Assembly: GCA_009691805.1 (NCBI GenBank)
Contig: SIAK01000003.1
Location: 1 to 64,000 of the forward strand
Length of the DNA stretch: 64,000 nt
Direction: 5' to 3'
From: Phycisphaerales bacterium
GTDB taxonomy: Bacteria; Planctomycetota; Phycisphaerae; Phycisphaerales; SM1A02
The translations under genes and the position numbers were made by a program. The notes below the pieces were generated by a model, which was given only the letters and a program-made list of their open reading frames with translations, had not been told where the DNA came from and did no database searches. Every line of letters begins with the position of its first letter. Within the stretch, counting starts at the first letter, position 1. Below are positions 1-64,000 of this stretch, piece by piece.

Positions 1-19
1 GTCAGCAAGCAATCTGCAT

Positions 20-559
20 TCAGCGTCGACGACGGCCAGCAAGGCCGACGAGTCCGAGGAGCGCAATCGCGCCTGGTGCTGGAACTGCATTCACACCGTG
101 AAGCGTGACGGTGCCCGACCAGGTTCCCGAGGTAGCCGCCCAGCCGTAGCCGTTGCCGATCCACACGGAGTTCGTGCTGCCGGTCATGTTCAAGCCGTCC
201 GTGAAGTTCACGGTACCGATCGAGGTGGTGCCGACCGTGCTGCTTCCGCCGTTTGGCCACCAGTAGCGTTGACCTGCGTTCAAGTTCGAGTAACCGCCGC
301 ACTGAAGGGCGCCACCGAGTGCGAGTGGGGTACCAGCGATATAGATGCAGAGATCGTCTGCGTATGTGTAGTTGACAGAAGCCTCGAGGACGACGTTGAT
401 CGACGCGCCGGTGAGGGTGCCGTCGAGCGAACCACCTACGGCTGCTTCGCTGAAATTCCAGCCAGTGAAGGTTGCCGAAGTGAGCGTGTAGGTCACATCA
501 GCCGACGCGGCGGATGCGACGGCCGCGGTGAGCGCGCCAATTGCAAGAATGGACTTCAT
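20..559 (-). CDS. Secreted protein with PEP-CTERM-like C-terminal sorting signal
   Basis: ORF 20..619; likely start MKSILAIGALTAAVASAASA (signal peptide) at 559; C-terminus VPAPGAIALLGLVGLAGRRRR. Confidence 0.8.
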   Translation of the reverse strand: MKSILAIGALTAAVASAASADVTYTLTSATFTGWNFSEAAVGGSLDGTLTGASINVVLEASVNYTYADDLCIYIAGTPLALGGALQCGGYSNLNAGQRYWWPNGGSSTVGTTSIGTVNFTDGLNMTGSTNSVWIGNGYGWAATSGTWSGTVTLHGVNAVPAPGAIALLGLVGLAGRRRR

Positions 560-876
560 AAATTCTCTCCAAAAAAAAGGGTGTGTACAGACGGTTGGAC
601 AAATCAGTAAACCGTTCACACGAACACGCTCTCAATCGTGCGCGAGTCAAGGGGTAACTCTACAGAGAGGAGAGTGCCCCGAGTTAGAGGGGTGTCAAAT
701 AAACAGCGGTGCTTTTTTGCAGGAAATGTGTGAGGATTTTGACAAGGTCTTATAACTGCGCGGCGTTCAAACCATGGCTGGGCCTTTGGACACGGTCGCA
801 TGGATGCCTGCCCATATCTCGAGACCCAATTGGTGTCGCACTTCGCGCGCCAACTCCGTTGTAGGCTTGCAGATGC

Positions 877-2226
877 GTGAACTTCGTCCCCTCCAAAGCT
901 GAACGCTTCTTCAAGGCGGCACAAACCGCGCTCGCTCAGGGGAAGCTCGCGGAAGCCACTGAAAACGCGGATGCTGGGCTTGCCGCAGACAGCCGTCACC
1001 CCTCGTTAGGATTGATCCGCGCGATTGTCGATCATCGTCTCGGTCGGACTTCGCTGGCGGTGGACCGACTGCGGCGAATTCTCGCCGAGAGTCCGCCGAA
1101 TGCCGTGGAGATAACGATCATGCTCGCGGAGGTGCTTTCGCGGGGCGGACGTAGAGTTGAAGCAGCTGCGCTGCTCGCGAGCCGTGAGGACTGGAAGTCG
1201 GACGATCGCTCGGCGGTTTTCGAAGCACGCGCACTTGCGTTGACGGACAAATCGAGCGCGATTGCACGATTGACGGATTGCGCAAGTTCGACGAAGAGCC
1301 TCTCGCTCAAACGCATCGCAGGATTTGAGGCAGTTCGGATGCTCGACGCGGAAGCGCGCTTTCAAGACGCGTTCGATCTCGCGACTGCAGTCCATCGCGA
1401 GACGACGCCGAATTTCGACATTCTCGGTGTGGAAGCGGACACGAGCGAGCAACTGCGGATGCTTTCGCGCTCGGCGAGCAATCGTCGCACGACAGCGCCC
1501 GAGTGCCGCACGACCGCGATGGTGGTGGGATTGCCTCGCAGCGGCACGACGCTGGTTGAGCAGATGCTCGATCGACACCCGTTGATCACTGGTATCGGCG
1601 AATACGAAGGCGTTTCCGATCTTGGCGAAGCGCTGCTCGGGCGCGGACTCTGGCCCGCGCGATTGCGAGAATTGGCGACAACCGATGCGACCGCATTGCA
1701 GGCGGAGTATCTCGCCGGCGCGCAGGCACGCAAGCGCGAGGGCGCGACGCACACGTTTGACAAGACGCTTCGCGCCTGGCGCTTGCTTCCCGCGGTTGCG
1801 GCTGTGCTTCCTGGGGTGTCGCTCATTCACATCGAGCGCGACGCGCGCGATTGCGCGATCAGCATGTACCTCTCGAATTTCCATCCGCAATCATTTGGGT
1901 TCACCGCAAGCCTCGCGATGATCAAGCGCGTGATGCTCGCAGAGCGCAAACTTGTGGAGCCTTCGATAGGAGCGTTCGCGCTGCGAGGATTGCGCCTCCG
2001 CTACGAAGCACTCGTCGCAAATCCGCAGACGGAAATCGAACGAGTCCTCGCACACATCGGCGTCGAGTTTGACACGCGCGTCTTGAGTCCCGAGGCGAAT
2101 GAACGCACAGTGCTCACACTCAGTCACGAGCAGGTGCGACGCAAGATCAACAACTCAAGCATCGGACGCTGGAAGAACTACGCCTTCGCATTCGACGCGA
2201 GCTGGGACGCGCTCGACGCTGTGTGA
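877..2226 (+). CDS. Sulfotransferase family protein with N-terminal TPR-like region
   Basis: P-loop-like GLPRSGTTLVEQMLDRHP and the 3'-PAPS region IHIERDARDCAISMYLSNF; GTG start. Confidence 0.85.
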   Translation: MNFVPSKAERFFKAAQTALAQGKLAEATENADAGLAADSRHPSLGLIRAIVDHRLGRTSLAVDRLRRILAESPPNAVEITIMLAEVLSRGGRRVEAAALLASREDWKSDDRSAVFEARALALTDKSSAIARLTDCASSTKSLSLKRIAGFEAVRMLDAEARFQDAFDLATAVHRETTPNFDILGVEADTSEQLRMLSRSASNRRTTAPECRTTAMVVGLPRSGTTLVEQMLDRHPLITGIGEYEGVSDLGEALLGRGLWPARLRELATTDATALQAEYLAGAQARKREGATHTFDKTLRAWRLLPAVAAVLPGVSLIHIERDARDCAISMYLSNFHPQSFGFTASLAMIKRVMLAERKLVEPSIGAFALRGLRLRYEALVANPQTEIERVLAHIGVEFDTRVLSPEANERTVLTLSHEQVRRKINNSSIGRWKNYAFAFDASWDALDAV

Positions 2227-2326
2227 TCGCGCAGACGATTACAAACGACCGCCCGCGACCGCGGACGATCGCAAATGATCGCGGACAATTGCAGACGATC
2301 GCTCGCGATTGCAGATGATCGCGCTC
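2225..2326. repeat. About ten degenerate 10-bp tandem units, consensus GCRGACGATC
   Basis: Read directly: gcagacgatt acaaacgacc gcccgcgacc gcggacgatc gcaaatgatc gcggacaatt gcagacgatc gctcgcgatt gcagatgatc. Confidence 0.85.
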
Positions 2327-2478
2327 AGGACACCGAAAAACACCACGAACGCGCCGCAAAGTTGACCGATCAGTCGAAGCAGTTGCATGCGTGCGATTTG
2401 AACATGCGATTGCGGAGGATTCGAAAAACCCTCCCAAAGTGTGGAACATATTCGCGCAATATTTTTCGCGCGAGCGCG

Positions 2479-2542
2479 CGATCAAGCGATCGTGTGATCA
2501 AGCGATCGTGTGATCAAGCGATCGTGCGATCAAGCGAGCGCG
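2479..2542. repeat. Four 16-bp tandem units (tgatcaagcgatcgtg), the last one degenerate
   Basis: Direct reading; overlaps the stop codon of the minus-strand ORF ending at 2530. Confidence 0.9.
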
Positions 2543-4248
2543 CTGTCGATCTGCGGCGCTGCCCACAACGCTTCGGTCAACGCAGTCTCGACAGCAGGCA
2601 AGAGCCAGTTGTCTTGATTCACAAACCACAACCGATCATTGAGCGGTCGGCGCAACTCGTTGGGAAGTCCTGAGGAGTATGCGCCCGGTTGCGCGAACGG
2701 CATCGCATGACCCCAACGCGAAATGCGAATCTGCGCGACAGCTTCAGGTGCAACCTTCAGCAGCGCGAGCATTGTCTTGAGTTGCGGTGCAGCGCGCGCT
2801 GCGTAGTTGCGCCAATCCTCTTCATGCACGATCGTAAAACGCGCGGTGTGCCACGGGAGCGGCCAATAGATCGAGAGCACACCGTTGTGAGTCGGGTCGA
2901 CAGCGAAGCCGCCGTTGACTGCATCGGTGATGATGCGCGTCGATTCAAACGTGTTCGCATCCTGTGGAAACGCGGCGCTTCCGTTGAGATAGAGATCGTA
3001 GAAATCGTGTCCGAGCGGAGCGTTCAGCACAACATTCGCAACGAGATACGGAACAGTTGGCACGAGCTGCATCGCTTCGCGTTTGGCAGGATCCGCTGCA
3101 TCAAGCCACGGCAGCATGTGCCTCACGATGTGCTTTGCGTTGGCGAATGCGACTTGACGCGCGAAGGTCGTGTGTCGCTTGCCTTCCGCATCGCGCCAGA
3201 AAACGAGCGCGCCGCCATCGGTGAGTTGCACTTCACCGACCGTAGCCCCCGCGCGAAACTGCGCGCCTTTCATGCCGTTGGGTTGGACGCGCGCCTGCTG
3301 CCAAAGAGCGCGCGCGAGTCCCGCGTTGCCGGCAGGAAGCACGTTGCGTCCGAACTCTTCTGCAGCAACAAAGTTCCACGCCGCGGCGGCGCTGAGCTCA
3401 TCCGTTCCAACACCGAGGCTTGATGTGCAATACGCCTGGAGGAGATATTGCAATCTCGGAGGAAGTTCGCCGCAGCGGAGCAGGAGGTCGTCACGGAAGG
3501 ATCGGCTGTCGAGTTCGAGAATGAGTTCCGATGGTGCGCCTTCGAACGGGATGTCGGGGTAATCGTTGAACGCGAACTGTTTGACTGCGGCTTGATACGC
3601 AGCGAGTGCCGCGCGATGTTTCGGATTGGGATCGCGACCGAGCAATTCCTCCGTGATCGCACCGTCGTACTCAAACGAGAAACTGCCGTTGTCTTGTCGC
3701 CACAACGAAGGCAGGCCGAGTTCCTCATAGAGATTTTGAAGGGGCGCGCCCTTGTCATCTTGCATGAAGTACGCGCTGGCGAGACTCCAAGATTGCGCGT
3801 TGAAGGACTCGCCCATCGCGTTGCCGCCAAGGCGGGTGCGCAGTTCAAACAGCACGGTGTTGCGATGGCGGAGCTGGTGCGCGAGCGCGAGACCAGAGAG
3901 TCCGCCGCCGATGATCGCAACGTCAATCGATTCTGCCGCCGGCGGATACTCCACGCAACTCTCGCACGCATGAAAGGGGAGGTTGCCGTTCGCAAACGAG
4001 TCGGCGAACCATGTTGGCGCGAACGGCAAGCCTTCGATCGTCTCGCTGATACCGAGCGTTTCAAGTCGCAGCACCGGATCGAGTCGTTGCCTTGGAAGCG
4101 AAGGCGGTAGCGGGGGGAAGAAGTTTCCGCGCGGCGCGAAACTCGCGTTCGACAGACGATTGAACGCACCCATCGCGAGAAGGGCACCGAGCCCTGTTTT
4201 TAGCGCGTGTCGTCGATCGGGATCATGTGGGTTCATCCTGAACAACAT
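2530..4248 (-). CDS. FAD/NAD(P)-binding oxidoreductase, amine-oxidase-like, exported
   Basis: RRHALKTGLGALLAMGA N-terminus; VAIIGGGLSGLALAHQLRHRNTVLFELRTRLGGNA dinucleotide-binding motif. Confidence 0.8.
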   Translation of the reverse strand: MLFRMNPHDPDRRHALKTGLGALLAMGAFNRLSNASFAPRGNFFPPLPPSLPRQRLDPVLRLETLGISETIEGLPFAPTWFADSFANGNLPFHACESCVEYPPAAESIDVAIIGGGLSGLALAHQLRHRNTVLFELRTRLGGNAMGESFNAQSWSLASAYFMQDDKGAPLQNLYEELGLPSLWRQDNGSFSFEYDGAITEELLGRDPNPKHRAALAAYQAAVKQFAFNDYPDIPFEGAPSELILELDSRSFRDDLLLRCGELPPRLQYLLQAYCTSSLGVGTDELSAAAAWNFVAAEEFGRNVLPAGNAGLARALWQQARVQPNGMKGAQFRAGATVGEVQLTDGGALVFWRDAEGKRHTTFARQVAFANAKHIVRHMLPWLDAADPAKREAMQLVPTVPYLVANVVLNAPLGHDFYDLYLNGSAAFPQDANTFESTRIITDAVNGGFAVDPTHNGVLSIYWPLPWHTARFTIVHEEDWRNYAARAAPQLKTMLALLKVAPEAVAQIRISRWGHAMPFAQPGAYSSGLPNELRRPLNDRLWFVNQDNWLLPAVETALTEALWAAPQIDSALA

Positions 4249-4372
4249 AAATCAGGATTCAAACTTGAGCGTGATCAAAATCAAGAATGAGAAAAAATCT
4301 TCGTCTAAGTATTGATCAAGAGTATTGATCAGAATGTAGAAGAGGATCATGTCTAAGAATTGATGAGAAGAC

Positions 4373-4394
4373 TTCATCTCGATTGTGAGATGAA
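4373..4394 (-). terminator. Possible hairpin after the inositol-monophosphatase-family gene
   Basis: ttcatctc-gattgt-gagatgaa inverted repeat just 3' of the stop at 4396; no strong U-tract. Confidence 0.35.
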
Positions 4395-4395
4395 T

Positions 4396-5199
4396 TCATC
4401 GCCGCAGGAGTGCTTGCAATTCCGCAGCGAGTGCGGGGGATGCTGCGATTGCGTTGCCTCCATCGATGCCAGCGCTCCCCGACCAATCGATGAGCACGCC
4501 GCCCGCTTCTGGCAGGATCACTGCGAACGGTCCGATGTCCCAGGAATGCATGATCGGATCCACTGCTGCATCGGCGCGTCCAGTCGCGACGAGGAGGAAT
4601 CCGTAACAGTCGCTCCATCCGCGAATGCGGCGGCACGACTGCGCGAGATGGAGGAACGCTTCGACTTTCGAAGCTTTGATGTAGTACTCACTGCCGCTGG
4701 TGCAAACAAGCGCGTCGCGCACGGATGCGCACGATCGCACGCGTGCGAGTTCGGTTGCGCGACCGTTGCGCATCCACCGCGCACCTTGACCGCGCACAGC
4801 GATCACGCGTTCGCCCAACGCAGGAAACTCCGCAACACCTGCGAGTACTTCTTCTCTGTCGGCGCCCTGTTGAAACGCGAGCCCGATCAACACACCAAAG
4901 AGCGGCACGCCGCTGGCGAAACTCACCGTGCCGTCAATCGGATCAAGAATCCAGCGAAAACCACTTGTTCCAGCCTGCGCGCCGTACTCTTCGCCAAGCA
5001 GCGCGTCTTGTGGGAATCTCGATTGAATCGTCTCTCGAAGAAACTGTTCAATCGCGTGATCTGCTTGCGTGACGGGAGACTCGTCCGATTTCCATTCGAT
5101 GCCAAGGTCGTTGCGCTGAAAATATCGCAGCGCAATCTCTCGCGCGCCATCAGCGAGCTCATCCAGCAGTTGGCTGCGCGATTGAAGATCGGCTTGCAC
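4396..5199 (-). CDS. Inositol monophosphatase family, histidinol-phosphatase-like
   Basis: DESPVTQADHAIEQFLRETI, ALLGEEYG, RWILDPIDGTVSF and SWDIGPFAVILPEAGG motifs. Confidence 0.85.
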   Translation of the reverse strand: MQADLQSRSQLLDELADGAREIALRYFQRNDLGIEWKSDESPVTQADHAIEQFLRETIQSRFPQDALLGEEYGAQAGTSGFRWILDPIDGTVSFASGVPLFGVLIGLAFQQGADREEVLAGVAEFPALGERVIAVRGQGARWMRNGRATELARVRSCASVRDALVCTSGSEYYIKASKVEAFLHLAQSCRRIRGWSDCYGFLLVATGRADAAVDPIMHSWDIGPFAVILPEAGGVLIDWSGSAGIDGGNAIAASPALAAELQALLRR

Positions 5200-5250
5200 G
5201 CGCGCACTCTACAGGACAGTGCAGCGATCGCGCGCCGCGATCCATCGCAC

Positions 5251-6684
5251 TCAGTGTCCAACCCAAACGCCATCGACGAATCGGTAACGCACCGCGCGTG
5301 CGACTTGACCGGTGAGTTGCGAAGTCGCGACCGTCGCGCCACTCGCATTCACTTCGAACATCGTGCCCGAGTTCGTGAGCGTCACAAGCGTGTTGCCGTT
5401 GTTCTGGCGGAACGCGCCGCATTGCGTGGGGCCTCCGTAGAAACCGCCTTGGCCGCCGACTGTCCAGATCGGTGTTGCTGGGCCAAACGCGTTGGTCGTG
5501 GGAACAACATATCCGCCGCCTTTTTCGCGCGGCGGAACGATCTCGACGAGTTGTGACCAGTCGTTGGTAGTGCCCGTGCGATCGCCGTTGTTGAACGCGA
5601 GAATGTTTCCAGCACTAGCCATGCCTTCATCGATCCACGTCACGCTGTGCACCACGCGGAAGTATTGATCTGCGGCAGCACCACGACGCGAGACTTGCGG
5701 ATTTCCCCAGCGATACAAGAGATCACCGCCCTTGCCGCGGGTGCCGCCCGCGTGCGTCGCTGCTTGCGCGGTCGTCGTCGAATGATCAACCACCCAGACT
5801 TCGTTGAACGATCGCGAACTCACGACGATCTCATCCCGCGCGGCGTTGTAGTCAATCGCATTGAGATGCACCCAGTCGCCATTCATCACATTGCCGAAGT
5901 TGATGTCGACAAGTTGCGGTGCTTGCGCGACGACACCGTAATTCGCGAGCGATGCATTTGCATCTTGAATCAGGTGATTCCACAAACTCCAACTCCACAC
6001 GATGTCATATGTACTCATGCCCGTCGGATGCACTTCGATGATGCGTTCGGAGTAGATGTTCCCCGTGATCGTCGTGCGTCCGGCTGCGATTGCTTCCGCT
6101 TGCGTGTGGAGATCCCACACGATGCAGAGGATGTTGCCGTTGGGCAGCGGACAAACATCGTGATGCTGCTGAAAACTTGCGTTCGCGATGATGAGATCAT
6201 TCGTGAGCGCGCCCGCAGGCGAGAAAATCTGGAGCCGTCCGCCGCGACCAGCGCCTGTGAAAGATCCTTGCGCATAAACACCCGGACGAACGAGCGAGCC
6301 GTCGCTGCGCAAGTACGCGACGCTCGAACCATTGGAGGATCCTGTCCACGTTGTTGCGACGACGCCGTTCGCATCGACAGCAGTTGTTACGTTGGAATCT
6401 AGACGCGTGAGCAGCGTCCATTCGACGACAGCAGGACACGTGCCCCAGTTGTTGAGGAGCGTTGATAGATCCGCGGCATCAGTCGTGCCATTTCCATCCA
6501 CATCGCCGCCACTCGAGCCCCACGAAGAAAGCAATTGCGCGAGATCTTCTGCGTCGACAAGCGCGTTGCTGTTGAGATCTCCGTCGCACGCGAGAGCGGC
6601 ACCCTCGCTCATCGCGACGCTCAACCACGCGCTGATCGCGATAGCTGAGGTCTTGCACAAGAGAGAGTGAGTTGACGAACGCAT
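5251..6684 (-). CDS. Arylsulfotransferase (ASST)-like secreted protein with N-terminal dockerin-like repeats
   Basis: Signal peptide, then DGDLNSNALVDAEDLAQLLSSWG and DVDGNGTTDAADLSTLLNNWG, then a beta-propeller-like ASST region (HHDVCPLPNGNILCIVWD, WVHLNAIDYNAARDEIVVSSRSFNEVWVVD); likely start 6684. Confidence 0.75.
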   Translation of the reverse strand: MRSSTHSLLCKTSAIAISAWLSVAMSEGAALACDGDLNSNALVDAEDLAQLLSSWGSSGGDVDGNGTTDAADLSTLLNNWGTCPAVVEWTLLTRLDSNVTTAVDANGVVATTWTGSSNGSSVAYLRSDGSLVRPGVYAQGSFTGAGRGGRLQIFSPAGALTNDLIIANASFQQHHDVCPLPNGNILCIVWDLHTQAEAIAAGRTTITGNIYSERIIEVHPTGMSTYDIVWSWSLWNHLIQDANASLANYGVVAQAPQLVDINFGNVMNGDWVHLNAIDYNAARDEIVVSSRSFNEVWVVDHSTTTAQAATHAGGTRGKGGDLLYRWGNPQVSRRGAAADQYFRVVHSVTWIDEGMASAGNILAFNNGDRTGTTNDWSQLVEIVPPREKGGGYVVPTTNAFGPATPIWTVGGQGGFYGGPTQCGAFRQNNGNTLVTLTNSGTMFEVNASGATVATSQLTGQVARAVRYRFVDGVWVGH

Positions 6685-6760
6685 AAAAATTCTTTGACAA
6701 CGCAACATCGCAACAGACTTGCACACTGTGCGCAAGAAGGGGACATTCGCAAACTGAATT

Positions 6761-6795
6761 GACAACCGCGAGCGCAATGTGCGCTCGCGGTTGTC
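6761..6795. terminator. Strong hairpin, candidate terminator of the 51-aa ORF transcript
   Basis: gacaaccgcgagcgca-atg-tgcgctcgcggttgtc, perfect 16-bp stem; the U-tract is weak on both strands. Confidence 0.55.
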
Positions 6796-6823
6796 GATCT
6801 CTGTCTTGATTGACGGTTTCGAC

Positions 6824-6979
6824 TCACCGACCCATGAAAAGCGCTTGGATCAAAATCCTCGCGGCATCTGTCATCGCGGTAGTCTCTTCCTGCTGCGTTG
6901 CTGCCCGAACCTCTGTCGCGGGAGAAGAACCCTCGCGCTCCATGACATAAGTCATGATGGGAACCATTCCAAAATCCAT
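6824..6979 (-). CDS. Small ORF (51 aa) of unknown function, MDFGMVPIMTYVMEREGSSPATEVRAATQQEETTAMTDAARILIQALFMGR
   Basis: AGGAGGG Shine-Dalgarno-like sequence placed just upstream of the ATG; hairpin downstream. Confidence 0.5.
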   Translation of the reverse strand: MDFGMVPIMTYVMEREGSSPATEVRAATQQEETTAMTDAARILIQALFMGR

Positions 6980-6983
6980 GTGA

Positions 6984-7166
6984 AACCCTCCTAACAACTC
7001 GCGACCAAGCACCGCTTGAAAGCGGCAATCCACATCGCCTACGCCCTTTCCTAGCTGGGAAAGCCAGGTACTGCCTACTGCGGCAGCCATAAACGATGTC
7101 GGACCCCTTGGTCAACCTCCATCTTGAGTGTGGCTCAAGGGTGATCGGAAGCAAGTGGACTTTGAG
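6984..7166 (-). ncRNA. Candidate structured leader RNA of unknown class upstream of the 51-aa ORF
   Basis: Nested complementarity gaccaag/cttggtc around acatcg/cgatgt, with internal hairpins ctgcc-gcagta-ggcag, cctggc-tttccca-gctagg and ccgct-ttca-agcgg; TATAAT at 7173-7168. Confidence 0.4.
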
Positions 7167-7186
7167 AATTATAGACAGATTTTCGG

Positions 7187-8107
7187 TCATCCCCCCTGCA
7201 AGTCCACCAGAGTGAAAATCGCGGTGAATGAACCTCCAGGTTCGACCGCCATTGCGGTGCCATCGGACAACGCTGAGGTTGGCGCGGTCATTGGTTCGAG
7301 TGCGATGAAGCTCGCTCCCAGGGGCGAGAACGCTTGCATCCAGTTGTAGCCCGCCCCAAACTCCACGGAGAGTTTTCGATCTCCGTCGGTGAGCAGCGCG
7401 TTGCACGGCGAAGAGTGCAGTCGGAAGAGCGCGTCGAGATTGCTGCCAATCTTCGCATCCGTGCGTTGCTCGATTTTGCCGAGTGCGAAGGGAAGAGAAG
7501 GCAATCCTGTTGAGAGCAATTCGACTTCGCGCGTCATTGGAAACTGCACGCGCGCTTGGATGCCGCTTTGTGCGAGGAAATACGGGTGCCAACCGAACGC
7601 AATCGGCACGCGCTGCGCTCGATCCGCATGCACGGAAGTCGTGATGGCGAGCGCGGCGTTGCCGTTTATCTCACGCAATTCCCAGCGAAGTTGCAGCGTG
7701 TGCGCGAATGGATACGCGTGCATCAACCACGGATGCGCGGCCCAATCGATTGTGGCAGTGAGCGCGCTGTCGCGCTCTCGTTCGAGTTGCCAATGCGGCC
7801 ATCGTAAGAGCAGCCCGTGGATCGGAAGTCCAGTGCCATCACGCTTAAGCGAGAGTTCCCGCGAGAGGTCGACATCGCGATCCGAGACATGAAAGCGATC
7901 CGTGCGCAGTCGATTCGCGTATGGATAGAGCAGTGGAACTCCGCCTGTGCGTGTCGAACGAAGAAACTCTTCGCGCGGCGCGGGAAGCGCGAGAAGTTCG
8001 TGCCCATCGACGATCCAACTTGTCGCGACACAGCCGTATTGCGGCTCGATGGTGAGCGTGGAATCTCTCTTCGCGCATCGGAGCGTGATGGATGCGGCGT
8101 CACTCAC
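7187..8107 (-). CDS. Aldose 1-epimerase family protein
   Basis: GGVPLLYPYANRLRTDRF, GLPIHGLLL, FGWHPYF and ALEPMTAPTSAL motifs. Confidence 0.85.
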   Translation of the reverse strand: MSDAASITLRCAKRDSTLTIEPQYGCVATSWIVDGHELLALPAPREEFLRSTRTGGVPLLYPYANRLRTDRFHVSDRDVDLSRELSLKRDGTGLPIHGLLLRWPHWQLERERDSALTATIDWAAHPWLMHAYPFAHTLQLRWELREINGNAALAITTSVHADRAQRVPIAFGWHPYFLAQSGIQARVQFPMTREVELLSTGLPSLPFALGKIEQRTDAKIGSNLDALFRLHSSPCNALLTDGDRKLSVEFGAGYNWMQAFSPLGASFIALEPMTAPTSALSDGTAMAVEPGGSFTAIFTLVDLQGG

Positions 8108-8664
8108 GGAGTTGCGGGCTTCGCGGCATTCGGCGCATCAGCAGGTTTTTTCGCACCATCGACGGTGAGGCTGTCAACCGAAGTTTTCAGCGCCAACGCA
8201 TAGTCCTTCCACGTCGCACTCGACGCAGTCGCGGTCGCGAGAATGATGTTGCCGCGACGCGCACGCGCCTTCGCGTAGTAGTGCAGCATTCCCTCGCCGA
8301 GATCGCCTTCGTACTCCATGACGAATGCCTTTGCGTCGTCGGTTCCGCCTTCTGCATTCGCCGTGAATCCTTCGGCGATGACCGTGAAGCCAGAATCCTT
8401 CAGTTGGCGCAGGGAGTTTTCCTTGTACTCCTCAAGCGTTGTTTCCCAAGGCTGCACAAGGACATTGACGTGTGGCGTGAAACCATCTTCGCCTGCAGGC
8501 AAAGTCATCAACAGCGGAATGTAGTTTGTCGCATCGGCTGGCGCGGTCAACGGCGCAATCGAAAACCCCATCGACGTGAACTTCAATGATGGCGGCGCGG
8601 TTGCGATGGAAGCGCCGAAGCAACCGAGTGCGATTACTGTGAGTGTGAGAGTCGTCTTGCGCAT
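8104..8664 (-). CDS. Hypothetical secreted protein
   Basis: Signal peptide MRKTTLTLTVIALGCFGASIATA; overlaps the stop/start region of the downstream epimerase gene, operon-like. Confidence 0.6.
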   Translation of the reverse strand: MRKTTLTLTVIALGCFGASIATAPPSLKFTSMGFSIAPLTAPADATNYIPLLMTLPAGEDGFTPHVNVLVQPWETTLEEYKENSLRQLKDSGFTVIAEGFTANAEGGTDDAKAFVMEYEGDLGEGMLHYYAKARARRGNIILATATASSATWKDYALALKTSVDSLTVDGAKKPADAPNAAKPATP

Positions 8665-9223
8665 GTAGTCATCCTCGCAGAAGCTCGAATCGAGTAACAG
8701 ATGCTAACCGCGTCGCGGAAAGGCAGCGCACTCAACGGGCGGGTACGCCGGGCACGCCGAGCAATTTGTGTGCGCGTCGATGCATCGCGAGCCGCTCTTC
8801 AGTCGACCCTTCAAGGATGAGCGCGCGCGAAACTCGCGAAACTCGCGAAACTTATGCGTAGACAGAAGAGTTGAGGACAAGCGCGGGCACCGAACAATCA
8901 GCGTAGAGGGTGTTTGTGAGTTTGATGCGATCCATCGGCTCGCGGGGAAACCAAACGGTGTCGCACTAGTCGCAGATTTGAACGTCGCGTCGATGCGCAC
9001 TCCACAATCGCTCCTGGGCATGCTGATCAAGTGCGCGCTTGGCACGAGCGCGGCGCGGCGAATCCGATCAGCGTGCACATCGCACGTGCAGAACGAATCC
9101 GAATTGCAAACTGAGTACTCGCGTTCGCGTGCTGCCACGCAGTCGAACGACAAATGGCGGTCCTTCATTGCCACACGCAGGATCGGGAATCGTCTGCGCA
9201 AGCCCAACGCGCGAGGTACAAAA

Positions 9224-9263
9224 ACACCGCTGCGGAAGGCTTGGAAGCCTTCCGCGGCGGTGT
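9224..9263 (-). terminator. Intrinsic terminator after tRNA-Gly
   Basis: acaccgctgcggaaggctt-gg-aagccttccgcggcggtgt stem, followed on the minus strand by a T-tract. Confidence 0.85.
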
Positions 9264-9269
9264 TCTAAA

Positions 9270-9340
9270 GCGGGTGAAGGGATTCGAACCCTCGACATTC
9301 ACCTTGGCAAGGTGACACTCTACCACTGAGCTACACCCGC
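9270..9340 (-). tRNA. tRNA-Gly(GCC)
   Basis: Reverse complement GCGGGTGTAGCTCAGTGGTAGAGTGTCACCTTGCCAAGGTGAATGTCGAGGGTTCGAATCCCTTCACCCGC folds as a cloverleaf, anticodon GCC. Confidence 0.97.
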
Positions 9341-9493
9341 AACTCATGCAGTGGCTAGCACTGCGGGTTGGGAAGAATAGCAGGTTCGACCAATTCGGCA
9401 AGCGGCTTGAGGAGCACTCTTTGGGATCTTCGAGATGGGATCTTTGGACCCAATCGAGACCTGACCGAGACTCTTGCGAAACAAGCCGTTCGG

Positions 9494-10891
9494 CTATGCA
9501 AAAAGTTCCGTCACCACCTTGCCGTGGACATCCGTCAGCCGATGGTCGCGGCCGCCGTGGCGGAAGGTGAGGCGTTCGTGGTTGATGCCGAGCAGCGCCA
9601 ATATGGTCGCGTGGAGATCGTGCACCTCACACTTATCAATTGCCGCGTAATACCCGTAGTCATCTGTTGCGCCGTAGGAGAATCCACTCTTCACACCGCC
9701 ACCCGCCATGAACATCGTGAATCCGTGCGGATTGTGATCGCGGCCATCTCCGCCTTGCGCGGTCGGCGTTCGACCAAACTCGCCGCCCCAAAGCACCAGT
9801 GTGTCTTCGAGCATGCCGTGACTCTTGAGGTCTTGAATCAAACCAGCGATCGGTCGATCCACTTCCGCGGCATTCGTCGAGTGACCGTTGCGAAGATCGC
9901 CATGCTGATCCCACTTGTAACTGTGCGTGCATTGAATGAATCGCACGCCTGCCTGCGCGAATCGTCGCGCGAGCAAACACTGGCGACCGAAGTTTTCCGT
10001 CTTCGGCTCATCAATGCCATAAAGTTTTTTTGTCGCATCACTTTCAAGTGCGAGGTCCATCACCGCAGGTCCTGCCGCTTGCATGCGATACGCGAGTTCG
10101 AAACTCTCGATGCGACCTTCGAGCGCAGCATCACTGCCCGTGCGAAGGATGTGCTGCGCGTTGAGTTCTTGCAGGAAATCCAGTTCCTTGCGTTGCAACT
10201 CAGGCGGCAATCCCGCCATCATGTGTTCAAACTGCGCTTTCGATGCCGGCACTCCCGCGTGACCAATTGGCGTGCCGTGCGTGCGAGCAGGGAGAAATCC
10301 GCTCGAAAAATTATTGACGCCGCCATGACCGAGCGTTGGGCAAATCGTGATGAACGCGGGGAGGTTGTCGTTCTCCGTGCCGAGTCCGTACGAAACCCAC
10401 GCGCCCATCGATGGACGAATGAACGTGTCACTTCCCGTATGAATCTTCAAGAGCGCGCCGCCGTGCGCAGGATTCGAACCATGCAGACTCTTCACGAAAC
10501 AGAGATCGTCGACGAGACCTGCGACGTGCGGAAAAAGATCGCTCACCCACGCGCCTGATTGTCCGTACTGGCGAAACTTCCAGGGACTTCCAAGCAAGTT
10601 TTCTGTCTGCGCGAATTGCACGCGCGGTTTCGCGAACGGAAGTGGTTTGCCGTGATCACGCTGCAAGAGCGGCTTGTAGTCAAACGTATCAACCTGCGAA
10701 GGTCCACCGTGCATGAAGAGGAAAATCACGCGCTTCGCGCGCGGTACGAAATGCGGAGAGGTGAGCACTCCTCCGCCGGCGTTCGCTTCTTGCGCAAACA
10801 GCCCTGCGAGTGCGATTGAACCAAATCCCGCGCAAAGCCCTGTAAGCGCGTCGCGTCGCGTGATCGGATTGTGTCGGTGATTGCAGAACAT
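9494..10891 (-). CDS. DUF1501 domain protein
   Basis: FLFMHGGPSQVDTFDYKP, GGEFGRTP and DHNPHGFTMFMAGGGVKSG are DUF1501/sulfatase-like motifs. Confidence 0.95.
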   Translation of the reverse strand: MFCNHRHNPITRRDALTGLCAGFGSIALAGLFAQEANAGGGVLTSPHFVPRAKRVIFLFMHGGPSQVDTFDYKPLLQRDHGKPLPFAKPRVQFAQTENLLGSPWKFRQYGQSGAWVSDLFPHVAGLVDDLCFVKSLHGSNPAHGGALLKIHTGSDTFIRPSMGAWVSYGLGTENDNLPAFITICPTLGHGGVNNFSSGFLPARTHGTPIGHAGVPASKAQFEHMMAGLPPELQRKELDFLQELNAQHILRTGSDAALEGRIESFELAYRMQAAGPAVMDLALESDATKKLYGIDEPKTENFGRQCLLARRFAQAGVRFIQCTHSYKWDQHGDLRNGHSTNAAEVDRPIAGLIQDLKSHGMLEDTLVLWGGEFGRTPTAQGGDGRDHNPHGFTMFMAGGGVKSGFSYGATDDYGYYAAIDKCEVHDLHATILALLGINHERLTFRHGGRDHRLTDVHGKVVTELFA

Positions 10892-10914
10892 GCGTGCGCC
10901 TTGCTCGGGAAGAC

Positions 10915-13188
10915 TTACTCCATCGTGACGAATTCATTCGCGGAAAGCAACGCGTGACAGAGCCGCGTCAGCGCAGCTTCGGGCGTGAGACCGTCCTCCG
11001 CGAGATTCGTCAAAAAGGCCTCCGAACTAGCGCGTTCCTGCGCATCAGGTTCGCGTGCGAATGCAATGCGGAACGCTGCGCGAACTTGTGCGTCTGCGCG
11101 CGAGCCCGTTTGTGTTGCTTGCATCGCAATGCGTTTGGCGGCGTCCTCAACAAACGGCGCGTTCATGAAGAAGAGCGCTTGCGGAGCGACCGTGGTCCGC
11201 GAACGGCAGTCGATGGGGGTGCTCGCGTCTGGGTAATCGAAGGCGGTGAACAGTCCAAACATCGCGTTGCGAATGACGGGGAGATAGACGGTGCGTCGTG
11301 GCGCGTCGTAAGTCGCAGAGTTTCCCGACTGATCGTTCGTCACGTACTCATGATCCTTCGCACCCAGCAGCGAGCCTCCCATGCTTCTGTCAAGCGCACC
11401 CGAAGTGAAGAGCACCGCATCACGAATCACTTCCGCCTCCACGCGCCGACGAGAGAAACGCGAGAGCAAGCGATTGTCGGGATCAGCGGTGGGGAGCCCG
11501 ACGTGCGTCGTGCTCGCTTGTCGATAGGTCGCGCTGCGCATGATCAGTCGATGCATCGACTTCACGCTCCAGCCATTGAGTACGAATCGTTGCGCGAGAA
11601 AATCGAGAAGCTCGGGATGCGAGGGCTTGCTGCCAATCACACCGAAGTTGCTCGGTGTGTCGACAAGCCCAACGCCGAAATGCCACGACCACAAGCGATT
11701 TGCGATGACGCGCGTCGTGAGCGGATTGCGCGCGTCAGCGATCCAACGCGCGAGTTCGAGGCGACCGCTCGAGGTTGCGGGAAACGCCGGACTCGGCAGC
11801 GTGCGTTCGAGAATCGCGGGTACCGCGCGCGAGATGACCGCACCTGTAGGAGACATGTGATCGCCGCGATCATGGATCGGAGTCTCGTCGACTTTCGATT
11901 CTTTGACGACCAACGCACGCGGCAACTCCGCAGGCTTCAGTTTCTCGTGCGCATCGCGACTCGTGCGAGCTGTGAGAAATGTTTCGCGTTCGGTGAGTGG
12001 CTCGTGCGCACTGCGCGCGGATGCAAGCGCGAGGGCGTACCAGAGGTTCGCCTCGTTGCGGTTGATCGCGTCTACAAAGCGCTTCGCCTGCGCAGCATGT
12101 TCGAGGCGGCGTAGCGCGGATCGCGCGGAATCATGCGCAGTGCCGAGCTCCTTTGCCCGGTCATGCCAAACTTTGGATCGTTCGATTTCAACAGCAGTCG
12201 CAAGCGGACGCTGCGCGACGTGACCGACCGTCGCGATGTTGTCGAACGTTGAGACGCTACGAAAAACGCCAGAAATCGCGAAGTAATCCGCGTGCGAGAT
12301 CGGATCGAACTTGTGATCGTGGCAGCGAGCACAGGAAATCGTCTGCGCGAGAAACGCCTTTGAAACGATGTCAATCTGCTCGTCGACGACATCGACTCGT
12401 TCCTTCTCCTTGTCAGGCTCGGCAAGCATCTTCGGGCCGAGAGCTAAAAACCCTAGTGCAGCGATGCGGCCGCGAGTTTGCGCGTCGTCTTCCGCGGTCG
12501 GCTGCGCAACTTCAGGAAGCAAATCGCCCGCGATCTGCTCAAGGATGAATTCGTTGAAGGGCATGTCGCGATTGAACGCGTCAATCACGTAGTCGCGGTA
12601 ATGAAACGCATTGGCGTATGCGATGTTTTCATCAACACCGTTGGAATCGGCGTAGCGCGCGACATCAAGCCAATGACGACCCCAGCGCTCGCCGTACATC
12701 GTTGAATCGAGCAACGCGTCGATGCGCTGTTCATACGCATGAGGCGAGCGGTCCTGCTCGAACGCTTCTACATCCGCAACTGTCGGAGGGACGCCGAGAA
12801 GATCAAGATACGCGCGACGCAAGAGTGTGCGTCGATCTGCTTCCGGCGCAGGGTGCAGTCCATTCTGTTCGAGGCGCGCGAGAACAAAACTGTCGATTTC
12901 ATTGCGAAGCCATGCGGAATGCATCACGCGAGGTCGCGAAGGGCTTGCGATCGGTTGATACGCCCAATGCGATGCGCCTTTCGCAGTTTTTTCAGGCAGT
13001 GGCCGAAACTGGGCAGCGTCGGGGTGAAGGGTTGCTGCGAGTGCTGGCGAGGCAGCACCCATTGCAGTTGTCAGTTGCATTGCGAGCAACAGCGATACCG
13101 CGAGAAGGCACGCACATGCGACGTGCCTTCCTGATTGCGAGTCGCAGCGCGGGCGCGTGGGGTCACTCAGCACATACGCAGTATCCAC
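10915..13188 (-). CDS. DUF1549/DUF1553 domain protein
   Basis: HWAYQPI, RWGRHWLDVARYADSNG, CARCHDHKFDPI and ADARNPLTTRVIANRLWSWHFG motifs; adjacent to DUF1501. Confidence 0.95.
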   Translation of the reverse strand: MDTAYVLSDPTRPRCDSQSGRHVACACLLAVSLLLAMQLTTAMGAASPALAATLHPDAAQFRPLPEKTAKGASHWAYQPIASPSRPRVMHSAWLRNEIDSFVLARLEQNGLHPAPEADRRTLLRRAYLDLLGVPPTVADVEAFEQDRSPHAYEQRIDALLDSTMYGERWGRHWLDVARYADSNGVDENIAYANAFHYRDYVIDAFNRDMPFNEFILEQIAGDLLPEVAQPTAEDDAQTRGRIAALGFLALGPKMLAEPDKEKERVDVVDEQIDIVSKAFLAQTISCARCHDHKFDPISHADYFAISGVFRSVSTFDNIATVGHVAQRPLATAVEIERSKVWHDRAKELGTAHDSARSALRRLEHAAQAKRFVDAINRNEANLWYALALASARSAHEPLTERETFLTARTSRDAHEKLKPAELPRALVVKESKVDETPIHDRGDHMSPTGAVISRAVPAILERTLPSPAFPATSSGRLELARWIADARNPLTTRVIANRLWSWHFGVGLVDTPSNFGVIGSKPSHPELLDFLAQRFVLNGWSVKSMHRLIMRSATYRQASTTHVGLPTADPDNRLLSRFSRRRVEAEVIRDAVLFTSGALDRSMGGSLLGAKDHEYVTNDQSGNSATYDAPRRTVYLPVIRNAMFGLFTAFDYPDASTPIDCRSRTTVAPQALFFMNAPFVEDAAKRIAMQATQTGSRADAQVRAAFRIAFAREPDAQERASSEAFLTNLAEDGLTPEAALTRLCHALLSANEFVTME

Positions 13189-13278
13189 AAGATCAGGGTC
13201 GAGGCAAGGCGCGAGTGCTCACAGTGCTCAGAGCATCACGCTTTGAATATCGAAAGAGAGAGGAAGGTTGGGGACAAA

Positions 13279-13318
13279 CGAACAGGCGGGGCGAATCATG
13301 ATTCGCTCCGCCTGTTCG
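13279..13318. terminator. Candidate bidirectional hairpin terminator
   Basis: cgaacaggcgg-ggcgaatca / tgattcgct-ccgcctgttcg inverted repeat. Confidence 0.6.
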
Positions 13319-13554
13319 CTTCAAAGCCAAGGATTGATCCGAGGCTCATTCATCTCTCCACCTAAGTCCTTTCCACCACCATCGCTCAGTGCCTCCTTTC
13401 CTCGAGCGACCGCAACCCATCGTCCCGACCAATCTCTTGAACTTCTTCTCCTCCACGGGGCATCTTCTCTCGCAAGTTTTCACCCACTCTCGCGCACATC
13501 ATTTCTCCACCAGTGCGCTGCCAAAAGGTATGTCTTCGCGATTTCGCGCAATCG

Positions 13555-14931
13555 TCATCGGTGCGGTTGAAGCACTTCTGGCATCCGATTGGTGCTGAGA
13601 ATGCAGTGCAACGGCATGCCTTGATCGTCTGCCAGAAGCGAGCTCTCTAGCGTTGGATGTTCAAGGAACAGCGAACGCCCCTGTGCCACGGCCGCGCGTT
13701 GCTTCCAAACACCTTGAGAGGCATCGTTCAAGATTGCGCGGGTTTGCGCATCAGAAGCATCGCATTCCTTTCGCGCGAACGGTCGGTTCGTCCGCATGCA
13801 CCGTTCGACTGCAACATCCCACGCCATAAGCGCGGAGTTTCGCAAGCCTCCGTAGAGCGCTGCAAACCATTGTTCGTCGGCGAACACGTCGCCAGAGAGG
13901 AATTCTCCCTGAAAGAACACGAGCATTCCGCATGCTCCACGCGCCGCTTCATCGGCACGCGCTTGACCTTCGGGACTGACGCGATGGCGAGGGTCAACCC
14001 GTGCGCGATGAGAATCCTCGCGTTCCTGACGCGCGAGTTGTCGGCGACGATAGAGCTCGCGCGACGCGTTGAAGTGCGCCATGGTTGCTCCTTCCTCGTC
14101 ATGAGATCCAGCCGCTTGGGCTGCGACGAGCCGCTCGCGGAGCGCCTCCACTTCGCGGAACAGATATTCAGTTTCGTCGTCGAGCCCTCGCTCGCGAGGT
14201 GCTTGTGGACCTCTGCTCGCTGATCTCTCAGCGGTGACTGATTCGCGAGTCCTTGAGAGATGGAGCAAGGTTTCGCAGAGATCCGCGGATCGGCTAGAGG
14301 CACCAACCGCCGTTTGCATGGAATTGATCTCGCTCCAGACCGCCTGTTGATCTGCGCTGTGACCACGATTGGCGCGCACTGAATCGCACACTGTGCGCAT
14401 CTTGGAAGTGCGGACACTGGTCGGTTCGAATCCACAGGCTTGGAAGCGCTCCGTGGCGCCGCTACTCCAGCGTCCTTGCTGCACGCAGGTCACAGGAATC
14501 TTCACGGTGCTGCCCGCAGTGATCAGTATGTCCGCGTTGAAGCCGCGGTTCTGCTTGCCTCCTTGAATCATCTGCCCAGCGATGAGGAGATAGTCAAACG
14601 TTGATGTGTTGCGCGCAACCAAACTTGGCACCGTGCCGCTTCCGGAGTGCTCCTCGATCGTCAATCCAGACTCTGAAGGGAGCGCGGATTTCTCGAAAAG
14701 CCGCACCCGCGCATGGGAATGGGAATGGGGGTGGGGGAGCGGATGGGGGAGCCGAGCATCGGACTCCGTCGAAACGCGCCCGATTGGTCGCACAAACACG
14801 AGTTCGAGGCCGTCTGCGAGCGAGACCGATCGCACAGCCGAGTCATTCATATCAAGAGTGAGAAATGAAACTTGGAAAGGGACGTCGATGTTTTCGGTGG
14901 CTACAGGCATGGAGACAACCTTCCCCGCCAT
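13555..14931 (-). CDS. ARPP-1-domain-like protein
   Basis: FDYLLIAGQMIQGGKQNRGFNADILITAGSTVKIPVTCVQQGRW resembles the remembered ARPP-1 core (GE-GGKQNR-IPVSCVE-GRW); His-rich insert HPLPHPHSHSHAR. Confidence 0.65.
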   Translation of the reverse strand: MAGKVVSMPVATENIDVPFQVSFLTLDMNDSAVRSVSLADGLELVFVRPIGRVSTESDARLPHPLPHPHSHSHARVRLFEKSALPSESGLTIEEHSGSGTVPSLVARNTSTFDYLLIAGQMIQGGKQNRGFNADILITAGSTVKIPVTCVQQGRWSSGATERFQACGFEPTSVRTSKMRTVCDSVRANRGHSADQQAVWSEINSMQTAVGASSRSADLCETLLHLSRTRESVTAERSASRGPQAPRERGLDDETEYLFREVEALRERLVAAQAAGSHDEEGATMAHFNASRELYRRRQLARQEREDSHRARVDPRHRVSPEGQARADEAARGACGMLVFFQGEFLSGDVFADEQWFAALYGGLRNSALMAWDVAVERCMRTNRPFARKECDASDAQTRAILNDASQGVWKQRAAVAQGRSLFLEHPTLESSLLADDQGMPLHCILSTNRMPEVLQPHR

Positions 14932-15103
14932 GTGGCGGAATCTTGCGAAATGAACGATTTACACTACAGTTCGACTTGAATTCGACTCAACTGACGAACT
15001 TTTCAACCAGATGAAACTCAACTCACTCTCTCCGGACGGGGGCTGACAGCACGCTATCGTCCAGGATTTTCATACTATGCCGCCGAGTAGGTCGCCGAGG
15101 ATA

Positions 15104-15128
15104 AAAATCAAGACTTAAACTTGATTTT
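15104..15128. promoter_or_regulatory. Palindrome in divergent intergenic region, candidate operator
   Basis: aaaatcaag-acttaaa-cttgatttt, 9-bp arms and 7-bp spacer. Confidence 0.45.
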
Positions 15129-15284
15129 GATATAAATGGTTGCATGATCTCTTTGGAAAGTGTCGACACACTTTGGAACGAAGTCCATGACGGAGTCACA
15201 AACTGAGCTAGCGTGGCTCGTTGCGCCGCCAAGGGTGCGCAAACAGGCGCGAACTCTCGTCCACCTCGGATCGGAACATTTTCA

Positions 15285-16397
15285 ATGGGCTTCCCAGCAC
15301 CACGCATCTCTCTCTCCCTCATCGTCTTCGTGTTTACGGCTGACGACCGTCTTGAGACGGTCGGTGGGAGAATCGTGGAGTTCCATCATTTTCCATCGCT
15401 GACTCGAGGTCGCGAACCATCGAATGAAGTTCCGAACTCGACGGATGCGAACGAACCAATTCGACGGATGCTGCTTGACTCCTTGCCCAGCGGAACACTC
15501 CCGTCTCGGATCTATCCACTGATGCCACGGGTGCGTGATGACGCCTCCGTGTTCCTGCCCTACTGGGCTGCGGGTCGATTGAATGCATCCACGGCAAGAG
15601 GTCGGGCGGAAGCGCATGGCGACAGCCTCCAACTTGACGCACTTGAGCGGCTCGCCCGTTTGGTGCGTGATGATTCACTCGTCCACGAAGCACGCTCAGA
15701 GTTTCGGCGAGCCGTCGCCATGGATCCAGTATCGATGCGACTGATCAGCGACACTGCTCGAGCGGGAATTGTCGCGACTGCCGAGAGCGAACGAAGGCGT
15801 GACCGTGACTGTGACCGTGGCGGCGACTCAGAGCAATCTGAGTATCCACCGCTCTTCGCGCTCCTCCCTGAGCAGTTCACGATCGATGAATTGCACAGAG
15901 CGATCTTGCGTGCTGCGCAACTCTCAGGCGAGGAGTTCGAATCATCGAACAACTTCCGGCGTCGACTGAAAGAGTTGCTTGACACCGAAGTACTTGTGGA
16001 CCTCGGACAAGCAGGGGATGAGGGGTCAAAGGGTCGAGCGCCACGGCTCTACAGGTTTGACAAGCGGAACTGGCGAGTTTGGATCGAGCGAAACTCCTTC
16101 GATACAACGCTTCAATCGTTCCCTACTCGCGGCTCAGAGGCGCATCCTTATCGCACAGACTTTCTTGATGAAGAAAGCATCGAGCGCTTGGCTCGGCTCG
16201 CTTCCGTGGATCGGGTGCGCGCTCTAAGGGTAAGGCGTTTCGATGCGCGGAACGTTCAAGACCTTGAGATCGACAGTGGTGCATCGCCGCAATCGGACAC
16301 AACAGGGATTCGATTGCGCGCGCTCGAGGAACAAATGTCACTTATGAAGAATGCGCTGACGCAGCGACCGGCTTCTGTTCCAGGGAAGTTGCGGTAG
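15285..16397 (+). CDS. NrtR-like transcriptional regulator (Nudix-related) without a recognisable Nudix box
   Basis: RISLSLIVFVFTADDRLETV start and YPPLFALLPEQFTIDELHRAIL...NNFRRRLKELLDTEVL...GRAPRLYRFD wHTH region; ORF opens at 15213, likely start 15285. Confidence 0.6.
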   Translation: MGFPAPRISLSLIVFVFTADDRLETVGGRIVEFHHFPSLTRGREPSNEVPNSTDANEPIRRMLLDSLPSGTLPSRIYPLMPRVRDDASVFLPYWAAGRLNASTARGRAEAHGDSLQLDALERLARLVRDDSLVHEARSEFRRAVAMDPVSMRLISDTARAGIVATAESERRRDRDCDRGGDSEQSEYPPLFALLPEQFTIDELHRAILRAAQLSGEEFESSNNFRRRLKELLDTEVLVDLGQAGDEGSKGRAPRLYRFDKRNWRVWIERNSFDTTLQSFPTRGSEAHPYRTDFLDEESIERLARLASVDRVRALRVRRFDARNVQDLEIDSGASPQSDTTGIRLRALEEQMSLMKNALTQRPASVPGKLR

Positions 16398-16441
16398 TCG
16401 CTGTTTCGCGGGCCGTCGGTTGATTGCTCGCGAGCGTTCAC

Positions 16442-16759
16442 TCACCAATTGCGGATGACTGCGGCGCCTGCGAATGCGCCGCCGATGACTTTGGCGATGA
16501 AGAATGTGTTGTAGTCGAGCGTGAGTGGGTAGATGGGATTGAGCGTCACCGCAAGTGCGGCGCATCCGCCGCACCAGATCGTGAGCCCGTCTTTTCCGAA
16601 CACAATCGCGGCGATCGCAAACGTGACGAGCGAAATCCAACGCTCGGGGCCGCCATCCGTCTCGATGGGGATCACGCCGAATGTGTGCAGAAAGAGAAAC
16701 GCGCTGAGAATCGCGAGTGCGATGAGGATGCCTTTGGAGGAACCAGCGTTCTTAGCCAT
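16442..16759 (-). CDS. Small membrane protein, possibly DUF6804-like
   Basis: Three or more hydrophobic segments, YPLTLDYNTFFIAKVIGGAFAGAAVI. Confidence 0.6.
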   Translation of the reverse strand: MAKNAGSSKGILIALAILSAFLFLHTFGVIPIETDGGPERWISLVTFAIAAIVFGKDGLTIWCGGCAALAVTLNPIYPLTLDYNTFFIAKVIGGAFAGAAVIRNW

Positions 16760-16797
16760 GCGTCGAGTATCGGCAATTCAGTCGCGCGATAAAAAAA

Positions 16798-16825
16798 CCA
16801 CGCGCCAACAAATGTTGGCGCGTGG
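16798..16825 (-). terminator. Intrinsic terminator of the tricorn-like gene
   Basis: ccacgcgccaac-aaat-gttggcgcgtgg, 12-bp stem followed on the minus strand by a T7 run. Confidence 0.85.
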
Positions 16826-16846
16826 AGTTCGTGTTCGTTCCATCAC

Positions 16847-19800
16847 TCAATGATCTGCGGCGGGGAGGCCCATGCCGCTTCGATTGGGATACGTGGGCTT
16901 CGGTGTTGGCTTGTAGGGATGCTCGCCGAGCTGTTGCATCAGGACTTCCACAGCCTTCTCGACTTGCGGATCCTTGCCGCCAACCATCAGCGCAGGGTCG
17001 TCGAGCACTTCGATGTCAGGATCGACGCCGTGACCCTCGACCCCCCAAGTGCCATCGGATTCATAGAAGCCAAACGTCGGGACGCTAATCGTGCCGCCGT
17101 CAAGAAGCCCTGGATTTCCAGAGATTCCGACGAGTCCGCCCCATGTGCGCGTGCCGATGATCGACCCGAGTTTGTTCGCCTTGAACAACCACGGAAACAT
17201 ATCGCCGCCGGAACCAGCGAGTCCGTTGATAAGCATTGCCATCGGCCCGCGATGTCCATCCGGTGGCCACGCGTAGTCGCGCGCGTCTCGACGCGCCCAG
17301 AAGTTTGTCACTGGTCGATCGAGGAGTTCGATGAAGCGCGTTGGAATCTGTCCGCCGCCGTTCCATCGATCATCGATGAGTAACGAAGGCTTGGTTCGCT
17401 GGCCGAAGAATTGCCGCACAAGTTCAGTCTGTCCATCCGTACCTGTATTGGGTACATAGATGTAACCAATCTTGCCGCCTGAAAGTTCTTCCACCATGCG
17501 CCGCTTGCTCTCGACCCAATCGCGATAGTGAAGATTGTCTTCGCTCGCGATGGTCGTGACGACGATGTCCTTCGCGTCGGCATCGAGCACTGCTTTCTTC
17601 GAAACCGTGAGAACAACGCTCTTGCCAGCGAGTCCAACAAACGGCGCCCATGGATCCTCGTTCGGATCGATCGCGACGCCGTTCACGGCGAGGAGAAAGT
17701 CGCCCTCCGTCACGCCGAGTCCTTGCGCTTGCAGTGGTGAACGCGCATCGGAATCAAACGCGCCGCCGTGGAAAAACTTAGCGAGTTTCCATGCTGCAGC
17801 AGGGGAGCCGTCCTCTTTCGTCGCTGGCGCAAACGTTGCACCGAGCAAACCAACCGTGCGATTGTCGACCTCCTCAACGTCGCCGCCGCCTTGCAAGTAC
17901 GCGTGACCGACGTTGAGTTCAGAGATCATCTCCGCGATGAGGAAGTTGAGATCCTCGCGCGTTACGACCGCGGGAAGCATCGCTTCATACTTCGCGCGAA
18001 TCGCAGGCCAGTCCACTTGATGCATGCCGGGGTCGTAGAAGTAATCACGCATGATGCGCCATGCATCCGTCAGGATTTCTTTCCATTCATGCGCGGGTTG
18101 CACAACGGAAAGCATCGGCGCCGTGACAATCGGCTTGGGCGTTGCGCCGGCACTTGCGCCTGCGATGGACGCACCGCCGCGACCTCCGAGCAGCAACTTC
18201 TTGCCGTCGGCACTCACGTCGAAGCGCGATCCTGCGGCGCCAGTTTTTTCGGCGAGCGTTTTCTCGGAGAGATCAAGCAATCGCACGGAGCCATCGCGTC
18301 CGTAGAGCAATTCGTTCTTGTCGTTGAATCCGATTGAACCGAATGCACCTGCCGCTGCAGGGAGTTGCAAGGCGCGCGCTTCGAATCCATCGAGATCGAT
18401 GAGCACTTCTTTCTTCGATTCTTTCTTCGCGCCTTCGCCCTTACCGTCTGTCGGCTTCTCACTCTTTGCAGTTCGCGTTGCCGTGAATGGGCTCGCCTCG
18501 CGAGCGCCCTCTGCGTTCGTCGTGAACATGTTGCCAGTCATGCTCTCGCCATCCATCGTCGCTTCAATCTCAAACGACTGATCGTTCAGTTTTCCTGTGA
18601 GACGCAGCGTCATCGTTGCGGCATCGAATGTTCCTGAGAGGTCGGCAGCACCGTGCTCCGAACTGCTCGAGCCCTTCGCGGTTCCGTCTTCAGCAACGGT
18701 CAGTGTCATCGTGAACGCGATTTCAATCTCGCCGATCTTGCATGATCCCTTCCAATCGCCCGCTGCCGTAGGTGCAGCGTCTTGCGTGGGTGCGTCCTTC
18801 TTCTCGTCTTGCGCGAGGAATTCGGACGGATCAACAGCAATCGTCATGTCGCCGCGACGGCGTCGCCCACCTGCTGGTGGACCACTTGGTCGCGCGTTCT
18901 CGCCCGCTGCGGGAGTTGCGTCACTAGCAGCCGCGGGCTTCGAATCCTCCTTCTGACCTTCTTCATCGCTCGTCGGCAACCACGGCAGTTTGAAGTCCTT
19001 CTTCAACGGCACAGCGAGTAACACTGTCGCGCTGTCGTAGACCCAGGTCGTGTCGAAATCGCCGTACTTTGGGGCAAAATTGCGCGCGCTCTTGAAGACG
19101 ATCCAGTCGCCCTTGCGATCAAACATCGGCTCGCTATCGCTGAAGAACCCACTCGTCAATTGCGTGAGCGCCTTGGTAGCGTCCGCTTCCTTCGTGTCGA
19201 AGAGGTAGATCGCTTCGAGCTCTGTTTGATCGCACGAACGGCTCCACGTGATCCAACGCGAATCATGCGTGATCGAAATGTCGACTGGTCGTGGTCCTTC
19301 TGGGTTGCGATCGAGATGTGTGGTCGCGCCATCTTCGAGTTTCACAAGATCGATGTTGCCTGCTTTATCTTGCAGCACGACGGATTTTGAATCAGGTGTC
19401 CAGGTGATCGCGGTGCGGAATGCAGAGCCGCCCTTTGTGATTTGCTTTGGTTGCTCGGGGCTCGCGCTGATTTTTCCGTCCGCACTCTTGAGATCTGCGC
19501 CCATCGTGTAGAGCTCGTACTCTCCTGTTGCATCGGAGAAGTACGCGATCGTCTTGCCATCAGGGCTCCATGCCGCGTTGCGCTCGAAGATGGAATCCGT
19601 GCGCGTGAGATTGCGTGGCGTTCCATTTTCTGCAGGCGCTGACCAAATGTCACCGCGCGCGACAACTGCGACGCGCTTGCCACTCGGTGAGATCGAACTG
19701 CCTTGCATGTCTTTCGCTGCATCGACGGTGGTCGCGCGCAAGGAATCGCGATCGCCAGGCACGGTGATCTCGACAGGGACGCTCTGCTTGGTTGCAAGAT

Positions 19801-20734
19801 CGAGTCGATAGATATGGTCGCCCCATTGGAAAACCATTTCGCCTGCGCCATCGGTGTCAGGGCCGATCGCACTCCATTTCACATCCGTGCCTTTAAAGTG
19901 CGTGATTTGCTCGGTGTTTCCGCTGTCGAGGTCGTAGGCGAAAACATTGAGGACGTTCGTGTCTTTCGCACTGCGATCGGAAAGAAAATACACCCTGCGT
20001 CCGTGCCACATCGGAAGCGTGTCTGTGCCTTCCCAATCCGTGATGCGCTTGGACTCGTTCGTCTTGATGTTGTAGACCAAAACATCTGTCGCCATACCGC
20101 CGCGATACCGCTTCCACGTTCGCGTGTCGGTGGAGTGCGGCGTGTACGCGAGCCATTCGCCCGTGCGATCAAGTGAGCCATTCGCGCCGTAGGGCACGGG
20201 CAACTGCGTCGGCAATCCGCCTGTCGCGTTCACGGTGTAGAGCTTCTGCGCGCGCGCGAGTCCTTCAAGCGCACTCGACGCGAGAATGAGCGACTTGCCA
20301 TCCGCAGTCCAATCACAGAGCGACTCCGCGCTTGGGTGATGCGTCACGCGTTGCGGAACGCCGCCACGGATTGGAAGTGTGTAGATGTCGGCAGCGGAGT
20401 CGTAGTTGCCGCGAAACGCGATCGATTTGCCATCGGGCGAGAAGCGTGGCGACCCTTCAAATCCCGCAGGATTTGCGATGGGTTGGGCGACGCCGCCATC
20501 TTTGTCGACGAGCCAAAGATCGTTGCCATAGACGAAGACAATCGAGTCCTTTGAGATATCGGGATAGCGGCAGAGACCCGATGTCCCTTGCGCACTGCTG
20601 AAACTTGCTGCGGAACACGCGACAAGCGCGGCAAAGGCGCGCGTGAAAAACTGACTGCGAGAGTTGGCGAATTGACGACGGGTCGGAGTCGAAAACGACT
20701 CAGCGAGAGGTGCATCCATAGGCGAAGAGTACAT
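16847..20734 (-). CDS. Tricorn-type protease (TolB-like propellers, PDZ, S41 peptidase)
   Basis: FVYGNDLWLVDKDGG, GKSIAFRGNYDSAADIYTLPI, WRIMRDYFYDPGMHQVDW, LLIDDRWNGGGQIPTRFIELLDRP, LINGLAGSGGDMFPW. Confidence 0.93.
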   Translation of the reverse strand: MYSSPMDAPLAESFSTPTRRQFANSRSQFFTRAFAALVACSAASFSSAQGTSGLCRYPDISKDSIVFVYGNDLWLVDKDGGVAQPIANPAGFEGSPRFSPDGKSIAFRGNYDSAADIYTLPIRGGVPQRVTHHPSAESLCDWTADGKSLILASSALEGLARAQKLYTVNATGGLPTQLPVPYGANGSLDRTGEWLAYTPHSTDTRTWKRYRGGMATDVLVYNIKTNESKRITDWEGTDTLPMWHGRRVYFLSDRSAKDTNVLNVFAYDLDSGNTEQITHFKGTDVKWSAIGPDTDGAGEMVFQWGDHIYRLDLATKQSVPVEITVPGDRDSLRATTVDAAKDMQGSSISPSGKRVAVVARGDIWSAPAENGTPRNLTRTDSIFERNAAWSPDGKTIAYFSDATGEYELYTMGADLKSADGKISASPEQPKQITKGGSAFRTAITWTPDSKSVVLQDKAGNIDLVKLEDGATTHLDRNPEGPRPVDISITHDSRWITWSRSCDQTELEAIYLFDTKEADATKALTQLTSGFFSDSEPMFDRKGDWIVFKSARNFAPKYGDFDTTWVYDSATVLLAVPLKKDFKLPWLPTSDEEGQKEDSKPAAASDATPAAGENARPSGPPAGGRRRRGDMTIAVDPSEFLAQDEKKDAPTQDAAPTAAGDWKGSCKIGEIEIAFTMTLTVAEDGTAKGSSSSEHGAADLSGTFDAATMTLRLTGKLNDQSFEIEATMDGESMTGNMFTTNAEGAREASPFTATRTAKSEKPTDGKGEGAKKESKKEVLIDLDGFEARALQLPAAAGAFGSIGFNDKNELLYGRDGSVRLLDLSEKTLAEKTGAAGSRFDVSADGKKLLLGGRGGASIAGASAGATPKPIVTAPMLSVVQPAHEWKEILTDAWRIMRDYFYDPGMHQVDWPAIRAKYEAMLPAVVTREDLNFLIAEMISELNVGHAYLQGGGDVEEVDNRTVGLLGATFAPATKEDGSPAAAWKLAKFFHGGAFDSDARSPLQAQGLGVTEGDFLLAVNGVAIDPNEDPWAPFVGLAGKSVVLTVSKKAVLDADAKDIVVTTIASEDNLHYRDWVESKRRMVEELSGGKIGYIYVPNTGTDGQTELVRQFFGQRTKPSLLIDDRWNGGGQIPTRFIELLDRPVTNFWARRDARDYAWPPDGHRGPMAMLINGLAGSGGDMFPWLFKANKLGSIIGTRTWGGLVGISGNPGLLDGGTISVPTFGFYESDGTWGVEGHGVDPDIEVLDDPALMVGGKDPQVEKAVEVLMQQLGEHPYKPTPKPTYPNRSGMGLPAADH

Positions 20735-20856
20735 GGGCACCGCACGACGCGTTGCACGAAGCGCCTGCAAAATTGCACGATGGGTCCTCGCCCCGAACAC
20801 TGTGATCCACCCATGACAAAGGGATCGCAGTGACGCGATCCCTTCGTACAAACCAA

Positions 20857-20943
20857 CGGTGGAGAAGGGATTCGAACCCTTGAAACCCTTACGGGTTTAC
20901 CAGTTTTCAAGACTGGTGCGTTCAACCACTCTGCCACCCCACC
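20857..20943 (-). tRNA. tRNA-Ser(UGA)
   Basis: Reverse complement GGTGGGGTGGCAGAGTGGTTGAACGCACCAGTCTTGAAAACTGG...GGGTTCGAATCCCTTCTCCACC; anticodon TGA, long variable arm. Confidence 0.95.
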
Positions 20944-21002
20944 TGAGGGTTTCGGATGGTAGCAAAGAAGGATGTGTGCGCGGTCGGATTCGCTCGCGTC
21001 CC

Positions 21003-23696
21003 TCACGCATACGGAACATGGTCAGTCCCGATCGCGGGTTGTTGATGTGGGGCGGAGGGGTCGCCGAGGCGTCGGGGCAGTGTCAACTTCGCGATGACTG
21101 CACTCCAACCAGTTTGATGCGACGCTCCGCAACCGCGACCGGTATCGCCGTCGAAGTACTCATAGAAATTGATGAGTGTCTTGAGCGTTGGATCGTGCGC
21201 GATCGATGGATGCACATTCATGCACGGGCGCACACCGTCGGCTCCTGGAAGAAAGAGCGAGGAGAGGCGTCGCACAATCTCATCCGCTGCATCAAGAATC
21301 GTGATGTTCTTTCCACTGCCCACTGGGTACTCGAGTTTGAAATCATCCCCGTAGTAGTGATGGAATTTTTGCAAACTCTCGACGAGCAAGAAGTTGATCG
21401 GAAGCCACACGGGGCCGCGCCAATTGGAGTTTCCTCCGAAGAGTCCGCTGCGACTTTCCGCAGGTTCATAGCGCACGGTATGTGCTGCATGCTCCGCCCA
21501 AAACACGAATGGACGATCGCGCAAATCGGCGGACATACTTCGAATGCCGTAGGGCGAGAGGAAGTGCGTTTCATCAAGTGCCTTGCGGAGTAGCGCTTTC
21601 ATGCGATGTCCGCGCAGCAACGAAAGCAATCGACGATCGCCGCGACCTGGTTCCGTCCATCGCGAGACGAGTCCCGCGAGTTCAGGTCGTTCTTTCAGAT
21701 ACCACTCGAGCCGCGCGCGGAACACGGGCAGACGCTCAAGCACTTCCGGTTCAATCGTCTCGACGCAGAACAGGGGCATCAATCCGACGATCGAAAACAG
21801 CTTCAGTGGAATGAGTTTGCCATCGGGCATCTCAATCATGTCGAAGTAGAAGCCTTCTTCCTCATCCCAGAGTCCTTGTCCCAGTCCGACGGAACTCATC
21901 GCCTCTGCGATCTGCAGGAAGTGTTCGAAGAACTTCGCCGCGAGGTCTTGATAGAACGGACGATCGTGCGCGAGTTCGAGCGCCATCTTCATCATGGTGA
22001 GCGCGAACATCGCCATCCAACTTGTGCCGTCCGCTTGACGTAACCGCCCACCAGTGGGCAACGGCTGCGAACGATCAAACACTCCGACATTGTCGAGCCC
22101 GAGGAATCCGCCTTCGAAAATGTTTCGCCCATCCGCATCTTTGCGGTTCACCCACCAGGTGAAGTTCATCAACAATCGATTGAAGATCAACGCGAGAAAG
22201 TCCAGGTCTTCGACACCGTTGGCGCGGCGATCGATTTGATAGACGCGCATCGCAGCCCATGCGTGAATCGGCGGATTCACATCACCGAACGCCCACTCGT
22301 ACGCAGGGATCGCGCCGTTTGGATGCATGTAGTGATCGGTGACAATTTTCTTGAGTTGCTCTTTGGCGAAATTCGCATCAATGGGCGCGATCGCAACGCA
22401 GTGAAAACAGAGATCCCATGCGGCAAACCACGGGTATTCCCAAGTGTCCGGCATCGAGAGCACGCTCGACGCAGAGAGATGCGACCACTCGTGATTGCGA
22501 CCGGTCTTGCGCGCGGCTGGCGGAGGTGGTTGGGTCGGATCGCCTTTGATCCAGCGTCGCACGTCGTATTCGTAGTACTGCTTACTCCACAGCACTCCCG
22601 CCCATGCTTGTCGTTGCATGCGAGCAACTTCAGGATTGGGATCGAGTGCTTGAAGAATCTCGTAATACTCATCCGCCTCATTGAGCCGTTCTTCAATGAC
22701 AGCTGCGGCTGCTTCAATCGGGAACGGTGTGTGCTCAGGCGCGAGCGTGATGTCAATCGTGTGGCGACCACCTGCAGGAATCGTGAGTCGATGCAAGATC
22801 GCAGCCTTCGTGCCGCGCATCGCGGGATTCACTGCATCGAGCTTGCCTTCCACCACGCAATCATGGATGCCATCTTTGAAGAAGCGACCATTGCGAGCCT
22901 CGCCGAAGTGTCGCACTCCATTCGTGTCGTTCTCGCAGAAGAGTTGCGTTGCGCTCGGATCGTGGCGCACGACGTAACTGCCGAGCGTCGCATGTCGCGC
23001 GATGATCGAACCAGGCTCTGTTCCACGTTCAAGAGTTGGTCGCGCTTCATTCGACCACGACCATGTGTTGCGGAAGAAGACTTGCGGCAGCAACTGCAGT
23101 TCCGCGGGATCAGGACCGCGATTGACGACCTCGATGCGCAAGACGGTCTCGTCGGAGCCGCGCTTTGCATACGAGATCCAAACCTCGAAGAAGCGTTTTT
23201 CATCGAGAATTCCAGTGTCGGCAAGTTCGAACTCATCGTCCGCTTTCGTGCGGCGTTTGTTTTCCTCCACGAGCGCTGCGTAGGGAAACGCAGTCTGCGG
23301 ATAGACGTACATCATGCGATTCCACGCATGACTCGGCACGGCATCTTCGTGAAACCAATACTCCTTCACGTCTTCGCCGTGATTGCCTTCTTCATTCACG
23401 AGACCGAAGAGGCGTTCTTTGAGAATCGCGTCTTTGCCATTCCACATCGCAACACTCAAACAGAGATGGCAATCTTTGTTCGACCAGCCACCGATGCCAT
23501 CTTCGCCCCAGCGATACGCACGACTGCGCGCGTCATCGTGGGGGAAGTAACTCCATGCACTTCCATCGGGCGAGTAATCCTCGCGCACGGTTCCCCATTG
23601 TCGCTCTGACAGAAATGGTCCCCAACGCCGCCAGAGATGGCGGTCGTCGTTGTTGAGCATCCGTGCGCGTTCAGAAGTCGTCATGCAGTTGGGCAC
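21003..23696 (-). CDS. Glucosidase of GH63/MGH1-like type
   Basis: FLSERQWGTVREDYSPDGSAWSYFPHDDARSRAYRWGEDGIGGWSN, WFAAWDLCFHCVAIAPIDANFAKEQL, GGNSNWRGPVWLPINFLLVESL. Confidence 0.9.
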   Translation of the reverse strand: MPNCMTTSERARMLNNDDRHLWRRWGPFLSERQWGTVREDYSPDGSAWSYFPHDDARSRAYRWGEDGIGGWSNKDCHLCLSVAMWNGKDAILKERLFGLVNEEGNHGEDVKEYWFHEDAVPSHAWNRMMYVYPQTAFPYAALVEENKRRTKADDEFELADTGILDEKRFFEVWISYAKRGSDETVLRIEVVNRGPDPAELQLLPQVFFRNTWSWSNEARPTLERGTEPGSIIARHATLGSYVVRHDPSATQLFCENDTNGVRHFGEARNGRFFKDGIHDCVVEGKLDAVNPAMRGTKAAILHRLTIPAGGRHTIDITLAPEHTPFPIEAAAAVIEERLNEADEYYEILQALDPNPEVARMQRQAWAGVLWSKQYYEYDVRRWIKGDPTQPPPPAARKTGRNHEWSHLSASSVLSMPDTWEYPWFAAWDLCFHCVAIAPIDANFAKEQLKKIVTDHYMHPNGAIPAYEWAFGDVNPPIHAWAAMRVYQIDRRANGVEDLDFLALIFNRLLMNFTWWVNRKDADGRNIFEGGFLGLDNVGVFDRSQPLPTGGRLRQADGTSWMAMFALTMMKMALELAHDRPFYQDLAAKFFEHFLQIAEAMSSVGLGQGLWDEEEGFYFDMIEMPDGKLIPLKLFSIVGLMPLFCVETIEPEVLERLPVFRARLEWYLKERPELAGLVSRWTEPGRGDRRLLSLLRGHRMKALLRKALDETHFLSPYGIRSMSADLRDRPFVFWAEHAAHTVRYEPAESRSGLFGGNSNWRGPVWLPINFLLVESLQKFHHYYGDDFKLEYPVGSGKNITILDAADEIVRRLSSLFLPGADGVRPCMNVHPSIAHDPTLKTLINFYEYFDGDTGRGCGASHQTGWSAVIAKLTLPRRLGDPSAPHQQPAIGTDHVPYA

Positions 23697-25813
23697 TCGT
23701 CGCGGACTATGGCAATCTTTGGATTCTCCGCGACATCAAGCACATGATGCAAGTCTGGGAAGCGTGCGAGCAACTCCAGTGGCGCCGCGACGCTCCACGC
23801 CTGCGCGAAACATCCTCGCGCTCGGAATGGTGCTTCCGCATCACGCACTTCCGAGATGCTGCCGATGCAACCGTCGCGCAGTTGCGTTCGAAATGCGAAG
23901 GCGATGCCTCGCACGAAAACGTTTTCGCGTCGGAGCCGCCAGTGAGAACTCACGAGCAGCAGCAGCAGGAACGGCCACGAAGTTCCTTGGTGGTAGGCCC
24001 GATCGCGCGTCGCTTGATCGCCGAGGTATAGCCGTGCATAGCGCGGATCTTGCGGCGAAAGCGTGCGCACGCCGTACGGAGTCAAGAGATCGCGAAGTGC
24101 AACCTTGAGCACAGCGCGCGCGCGATCTTCGGAGAGAATTGGGAAACGTAATCCGGTCGCGAAGAGTTGGTTTGGTCGAATCGACGCGTCGTGACCATCA
24201 AGCCGCACGGATTCGGGAAGGTCATTGTCCTCTGTGTCGAGAACATCGAAGAGGCAACCATCGCGCGTGTTCCAGAAGCGTTCGAATCCACGCTGTGTTG
24301 CGTCTGCGAGCGCTCGCAAGGGAGCAGGATCTTTTCCAACGCGCGCGGCGATCGCCTCAAGTCCGCGCAAACCTTCATGCCAGAGCACGCTCAGCTCGAC
24401 AGGTTTGCCTCGTCGCGGTGTCACGACGTAGTCGCCGATGCGCGCGTCCATCCATGTCAACTGCACGCCTGCTTGCGATGCGTGCACAAGTCCATCGTCA
24501 TGCACGCGCACGCCGTTCGCTGTTCCGTTCGTGTACGCCGCGATGATCTCTTCTGCTTTGGGCCAGAGTTCGCGCGCGAACACGAGATCATCGGACTGTT
24601 CAACGGTGCGACAGAACGCACCGAGAAAAATCATCGGCGCATCGGCACTGTTGTATTCCGCGACACCTGTGCGATCAGGGAATCGATTCGGCAGGAGCCC
24701 ATCGCGCAGGTGTTCGGCGAAAGTGCGGAGCACAAGCTTCGCGTCCTCGAGCCTTCCGGTTGCAAGAAGCAGTCCAGGGAGCGAGAGCATCGCGTCGCGT
24801 CCCCAGTCTTCAAACCACGGGAATCCTGCGAGAATCGAGCGTCCGTCACGACCGCCTTCGCGTGCGCGAGCGACGATGAACTGATCTGCCGCGAGCACGA
24901 GTTGACGCGACGTGGGACCGCTGACCGTGTGACCAGCTGCGTCATACAGCGATGCGCTGCGTGCGCGCGCTGCCGCGAGGAGATGCGTTGCGGACGCATT
25001 CGAAATCGGCGCAGTGGAAACAGCGAGTGACGATTCGCTTCCCGCGCAGAGCGTCACCGGAATCTCGAGCGCATGAAAACTCGACGCGAGAAAATCGTAT
25101 CCACGAGCAGCTTCTTCTTCGAGGCGGAAATTTCGCCACCAACCGCCCCTGACTTCCATCGCGATTGCGGGCGACGCGCTCGGAGTGCAGCTTGACGTCA
25201 CGATGAGTGTGGACGGCGTGGCTGCGTGTTCGTTGGCCGGAAGGGTGATCGTCGCGCGATTTTTCTCGAGTCGCAGCGTGGGCATCCAATGTGCGGTCGG
25301 ATCAAGCGCGTGAAAATCGCGATGCTCCACGAAGAGTGACGTCGTCAGTGTGATCGGCGCAGTCGTCTCACGAAGTGCGTAGCAGATCGCGAAACCAGCG
25401 CAGTCAGGAAGCGACACGATGCGTCGTTCGAGCGTGCATCCGTTGACCTTGAAGGTCCATGTGGGAATGCCATCTTCAAGCGCGAAGCTGATGAGACTGT
25501 CGTTGGCATTCGGTGCGATCGTGCCATCCGCCCATCGCGAACTCACGAGCGGAAACTTCATATCGCCCATCGTGATCGTTTCGAGCACGAACGGCACAAG
25601 CATGCGACGCGCGACAGGTGGTTGCGTCGCGTGCACGAACAGTCCGTGGTATCGACGCGTGCGAATGCCAGAAAGTGTGCCGCACGCGAATCCGCCGAGT
25701 CCGTCGGTCGCGAGCCATTCAAGATCCGTCGCGCGATCGAGTGATTGCACATCGGATCGCGAGAGCAGGGGATAAGGGGGGTAGAGCGGTTCGTTGCCCA
25801 TTGCTCGATCCAA
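23681..25813 (-). CDS. Amylo-alpha-1,6-glucosidase / glycogen debranching-type enzyme
   Basis: EWLATDGLGGFACGTLSGIRTRRYHGLFVHA; AGFPWFEDWGRDAMLSLPGLLLATGR; GTSWPFLLLLL. Confidence 0.92.
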   Translation of the reverse strand: MDRAMGNEPLYPPYPLLSRSDVQSLDRATDLEWLATDGLGGFACGTLSGIRTRRYHGLFVHATQPPVARRMLVPFVLETITMGDMKFPLVSSRWADGTIAPNANDSLISFALEDGIPTWTFKVNGCTLERRIVSLPDCAGFAICYALRETTAPITLTTSLFVEHRDFHALDPTAHWMPTLRLEKNRATITLPANEHAATPSTLIVTSSCTPSASPAIAMEVRGGWWRNFRLEEEAARGYDFLASSFHALEIPVTLCAGSESSLAVSTAPISNASATHLLAAARARSASLYDAAGHTVSGPTSRQLVLAADQFIVARAREGGRDGRSILAGFPWFEDWGRDAMLSLPGLLLATGRLEDAKLVLRTFAEHLRDGLLPNRFPDRTGVAEYNSADAPMIFLGAFCRTVEQSDDLVFARELWPKAEEIIAAYTNGTANGVRVHDDGLVHASQAGVQLTWMDARIGDYVVTPRRGKPVELSVLWHEGLRGLEAIAARVGKDPAPLRALADATQRGFERFWNTRDGCLFDVLDTEDNDLPESVRLDGHDASIRPNQLFATGLRFPILSEDRARAVLKVALRDLLTPYGVRTLSPQDPRYARLYLGDQATRDRAYHQGTSWPFLLLLLVSSHWRLRRENVFVRGIAFAFRTQLRDGCIGSISEVRDAEAPFRARGCFAQAWSVAAPLELLARFPDLHHVLDVAENPKIAIVRDECPTA

Positions 25814-25860
25814 CGCGAAGTTGCGGAGTTACAGAGTACTCGCAGCAATCCAAAACTGGC

Positions 25861-26982
25861 TTACAGCATTGGGGCAAGTTCGAAGATCGAACCGAGAATT
25901 GGGCGCGCGCCCCATTTCGTTGATTGTGAATCACCGAATACGAGTGCCGTGTGTGGATCGACGAATGCGGAGCAATGTCCAACGCGCAAGAGTTGCCTTG
26001 CTTCGAGGAGCGGAAGGCGCACGCGAAAAATGCCTTCCTTCGGGGCATGCTCTATGTGCGTCGCGATCAGTTCTGCGCCGAGCGCTGCCGGTTCGAGGTC
26101 GTGCAGGCGCAGCGCGATTGCACGGTGCGAAGAAGTTGATGCAGTTGGCGGGATGAGCCAATCGTTCGGACGAACGCCAAGGAACTGCGTGCGACCATCG
26201 AGCGTGACGGGAGCGATGCAGGGCGCGTCGTCGCCGAGCAATGCAGCCACTGCGCTGTCACAGGGGCGCGCGAGAAGGTCCGCCGTCAACGCGCACTGTC
26301 GAAGCTGGCTCTGCACGAGCACCGCGATATGTGTCGCGATTGCGAGGGCATCCGTGATGTCATGCGTTGCGATGATCGCGGCGCTGTTGCGGTGCGCGAG
26401 TGATGTGCGGATGGATTGTCGGAGCGCGAGTCGGAGTGGCCGATCGAGATTCGCGAACGGCTCATCGAGGAGCACGACCGAGCCTTGACGAATCAACGCG
26501 CGCGCGATCGCGCAACGGCGGCGTTCACCTGAAGAAAGTGTCGGGACGGCGCGATCGAGGAGCGGAGTGATTTCCAACTCTTGCGCGATTGCTTCGACGG
26601 CGATGCCTCGCAACGCGGCAGATTCGCCACACTGTGTCGAGTAGGGAATCCGCGCGCTGTCGATGTTTTCACGCACGGACAAGTGCTCATGCAAGAGCGC
26701 GTCATCAAAGGCAAATCCGAGTGCGCGCGCGTGTGGCGGGTGCCTCGAAACGTCCGTTCCTTCAATGCGTACTTCACCCTCACAAGCGCAAAGCCCCGCA
26801 ATGGCTCGCAGCAATGTGCTCTTGCCTGCGCCACTTGCGCCAAGCAGCGCCATGATGGATTGACGAGGAACCTCGAGATGCACGCGATCAAGAATGGGCG
26901 CGCTGCGTTGCGGCAGATGAACAGACAGCGCATGCGTCGAGAGCGCGAATGGAGATGCAGGTTGCGGGACTGGAGTCGTCAC
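25861..26982 (-). CDS. ABC transporter ATP-binding protein
   Basis: Walker A LGASGAGKSTLLRAIAG, signature LSSGERRRCAIARAL, Walker B VVLLDEPFANLD. Confidence 0.93.
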   Translation of the reverse strand: MTTPVPQPASPFALSTHALSVHLPQRSAPILDRVHLEVPRQSIMALLGASGAGKSTLLRAIAGLCACEGEVRIEGTDVSRHPPHARALGFAFDDALLHEHLSVRENIDSARIPYSTQCGESAALRGIAVEAIAQELEITPLLDRAVPTLSSGERRRCAIARALIRQGSVVLLDEPFANLDRPLRLALRQSIRTSLAHRNSAAIIATHDITDALAIATHIAVLVQSQLRQCALTADLLARPCDSAVAALLGDDAPCIAPVTLDGRTQFLGVRPNDWLIPPTASTSSHRAIALRLHDLEPAALGAELIATHIEHAPKEGIFRVRLPLLEARQLLRVGHCSAFVDPHTALVFGDSQSTKWGARPILGSIFELAPML

Positions 26983-26997
26983 CAGAACTCCTGACGT

Positions 26998-28114
26998 TTA
27001 GAGTTTCAGATCGCGTTCGGTGCGTCTTCGCTTCAGCTCTGCGTCGATGAATCCCCACAGCGCTCCATTGAGCACCGTCATGGGATTGCCCACCTCATGA
27101 CCGGTGCGATGATCCTTCACGCGATTGTCGTAGAAGACATAACTGCGAATCTGATTACCCCAGTCGCGCGTGACCTTGCCTCCGGTTGCCGTTGCGATTT
27201 CTGCAATGCGTCGCTCTTCTTCGAGCTGTTCGAGTTTCGCGCGCAAGACCGTAAACGCCTGCTTGCGATTCTGCGGCTGCTCGCGAAACGTACTCGCAAC
27301 AACCTGAATGCCTGTAGGAATGTGCGTGAGTCGAATCGCGCTTGCGACCTTGTTCACGTTCTGACCACCGGGACCACTCGCGCGCACGAACGGAGTGACC
27401 TCGACATCCTTTTCAGGAATCTCGAAATCCACTTCTTCAAACTCTGGCGTCACGTCGACGGTTGCGAAACTCGTCTGGCGCTTCCCTTCTGCATTGAAAG
27501 GCGAAACGCGCGCGAGTCGATGTGCGCCGCGCTCACAACTGAGATAGCCGTAGGCGAAGAGTCCTGAGATGCGATAGCCCACTTCGCTCACGCCTGCTTC
27601 GGCGCCTGCGTTGCGATGCAATTCCTCGATCTTCCATCCCATTTCCTCGAAGAAATAGAGGTACATGCGCTCGAGCATGCCCGCCCAGTCTTCCGCTTCT
27701 GTGCCGCCCGCGCCCGCTTGAATCGTGAAGAAGCAGTTGCGGTGATCGTGCTTGGCGCCGAGGAGCGATTGCTGTTCGACTTTCTCCATCTGCGCGAGCA
27801 GATTGAAGAGTGCCTCGTCCACTTCGAGGAGAAGCGCCTTGTCGTTGCCTTCCTTCGCGAGTTCGTATCCGACCTGTGCATCTTCGAAGATGCGCGAAAC
27901 TTCTTCGAGCGGTTCGATTTGTGCGCGAACAACCTTCAGCGCTTCGATTGTTTTCTGCGCTTCCTTTTGATTGCTCCAAAAATCCTCGGCGCTCAGCCGT
28001 TCGTTCAAGAGTCGTCGCGTCTCTGCTTTGCCATCAAAGTTAAAGAGAGTCGCGAATCGTCAAAATGCGCGCCTCGAGATCTTGGAGAATGGGTTGGTGG
28101 GCGTCGAAGTGCAT
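26998..28114 (-). CDS. prfB: Peptide chain release factor 2, expressed by apparent +1 frameshift
   Basis: GGQNVNKVASAIRLTHIPTGIQV; N-terminal segment MHFDAHQPILQDLEARILTIRDSL lies in another frame (28114..28043) and rejoins at 28041 by skipping one base at CTT-TAA-C. Confidence 0.93.
28039..28045 (-). other. prfB: Programmed +1 frameshift site CTT TAA C in prfB
   Basis: Minus strand ...CGC GAC TCT CTT TAA CTT TGA TGG; the RF2 frame continues as AAC TTT GAT GGC AAA. Confidence 0.75.
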
Positions 28115-28190
28115 GGGGCGCGAATGCTAGCCGAAAGCGGTCGATCCAAGTGCAGCAGCACACGACACGAAACCCGCTACATTTCCCGCG

Positions 28191-29429
28191 ATGCCCGCTA
28201 CGACCGCCATGTTTGTTTCTTCACGAATCGCCTCCATGTCGGAGTCCGCCACACTTGCCGTGGGCGCGAAAGTCGCCGCGGCACGCGCGAAGGGTCACGA
28301 TGTCGTCGCGTTCGCGATGGGCGAGCCAGACTTTGATACGCCTGCGAATATCAAGCAGGCTGCGATCACGGCGCTTGAAAGTGGGATGACGAAGTACGCG
28401 CCGACTGCCGGCGAGAAATCCGCGCGCGAAGTGATCGCGCAGAAGTTGACGCGCGAGAACGGAGTTGCAACGACCTTCGATCAAGTGACGATCACTGCGG
28501 GCGCGAAGCACGCGATCTATATGGCATTGCAAGCGATCATCGAACCAGGCCGTGGTGATGAAGTGTTGTTGCCAACACCGGCGTGGGTTTCCTACAAGCC
28601 GCTCATCGAACTCGCGGGCGCGAAGTGCGTGGAAATCGCGGGCGCGGTGGAGAACGGTTTTCGCATCACGCGCGCGCAACTCGCGAAGTCGATCAACGCG
28701 AAGACTGTGGGCATCGTGTGGAACTCTCCGAGCAATCCTTGCGGGGTCGCGTATCCCGCCGATGAAGTGCGCGCACTGTGCGATGAACTCGCGCTGCACG
28801 AGCGCATCGCGGTCATCAGCGATGAGATTTATGAGAAGCTCATCTTTCCCGAGATTGCGCCGGGACTCACGCATTTGTCTCCGGGTTCGCTCGCATCACT
28901 CGCCTCTCGAACGATCACGGTGAATGGACTGAGTAAGTCGTATGCCATGACAGGCTGGCGCGTTGGCTATCTTGCTGCACCTTTGGGAATGGCGAAGGAA
29001 ATCATCAAGTTGCAGGGACAGATGACGAACTCAATTCCGAGTTTTTTCTATCCTGCGATTGTCGAGGCATTGACGAACAGTGCAGCAGGAGTTGAAACGA
29101 TGCGCGCGCGTTTTGCAGTGCGCGCGAAGCTCATGCACGACGAACTTTCGAGTGTTCCTGCGTTTCGCAACGTCGCGCCGAACGCAGCGTTCTATGCGTT
29201 TCCTGATGTGAGCGCGTACTTCCAGAAAGTTTCTCCCAACGGCGCGCAGATCACCAACGCGCAATCCTTTGCGGACGCGTTGCTTGCCGAGGCGCACGTT
29301 GCAGTCGTGCCTGGTGAAGACTTTGGCGAGTGCGCGCGCGGCAACATTCGGCTGTCCTTTGCGTGCAGCGAAGCGAACATCACGAAGGGCGTTGCGCGTA
29401 TTCGTGATTGGGTTGCGCAGTTGCGTTGA
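28191..29429 (+). CDS. Class I pyridoxal phosphate-dependent aminotransferase (aspartate aminotransferase-like)
   Basis: VVAFAMGEPDFDTPANIKQAA, KYAPTAGEKSAREVIAQKL, TVNGLSKSYAMTGWRVGYLAAP. Confidence 0.93.
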   Translation: MPATTAMFVSSRIASMSESATLAVGAKVAAARAKGHDVVAFAMGEPDFDTPANIKQAAITALESGMTKYAPTAGEKSAREVIAQKLTRENGVATTFDQVTITAGAKHAIYMALQAIIEPGRGDEVLLPTPAWVSYKPLIELAGAKCVEIAGAVENGFRITRAQLAKSINAKTVGIVWNSPSNPCGVAYPADEVRALCDELALHERIAVISDEIYEKLIFPEIAPGLTHLSPGSLASLASRTITVNGLSKSYAMTGWRVGYLAAPLGMAKEIIKLQGQMTNSIPSFFYPAIVEALTNSAAGVETMRARFAVRAKLMHDELSSVPAFRNVAPNAAFYAFPDVSAYFQKVSPNGAQITNAQSFADALLAEAHVAVVPGEDFGECARGNIRLSFACSEANITKGVARIRDWVAQLR

Positions 29430-29462
29430 TCGCCGCGCGGATCGCCGCGTTGATCGAATCGC
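29427..29462. repeat. About three 12-bp units (TGATCGCCGCGC) starting at the aminotransferase stop codon
   Basis: tgatcgccgcgc ggatcgccgcgt tgatcgaatcgc. Confidence 0.7.
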
Positions 29463-29471
29463 GTCGCCGAT

Positions 29472-30395
29472 TCACTTCGTCAGCGCAGCGGATTTTTGCT
29501 GCGCGAACATCCAGTCAAGGATGCCGTCTTCGCCGAAGGTGTACGCGGGAGTCCAGGATGCATGGCCGACTTTCGTGTATTCGCGATACATCGGATTGGG
29601 CGCGCGCTTGGGTAAAGGACGCGGATTTGCGGGATCAGGCTTCGGTCGCTGCGCGCGCGCGAGTTCCGCGCTTGCGCCTGAGATCGCTTCGCTCATCGTG
29701 CGGGAAAGTGCGACAGGGACGATCGGATCATCATCGCCATGCACGATGAAGAACGGAATGCCCGCGATGATCGGCGCCGTCTTCGGATCACCACCACCAC
29801 AAATCGGCGCGACTGCTGCGAAGTACGCAGGCTTGCGCGCCGCAAGATCGAACGAACCAAATCCGCCCATCGAAAGTCCTGTCAGATAGACGCGAGCGCG
29901 ATCGATGGGTTTGGTCGCAAGCACTTCATCGAGCGCGATCATGACGCCACGCATCGCGCGTGTCGGCTCTCTACTGAATGTGGGTTGCTCGCCACGCTTC
30001 TGTATGCCTTCGATATCAATCAGTGACCAGAGTTCTTCGCGCGGGCACTGCATCGCGAGGACGAAGCATGGGTGCTTGCGTTGGAACTCCTCTTGCATGC
30101 AGAGCACTGGAAAGTGTTGCATCTGAATCTTGTTGTCGTCGCCGCGTTCGCCTGCGCCGTGGAGAAAAACGATCAGCGGAAACTTTGCGTCGGCAGTCGC
30201 TTGCGCTGCTTTCGGTTCGATCAGAATTCCACGGTACATCGTTTCCGAAAAAGCGCCCGATGCAGGAACTTTCGCTTCGATCGCAGTCAACGTCGTGCAC
30301 TCTGCTTTCGGCGGAGGCGATGATTGACCTGTCGCCGAAGAGGCGATCGTTAGAAGGAGCGAGATGGTGGAAGCGATCGTGACTCGACGCGTCAT
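29472..30395 (-). CDS. Secreted alpha/beta hydrolase (esterase/phospholipase-like)
   Basis: Signal peptide; [50 protein letters not shown]. Confidence 0.88.
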
Positions 30396-30991
30396 GCACG
30401 CGAGGATACGGCACCGGCGCGATTCAATCCAAGATTGCCAATCGGCAGTGGCTGCGGTCGCACTTCGTAATTCGGTGTCAGCGCAATCTTCAGCGGAAGT
30501 CGCTTGCCCGTCGGATCGCGCGGAATATTCTCTTCGTCAATCATGCGTTGAATCGCCATGATGCCTTCGATAAGCATTTCTGGGCGGGGAGGGCAGCCTG
30601 GCACGTAGACATCGACGGGGATGTATTGATCGACGCCCTGCACCACGGCGTAGGTGTCAAAGACGCCGCCTGTTGATGCGCACGCGCCCATCGAGATGAC
30701 CCACTTCGGTTCCGCCATCTGCTGATAGACGCGCTGCAGTACGGGAAGCGTTTTCACGCTGACGCGACCGGCGACGATGAGGAGATCTGCCTGCCGAGGT
30801 GAGAAGCGCATGACTTCCGCGCCGAAACGCGAAAGGTCAAAGCGCGAGCACGCGGTCGCCATCAATTCGATGCCACAACACGCGGTCGCGAAGGGCAACG
30901 GCCAAACGCTTGAGCGGCGCGCCCAGTTGACCACGCGGTTGAGTTGCGTCGTGACGACGCTGTCATTAGGAAGGGCAGATTCAAGACCCAT
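30392..30991 (-). CDS. nuoB: NADH-quinone oxidoreductase subunit B
   Basis: [72 protein letters not shown]. Confidence 0.95.
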
Positions 30992-31078
30992 AGCGAGGTT
31001 CGGCTCAAGGTGCAGAAAAAAACGCCACGCGCCAGAAGGAGCATGGCTTGAGCGTCGGAGTGTAGCAAACGGAGGAAG

Positions 31079-31522
31079 TTAGGCGACCGCTTTGTAGAGG
31101 TCGTCGCGACCATACATCAGCGCGTACATACGGTCGATCTTCATCATGCGAAGGAGGTCGCGCAATTGACCGTTGGCGCCGAAAATGACTGGGCGCATGC
31201 CCATGGTGTTGCAGCGGTTGCGGAGGTCGATGAGCATGCCGAGACCCATGCTCGAGAGCACGGTGACCGAGCTGAAATCAAGGACAAGGCTCGAGTTTCG
31301 AGGGAAGTTGTTGGCACCGAGTGCGTCCGCAATCTCGGAAATGATGATGGGTGCTTCTCGCTGCCCAACGATGGGGCAGGTGATGCGAGCGACGACTCCT
31401 CGCGCGTGCCGCTCAACAGCGACATATTGGGCGAGCGAGCCACGATCAGAGTCATTGGATGTGTGGAAGGGGGTCACCCCATTTTTTTCGACCGATGAGC
31501 CGCACAAATGGAGTTGAGTCAT
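31079..31522 (-). CDS. STAS domain protein (anti-sigma factor antagonist-like)
   Basis: SSLVLDFSSVTVLSSMGLGMLIDLRNRCNTMGMRPVIFGANGQLRDLLRMMKIDRM; start MTQLHLC at 31522. Confidence 0.85.
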   Translation of the reverse strand: MTQLHLCGSSVEKNGVTPFHTSNDSDRGSLAQYVAVERHARGVVARITCPIVGQREAPIIISEIADALGANNFPRNSSLVLDFSSVTVLSSMGLGMLIDLRNRCNTMGMRPVIFGANGQLRDLLRMMKIDRMYALMYGRDDLYKAVA

Positions 31523-31715
31523 CAAAAAATCAAAGAATTCGTGCAATCTGTTGCAGCGGCTGCGAATCGCGGATTCGCGCCTAGGCGCGTGAATTGCCGA
31601 AAGAGAACGGGGCACTAGTGGGTTCGATTGAAGTGGGCATGGACGCCCCAAGGTCTGAGTGGAGCGCAGGTTGGACCTGCGCAACTCGCCTTCCGCACAG
31701 CAGGATGCACGCGAC

Positions 31716-33053
31716 ATGAATGAACTTCAACTCGAAACTTCCTCCGCAGGCGTTTGCGTCGTTGTGAATGAGCCACTGTCCGTTGCGGCGCCCCGCGCGA
31801 CTTCGGAGGAACCTCGCAGGCACCAAGTTGGAACGCAGGCGTCGCCGCCGAACGCAGTCCATGGAAGCATCATGCGCGTCGCGGAAACGTTTGCGCGTGG
31901 AGAACAAACGCTCGCGCAACTCGAGGGTTGTTTGAAAGAGTCGCGCGATGTTTCTACCAGCGCAGTTGTGCAGGCGAATGAATTGCAAGAGCGCTTGCGA
32001 CTTGGTGTTCGCATGTTGCAAGCACTTGATGTGCAGTTGAAGCGCGGCGAGCAAGCGACACCGATGCTTGAGCAAGGGATTCAAGAGAGTGATGCGATGC
32101 TTGCGCGCATCGCGAGCGCTTCGATCACGCTTGATACCGCTGCGGAATCTGCAGCCGCGCGTGCAACGGAGCATGTTGCGCAGCGCATCGACGCTGTACT
32201 TGCAGAGAAACTCGCGTGGCTTGATGGCGAAGTGCAATGGCGACTCGCGCGACTTGGCGATGTTGAATCGCAGGTCGAGCGCGCGGTGCAGGCGAAACTC
32301 GCAACGTTCTCCTCGGCGCTTGATCAGGTGACGAAAGCACTGGCGCAACGCATTGACACTGCGACGGCATCCTTCGATGTGCGCATTGCGAAGGCGAGTG
32401 ATCTCGCGCGGATGACTGCCGACGCGGAAATCGCGATCGCGCACCTTGAGCAGCGACTTGCGTGCGCGCGACACACGTTGAGCGAAGTCGAGTCGAAACT
32501 CGGTGGTGGTGTGGAAGAACTAGACGCGCGCGCGCAGACATTGGCGGCGTTGCGCGACGATGTTGTGCATCTCACGCGAACACTCTCGGGCACATGTGCA
32601 GACACGGGCACCGCGCTGCAAACGTCCATCGACGAGGCGCGAAGGATGCAGGATTCCATGCGATTCCTCGTTGAGCGCGGCGAAGAAGCAGCTGGAAGTC
32701 TCGCGATCGCGGAGGATCGACTCGCGCGTTCGAAGGGCGGCATCGACGCGACCTTGCGTGCGCTTGAGCCGTGGGAATCCATTGTGCTTGGTGGCGATCC
32801 GACGAAGATCGCGTCTGCTGCGCGCGGCATCGCAGCGGTGGTTCGCGAACAATTGTCGAGCGAGATGCGCGTGGTGAGTGCGAGTTTGCGTCAACTCGCG
32901 CAACGCACTGAGCGTGCGTTCAGTTCGATCGAACTTGATCCTGATGGCACCGCGCGAAGTCATGCGCGCGCGCCGGATGCGAAGGAACTCGCGATCGAAG
33001 TGCTTCGACTCGAAGTCGCTGCGCCTCGCGTTGCGCCTGTCGTATCGATCTGA
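31716..33053 (+). CDS. Coiled-coil protein of unknown function
   Basis: Long Ala/Glu/Arg-rich heptad-like region (TAAESAAARATEHVAQRIDAVLAEKLAWLDGEVQWRLARLGDVESQVERAVQAKL); GC-rich third codon positions. Confidence 0.7.
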   Translation: MNELQLETSSAGVCVVVNEPLSVAAPRATSEEPRRHQVGTQASPPNAVHGSIMRVAETFARGEQTLAQLEGCLKESRDVSTSAVVQANELQERLRLGVRMLQALDVQLKRGEQATPMLEQGIQESDAMLARIASASITLDTAAESAAARATEHVAQRIDAVLAEKLAWLDGEVQWRLARLGDVESQVERAVQAKLATFSSALDQVTKALAQRIDTATASFDVRIAKASDLARMTADAEIAIAHLEQRLACARHTLSEVESKLGGGVEELDARAQTLAALRDDVVHLTRTLSGTCADTGTALQTSIDEARRMQDSMRFLVERGEEAAGSLAIAEDRLARSKGGIDATLRALEPWESIVLGGDPTKIASAARGIAAVVREQLSSEMRVVSASLRQLAQRTERAFSSIELDPDGTARSHARAPDAKELAIEVLRLEVAAPRVAPVVSI

Positions 33054-33065
33054 CGCGCGACTCTT

Positions 33066-34925
33066 TCAACGATCGATTGCGACACCTTCGAGGTGATGCA
33101 TCAACTCCGTCGGCGACTCACCCGTCACGCGCTGCATGTTGTCGCTCGCATCGCCGATGTAAAAATCACTCGCACCACCGAGATCGAGAAAGAGCGAGAT
33201 GGAGCCGAGTCCTGCGTCCTTCACGTGATACTCGTTGGTGCCGCCTGTGCCAACGCATTGCACGCCGAATCGATATCGATCGCGACCTGCGCGATCGACG
33301 AAGAGCCCGAACGCTTGTTGCGCCGCGGCGCCGATCGCGAGTACATCGCAGTGGTAACTATCGTCGCCGCGCGCTTCGATGAGCACCGCAACGCTTTCGT
33401 CCCACGCGCCGCCGCAGTTTGCAGCCGTCGTACTCGTGTAGCTGTCGTTGCCACCCTCTTCAAGAAGTACGCCGCCCGCTTGATGCGCCGCTGCAGCAAT
33501 GCCGTAACGATCAGACTTGCGCACATCATCCCCAGCGCGGTCGCGTATCGCGCCAATGCCAAAGTAGTAGCCGCACGCCTGCGAGAACTCGCCGCTCTCG
33601 CTGTGATCGTTGCCGCTGAAATCATCGATGAAACCAGTCCCGCCAGCGACATCGCGACGGAATCCGAATCCCATGCCAATGCCCCAGGAGACATCGCAGG
33701 TTGTCAGTCCATAGACAGAGGGCGAGTTTCCTTCGACGCGATAGAGATCGTTGCCTTGCGCTTCGAGCACGATCCCCGCGCCGAGAGGTCCGCCGAGTGC
33801 GACGCCAAAGACCCCGCATTGATATCGATCATCGCCCGCGAGATCGACGATCGCGCCGACGCCCGCAACGCCAACCGCGACACACCACTCCGTGCCTCGA
33901 TAGACGTCGTTGCCCGCGCGGTCCACGATCAGACCAACACCACAGATGCCCGCAGCGACGCCGCCGAGCGGACCGTTGTACACATCGTCGCCCGCATGAT
34001 CGTCGATGAACGCGATTGCTGCGATGCCCGACGCAGGTCCGAACACGCCGCCGTCGTGCACATCATTTCCCGCGAGATCTACAACGCCGCGATGTTCAAA
34101 TGCTGTGTGCCGCCAGTGATATTTGTCGTCGCCGCCAAAGTCAAAGACTGCAGCGATCACACCGAGGTCGTATTCGTTCGGGCCTTCGCCGCCGATGATG
34201 ATCCAACCAAGGTCGGGAATCTTCTCGCAGCTCACGATCGTGCCCGACACGGCGCTCGATAGTTCGTCAGGCAACGGATCACCTTCCATCGCAGGAATGC
34301 CAGCGGTGATGGCGAGATCCACTTGCAGATGTTCAATCGCGGCGAGAAGTTTGGCGCGAGCCACACTGGCGAAGCCCTTTGTTGCGAGTTCGCGCGCGCG
34401 AGAGTCTTCAGGAGCGATGCGAATAGCTTGCACTCGATCGTGCAGCACTCGCGCGATGTCAGCGCCGAAACTCTCACCGAGTGTTGCCTTGTCTGTCGCG
34501 CCTTCGACGAGTGGCCGCGCGCCATTGAGCAAGAAGTCCATCAACCAAACGCATGCGGTCGGATGTTCCACCTTGAATGTGCCATGCGGTTCCGTGTCTT
34601 CGAGCGTCATGCCGAACGCGCTGCTTGCGCTCTTGGCAATCGCAGTGAAAGGACGCGCGCGAAGTGCAGTCTCCTCCACGCTGAGTCGCCCGATGATCGC
34701 TTCCGCATCCATGGGCGACGCGAAGAGTGCTTGGAGCGAAGGCGGAAGATCGAGCCGGTGCTGTTTCTGTGCCAGTAATGGAAGGCTTTGGAGCAACGCG
34801 TCGGCGCGCACACGCGCGATTGGACCGAGCGCATCGAGTGCGAGCGCTGCGTCGCCTTGTGGCGCAGATTGCAGCAAAAGAGCAACGGTGATGCATGCGT
34901 AATGAAGCATCAAGGCAGCGTACAC
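33066..34925 (-). CDS. Exported protein with about eleven G(N/D)DxY repeats of roughly 26 aa
   Basis: Repeats such as GDDVYNGPLGGVAAGICGVGLIVDRA GNDVYRGTEWCVAVGVAGVGAIVDLA GDDRYQCGVFGVALGGPLGAGIVLEAQ. Confidence 0.8.
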   Translation of the reverse strand: MYAALMLHYACITVALLLQSAPQGDAALALDALGPIARVRADALLQSLPLLAQKQHRLDLPPSLQALFASPMDAEAIIGRLSVEETALRARPFTAIAKSASSAFGMTLEDTEPHGTFKVEHPTACVWLMDFLLNGARPLVEGATDKATLGESFGADIARVLHDRVQAIRIAPEDSRARELATKGFASVARAKLLAAIEHLQVDLAITAGIPAMEGDPLPDELSSAVSGTIVSCEKIPDLGWIIIGGEGPNEYDLGVIAAVFDFGGDDKYHWRHTAFEHRGVVDLAGNDVHDGGVFGPASGIAAIAFIDDHAGDDVYNGPLGGVAAGICGVGLIVDRAGNDVYRGTEWCVAVGVAGVGAIVDLAGDDRYQCGVFGVALGGPLGAGIVLEAQGNDLYRVEGNSPSVYGLTTCDVSWGIGMGFGFRRDVAGGTGFIDDFSGNDHSESGEFSQACGYYFGIGAIRDRAGDDVRKSDRYGIAAAAHQAGGVLLEEGGNDSYTSTTAANCGGAWDESVAVLIEARGDDSYHCDVLAIGAAAQQAFGLFVDRAGRDRYRFGVQCVGTGGTNEYHVKDAGLGSISLFLDLGGASDFYIGDASDNMQRVTGESPTELMHHLEGVAIDR

Positions 34926-34932
34926 TCCCGCG

Positions 34933-36129
34933 ATGCGCGAGCGACGGATTGCACGAAATCAAGACTCTCATGAATTCACCGACAGTTCGCGAGGCGAGCG
35001 CTTGCAGCGTGTCATGGCCGACGCGGGAGTCGCGTCGCGCCGCGAATGTGAAGCGCTCATTCTCGCGGGCGAGGTGAGCGTGAATGGACATCTCGTGAAC
35101 ACGCTTCCAGCATGGGTCGATTTTCAGAGCGACGATATTCGTGTGGGTGGTACGCGACTCAAGCCCGTTGAGCAGCATGTTTACATCGTGCTCTTCAAGC
35201 CTCGCGGAGTCGTCTGCACCAACAGCGACCCTGAAGGTCGCCCTCGCGCAATCGATCTCATCAAGCACCCGCTCAACACGCGCCTGTACTGTGTTGGACG
35301 ATTGGATCTTGACAGCTCAGGTCTGTTGTTCTTGACCAACGATGGTGAACTCGCCAATCGGCTCACGCATCCGCGCTACGAAGTACACAAGGGATACGAA
35401 GTCGTGCTCGGTGGCAGCATTGACGCTGCGGATCTTCGGAGTCTCGAAGAAGGTATCTTTCTTCCAGACCGCGATGGTGAAGGTTCGCGCACGTCACGCA
35501 GTGAACTGCGCCTGCTGAAGCGCGATCGCGAGAAGACGACGATTTACATGGAACTTCGCGAAGGACGCAATCGCCAGATTCGCCGCATGATGCAGCGCGT
35601 TGGGCATCCTGTGAAGAAGTTGCGTCGCGTGAAGTTTGGTCCGATTCAATTGAAGGGACTTGCGGTTGGTGAGTGGCGCGAATTGATGAGCGCGGAGTTG
35701 CGCACGCTTCGCCGCGCTGCAGGATTACTTCCATCGCGACCGGGTCATGCTCCCAAGAATCAGGCACGGACTGGAGCGCGTGCAACCAGGCAAGAAGCAA
35801 ATCTGATTGCGCCCAAGAGTGGAATGAAGAGCGCGATCAAGAGTGCAACTAGGAATCTGGGCGCAGGCATCGACTTCGATTCGGGCGCACACATTCTGTC
35901 GACCGCGAAAGCGCGCGCGAATCCGAAGGATGCAGCGCCGACGAAGGCAACGCCAAGGTCATCTCCGAAGCCCGCCTCGAAGGCGCCAGTGCATCGAGAG
36001 CGTGGACGCGAAACAACGCGCGGAGAATCTCGCGGAACAACCCGAGCTGCGCCGCGCAGTGCTCCTCGTGGCAAGCCAACCGGGAAATCAAGCGGAAAGT
36101 CGCGCGGGAATGCACGCGGCAGTCGCTGA
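34933..36129 (+). CDS. RluB/RsuA-type pseudouridine synthase with long basic tail
   Basis: S4 domain RLQRVMADAGVASRRECEALILAGEVSVNG; CVGRLDLDSSGLLFLTNDGELANRLTHPRYEVHKGYEV; EGRNRQIRRMMQRVGHPVKKLRRVKFG. Confidence 0.93.
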   Translation: MRERRIARNQDSHEFTDSSRGERLQRVMADAGVASRRECEALILAGEVSVNGHLVNTLPAWVDFQSDDIRVGGTRLKPVEQHVYIVLFKPRGVVCTNSDPEGRPRAIDLIKHPLNTRLYCVGRLDLDSSGLLFLTNDGELANRLTHPRYEVHKGYEVVLGGSIDAADLRSLEEGIFLPDRDGEGSRTSRSELRLLKRDREKTTIYMELREGRNRQIRRMMQRVGHPVKKLRRVKFGPIQLKGLAVGEWRELMSAELRTLRRAAGLLPSRPGHAPKNQARTGARATRQEANLIAPKSGMKSAIKSATRNLGAGIDFDSGAHILSTAKARANPKDAAPTKATPRSSPKPASKAPVHRERGRETTRGESRGTTRAAPRSAPRGKPTGKSSGKSRGNARGSR

Positions 36130-36139
36130 GCTCCGTCGA

Positions 36140-36883
36140 TCAATAGATCCAACTCTCCACGCTCGCCTCGACAGGCGCGACGGTTTGTTGTGGATCCGTG
36201 GTCATCAACAATGCGTCGAGGATGTCGCCTTGCGTGTCTTCCGCAGCTTTCAACGCGATGTCGGCACTGATGCCAATGTTTCGCGTGCGGAGCCAGGTGA
36301 GAATCGACTCACGTCGACTTCGCGGCGCGTTGCCGTCGCCCTTGTAGCCAGCGGACGGAACACCTGCGGCGTCGAGAATGCTCGCCGCATTCGCTTCGCA
36401 GATCACGACGCGAGAGGTGAGCGCGCCTGCGCATGGCTCTACGCGAACTCGCTGCGTGCGTAATGGATGCGCAACTTCTGCGATGAGTGCCCATGTCTGC
36501 TTGAAGAGTCGTAAGTTCGTTGGCGCGAGCGGAGTCGTGTGCGCGCGGTCACACACGCGACGCAATTCTTTGCGATCGGTTGTGCGCATCGCGCGGCGCC
36601 AATCCCGTGCGGACGGAAACGATGCCATCCACGTCGCCATCGCATCCCAATCTTCCGACACACCCTGACTCGCGAGATGTTCGCGCGCGATGCTCAGCGG
36701 TGAGTCCATGCGCCAGAGATGTGCGCGTCCTTCTTGAATGGATGCTTCGATACGACGACGAAGGCCTGCGCGATCGAGTCGCTCGATGCCGAGCACGACG
36801 GTCGCACCTGGCCACGCGCGCCATGCATGTCGAATGTTTGCTCCGCCACCCGTGTCATCACCGGTGAATGCAATGCCGTGCAA
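36140..36883 (-). CDS. DUF429-like predicted nuclease-fold protein
   Basis: IAFTGDDTGGGANIRHAWRAW...; C-terminal IEPCAGAL/ICEANAASILDAAGVPSAGYKG; likely TTG start 36883. Confidence 0.5.
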   Translation of the reverse strand: MHGIAFTGDDTGGGANIRHAWRAWPGATVVLGIERLDRAGLRRRIEASIQEGRAHLWRMDSPLSIAREHLASQGVSEDWDAMATWMASFPSARDWRRAMRTTDRKELRRVCDRAHTTPLAPTNLRLFKQTWALIAEVAHPLRTQRVRVEPCAGALTSRVVICEANAASILDAAGVPSAGYKGDGNAPRSRRESILTWLRTRNIGISADIALKAAEDTQGDILDALLMTTDPQQTVAPVEASVESWIY

Positions 36884-36899
36884 TGTGATTGAGTTCGAA

Positions 36900-37142
36900 T
36901 TAACCACGTCCACAGCCTCCGTTTGGTTTTCCGCAGCCACAGCCACCGGAGTGCACGTGCGTCGAGTGACTTGTCGCTGTTGCATCCGCGCTTGTTCCAC
37001 CGAGTCCAAACGTCGAAAGTCGTCGCACAAACTTGCGACCCTTGTGTTCGGGATCTTCGACTTTGAGATCGGCGTCCTTCATCGGGCGCAAGAGTTCGAG
37101 GACGGTTCCATCCTCAACGGCGACGTATTCGTAAATGGGCAT
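36900..37142 (-). CDS. FmdB-like short protein lacking N-terminal zinc-ribbon cysteines
   Basis: MPIYEYVAVEDGTVLELLRPMKDADLK...SGGCGCGKPNGGCGRG. Confidence 0.6.
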   Translation of the reverse strand: MPIYEYVAVEDGTVLELLRPMKDADLKVEDPEHKGRKFVRRLSTFGLGGTSADATATSHSTHVHSGGCGCGKPNGGCGRG

Positions 37143-37177
37143 TGTTGGAAATCTCGCTGCTTGCGAAGGGGCTTGCA

Positions 37178-37897
37178 CTAGACGCCTCTGGTTTGAGGCT
37201 CCCAGATGTGTTTGTGGAGTTGAGTTTGTTGACGCACGGGAAGTCGATCCGCCAAGATCCAAGTCGCGAGCGCGCGTGGATCGAGCGCCGCGCATCCCTT
37301 GATTTCTCGCCCTTCAGCTTGCGCTGCGACGGGACTCATGAGCACTGCTCGTACGCGACTTGCAAGTTGGTGCGTTTCCATCATCGCCTTTGCCCAGAGA
37401 TAATCCTCGCGCGATGTCAGCACGAATTTAACTTCGTCGTGCGGACGAAGGTGCTCGATGTTCGCGAGCAGATTTTTTTCGCACTCACCACTGCCAGGCG
37501 TCTTGAGATCCATGATCAGCACCGCGCGCGGATCGGTGGGACGGATGTCGATGGAGCCCGAAGTTTCAATCAGCACGGTGAACGCTGCGTCGCACAGCAG
37601 ACGAATGAGTTCGAACGCGCGCGCTTGTGCAAGGGGCTCGCCGCCCGTCACTTCAATCAGCGGACACGCAACGACTCGCGCTTCCTCGATGAGCGAACCG
37701 AGCGTGCGCGGAGAACTCTCACGAAACGCGTACTCCGTATCGCAGTAGTGACACCGCAATGGACAGCCACCGAGTCGAATGAAGAAGCAGGGGCATCCCG
37801 CAAAGGTGGACTCACCTTGAATCGAATGAAACGTCTCGTTGACCCGCAGCGTTGCGTCAAGGATGTTTGGTTCAAGAATGGGAGTGAGGCTCGTCAT
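37178..37897 (-). CDS. queE: 7-carboxy-7-deazaguanine synthase
   Basis: NETFHSIQGESTFAGCPCFFIRLGGCPLRCHYCDTEYAF radical-SAM motif; EVTGGEPLAQ; LIETSGSIDI. Confidence 0.94.
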   Translation of the reverse strand: MTSLTPILEPNILDATLRVNETFHSIQGESTFAGCPCFFIRLGGCPLRCHYCDTEYAFRESSPRTLGSLIEEARVVACPLIEVTGGEPLAQARAFELIRLLCDAAFTVLIETSGSIDIRPTDPRAVLIMDLKTPGSGECEKNLLANIEHLRPHDEVKFVLTSREDYLWAKAMMETHQLASRVRAVLMSPVAAQAEGREIKGCAALDPRALATWILADRLPVRQQTQLHKHIWEPQTRGV

Positions 37898-37996
37898 CGT
37901 CGTAGTCAGAGAATCGTTCGCAGGATCAAGATCATGATCAGGTCGCCAAAAACGAAGCCGCCCCCACCACGTGCGTGGCGCGGGGGCGGTATCGAA

Positions 37997-38080
37997 TGCT
38001 CAGAAGAGGACTTGAACCTCCAAGGGATTGCTCCCACCAGCACCTCAAGCTGGCGCGTCTGCCAATTTCGCCACCTGAGC
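37997..38080 (-). tRNA. tRNA-Leu(GAG)
   Basis: Reverse complement GCTCAGGTGGCGAAATTGGCAGACGCGCCAGCTTGAGGTGCTGG...GGAGGTTCAAGTCCTCTTCTGAGCA; anticodon GAG. Confidence 0.95.
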
Positions 38081-38178
38081 GGCATCCCTCACGGATGAGG
38101 GTGGAGAATTGTAGCACCGAGTCGCTAGTGCGGCAAGCAAACTCTGCATCGCAATGAGTGGAGTGCGCGCAAAAGAAA

Positions 38179-38204
38179 GCGGGAGCCCCTCGAAGGGCTC
38201 CCGC
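38179..38204. terminator. Hairpin terminator
   Basis: gcgggagccc-ctcgaa-gggctcccgc perfect 10-bp stem. Confidence 0.7.
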
Positions 38205-38235
38205 CGAAAACACTCCTAAAAATATTCGACTCATT

Positions 38236-38295
38236 CCAACTCACTCAACTCCAACTCACTCAACCCCAACTCACTCAACCCCAACTCACTCAACC
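38236..38295. repeat. Four 15-bp tandem units (ccaactcactcaacc)
   Basis: ccaactcactcaact then 3 x ccaactcactcaacc; contains the stop of the minus-strand gene ending at 38290. Confidence 0.95.
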
Positions 38296-41097
38296 CCACG
38301 CGTTGAGCAATGCGGCGACATCCGCGGCATCGACATAGCCGTTGCCATCGAGGTCACCGAGACCTGAGCCGCCCCAATTGTTGAGCAAGATCGCAAGATC
38401 CGCAGCGTTGACGACTCCGTCTCCGTTGAGATCTTGGGCGATGCCGCAATTGACGACCGAGATGCGCACTTCATCCACAGCGGCTTCGATGAGCGAGCCT
38501 GTTGCGGAGTCTTCGGCGATGAAGCGAAGCTTCATCGTTGCTGTTGGTGTGACGTAATCGGCGATGCGGAGGTTCTTAAAGATCCAACCGCCATCGACTT
38601 CAACTCCCGTTGGCCCGACTATCTCAAGCGAGATCCACGTCGTTCCGTTGTTGTTGGAGATCTGCACCTTGAAACTGTCTGCGTTCGGTGCGCCGCCTTG
38701 ACCGTTGGAATACCAGCGGTAGTAGGAGACGCGAGCCTCGCCGCCGAGCGCGCTCATCGTCGGCGAAGTGAGCGTTGTGTATCCGCCGTCCACATCGGCA
38801 GCGCCGAGTGTTCCGCCCGCAGTGCCTTGACCGGTGAAGAAGCAGTTCACGCCCACGCCTGTGGTGACGTCAAGTTCTGGCTGTACTTGCACGGTTCCGT
38901 TGATCGTCCCAACGGGATCGGCACGAACCCATTGGCCAGTCGTTGCGGTATCGCCAGTTGTGGTCAGTGACCAGCCAAGGTCCGTCTCGACCGTATCGAC
39001 GAATGTGTTGGAAGAGCCCGTTCCGACGGACGCTGCATAGATTGTGGTCGGTGCATCGAGAGGACTTGTGACAGCGATACCAGTGCTTGTGTTCGCAGCG
39101 AAGTAGAACTGCAGCGAACTGCCGCACGTGAGTGCAGGAATCGTTGCGGTGTACTGATTCGCCGCGCCCTGCGCCATGTTGGCAACGCTGTAGGCGCCTG
39201 TGACGCCGTTGCGCCAGTACATCTTGCCTGTGCCTGGAGCGGGAGTCGCAGAGAGCGCGCTCACGTTGACCGCAACGGTTGTTGAACCATTGGGATTCGA
39301 GAGCGTTGGAATGCCGGATGGGTACGCGAAAGCGAGCAATTGCACTGCGGGCCCCGGAAGTCCGTGCGCGGTGAATGCGCCGTTGATTGCGCTGTAATCG
39401 GGAGTGCCGTCGCCGATGTTTCCGTTGTTGTCGTTGAGGGTGAGGTAATCGATCGTGATGTCGCCTGCGATTGACGATCCTGTGTGGAGCGGCATCGCGT
39501 TGACTGCGAGCGAGGCGAGCTTCGTGCGATAGGTCGATGGATACGTCACGGCGAAGGTGTTGCGAAGACTCCACACACAGCCTGAGAGGAGTTGGCCGCA
39601 AGCATGGATTTCGGAACCGCAACTTGAGCAGCCAGTCGCGGAGTATTGGCAGACGTTGTTCGCATCGCGAATACCGGTTGCGCAGGATTGGAAGCCAACA
39701 CCAAGTTGCGGATTGTCCTTCATCAGCACGCCCATCACATCGCCCATGCCTTCGCCGTACGCGCCTTGACCGGAGCCTGCGACCGCCACGAGGTGGTGGC
39801 CATACTCATGGTGCACAACATCGCCAAATGCAGTGTTGTTACATCCGCCTCCAGCAGCGTAGAAGTTGATCGAGGAGCCGTCGTAGAACGCGTTGCAGGT
39901 TCCTGCGACGCCGACGTTGATGGCAAAGCCGAGTTGAGTTGCGATGGTGGGGTAACTCGGGCTCACGCTGAGGGTGAGGTCGCGCACGAGATTCGCATGG
40001 ATGTACGAATTGACTTCCGAGCGAGTGCCTTCCACGGTGTTGGCCGAGTTGTGCATGAAGTCCAACACGCCACCAGCGGAGTTCGTGGTGATCGAACTCT
40101 CAGCCCCAGGCACATTGTTCATTGTGAAGTATCGGCCAGAAGTCGTGGAAGTAAACGCGGTGCTTGCGCCAATGATCGCGACGGCAACGCCGTTGACATT
40201 TGCATAAATCGTCGACGTTCCGTAGGTGATCTTCGCGTATGGAAGCGCCATCGAGACTTCATTCGCACACGCATCCGCGACCATGTTCTCCGTGCCCATG
40301 CCACGCGCATTGATCGTGAGATCAGCGCTGAGGATCATGTTCTCTTGGAAGAGAATGCGTCCGTTTGCAGCATCGACAACGAAGAGGAACTTCTGGTAGC
40401 TGGCGCCATCAAAGACGTTGCCGCCTTCCGCGATGAACTTCACCGCGAGCACTGGCTTGGCTGTCTTCGCATCTTCGTAGCCTGCCCAGATCACCATCTC
40501 TTGCGCACTGACTGTTGGCGCTGAGCGGAACTCGTTGAAGGCGTAGCGCGACGCAAGCTTCATGTTGATGCGGCTTGGTGGAACTGGCTTGCTGGTCAAG
40601 CTCGCTGCGAAATCGCCGAGATTCTTGAGCTCGTTGGAGACGAGCACGAGTGGCGAGCCTTCTTCGTTGCGGACTAGGCAGCGCACGGTGGAACGGAACA
40701 CTGGGACACCCTTGACGAATTGCGAATACGAAACGAGTGTGAATTTATCGAGGCCGGTCTCTTCATCGAGCATCAGCGGCTGCAGCGAGTGACCATCTTC
40801 GTATTGCCCGATGGCAAGAAGATCGCCGTACTGCGCACCAAAGATTGGAGCCCACGATTGCAAGAAATTTTCAGCAGACGCCATCGGAGTAGCGCCGTTC
40901 GAAAATGCTTCGCCGTAGACACGCGTGATCATTCCATCGCGCGAGAAAAATCCTGCTCCAGGATGCGCTTCGATGAACGCGCTCTGTGAAGGTGTCGAGG
41001 GTGCAGCGTCGGGACCAGAAAACGCGCCTGGTACCTGCGAGTAAGCGAACGACGATGCGCAAAGTGCGATGGAGAGCGTCAAACTAGCAATATTCAT
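38290..41097 (-). CDS. Secreted M36/fungalysin-like metalloprotease with C-terminal dockerin-like repeats
   Basis: VVHHEYGHHLVAVAGSGQGAYGEGMGDVMGVL zinc motif; DLNGDGVVNAADLAILLNNWG and DLDGNGYVDAADVAALLNAWG at the C-terminus; likely start 41097. Confidence 0.85.
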   Translation of the reverse strand: MNIASLTLSIALCASSFAYSQVPGAFSGPDAAPSTPSQSAFIEAHPGAGFFSRDGMITRVYGEAFSNGATPMASAENFLQSWAPIFGAQYGDLLAIGQYEDGHSLQPLMLDEETGLDKFTLVSYSQFVKGVPVFRSTVRCLVRNEEGSPLVLVSNELKNLGDFAASLTSKPVPPSRINMKLASRYAFNEFRSAPTVSAQEMVIWAGYEDAKTAKPVLAVKFIAEGGNVFDGASYQKFLFVVDAANGRILFQENMILSADLTINARGMGTENMVADACANEVSMALPYAKITYGTSTIYANVNGVAVAIIGASTAFTSTTSGRYFTMNNVPGAESSITTNSAGGVLDFMHNSANTVEGTRSEVNSYIHANLVRDLTLSVSPSYPTIATQLGFAINVGVAGTCNAFYDGSSINFYAAGGGCNNTAFGDVVHHEYGHHLVAVAGSGQGAYGEGMGDVMGVLMKDNPQLGVGFQSCATGIRDANNVCQYSATGCSSCGSEIHACGQLLSGCVWSLRNTFAVTYPSTYRTKLASLAVNAMPLHTGSSIAGDITIDYLTLNDNNGNIGDGTPDYSAINGAFTAHGLPGPAVQLLAFAYPSGIPTLSNPNGSTTVAVNVSALSATPAPGTGKMYWRNGVTGAYSVANMAQGAANQYTATIPALTCGSSLQFYFAANTSTGIAVTSPLDAPTTIYAASVGTGSSNTFVDTVETDLGWSLTTTGDTATTGQWVRADPVGTINGTVQVQPELDVTTGVGVNCFFTGQGTAGGTLGAADVDGGYTTLTSPTMSALGGEARVSYYRWYSNGQGGAPNADSFKVQISNNNGTTWISLEIVGPTGVEVDGGWIFKNLRIADYVTPTATMKLRFIAEDSATGSLIEAAVDEVRISVVNCGIAQDLNGDGVVNAADLAILLNNWGGSGLGDLDGNGYVDAADVAALLNAWG

Positions 41098-41352
41098 CTG
41101 TGCTCCGATGGAGGGGATCAGACCGAGGAGAGACAACCGACAGCCCAAAGCCTGTGCAGAGAGCATGCATGACCTGTGTATTGTTCCCCAAATTTGAGCT
41201 TCCGCGACCAATGTGGAGAGTATTTAGAGGGAAAATCTGCGCGGAGTTGGGCGAATCGAGGGTGGTCTACGCACGGTTCGCTGTAGGGTTCCCTGACTTC
41301 TGAGACAATCTCGTCTCGAGCTTGTCTAGTTCACAACCGCGTAAATCTTGCT

Positions 41353-41841
41353 ATGGCAGAGCGTAAGGACAAATCTAGGGACCGAGAGCCCGTCATCGAG
41401 AACCGAAAAAGTCGGTTCGATTACGAAATTTTGGAGACGCTGGAGTGCGGAATCGAGCTTCGCGGCAGTGAAGTGAAGTCTCTCCGGCTTGGACTCGCGA
41501 GCCTTGCCGAAGGGTGGGCGAAGGGCGAACTGACGCCCCCAACGCTCACTCTCATTGGCGTGCACATTGGAGAGTACGGACCTGCGGGCGCGGCGCGACA
41601 GCATGAGCCGACACGCGGACGACGATTGCTCGCGCATCGACGCGAGATCTTGCGATTGACTGCCGAGGTGAAGATTAAAGGCGGAACGCTCGTGCCGTTG
41701 AAGATCTACTGGAAGGGCGGTCGCGCGAAAGTGCTGATCGGTTTGGGTGTCGGCAGATCGCGCGGCGACAAGCGCGAGTCGATCAAGTCGCGCGAAGACA
41801 AGCGTGACATGGATCGCGCAATGAGTCGTCGTCGAGATTGA
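41353..41841 (+). CDS. smpB: SsrA-binding protein
   Basis: NRKSRFDYEILETLECGIELRGSEVKSLR; RRLLAHRREILRL; PLKIYWKGGRAKVLIGLGVGRSRGDKRESIKSREDKRDMDRAM. Confidence 0.95.
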   Translation: MAERKDKSRDREPVIENRKSRFDYEILETLECGIELRGSEVKSLRLGLASLAEGWAKGELTPPTLTLIGVHIGEYGPAGAARQHEPTRGRRLLAHRREILRLTAEVKIKGGTLVPLKIYWKGGRAKVLIGLGVGRSRGDKRESIKSREDKRDMDRAMSRRRD

Positions 41842-41869
41842 ATGCGCGCGTTGCCGCGTCGAGAAATCG

Positions 41870-42589
41870 TTACGGGCTGTGCATCGGAATGCATTGACCA
41901 TTGCGCGCGGCATGCACACCATCGACGCATGCAAGACACATCGCGGCAACTGTTTCGGGAGGCATTGCTTTCGCGTGAGGAAGCGTGTCGGTCGAAAAAA
42001 GCCTGCGTAGCAAGGGTGTTTCAACGCATCCGAGGTTGAGCGCATACGCAGTGACGCCAATCGCCGCGCCTTCAATCGCAATCGATCGCGCAAAACTATC
42101 GAGTGCTGCCTTGCTCGCGGCATACGCGAGGAATCCTGGAAATGGATCCGTCGATGCGAGTGACGAGATCAGGACAACGCAGCCGCGTTGGTGCGCTTCA
42201 AAGTGTGTCCATGCGCGAACGATCATGTGCGCGGGACCGATGGTGTTCGTTCGAAACGTCTGCTCGATGAGCGCTGACGAATGTTTCGCGATCGGGCACT
42301 GCACTGCGATGCCAGCTGAAAGCACGAGCGCATCGAGTCGTCCAAACTGCGCGACGGTTTGATCGACAACTTCTGCGGCGCGTTCCGCGTTCGAAACATC
42401 TGCTTCGATGCAGAGATGCGCATCCGCGTCTTGCATCGAGAGTCGCACAGTTTCCAACTTCCCGAGCGTGCTCCCGACGAGCGCGACGCGTCGACCATGC
42501 TGGGCAAACAAGCGCGCCGTTGCAGCGCCGATGCCGCTGCCTGCGCCAGTCACGAGAGCGACGGAGCGTGCATTGTGGGCGTGGACCAT
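41870..42589 (-). CDS. SDR family oxidoreductase
   Basis: ALVTGAGSGIGAATARLFAQHG; YAASKAALDSFARSIAIE; likely start 42589. Confidence 0.9.
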   Translation of the reverse strand: MVHAHNARSVALVTGAGSGIGAATARLFAQHGRRVALVGSTLGKLETVRLSMQDADAHLCIEADVSNAERAAEVVDQTVAQFGRLDALVLSAGIAVQCPIAKHSSALIEQTFRTNTIGPAHMIVRAWTHFEAHQRGCVVLISSLASTDPFPGFLAYAASKAALDSFARSIAIEGAAIGVTAYALNLGCVETPLLRRLFSTDTLPHAKAMPPETVAAMCLACVDGVHAARNGQCIPMHSP

Positions 42590-42608
42590 CGAATGAGTGC
42601 TCCTATGT

Positions 42609-44675
42609 TCAAAGTCCCAAGAGTCGACGCATATCGTTGGCGAAGGTGAAGAGGAACAGCGCTGCGACAAAGATGATCCCGCACAGCACGGCCATCGATT
42701 GAAAGCGCACGCTCGGTGCTTTGCCGCGAATGCCTTCATACAGCGCGAACAGTAGCAATCCACCATCGGCGATCGGAATTGGAAGTGCGTTCACGACCGC
42801 GAGGTTTACCGAGAGCAGCGCGAGGAAGAAGACGAGGTAGGACAACCCTTCGTCCGCCACGCGTGTGCCAACATGCAGAATGCCAATCGGTCCTTGCAAT
42901 TGCGTTGCGCTCACCGTGCCGCGCGCGACTCGATCGATCGTTGCAAACACGCTCTTGCCAACAGCGTAGGTTCTCTTAAATCCCATCGAGACTGCGCGGA
43001 GCGGATCGCCGTCGGCCGAGAGCAAAACATATTCAGGATCGAAGTAGTTCGCATCTAAGGGGAAGCGCCAACCGAGCGCCTTCACCTGCGTGAGATCGTC
43101 TGCTGACAACTCAAGCAGCATCGTGCTCGGGGTCGCGCCTTCGCGTGGATCTTGCACGGTGAGTTGCAACGATGCAGTTCCTGTTGTCGGATCGAGCTCG
43201 ACGCGGCGAAGCGCTGCGCGCAAGTCATAGAAACTGGAGATGGATGCGAGGTTGAGTGCGAGTAGTTTTCCGGTGGGCACAATGGCGAGCGAAGCGGCAG
43301 GCGTCGCGATTTCGTGCTCGTCTCGCTTGTCGGTGAGCACGCTTCGTGCGAGAAGCGGAAGATCCCAGGCAGGATGAAGGTACACACCGACCCGTCCGTC
43401 GCCGTCGGTGTTCAGGTCGAGTGCAATTTCTTCCATCGCCCCCGTGCTGTCGAGCGCGCGACGCAAGATTTTCGCGGGAATTTCAGCCTTGGGATGCGCG
43501 CGGACATACGCAATGAGATCGGATGCCTTCGGTCCCGCGAGATCGCCAATTGAAAGAAACACATCGCCAGGGCGAAGCGTTTCGCTGTTTCTGCTCGAAG
43601 GATCGATCGCTTCGACTGCGCACAGTGGCGCGAGCCCGACGAGACCTTCATCGATGCGAAGTCCGCCGTCGGCGTTGAGTGAACGGAAGCGACTGAACAT
43701 CGCGCGCGGTTGCAGCGGTGCTTCGACGCGAGTTCGATCGAGCAAGGTCCAGACCGACGCGAGTGGAGTGCCGTCGCTTGCAGAAGCGATGCGCTGCGCG
43801 TCTGCGTAGTTCGCGATCGTCGCTCCATTGAGCGATTCCAAACGTGCGCCTGGCGTAATCGATGCGGGCAAGCCCGCGCTCAAGAGTGCTGCACGCACAA
43901 GCGCGTCAGACTCTTTGATCGCGGTGAGGGTCGCGCTTGAAGTAGGCGCGATGCCGAGTGATCTCAGCCCGCTCGCCGCATCCACAGTGGGTTCCACGCT
44001 GACCGCAATTGTCTCGCCGCCCGCGCTTCCACTGCGCGCAAGTGTGAGTGACATCGGCGACTCCGGACGACTCATCGCCGCTGCGATGACGAGATCGTTG
44101 AAGGTGTCGATGCGCTCGCCATCACTGGAAAGAACGCGGTCGCCCGCGCGGATTCCAGCTTTCGCTGCGGCGCCTTCAGGATCAAGCGCGCCGACGATCG
44201 GTGCTTCAAAGTTCACGCCGTGCAGAAATGCGCCGAGAAACAGCACAATGGCGAGCAGAAGATTCGCCGCAATGCCCGCGAGAATAATGACGATGCGCTT
44301 TGGAATTGGACAGCCTGCGAACGAGCGCGGATTGTTGCTCGATTCGACAGGTTGACCGTCCTCTTGTCCGAGCATGCGCACGTATCCGCCGAGTGGGAGC
44401 GCGCGAAGTGAGTACTCCGTCTCGCCAAGTCCGTGCTTTGCAAGTTCTTCGTCGCTGCATTCGATCGGACGCTTGCCGATCTTTGCAACGACGCGCGCGT
44501 CGGCGCTGCCGAAACAGCAGCCCACACCTTTGCGATACGAGACGAGCACTGGACCCATGCCGACAGCAAATCCATCCGCGCGAACTCCAGCCCATTTCGC
44601 CGCGGCGAAGTGACCGAGTTCATGCACAACGATGAGCAAACCGAAGCCGAGAAGAATGAGGAGGAAACTGCCCAA
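42609..44675 (-). CDS. Site-2 protease, M50 family with PDZ domain(s) (RseP-like)
   Basis: LIVVHELGHFAAAKWAGVRADGFAVGMGP; GDRVLSSDGERIDTFNDL; NLAVVNALPIPIADGGLLLFALYEGIRGK. Confidence 0.92.
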   Translation of the reverse strand: MGSFLLILLGFGLLIVVHELGHFAAAKWAGVRADGFAVGMGPVLVSYRKGVGCCFGSADARVVAKIGKRPIECSDEELAKHGLGETEYSLRALPLGGYVRMLGQEDGQPVESSNNPRSFAGCPIPKRIVIILAGIAANLLLAIVLFLGAFLHGVNFEAPIVGALDPEGAAAKAGIRAGDRVLSSDGERIDTFNDLVIAAAMSRPESPMSLTLARSGSAGGETIAVSVEPTVDAASGLRSLGIAPTSSATLTAIKESDALVRAALLSAGLPASITPGARLESLNGATIANYADAQRIASASDGTPLASVWTLLDRTRVEAPLQPRAMFSRFRSLNADGGLRIDEGLVGLAPLCAVEAIDPSSRNSETLRPGDVFLSIGDLAGPKASDLIAYVRAHPKAEIPAKILRRALDSTGAMEEIALDLNTDGDGRVGVYLHPAWDLPLLARSVLTDKRDEHEIATPAASLAIVPTGKLLALNLASISSFYDLRAALRRVELDPTTGTASLQLTVQDPREGATPSTMLLELSADDLTQVKALGWRFPLDANYFDPEYVLLSADGDPLRAVSMGFKRTYAVGKSVFATIDRVARGTVSATQLQGPIGILHVGTRVADEGLSYLVFFLALLSVNLAVVNALPIPIADGGLLLFALYEGIRGKAPSVRFQSMAVLCGIIFVAALFLFTFANDMRRLLGL

Positions 44676-44742
44676 GGGTTACATCTTCGAGAGAGGAGGA
44701 GGAGGCGTGAAGGAACGGAGTGCTGCTCCGTTTGCGATGCAG

Positions 44743-45990
44743 TTACGAACGTGATGGAGTTGCCAACGAGGCGATGAAAGAGGAAGACTGCGCGAGACTC
44801 TGTGCGTACAGGCGAGCACCCGCGTCCGCTGCGAAGACGTCTTCGAGTGAAAGCGTGGTGGATGCTCGCTTCGAAGCGGGAGCGAATCGTTCGAGCGTTG
44901 CTTCCACAATGCGCGTGATGTCAAGGAAGCGAATGCGTCGCGCGAGGAATTCTTCGACGGCAATCTCATTAGCTGCGTTGAAGACCGCGCCAGCAGAGCC
45001 GCCGCGAACGATGACTTGATGCGCGAGCGAGATGGCGCCGAAGCGAGTGTGATCAATCGGCTCGAACTCGAGTGCACGCAGTGCGCTCCAATCGAGTTTC
45101 TTTGACGGACCATCAAAGCGCTGAGGGTCCGTGAGTGCCGCTTGAATCGGCGTGCGCATGTCGGGCGGCGAGAGATGGGCGAGCGTGGATCCGTCGAGAA
45201 ACTCCACGAATCCATGCACAATCGATTGAGGATGCACGATCGCGTCGAGTCGATCACTCTCGAGACCGAAGAGCCAGTGCGCTTCAATCAATTCGAGTGC
45301 CTTGTTCATCAACGACGCGCTATCGACGGTGACTTTCGGTCCCATCGTCCACGTGGGATGGCGGAGCGCATCTTCGATGGTGACGCGCGTGAGTTCCTCT
45401 GCGGTCGATTTTCGAAACGGTCCGCCTGACGCAGTGAGCACGACGCGACGGACATCCGCGAATCCGCGTTCGAAGCGCGATGAGGACTTCAAGCACTGGA
45501 ACAATGCATTGTGTTCGCTATCGATCGGAATGATGCGCGCGTTGTTCCTCGCCGCTTCTGCAATCACAATCGATCCCGCCGCAACGAGGGTCTCCTTGTT
45601 CGCAAGCGCGATGTCGCACCCTTGCGCGAGCGCGGTCAATGTGGGCGCGATGCCCGCGGCGCCGACGATCGCGACGACGACGAGGTCGCCACGTCGCGCG
45701 AGCGCTTGCAGCATCTCACAGCTCGCCTGCGCTCCTCGAAAAACGCGGCAATGTGCCGGAAAAACAGCATTGTTCGCGTCGTTGGTGATCGCCACAGCGC
45801 TGCACGAAAACTCCTGCGCCTGAGCAGCGAGCGCATCGGCGTGTCGGTGCGCGCTGAGTCCAATCACTTCAAACGCGGTAGGCGTGCGCGCAACGCCACG
45901 CGTGCGTTGCGCGCAAAAATCTCGGATGACTTCGAGCGTGTTCTTTCCGATCGATCCTGTCGAACCAAGAATGAACACGCGTCGCTGCAT
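44743..45990 (-). CDS. dxr: 1-deoxy-D-xylulose 5-phosphate reductoisomerase
   Basis: VFILGSTGSIGKNTLEVI; LANKETLVAAGSIV; PIDSEHNALFQCL; LTASGGPFRKSTAEEL. Confidence 0.96.
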   Translation of the reverse strand: MQRRVFILGSTGSIGKNTLEVIRDFCAQRTRGVARTPTAFEVIGLSAHRHADALAAQAQEFSCSAVAITNDANNAVFPAHCRVFRGAQASCEMLQALARRGDLVVVAIVGAAGIAPTLTALAQGCDIALANKETLVAAGSIVIAEAARNNARIIPIDSEHNALFQCLKSSSRFERGFADVRRVVLTASGGPFRKSTAEELTRVTIEDALRHPTWTMGPKVTVDSASLMNKALELIEAHWLFGLESDRLDAIVHPQSIVHGFVEFLDGSTLAHLSPPDMRTPIQAALTDPQRFDGPSKKLDWSALRALEFEPIDHTRFGAISLAHQVIVRGGSAGAVFNAANEIAVEEFLARRIRFLDITRIVEATLERFAPASKRASTTLSLEDVFAADAGARLYAQSLAQSSSFIASLATPSRS

Positions 45991-48900
45991 TAGCGATCGT
46001 CACCCTTCGGCCGCTCGCCTGGTGCGAGTTTCCGATTGCGTGCGTAGAGTCCGCGCTTGGCTGGCGCTGCTGCCGCTGCCGCAGACGCTGGAGGTGGTGC
46101 TGGAGCAGGTGACGATGCGCGAGGTGGAGGCGTTGGACGATCTTTGGGCGCTGCGCCACGATCTTCACGCGGCGAACGTTGTTCATCTCCGCTTCCGCCA
46201 CGACCACCTCGGCCACCACGACCGCGTCGATTTCGACCTCGTCGCGCGCCTGCATGACCGCCGCCTTCACTCTCGGGCGGAGTCGCCTGCTTGGGCGCAG
46301 CGCTTTCGCCTGCTTCCGCTTGTGGTTGATCCGCAGAGGCGCCCGCTTCCGGTCGCTCGCCGTCGCGTGAACGACCACGTCCGCCCCGTCGACGTCGACG
46401 CTTGCGAGCGCCGCCCTCTGCGCCATCCGTTGGTGCATCGCTCGACGCATCGGCACCAGAAGATGATGCATCGTTCTCGCCTTTAGTCGGCGGCGCATTG
46501 CTTGCGCTTGGTGCGCCGCTTGGCTCATCGTTTCGATCTCGTCGACCGCGTCGACGACCTCGTCGCTTGCGCCCGCCCTGAGCAGAACCTTGCTCGGGAC
46601 CCGCATCATCACGGTCATCACCATTCTGTGCTGCAATTCCCGCAATTTTCGGCTGTTGCTGCTGAGGATGACGCGCAGCGAACTCCGCATCGACTGCGGC
46701 GAGTTCTTCTTCCGTCAATGCCTCCAACCGCTCCGCATCAGGCTCAGGCATGGGCAACGCGCCGTAATGCGTGCGAATTGAATCCGCCTCCGCACCAGTG
46801 AGCTTTGTCATGTGGCTCTTCTTGCCAAGACCAATCTCAAGGCAGAGCGCGAGCACGTCCTTACTTGCCTGCGTGAGTTCCTTCGCAAGTTCGAAGACCT
46901 TGACGACATCACTCGTTGAGCGGAGCGCGAGCGCTTCTCCAACCGCTCGTTGATGCGCACGCATGCGAGCCGCAGCGCGTGCTTCGGCAAGCGCACGCTC
47001 GTGTTCGGCGAGTTCTTCGCGTGAGGCGCGTTCCTTCGCTTCACGTCGAGCACGCGCTTCAACCTCTGCGCGCGCTGTCGCTTCTTGTCCACGCTTGATC
47101 GCGTCGCGCTTGAGTGCTTCCGCGACGGTCGGCTCTGCGGCATCAAGATCAGGAAGATCATCGAACGTTCCTGCAAGAATGAGCGCAGTGGCATCCGCAG
47201 GCGCTGGCTTTCGTCGTCGTCGTCGACGACGGCGACCTCCACCTTCGCCTGGCTCGCTCTCTTCCATCTCGTCGCCTTCAGCGTCGTCGCTTGCGGCGAG
47301 CGCCGCAGGAAGTTTCGAAATCGTTGGTCGATCGAGTCGCGGCATGCGATCGAGTTCGAGATCCGTATCTCGATCGTCGTACGCGTAGAAGTCCGCGCGA
47401 TCAGGCGGAATGGCATCGCTGATGCGCACAGAAACAGACTTGCCAAACTCGTCTTCAATCTCTACCAGCGCGCGGCGCTTCGTGGAAAGCATCGTTGCAG
47501 CGACGCGGCTTCCAACGACAATCTCGACCCGTCGAACGCGATCAAGATCCAAGATCGCCGCGAGCCGACGCATCGCATCGCTCGCGACTGCTTCGGGATT
47601 GCGGAGCTCGCCCGTGCCCGCGCATGCGGGACAATCGTGATAGTGCGTCTTGCGCATGCTTGGTCGCATGCGTTGGCGCGTCAGTTCAAGGATGCCGAAT
47701 TCAGAGATCGGCGCGACGGTGTACTTCGCGCGGTCCTTGCGAAGGTTCGTTCGCACACGCTCTTCGATATCGCGTCGGTGCTTGGGCGACCGCATGTCGA
47801 TGAGATCCGCCACGACGAGTCCACCCAAATCGCGGAGGCGCAACTGACGGCAGATTTCGTCGACAGCTTCCGCGTTCGTGTTGAATGCGTTCGTTTCTGA
47901 ATCCCGTGCCGAACGCGATCGTCCGCTGTTCACGTCGATGGCGACGAGTGCTTCGGTTTGATCGAAGACGAGCGCGCCGCCGGAGGGCAGGGGCACTTCG
48001 CGGGAGTGAATGAGATCAATCTGTCGTTCGATATCAAACGCGTAGAAGAGCGGCGTGCTGCGATCCCAGTAACGAAGCAATTCGCTCGCGCGAGGTGCGA
48101 CGACTTCAAGGAAGGCTTTCGCGCGGCGGAATGCGCTTTCGCTATCGACGATGATGGCTTCGACATCGCCGTCAATGCCGTCACGAATCGTGCGCAAGAG
48201 CACGTCGCCTTCTGCATACAACTGGCAAGGCGCACCCACTGCGTGCATGCGTTTCTCCAACTGCTGCCAAAGTCGCGTGAGGTACTGCGCGTCGCGCATG
48301 AGCTCGGTGCGAGTGGCATCGAATCCTGCGGTGCGCAGAATGAATCCGAATCCTTCTTGCAATTCGAGCGAGTCGAGAATCTTGCGCATCGCGCGCCTTT
48401 GATCCTCGTCATCAACCTTTCGGCTCACGCCGATGTTGTCCATGTCGGGCATCATCACGAGCAAGCGTCCGGGCAAGGAGAGGTAACTCGTGACGGTTGG
48501 TCCCTTCGAACCGAGACCTTCCTTGAGGACTTGCACAAGAATTTCTTGTCCACGCTTGAGCGCGTGCTGCATCATCGGTCGATCGTGCCGCGGAATCTTT
48601 CGCCCAACTTTTTCCGTGCGCTCTTCGCCAGGAAAATATTTCGGGTGCAGATCACTGACGTGGAGGAATCCGTTGGCGCCTTCGCCGAAGTCGACGAATG
48701 CCGCTTGAATTGCAGGCTCGACGTTGAGGACACGCGCTTTGTAGATGCTGCCAACGTTGGTTGCAGTGGCGGCGCGCTCCGAGAAATACTGCGCGAGCGT
48801 GTTGTTCTCGATGATCGCGATGCGCATCTCTTCGCCGGGATTGTCATTCACAAGAATGAGAACCTTGGGCTTAGGTGCTGCGCGACGCCGCGGAGCGTCA

Positions 48901-49523
48901 CTCGCATCTTCATCGTGCGTTTCAGTCTGCACTGCAGGACGCGCGGCAGCAGTGGGACGACCACCTTCCGTTGCAGGCGCGCCGTCCTTTTCTCGCTCTG
49001 GACGTCGACCACGTCCACCACGACGCCGACGTCGACGCTTGCCATCTGTCGCCGCATCCGTCGCGCCTTCAACAGTCGCAGCGGACGCATCCACTTCCGT
49101 CAATTCGTCGGTTGCGGCATCGTCAAGCTCGCTGCCTTCTGCGTTGTCGTCGTTTTCATCTTCCGCTGCGTCATGCTCATCGAGGAGATCGTGCGTTGTT
49201 TCGTCGGACACATCCGCGTCCTCCGCATCTTCCGTCGCTTCAGCGCGGAACGCAGTCGCGGCAGATTCCCATGCTTCGAGATTCCACTCATGCGCGGGCG
49301 GTTCATCGAGAAGCGCTGGGCTTGCGCCGGTCCACTCCGATGGATGTGCATCGCTCACTTCCGCATCATCAAGTTCAGGGACTCCAGCTTCCGCCAAAAA
49401 TTCTTCAACGCGTTCTTCTGCGCGTTTTTCGTCGCGTTCTCCTGCAACATCAGCTGCATCGATCTCGCGTTGTGTCTTGCTGCTGTTCTCTCGGGACTTT
49501 CCGTCGTTTTCGTACTCTGTCAT
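45990..49523 (-). CDS. rne: Ribonuclease E/G family protein with acidic N-terminal extension and Arg-rich C-terminal tail
   Basis: S1-like [95 protein letters not shown]; IF2_N-like segment near 46755-46910. Confidence 0.93.
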   Translation of the reverse strand: [1177 protein letters not shown]

Positions 49524-50069
49524 CAGACGCCTTCCTTCTGTGCATCAAGTGCAATGGCATTGCCAGCACTCGGGGTGGTCGTGTGGCAAGAATGCCAACG
49601 CCTCCCAATTGGGAAGTGGAGGGCCACAGAAGTTTGGGCGAGTCGAAGGTATTGCCCTGTGCTTCGCGTGCGCTCCGAGCGCACACATCAGGACGATGAA
49701 CGCTTCTGCAACGATCGAGTCGCGCAAAAGGTTCGATGCAGAGACGCTTCCGTGCGAGTGAGGAATGAATCCTTATCGCGCGCCGCCCAACATTCGCGCA
49801 AGCGTGTCGAGAGACGCGCTCGGCGGAGGGACGGATGAAGTGAGGAAGCGCGAACGCTTCTCGTTTCTGCATCCTTTCCGCGGCAGCCTCGCGAATTCTC
49901 GATGCGTGTCTCGTCCAAACTGGAGGAGCGATCGGGAGTTCGCAAAGGGCAATGCGCCACTCGCGCTGCTGCGGATACCGTTGACTTGCTCACCCAAAGT
50001 CGGGCGCATGCTCTATCGCGCACGCCCATGCTTCGTGGTCAGCCACATGTTCATTTTGACCCAAGGTTC

Positions 50070-51839
50070 CTACTCGGCTATCCAGCCAGCGAAGGACCCA
50101 GGATCAACTTTCCGAAGTTCATCGCGGAGGGTGTTGAGAACCTGCCGCTCAGAATCGAAGGAACCAACCCGGCGGGCTAGCTCTTCGCATTGTTCAACTG
50201 TCGTCGAGCGGATCACTCGCTTGATAAGCGGAATCTGACTCGGGACAAGGGAGAGTGTACGGAGCCCAAGCCCAATGAGCAACATCGTGTAAATCGCCTC
50301 GCCTGCGACTTCACCGCACAAAGAACAGTCGATGCCCGCGCGGCGAGCCGTGCGGACGACGGTTTTGACGAGGTAGAGCACAGCAGGGCTCGCACCTGAA
50401 TAGAGGTGCGCGACACGCTCATTGCCTCGATCGACCGCAAGCGTGTACTGGATGAGATCATTCGTGCCAATCGAGAAGAAGGAGACTTCTTTTGCGAAGG
50501 CGTTCGCCATCAGCGCCGCACTTGGCGTCTCGACCATGATGCCAATTGGAATGTTGGGGTCGTAACGAACGCCTTCTTCGGAGAGTTCCTCGCACACATC
50601 ATTGAAGATGAGTCGCGCTTGCCGCAATTCCATCACCGTAGAGACGAGTGGGAACATCAATTTCAACGGGCCAAACGCGCTGGCGCGGAGAATTGCTCGA
50701 AGTTGCGTCTTGAAGAGCGCTTTGTGTTGCAGGCAGTAACGAATCGAACGAAGTCCGAGGAACGGATTGCGTTCTGGTTCAGCCGCGCGTTGCTGCGTGT
50801 ACTTGTCGGCGCCAAGATCGAGCGTTCGAATCGTGCAAGGGCGACCCTTCAGCAATTCAATCGTGTGCTTGTACGCAGCGAACTGCTCTTCTTCTGTGGG
50901 TTCGTGATCGCTGGTGAGGAAGAGGAATTCTGTGCGATACAACCCAACGCCATCGCCGCCGTTGGCGAACACGCTCTCCACTTCATGCGGAAACTCAATG
51001 TTCCCGAGCAATTGAATGCGCGTGCCATCTTTCGTCACAGGCTCAAGCAGCGCAGTGTTGCGCAACATGCTGCGATAGACGGAAAAGCGTTCTTGCTGAA
51101 TCGTGTATTCCGCAATGGTGCGTGCGTCAGGGCGCACGATGATGACGCCTGTGTCGCCATCGATGATGACCATGTCACCGTCAGACACACGTCCCATGAC
51201 GCGGCTGCAACCAACGACGCAAGGAATCTCGATCGCGCGCGCGACGATCGAAGTGTGACTCGTGCGTCCTCCAAGGTCCGTCGCGATGCCGATCACCAGC
51301 GTGCGATCCATGCCGGCAGTCTGCGAAGGCGTCAGCTCGTGTGCGATGACGATCGTCGGTTCGGTCAGTGTTGCGATGCGGTTTTCATCTTCGCCCATGA
51401 GCTTCGCGAGCACGCGACGATCGAGATCGAGGACGTCATTCGCTTTCTGGCTGAACATCTCGCTGCCGAGCGCGCGAAACTGATCGGCGAGTTTTTGGAA
51501 CGCATCCGCAACAGCCATTTCTGCATTGACACGGTCGTCGCGAATGCGCGCGCGCATCGGTGCGAGGAGGGTGGGATCTTGCAACAGGCCGAGGTGAAAT
51601 CCGAAGATCTTCGCGGCATCCCGACCAATTTGCGCTTCAGTGCGATCACGCAGTACGCCAAGTTCATCCACTGCAGCGCGGAGCGCGTCGTCCAATCGTG
51701 CGACTTCGGCTTCAATCGCATCCGCTTCGATTTCGCGGCGCGGCACATGCGTCTCCGCATGACCGAGCACGATCGCTCTGCCCATGACGATCCCCGGGGA
51801 GACAGGGATGCCTTTGACGGATTGCATTCCAACGCGCAT
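50070..51839 (-). CDS. ptsI: Phosphoenolpyruvate-protein phosphotransferase (PTS enzyme I)
   Basis: GIPVSPGIVMGRAIVL; GGRTSHTSIVARAIEIPCVVG; LYRTEFLFL; GIMVETPSAALMANAFAKEVSFFSIGTNDLIQYTLAVDRGNE. Confidence 0.95.
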   Translation of the reverse strand: MRVGMQSVKGIPVSPGIVMGRAIVLGHAETHVPRREIEADAIEAEVARLDDALRAAVDELGVLRDRTEAQIGRDAAKIFGFHLGLLQDPTLLAPMRARIRDDRVNAEMAVADAFQKLADQFRALGSEMFSQKANDVLDLDRRVLAKLMGEDENRIATLTEPTIVIAHELTPSQTAGMDRTLVIGIATDLGGRTSHTSIVARAIEIPCVVGCSRVMGRVSDGDMVIIDGDTGVIIVRPDARTIAEYTIQQERFSVYRSMLRNTALLEPVTKDGTRIQLLGNIEFPHEVESVFANGGDGVGLYRTEFLFLTSDHEPTEEEQFAAYKHTIELLKGRPCTIRTLDLGADKYTQQRAAEPERNPFLGLRSIRYCLQHKALFKTQLRAILRASAFGPLKLMFPLVSTVMELRQARLIFNDVCEELSEEGVRYDPNIPIGIMVETPSAALMANAFAKEVSFFSIGTNDLIQYTLAVDRGNERVAHLYSGASPAVLYLVKTVVRTARRAGIDCSLCGEVAGEAIYTMLLIGLGLRTLSLVPSQIPLIKRVIRSTTVEQCEELARRVGSFDSERQVLNTLRDELRKVDPGSFAGWIAE

Positions 51840-52128
51840 GAGAAATGGATCCTACGGGATGCAGCCAAAGGGCGCGTGCCCTTCATGCACGAGGTTGGCG
51901 TTGCACAACCGTAGATTTCAGCGCGCCATACGTAGATCGCCGCGACTCGAATGAAGCGTAATTTTGGAGGCGCGATGTCTTCGGTCAATGGAGTAGCGCC
52001 AGTGGAGAACGAATGGCAGTCGCAGTTTGTGTTAGGATTTGGGGGTTGAGGCTTCTTGAGGAATTGAGGGAAGCGTGGCGTTGCTGATTGACCTTTTCTG
52101 TCAGGAAAACCGAAAGGAAAACTACTTT

Positions 52129-52797
52129 ATGTTTTGTCAAAAATGCGCAGCGGATACTCCGAGCGGTGCCCTCGCGTGCCCTAGTTGCGGTTTCGCAACC
52201 GCGTCCGCGAGTTCAACTGCAACAGAGGGGAACAAATTGAAAGTTGCTTGTCAGGATGCGCAGCGATCACTCACGCAGCTCGCGCAAAATCCCGTCGGAA
52301 GTTTGTCCACCGTGTTCGAGAGTCTCGGACAGTCTCGAGCGATGGGAGTTGGAATCGCATTCGGTGTGCTCTTCGCGTTCTGCATCGCATTCAGTCTGTA
52401 TCGCCTTGTGCCTAACTACGGAGAGTCTCATGGGTTTGGTCGCTTCATGGAGTTTCTCCTCGTCGCAGCCGTGCCATTCATCGGACTCGCGGCAGCGAGT
52501 TTTTGCATCCAGTCGGCGTGTCGAAGTGTTGGTGGGGCGGCAGCAGCTGCATTCATCGCGGGATCGGCACTGCTTCCATTTGGTCTGGTCGCTGTTCTGG
52601 CGGCGATTCTTGGTCTCGCAAACATGGAGGTAGTCGGCGTCGCAGCATTTTTCTGCTGCTGCCTCAGCATTGTGATGCTGTTCGTCAGCCTCACTCGGAT
52701 CTGCGCGATTTCAGACCGAGCAGCCACCATTTCACTCCCCGTGATGCTGCTCGCAGCCGCGTGGTTGTCGAAGATTATGTATACGGCAATGCAGTAG
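52129..52797 (+). CDS. Zinc-ribbon membrane protein
   Basis: MFCQKCAADTPSGALACPSCGFA followed by several transmembrane segments; start 52129. Confidence 0.75.
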   Translation: MFCQKCAADTPSGALACPSCGFATASASSTATEGNKLKVACQDAQRSLTQLAQNPVGSLSTVFESLGQSRAMGVGIAFGVLFAFCIAFSLYRLVPNYGESHGFGRFMEFLLVAAVPFIGLAAASFCIQSACRSVGGAAAAAFIAGSALLPFGLVAVLAAILGLANMEVVGVAAFFCCCLSIVMLFVSLTRICAISDRAATISLPVMLLAAAWLSKIMYTAMQ

Positions 52798-52833
52798 GTT
52801 CATCACTTCGACGGGAGCTGGTCGAACACAGAA

Positions 52834-52875
52834 GAAGGGCGCGTAGAGACGGTTTTCGGTTTCTACGCGCCCTTC
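52834..52875. terminator. Hairpin between convergent genes, probably bidirectional terminator
   Basis: gaagggcgcgtaga ... tctacgcgcccttc, 14-bp stem. Confidence 0.75.
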
Positions 52876-52905
52876 ATTTACTGGAGGGTGGTTGGTGTAG
52901 GTTGC

Positions 52906-54807
<1,902 letters not shown>

Positions 54808-55028
54808 AAGTGTGAATTCCTTTTCGCCTTGGGGTTGCCAAGAGCGAGCTCTCGAGAAGGCAACTCGAATGCCAACTTCGCGAGTGCGATTCGCCGCTTA
54901 AACGCTACGTCGTGTGCGTCGGAATGCGCCGCGATCGGAATTCACCTGCCAATCTGGCACGGGTGCGCTCCGGCGACGCATCGCTGCTACAACCTCCATC
55001 CTGATTCCCGTCCAATCGCGCCTTACTT

Positions 55029-56018
55029 ATGACTGCCCACTCCAAGACTTTTCTCGATCACGCGCCTTACGGGATTCTCGTGGACGCGATAGAACGGTGG
55101 GCCGTTGCAGCCCAGTCGCTGCGCGAGTCATTGACCGAATCAGCGATCGCGCGGAAGTCTGACGGTTCCATCGTGACGGCGGTGGACGTGGCCATACAGG
55201 CACTCGCGCTCGACCTGTTGGCGAGCATCGATGATGCGCCGGCGCTTGCGGAAGAAACCGCAGATTCACTGCATGCACTCGCAGGCGGTCTCGGTGTTGT
55301 CATGGAGGTGTTGCGTGCGCTTGAACCAACTTCACGGATCACCGAGCAGAGTTTTCTTCCCTCACTTGTGCAACGCATTGCGCGAGGAACGGAAGACCGC
55401 TTCTGGATTCTCGATCCCATCGACGGCACTCGCAGTTTCGTGCGCGGCGGGCATTGGTGCGTCTGCCTCGCGCTCGTGGAACAGGGCGCGCTGGAGTTTG
55501 CGGTGAACGCGCTTCCGACGGTGGAACATGGCGTGACGCAGGCGGCAGTTCGCGGTCGTGGTTCATTCGAGCGTCCGATTTCGATCCGCGAGAAGTCCGA
55601 TTGGAAACGCCTGCAATCGCGTGATTCGATGCAGATGACTGTGCGCGTTGCAAGTGCGCCGAGTTCGAACGCGAGGTCTGCCTGGCGCGCGCGTGTTCTT
55701 GCGTGCGCTGCCTCTCGCGACATGCGTGTCGATTGGGTCGACGCAGAGAGTCAGGCGAAGTATGCGCTCGTGGCACGAGGTGATGCGGATCTTGTCTTGA
55801 CACCGCAGAGCGCGGGCGGCGCGGCACTTTGGGATCACGCGGGCGGCGCGCTGATCGCAGTCGAAGCGGGAGCGCGCGCGATGAGCTTTGATGGAAGCGC
55901 GATCGCATGGAATGTCGGACGCGATGTTGGTATGAAAGGCGGGCTCGCGGTGGGCACATCGAGGGCACTGCCACTCGCGGAGTCTCTCGCGACGAACGCT
56001 GCGGAGCAATCGACTTGA
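55029..56018 (+). CDS. 3'(2'),5'-bisphosphate nucleotidase / inositol monophosphatase family
   Basis: DGSIVTAVDVAIQALAL; RFWILDPIDGTRSFVRGGHWCVCLALVEQG; ALWDHAGGALIAVEAG. Confidence 0.9.
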   Translation: MTAHSKTFLDHAPYGILVDAIERWAVAAQSLRESLTESAIARKSDGSIVTAVDVAIQALALDLLASIDDAPALAEETADSLHALAGGLGVVMEVLRALEPTSRITEQSFLPSLVQRIARGTEDRFWILDPIDGTRSFVRGGHWCVCLALVEQGALEFAVNALPTVEHGVTQAAVRGRGSFERPISIREKSDWKRLQSRDSMQMTVRVASAPSSNARSAWRARVLACAASRDMRVDWVDAESQAKYALVARGDADLVLTPQSAGGAALWDHAGGALIAVEAGARAMSFDGSAIAWNVGRDVGMKGGLAVGTSRALPLAESLATNAAEQST

Positions 56019-56956
56019 GTGGATTCGATCGCGTGCTGCTGTTCTTCGCGCGCGCCGCTGCACTCCTTGCGATCACGGTTGTCGCCGCATTTCTCGTCTC
56101 CGAGTTACTCACGGATCGCATCGCGAATTTGCAAGCGTTGTGGTGGTTGCCTCGACGCTGGTTCGCGCTTTCTTGCGTGGCGTTTTGCATTCTCGTCGTC
56201 GGATTTCAACGGAAGTCGAAGCTCGCGTGGTCGCTGCTTGGATTCGCACTCGTCCTCGCGCTTCGCAGCGTGCTCCTTGATTGGGGAGGTGCGAAGCCTC
56301 GGCCCGCGGGAAGTTTTCGCCTCGTGCATTGGAACGCATCCGCACCTGCTTCCCGCACCGCGCAATCGGCGATTGCATCGTTGCTTCGCGCGGATGCGGA
56401 TGTGATTGTGCTTACAGATCCAGGCGCGCTGCTTCGTGATGGCAACGCGCAATTGTTTAGTGCAGCGGGGTATGAACTGGTGCGCGCGGGCCGATTCGCA
56501 GCACTCGCTCGCGTGCCCATCGTGGAAGCGATGCCGTTGCTCGCGCAGGATGGTCGTCACGTCTCAAAGTTTGTCGTCGAAGCGCTCGCCCATCGACTCG
56601 TGATTGAAGCTCTCGATTTTCCATCCTCCATGGATGTTCCTCGTTACGCGCTTGCGGAGAGCGTCAAACGCGATCTTGCATCGCTCCGCGCTGACACGCC
56701 TGACATCGCGGTGGGCGATTTCAATATTCCGCGGGGAAGTGCATCTCTCGGCGCGCTCTATCCAGGCTTTCGCGAATCGTTCAGCGAAAGCGGCAGCGGT
56801 TGGGGCGCGACCTTTCCACGACACGCGCCGGTCTTTCACATTGACCTAACACTCATTGGCGCACGATGGACTTCGGTGCGAAGCGCAGTCGTCGACCCCG
56901 GCAGTGGTCGGCACGCATTTCAGGTTGTCGATCTGGTTCCCGCAGATGCGCCGTAA
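56015..56956 (+). CDS. Membrane-anchored endonuclease/exonuclease/phosphatase family protein
   Basis: Three N-terminal TM segments, then RLVHWNASAPAS..., DIAVGDFNIPRGSASLG, IDLTLI; TTG start overlapping the upstream TGA. Confidence 0.8.
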   Translation: MSGFDRVLLFFARAAALLAITVVAAFLVSELLTDRIANLQALWWLPRRWFALSCVAFCILVVGFQRKSKLAWSLLGFALVLALRSVLLDWGGAKPRPAGSFRLVHWNASAPASRTAQSAIASLLRADADVIVLTDPGALLRDGNAQLFSAAGYELVRAGRFAALARVPIVEAMPLLAQDGRHVSKFVVEALAHRLVIEALDFPSSMDVPRYALAESVKRDLASLRADTPDIAVGDFNIPRGSASLGALYPGFRESFSESGSGWGATFPRHAPVFHIDLTLIGARWTSVRSAVVDPGSGRHAFQVVDLVPADAP

Positions 56957-56962
56957 AACGCA

Positions 56963-57775
56963 TCAATCTTGCGGCGTCTGATCGATGCGCTTCCAAATCG
57001 CAAGATACAACTCAAGCATGGGTGGCGGCGGAGCGGAATCGTCATCGGCAGAAGGGGTGTTGGACACCACGAATTGACCCGCGTCGACCCACCAATCCAC
57101 CGAGCCGTCACCCTTCAATCGATTGGATCCGGTGCGATGATTGAAGTCGGTTCGCGTTCGGAATCCATCGGCGAGAAGGATCGTGCGGGAGCCAAGCGGA
57201 TCAGAACGGCGGCGCGGACGAAGTATATCTGTGTAGTCCATATCGCCGCGATACTGATAGTTGGAGAAGACCCGTTGTGAGAACGAGGCATGCGCAAACT
57301 CAGGCACGTATCGTTCGTAGTCATGGTGCCCGTGATGCGATGGGCAATAGAGACAGCGTTCATCGGTGACGTAGCCACCCATTCGCGAAAGCAACAAACC
57401 CAATCCATCTAGCTTCGCTTCGCCATTCGAAACTGATGTCGTGAGGCACAGCATTTCGCCGATGCGCGGCGAGGTTGTCGGTGCATAGGATGATGGCGGA
57501 AGTCGATTGTTCCAATCGTCCGCGTAGGTGATCAGCCCCGCTCCGATTTGCCGCATATTGTTCAGGCATTCGAGGCGCGCACCTGCGCGTCGCGCCTGAC
57601 TGAGCGCTGGCATCAACATCGAGGTAAGAATCACAACGATACTGATGACGACCAAAAACTCAACGAGTGTAAATGCGCGCGTGTTGCGTCCGCGGCGGGC
57701 GGATTTCTTGCAGAAGCAGAATGGCGGAGATAGGGGTGGAGATAGGGGCAACGCTACCGTTCGTAGCGTGTGCAT
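56963..57775 (-). CDS. Pseudopilin-like protein with prepilin-type N-terminus (DUF1559-type)
   Basis: RAFTLVEFLVVISIVVILTSMLMPALSQARRAGARLECLNNMRQIGAGLITYADDWNNRLPP. Confidence 0.88.
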   Translation of the reverse strand: MHTLRTVALPLSPPLSPPFCFCKKSARRGRNTRAFTLVEFLVVISIVVILTSMLMPALSQARRAGARLECLNNMRQIGAGLITYADDWNNRLPPSSYAPTTSPRIGEMLCLTTSVSNGEAKLDGLGLLLSRMGGYVTDERCLYCPSHHGHHDYERYVPEFAHASFSQRVFSNYQYRGDMDYTDILRPRRRSDPLGSRTILLADGFRTRTDFNHRTGSNRLKGDGSVDWWVDAGQFVVSNTPSADDDSAPPPPMLELYLAIWKRIDQTPQD

Positions 57776-58030
57776 CGCAGAGGGATGTGGATCCAGGTAG
57801 TGAGTCACCGAGGAAACGCCTTTACTCAAATTCGAATCTCAAACAGATCCGAGTTCAGCGCCTTGCGCCTCTCAGAGTAACCCAGAAACGGACGCTTTGG
57901 CAGGAAATGATGCGAATCGGCACTCGAGAGTGGTAAAATTCCCACGCTTCCTCTTCTCCATGCATCAGAAGCACCGAGAATGCTGAAGCGGCCCGCCTCG
58001 CTCAAACCTCTGAACTTTGCGTAGATCTCC

Positions 58031-58624
58031 ATGCAACCCGATTCAACCAATCCCGATCCGACCAGCGACGATTGGCGGCTGATGCAAGAAGTCGCCAGCG
58101 GCGATGAACGGGCGGTTGGTGAGTTGTACGACCGATTTGGAGCTCTCGTTTACAAATCCTGCCGGCAGGTGCTGTATTCGGCTGCGGAATCAGAAGACGC
58201 CTCGCAGGAGGTTTTTGTGCGGTTGTGGCGAACTGCGGACCGTTTCGATCCGCATCGAGCAAAGCTTGTGACGTGGGTCATGCTCATCACCCGCCGGTTA
58301 CTCATCGACCGGCTTCGGAAACAAACTGTTCGTGCAGAGCGACTCGGTGTGGACGAGATTGGGATCAAGCTGCAAGATCCGAACAAGACTGCGAAAGAGC
58401 AGGAGAGTTCACTAGAGGAGCGCGCGAAGTTGGCGCATCGACTGCGCGATCTTCCGGACCTGCAGCGCGCGGTTATCGAGCGCGCGTATCTGCACGGATT
58501 CAGTCTGCGTGAGATCGCGACTCAATTGGAGACCCCGTTAGGAACTGTTAAAAGTGCGCTGAGTCGCGGACTTGGGAAGCTCCGCGAGCGCGCGCTGAAT
58601 GATCGAGGAAGTGGCCGCGTATGA
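58031..58624 (+). CDS. ECF-type RNA polymerase sigma factor
   Basis: DERAVGELYDRFGALVYKSCRQVLYSAAESEDASQEVFVRLWRTADRFDPHRAKLVTWVMLITRRLLIDRLR; LPDLQRAVIERAYLHGFSLREIATQLETPLGTVKSALSRGLGKLRE. Confidence 0.96.
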   Translation: MQPDSTNPDPTSDDWRLMQEVASGDERAVGELYDRFGALVYKSCRQVLYSAAESEDASQEVFVRLWRTADRFDPHRAKLVTWVMLITRRLLIDRLRKQTVRAERLGVDEIGIKLQDPNKTAKEQESSLEERAKLAHRLRDLPDLQRAVIERAYLHGFSLREIATQLETPLGTVKSALSRGLGKLRERALNDRGSGRV

Positions 58625-58807
58625 GCAAATGCAAACTCGTGCATGGGTTCTGCACTCGAGGAGATGCTGATTTCACGCCATTTTGGTCGATCTCGCTGCA
58701 GCGATGGAACAGGTTCGAGAGATTTCCGTATTGGAAAACATGGAGCACTTGCGCTCGAGCAGGCTAGATGACGACTGCGCAGCGCGCAGCTGGAATGTAT
58801 TGAGATC

Positions 58808-59725
58808 ATGACGGATCGAACGCGAATAGAAGAAGCAGCAATGACGAATTCAGAATACTTCAATCGCGACCAACTGCTCGAGCATGCATTGCTCGACGCA
58901 CATGGCTTGCTCGACGAAGTCGATACCGCGCGATTCTCGCGAGGCTTTCAGCAAGCGACGCCACAGTTGCAAGCAGAGATTGTTCGGATCCAAGAAATCG
59001 CTGCGACGATTCCAGAGTTTCAGACGAGCGAGTCGCCCGTACCGTCGTTGCGGCTGCGAACCATTGCCCGCGTCATGCACGCGGCGGAAGAAGCGGCACG
59101 CCCTGCGACGATCGCGCGCATTGGCCGAGACGAAAAGCGCGAAGTCACGCGCGAGATGAGCAACGCCTCAGGTCACACAGTTTCCGAGGAGTTGGGCGCA
59201 CTGCGAGGAGAGATTGCACAGCGCACGCGAGCGCCGTTTGCGCAATCTTTCTGGCGCGCAGCTGCGCTCTTTTTCGCAGCAGGACTGGCCGTCACGCTGT
59301 GGTTCAACGCGCGCAGCATCGAGAGTATTCGCGTGCTTGCGGAAGCAGTGAATAGCAATCGATTCAATCAAGAGATTGCCCACCTTGCGGAACTTGCGCC
59401 TGGCTTTGAAGGGCATGATTTCAATGGGTCGACGCCGTATCTGTTGAGCGCAACAGCCGCAGGCGGCAAGGCGAGCGGCGTTCTTTATCTCGATGCGAGT
59501 TCAGGCACGATCGCGATCGTGGCGTTTGGCTTAAAGGAAGGCGCGACGCTCGTGCTCCGCACGAAAGATGAATCGGGTGCGGTGCACAACATCGGAACCT
59601 GTGTTGCGAGCAAGGGTGCTTGTGCTGGCTATTTCGCGAGCATCCCCGCGGCGGATTTCGGCAAGGTCTTCGAACTGGCCGCGGCGAACGGCGACGTGGT
59701 GCTGCGCGTTCGATCGAATGTGTGA
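58808..59725 (+). CDS. Anti-sigma factor, RskA-like
   Basis: Downstream of the ECF sigma gene; central TM WRAAALFFAAGLAVTLWF; C-terminal domain ASSGTIAIVAFGLKEGATLVLRTKDESGAVHNIGTC. Confidence 0.75.
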   Translation: MTDRTRIEEAAMTNSEYFNRDQLLEHALLDAHGLLDEVDTARFSRGFQQATPQLQAEIVRIQEIAATIPEFQTSESPVPSLRLRTIARVMHAAEEAARPATIARIGRDEKREVTREMSNASGHTVSEELGALRGEIAQRTRAPFAQSFWRAAALFFAAGLAVTLWFNARSIESIRVLAEAVNSNRFNQEIAHLAELAPGFEGHDFNGSTPYLLSATAAGGKASGVLYLDASSGTIAIVAFGLKEGATLVLRTKDESGAVHNIGTCVASKGACAGYFASIPAADFGKVFELAAANGDVVLRVRSNV

Positions 59726-59766
59726 TCGGACAAGAACACGCGCATCACGCGCTGGTGTTTCAAGAA

Positions 59767-59793
59767 CAAACCCGCTTTATAGAGCGGGTTTTT
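59767..59793 (+). terminator. Intrinsic terminator after the anti-sigma gene
   Basis: aaacccgct-ttatag-agcgggttttt. Confidence 0.85.
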
Positions 59794-59838
59794 CATTGCA
59801 TTTGTAGAGCGTGACTGAACAGCCGTTCTGTCGCTGTA

Positions 59839-61854
59839 TCACTCCGCGCGACGCATCCACTCCGCTTCAAGCCCTTCGAGCTCGAGACGGAGTTTTTCAC
59901 GCTTCTGCATGAGTGCTTGTGACTTTGCGGGATCGCTCGCGATCGATGCGTTTCCGAATTCGAGATCGATCCCTTCGATCTCGAACGGAAGTTCCGCGAG
60001 CCGAGCTTCGAGCCGTTCTTGCGAAATTGCTTGGTGTGGTCCGCGTGCGCGCGGCGCTTTGTTCGCACGATCTTTCGTTGCAACAGGTGTTGGCGCAACA
60101 GCACGTTGCACTGGAGCATGGACTGCAACCTTGTGCGCAGGCTTGATCTCTTGCTTGGACGAAGTCTTTTTCGCCGCGGCAGCAGCGCTCGCTTCCTTGG
60201 CTGCGAGTTCCTTCTGCTTGCGGCTGTACGCCGAGTACGGACCCTCGAAGACGCTGGTGTTTCCGTCACCATCGATGATGAGCAGTTTCTGGCAGACCTG
60301 CTCGAGCAGTGCACGATCGTGGCTAATCAGAAGCACAACGCCTGAGCGATTGCGACCTTCGCCAAATCCCGTGAGCGCCTCTTCAAGCCGCTCCGCGCTT
60401 GGAATATCCAAGTGGTTCGTCGGCTCATCGAGAACAAGCAGATTTTTCGAACTCGCGACGAGTGAGGCGAGCACCAGTCGCGCCTTCTCACCACCAGAAA
60501 GATCACCGACAAGTTTCTCTTGCTCACTCCCTGTGAACATGAACGCGCCTGCGAGATTGCGCGCTTCTTGTTCGCTCGGTCGCGGTCCACCTTCGAGTGA
60601 ACGAATCGTGGATTGCAGATACTCGTAGACTTTCAGCATGCGATCAAGATGCGCATGCGATTGGCGGAACCAGCCAACTTCAAGACGCGGGCTCAGTTTG
60701 ATTGTGCCAGCGTCTAGTTCGAGGTCGCCCAAGATTGCGCGCACGAGCGTCGTCTTCCCTGCGCCGTTAGGCCCGATGATGCCGATGCGATCGCCAGGCT
60801 TTGCGACGAAATTGAGATCGTGAAAGAGCACGCGACTGCCGTAGGCTTTCGACAGTCCTTCGCCGACAAACGCAAAGTCGCCCAGCTCGGGTGGCTTCGG
60901 GAGTTCGAGCGCCATCGAGCCCATTTCAGGCGCGATTTCCTGCACATTCGTGTCAATGAACCGCTCGAGTCGCGTCTCGCGACCCTTTGCTTGTCGCGCG
61001 CGTTGACCCGCTTTGTATTTCAGAATGTACGCCTGCTCCGAGCGAATCTTGTCCTGCTGCTTCTCGAGCACACGCTCTTGCGAGAGTCGTCGCTCAGCAC
61101 GCAGCGCGCGGAACGCCTTGTAGTTCCCCGGATACTCACAGATGACGCCGCGATCGATCTCGATGATGCGATGGACGACTCTGTCAAGCAACCAACGATC
61201 GTGGGAAACGAGCAACACTGCGCCGCCGAATTCGGTGTCGAGAAAATCTTCGAGCCATTCGCGACCAGCGATATCCAAGTGATTCGTCGGCTCATCGAGA
61301 AGCAGAATGTCTGGCTCGCTGAGTAGCAATCGCGTCAGTCCCAAGCGCGCGCGTTGACCGCCACTCAATCCCGATGCGGGAAGGGTGAAGTCTGCATCGG
61401 TGAAACCAAGTCCGTGCAGCATCGCTTCGACACGATGCTCCACCGCGTATCCACCCGCGCGCTCAAGCGCTTCATCAAGATGCACTTGACGCGTCATGAG
61501 TCGATCAAGTTCCGCACCTTGCGCGTGCGCCATCAGTTCATACACATGCTCAAGTTCAACTTGCAAACGATCGCGATCCGCAAACGCGTCCATCGCTGCT
61601 TCAAGCAGAGTCCCCTCGGTCGGAATCTTTGGATCCTGCTCGAGGTATCCGATCGACGTTCCGCGCGCGATCTGCACCGAGCCAGAATCAGGCTGCAGTT
61701 TTCCTGCGATGAGCTTGAGGAGCGTGCTCTTGCCGCAACCGTTTCTTCCCACGAGCCCAATTTTTTCAGTGGGTTCAACCGCACCCGCGGCGCCGTCAAG
61801 AAGGACGCGAGTGCCGATGGTGTAGCGAAGATTGGAGAGCGTGATGATCGGCAT
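59839..61854 (-). CDS. ABC-F family ATP-binding protein
   Basis: Two ABC modules: LVGRNGCGKSTLLKLIAG/LSGGQRARLGLTRLLLSEPDILLLDEPTNHLD and IIGPNGAGKTTLVRAIL/LSGGEKARLVLASLVASSKNLLVLDEPTNHLD; likely start 61854. Confidence 0.95.
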   Translation of the reverse strand: MPIITLSNLRYTIGTRVLLDGAAGAVEPTEKIGLVGRNGCGKSTLLKLIAGKLQPDSGSVQIARGTSIGYLEQDPKIPTEGTLLEAAMDAFADRDRLQVELEHVYELMAHAQGAELDRLMTRQVHLDEALERAGGYAVEHRVEAMLHGLGFTDADFTLPASGLSGGQRARLGLTRLLLSEPDILLLDEPTNHLDIAGREWLEDFLDTEFGGAVLLVSHDRWLLDRVVHRIIEIDRGVICEYPGNYKAFRALRAERRLSQERVLEKQQDKIRSEQAYILKYKAGQRARQAKGRETRLERFIDTNVQEIAPEMGSMALELPKPPELGDFAFVGEGLSKAYGSRVLFHDLNFVAKPGDRIGIIGPNGAGKTTLVRAILGDLELDAGTIKLSPRLEVGWFRQSHAHLDRMLKVYEYLQSTIRSLEGGPRPSEQEARNLAGAFMFTGSEQEKLVGDLSGGEKARLVLASLVASSKNLLVLDEPTNHLDIPSAERLEEALTGFGEGRNRSGVVLLISHDRALLEQVCQKLLIIDGDGNTSVFEGPYSAYSRKQKELAAKEASAAAAAKKTSSKQEIKPAHKVAVHAPVQRAVAPTPVATKDRANKAPRARGPHQAISQERLEARLAELPFEIEGIDLEFGNASIASDPAKSQALMQKREKLRLELEGLEAEWMRRAE

Positions 61855-61940
61855 GAGAGGGGCGAAGGATAGCCGTCCGCGCGCGTAGGGGCGCGAAGAA
61901 AATCTCGCGCGAATGCAGCGCGAAACTGATAGGAGCGTGA

Positions 61941-62858
61941 TTAGCGATTCGGGACGGACTTGCCCGCGAAAGTCCAGATCCACGCGACGAGATTGCGTTC
62001 ACGGGGAGGAAGGACAGTGGTCGCGAGAAGTCGGAGCGCGCTTGGTCCGATCGCCGTGCCCAAGAGACTCCCGATCCAGAGCGTCATCGCTGCCAGCGTC
62101 ATGCGTGAAGTATGTGTGTAGGCAGCGATCACATCTTCCCAAGTTGGTTGCAAATTTTGCGCCCACAGAGGTGTATTCAACAGTTGGCTCATATCGTCTG
62201 CGGACACGTACCAGAAGATACAGAACGCCACCGTCGCGAGATTGCCCATCGCGATGCGCCGCACCCAACTTCCACGCATAAATATCACGCCTCCGAGCAT
62301 GCCGCTAAAGATCGCGGGCAGCAGCCCGAGGCACCCGATGGGCACGAGGGGAATGCCAAAACTCCAGAGGTCACAACTCGATGCCAGTAACGCTCCGCCG
62401 TCCGCGCTGTTCACCCACTCAATATCTGCGAGGGAGTAGTAACTGACGCTTGCGTTCACTGGCAAAATCTCTTTGCCCGCCGTGAAGAAACGCTTGATGA
62501 GAAACTCCAAGGGCACCATCTTCATGAACACGACGCAACCCAAGCACAGGAGAACCTGCACCATGAGGAAGAAGAGCGCAAGCATGAGCACCGCACTCGT
62601 GGCGAGCGTTTGCAACTGTCGGATCCACGGAGTTGCGGTTGGATACTCGAGCAGAGGGCTCGGTGTTCCGCACTCCATACATCGCGCGAAGAGGATCTTG
62701 CTCGCGAGATGCCGTTCGATCGGACTGCCTGCCATCGGATGCAAGCATGCGGCACACAATCGATCGCCCAAGACGACGCGATCAGTTCGCGTGGTCTCAT
62801 CATCGGCGTGCGCAGGAGTGGTGCTTGTCATGTGGTGGATCTCAACAGCAGGTTTCAT
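61941..62858 (-). CDS. Membrane protein with N-terminal zinc-ribbon-like motif
   Basis: CAACLHPM...ARCMECGTPSPL and several TM segments. Confidence 0.7.
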   Translation of the reverse strand: MKPAVEIHHMTSTTPAHADDETTRTDRVVLGDRLCAACLHPMAGSPIERHLASKILFARCMECGTPSPLLEYPTATPWIRQLQTLATSAVLMLALFFLMVQVLLCLGCVVFMKMVPLEFLIKRFFTAGKEILPVNASVSYYSLADIEWVNSADGGALLASSCDLWSFGIPLVPIGCLGLLPAIFSGMLGGVIFMRGSWVRRIAMGNLATVAFCIFWYVSADDMSQLLNTPLWAQNLQPTWEDVIAAYTHTSRMTLAAMTLWIGSLLGTAIGPSALRLLATTVLPPRERNLVAWIWTFAGKSVPNR

Positions 62859-63478
62859 TCTCGCCCGAAGAGCGCGCGCACGCGGGCACGGTTTTTTCGC
62901 CGCGCTGCTCGATTGACGAAGCGATCAAGCATAAGCGCGCTTCCAAGTACGACGGCGAGGAGGGTCAGCGCAAGCCCAAACATCGCAGCATCGATCATAT
63001 GGCTACTGAAATTCATCCCCATCGAGGTAGCCATGTGCCACAGCAGAAAGAAGGACGCAAGTGGAACCGCGACGATCGACCAGCGAAAAACCCGCTGGCG
63101 GTAGCTGAGGTGTGGGGAAGCGATGCAGACGCCGAGCCCACCGAGTATGCAGAAAAGAAGGTATGGAGTCTTGAAGAGAAGCCACGCTGTGTACAGCCAA
63201 AAATTGAGCATCTCATGCGTCAGCCACGCGTGGGTGCAGATCACGAGTGAAACCGAGCTTCCGAAAAACAAGAGCAGCGCGAAACCGATCCGACCAGTGA
63301 TGGACGAAAAATCAAACGCGACTCGAAGCGCGGCGCGATTCTTCCGTGCGCTGCGGGCGACAGTCGCGATACCGCAGTGTGGACACGTCGTAATCCACGA
63401 CCGCAAGCATGCAGACCAATGCCGCGCGCTTCGCGGAATTGCCGTTGAACAAGATGAACAGGCATGTTGCATAGGCAC
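62855..63478 (-). CDS. Membrane protein with N-terminal zinc-ribbon-like motif
   Basis: CSSCSTAIPRSARHW...TTCPHCGIATVARSARK and several TM segments; overlaps the next start (ATGA-type). Confidence 0.7.
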   Translation of the reverse strand: MPMQHACSSCSTAIPRSARHWSACLRSWITTCPHCGIATVARSARKNRAALRVAFDFSSITGRIGFALLLFFGSSVSLVICTHAWLTHEMLNFWLYTAWLLFKTPYLLFCILGGLGVCIASPHLSYRQRVFRWSIVAVPLASFFLLWHMATSMGMNFSSHMIDAAMFGLALTLLAVVLGSALMLDRFVNRAARRKNRARVRALFGRE

Positions 63479-63525
63479 TCAATGGCGATGGGAATAGCCG
63501 CCATCATGCTACCTTCCCGTCCCCA

Positions 63526-63921
63526 ATGTTCCTTCGTCGCGTCAACCCACTCCGCCGCATCGTGCTCGTCGTGCTCGCACCTGCAGTCGCGGTCGGCGTT
63601 TTCTGGTGGACGGGAAAGCTCGACATGCCCACGCGCGACAGCGTGAGCGCGTTTGTGCACGAGTCGCTCGTGCTCGCAGCGCAGGGAAAGCCGCTTGGAT
63701 TGACAGAACCTGTTGCGACGGGATTTCTCGGGCGAACGATCGGCGTCGATGGAGTCAATGGTGCGACGATCGATGTTGTTGAGGGCGACTTGACGGGCAC
63801 CGGAGCGACGCACGGAGCGACGGTTCGCCTGCGCGATGGTCGCGCGATCTTGCTTGGCATTGACGCGACGGGCGGATCCCCCGAGCGATATCGCATCACA
63901 GTGATCACTGAAGGAAAGTGA
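63526..63921 (+). CDS. Small secreted/membrane-anchored hypothetical protein
   Basis: MFLRRVNPLRRIVLVVLAPAVAVGVFWWTGKLDMP N-terminal TM; codon bias consistent with coding. Confidence 0.6.
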   Translation: MFLRRVNPLRRIVLVVLAPAVAVGVFWWTGKLDMPTRDSVSAFVHESLVLAAQGKPLGLTEPVATGFLGRTIGVDGVNGATIDVVEGDLTGTGATHGATVRLRDGRAILLGIDATGGSPERYRITVITEGK

Positions 63922-63943
63922 ATTGCGCGATGGAGTTGCTCGC

Positions 63944-64000
63944 ATGAAAATCTGGTTAAACGGTCAACTCTGCGATCGCAGCGACGCGCGCATCAATGTT
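63944..64000 (+). CDS. Start of a class IV aminotransferase-like gene (truncated by window)
   Basis: MKIWLNGQLCDRSDARINV resembles the N-terminus of D-amino-acid/branched-chain aminotransferases. Confidence 0.55.
   Translation, partial: MKIWLNGQLCDRSDARINV

Follow-up and report, generated by a model that had tools for sequence, protein, structure and literature searches.

Frameshifting in prfB, the gene for release factor 2 (RF2), is a textbook case of translational autoregulation, and the frameshifted genes considered here belong to the Phycisphaerae, an aquatic and little-studied group of Planctomycetota. The window that we analysed, the whole 64,000-nucleotide stretch of DNA from a Phycisphaerales bacterium, holds a prfB gene with UAA at the shift site and without a Shine-Dalgarno (SD)-like stimulator ahead of it. 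This raises the question of whether such a gene is still an autoregulatory switch and, if so, what occupies the place of the SD. A preliminary description of the locus had left two readings, namely that the loop senses RF1 plus RF2 or that it has decayed.

The prfB shift site and its stop codon

Read on the minus strand, the frames and coordinates assigned in the preliminary description are correct (Table 1). The 24 zero-frame codons of the leader are MHFDAHQPILQDLEARILTIRDSL, with the ATG at 28114-28112, and the minus strand around the site reads CGC GAC TCT CTT TAA C, where a +1 shift is required at 28045-28040. The shift-corrected RF2 has 371 aa, the length previously estimated, and scores 383 bits against a cut-off of 370 for the NCBIfam prfB model TIGR00020. 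In the window the RF2 frame is interrupted by a stop 6 codons 5' of the junction, and it has no ATG start in that vicinity. Translation from the internal TTG at 28008 with no upstream peptide is disfavoured because both the leader and the stem described below are conserved; in 117 of the 121 prfB genes from the order the leader ATG stands at the equivalent place, and relatives keep the peptide pattern M[HN][FY]xxH...LEARI..IRDSL.

Table 1. Features of the prfB leader, the predicted hairpin and the shift site, in window coordinates.
Feature	Position	Strand	Remarks
prfB zero-frame leader ORF	28040..28114	-	ATG 28114, 24 codons, closed by TAA 28042-28040; read directly
Outer extension of the hairpin	28047..28075	-	G28073-C28049, A28074-T28048, G28075-C28047, past a G.A mismatch; window fold, 3 bp
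Hairpin 5' arm CGCGCAT (consensus CGCGGAT)	28065..28071	-	7/7 or 6/7 pairs in the order; covariation
7-nt loop TTTGACG	28058..28064	-	Varies among relatives; codons 17-19 under little synonymous constraint
Hairpin 3' arm ATTCGCG (consensus ATCCGCG)	28051..28057	-	At the place of the SD-like stimulator; reads GCG where sister orders have GGG
Slippery P-site codon CTT (CUU-U)	28043..28045	-	CTT in 121/121 order sequences
In-frame stop TAA (UAA), then C 28039	28040..28042	-	Order: 73 TAA / 48 TGA, next base always C
RF2 coding frame after the +1 shift (AAC = Asn25 onward)	26998..28041	-	Exceeds the TIGR00020 prfB cut-off; contains the SPF motif and GGQ

Of the marks of the prfB frameshift class, the window has an RF2 gene split by an early in-frame stop with the remainder in the +1 frame, and it has the slippery CUU-U with C behind the stop; a UGA stop and AGGGGG 3 nt before CUU are both missing. 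The site is that of RF2 with UGA replaced by UAA, as had been claimed, and the reported lack of an SD-like stimulator is borne out as well: no AGGGGG-like sequence lies ahead of the CTT, and ATTCGCGACTCT stands at that place. A GAGG at codons 14-15 was considered as a hidden SD farther upstream and rejected, being too distant from the CUU and missing in many relatives.

Sampling began with 80 named loci and 60 relatives, with later additions from the order, class and phylum; the 121 distinct frameshifted genes of the order were gathered through prfB homology, except for additions from an order-wide pattern search. Among them CTT-TAA-C occurs in 73/121 and CTT-TGA-C in 48/121, CTT and the post-stop C being common to all, while TAG was not found at any of these sites. 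Alignment with sister genomes, a check that the preliminary description had proposed, finds TAA in each of the four genus members (the window, L005, L006 and L007), in independent assemblies recorded by different projects, which for practical purposes excludes a sequencing or base-calling error at 28040. The division of the order into 73 TAA and 48 TGA likewise means that TAA reflects neither sequencing error nor decay.

On a tree of RF2 built from the sequence 3' of the shift site, leader and site excluded, entire subclades are uniformly TAA, and at least 21 changes between TAA and TGA are counted, 15 of them forced by supported branches. Outside the order, the first phylum sample had TGA at every prfB site but two, both in sequences of the same class. 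Of the 8,164 frameshifted prfB genes covered by a 2025 survey, 1.4% had TAA, which was judged not broadly fixed in clades, and the SD was hyper-conserved (PMC12421855); the shift-site consensus has been given as YTT_TRA_C (PMC3711429). UAA at a prfB site is a rare variant already on record; its clade-wide use, together with the exchange of SD for hairpin, is the unusual part.

The second TGA two codons on, to which the preliminary description had drawn attention, is present (28036-28034, giving a second CTT-TGA within TAA CTT TGA, 28034-28042). Only 2/121 relatives have a stop there, and we regard it as real but incidental and reject a functional role. As a separate observation, crude ORF counts over L005-L084 show neighbouring genes ending in TGA in 73% of cases at TAA-site loci and 61% at TGA-site loci, and in TAA in 12% and 28%, respectively, which runs contrary to simple expectation.

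A predicted hairpin at the position of the SD

Just 5' of the shift site, prfB genes of the order carry a near-invariant element, GGCGCGGAT-N7-ATCCGCG-ACTCT-CTT-TRA-C, which is predicted to form an RNA hairpin; all 121 sequences have GGCGCGGAT-N7-ATCCGCG-ACTC[T/G/C], or a close variant, ahead of the CTT. This conserved hairpin at the SD position was missed in the preliminary description, whose overall interpretation is otherwise supported in part. In the fixed register, 7/7 pairs can form in 104 sequences and 6/7 in the other 17 (n=121), whereas synonymous shuffles reach 7/7 in 6%; alternative registers average fewer than 4.2 pairs and none equals the fixed one. The helix can stop exactly 3 nt before the CTT, the same distance as the E. 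coli SD. Codon 14 is NNG in 121/121 sequences by way of eight different codons, with a varying residue, and its invariant final G therefore provides an outer G-C pair with the base 4 nt before the CTT. In the window itself the hairpin is one of the weakest in the set: it has a C.U mismatch (28067/28055), at a pair that is G-U, A-U or G-C in the other members of the genus, and a predicted folding energy of -9.2 kcal/mol, where the mean is -13.8. No Rfam covariance model matches the 5' end of prfB at E values up to 5, and assignment to a known RNA family was therefore rejected.

Synonymous constraint in the order's prfB genes is greatest at the element. The identity of synonymous codons ranges from 0.74 to 1.00 over codons 14-16 and 20-26, where 0.22-0.63 would be expected, whereas loop codons 17-19 are nearly free (0.51-0.55 observed, 0.32-0.63 expected); the best 11-codon stretch, which lies here, scores +0.40, and the rest of prfB does not exceed +0.14. 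The pattern of covariation directly 5' of the shift site is of the RNA type. Across the class, pair 2 occurs as C-G, G-C, A-U, G-U and U-G, and no other pair of columns reaches its mutual information (0.78); pair 5 occurs as G-C, G-U, A-U and C-G. A subset of 50 sequences, picked to be diverse, has a covariation score of 0.269, whereas shuffles score 0.135, none of 500 as high, and slid registers reach at most 0.098. On the RF2 tree both arms switched jointly on four independent occasions, with no switches in opposite directions. Since most of the seven pairs are near-invariant or vary on one side, this support comes mainly from pairs 2 and 5.

Could the conserved stretch instead encode a nascent-peptide signal (LEARI..IRDSL), or reflect an effect of codon choice, with no RNA hairpin involved? 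The peptide itself is well conserved, and stimulators of that kind exist for fungal antizyme (PMC4505036). The loop residues are variable, however, and third positions are fixed, both at codon 14 (NNG through eight codons) and where Ala GCG/GCC is paired with Arg CGC/CGG. A peptide signal cannot account for these fixed third positions, and we hold this explanation to be most improbable.

Loss of the SD-like sequence and distribution of the element

Sister orders of the class mostly have CCCGGAT-N7-ATCCGGG-AC, whose 3' arm doubles as a weak SD-like GGGA. In the order studied here GGGA has become GCGA and the opposite arm has changed in compensation; the SD-like GGG is missing throughout the order, and the 3' end of its 16S rRNA is still CCTCCTTT, with the anti-SD intact. 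Because GGG became GCG while the other arm compensated, the SD-like pairing is, on the evidence of the alignments, given up in the order and the hairpin retained. Counting those of the order, 177 of the 219 class genomes match a loose form of the pattern, which itself partly selects pairing at pairs 5-7 but puts no restriction on the 3' base of pair 2. Sequences with the hairpin and no GGG comprise 76 TAA and 54 TGA sites, those with both hairpin and GGG 1 TAA and 106 TGA, and those with no hairpin 0 TAA and 57 TGA. These counts, with few independent SD losses on the tree, are suggestive of a tie between UAA and loss of the SD-like GGG.

Of the class sequences, 22 are frameshifted with no hairpin in the usual register, most of them with an SD-like GGG or AGGA. 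One class family (f111; L224, L227-L229, L232 and L245) is without the hairpin in that register and has an alternative, approximately GAGCGYC-N4-8-GRCGCTC, directly before CGGGACTCT-CTT and about 10-30 nt ahead of the CTT; this is possibly a hairpin beside an SD-like sequence, or possibly a chance product of codon usage. At gene starts in the window, a crude count gave an SD in 6/37, against 3/37 in controls.

The element co-occurs with the frameshift. It is present in 26 of the 31 order genomes of the phylum sample, with prfB frameshifted in all 26, and the genomes that do not have it (G016, G049, G053, G057 and G404) are exactly those with an uninterrupted prfB (5/5). It is single-copy, and a search for further copies in the genome found none, the next covariance-model match scoring 17 bits against 48. 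The order's form had no match at up to 3 mismatches in other classes or orders of the phylum sample, and at least 6 stem pairs occur at 1 of 37 prfB sites in other classes. Uninterrupted prfB, with the frameshift lost, was also noted in order lineages L066, L074, L079, L086, L105, L108, L175, L178, L190 and L244, and the genes of L074, L079 and L175 retain a 5-bp core of the hairpin (a CGGAT...ATCCG remnant). Two relatives hold a second RF2-like gene below the prfB cut-off (G025:C86:639-1589, 271 bits; G029:C45:1575-2495, 252 bits), which may be either a paralogue or bin contamination.

A GC-rich palindromic repeat close to a divergent gene pair, with an aminotransferase gene as the upstream neighbour in 39/56 loci, could also be a DNA operator or the RNA site of a regulator, for example RF2 acting on its own leader, with no connection to frameshifting. 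We find this scarcely likely, as the repeat keeps a constant 5-nt distance to the CTT, is missing from uninterrupted prfB genes and is found whatever the neighbouring gene, and its G-U pairs point to an RNA beside the shift site.

The same comparisons bear on decay. A relaxed loop, in which the SD was lost, TGA drifted to TAA and the frame break is tolerated now that autoregulation no longer matters, would fit the mismatch in the window's own hairpin, the minimum of 15-21 interchanges between TAA and TGA on the RF2 tree, as at a loosely constrained base, and the several genomes of the order that dropped the frameshift entirely. Against it, CTT, the post-stop C, the spacing, the leader length and the stem codons are kept order-wide while neighbouring codons are saturated, TAG is absent, and compensatory changes in the arms are not expected from decay. 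We consider it very unlikely, and the decayed loop of the preliminary description is not supported, given a zero-frame ORF, CUU-U, post-stop C, spacing and flanking codons that persist in at least 121 distinct genes.

A proposed mechanism and its relation to known systems

In this group prfB still appears to require a ribosomal +1 frameshift. From sequence comparison, the window's prfB is in our judgement quite likely a hairpin-stimulated variant of the autoregulatory shift, in which the stop that causes the pause is often UAA. A broader reading is probable, if held a little less firmly: most of the class would use a natural, selected mRNA hairpin as its prfB stimulator, and one order would have fully swapped the SD:anti-SD duplex for it and, in doing so, largely moved from sensing RF2 alone (UGA) to sensing RF1 and RF2 together (UAA).

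We infer the following course of events. When release factors are scarce, the ribosome would stall with the stop codon in the A site, and with CUU in the P site the hairpin would refold right behind the ribosome, replacing the SD:anti-SD duplex. It would adjoin the E-site codon UCU, into which the outer pairs would extend, and could help the E-site tRNA to leave and/or the mRNA to move forward, whereupon tRNA-Leu would slip from CUU to UUU and full-length RF2 would be produced. UAA is read by RF1 and RF2 alike, a point of the preliminary description that we support; with this stop, termination by either factor would compete against the shift, and the loop would therefore sense both. A hairpin designed to lie next to the E site, assayed in E. 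coli 70S extract, stimulated the +1 shift at CUUUGA to about 60% of the level given by the SD; it acted only when RF2 was absent, and its effect scaled with the stability of the stem (PMC6321510). By analogy, the Phycisphaerae stem may stimulate naturally as this designed hairpin does.

A hairpin in this place might alternatively insulate the shift site from upstream mispairing, or cause a pause as the ribosome approaches, with no direct stimulation, and such roles have been proposed for a luteovirus 5' stem-loop (PMC5009743). Its location exactly at the SD:anti-SD duplex position, in genes where the SD itself is lost, argues for a direct stimulator and makes these roles unlikely.

Published work describes the SD stimulator as near-universal and treats UAA as an exception that is poorly tolerated (PMC12421855). 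A clade in which a hairpin took the place of the stimulator and all else was kept amounts to a natural experiment. It suggests that what the shift requires may be a duplex next to the E site and not pairing with rRNA as such, and that a textbook self-regulating switch may have been rebuilt from a different part. It also offers matched pairs (SD with hairpin, hairpin only, UGA, UAA) with which to probe how the stimulator acts and what the loop senses. Our search of papers readable without subscription found nothing joining the Phycisphaerae with release-factor frameshifting and nothing on this element, which we provisionally regard as new.

With E. coli-type prfB (AGGGGG-N3-CUU-UGA-C) the order's genes share the gene itself, the leader length, CUU-U, the post-stop C, the position of the stimulator and, presumably, the autoregulatory logic. 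They differ in having an mRNA hairpin as putative stimulator instead of an SD, and in the stop: 60% of the distinct genes in the order have UAA, on which RF1 should act too. The rare TAA sites reported for prfB (PMC12421855) likewise combine CTT-TAA with RF2 in the +1 frame, but that survey reports them as scattered, with the SD hyper-conserved, whereas the order lacks the SD and has entire subclades with TAA. The designed refolding hairpin (PMC6321510; earlier PMC3639245) also lies beside the E site and mimics the SD:anti-SD duplex; it is artificial and has 12 bp, whereas the Phycisphaerae hairpin is natural, has 7 bp plus 1 to 3 outer pairs, and is selected in most of the class. The bypassing of T4 gene 60 (PMC5009743) similarly involves a 5' stem-loop at the mRNA exit that is proposed to drive mRNA movement, but there a 50-nt bypass is combined with a nascent-peptide signal, whereas in prfB the shift is of 1 nt at a stop codon.
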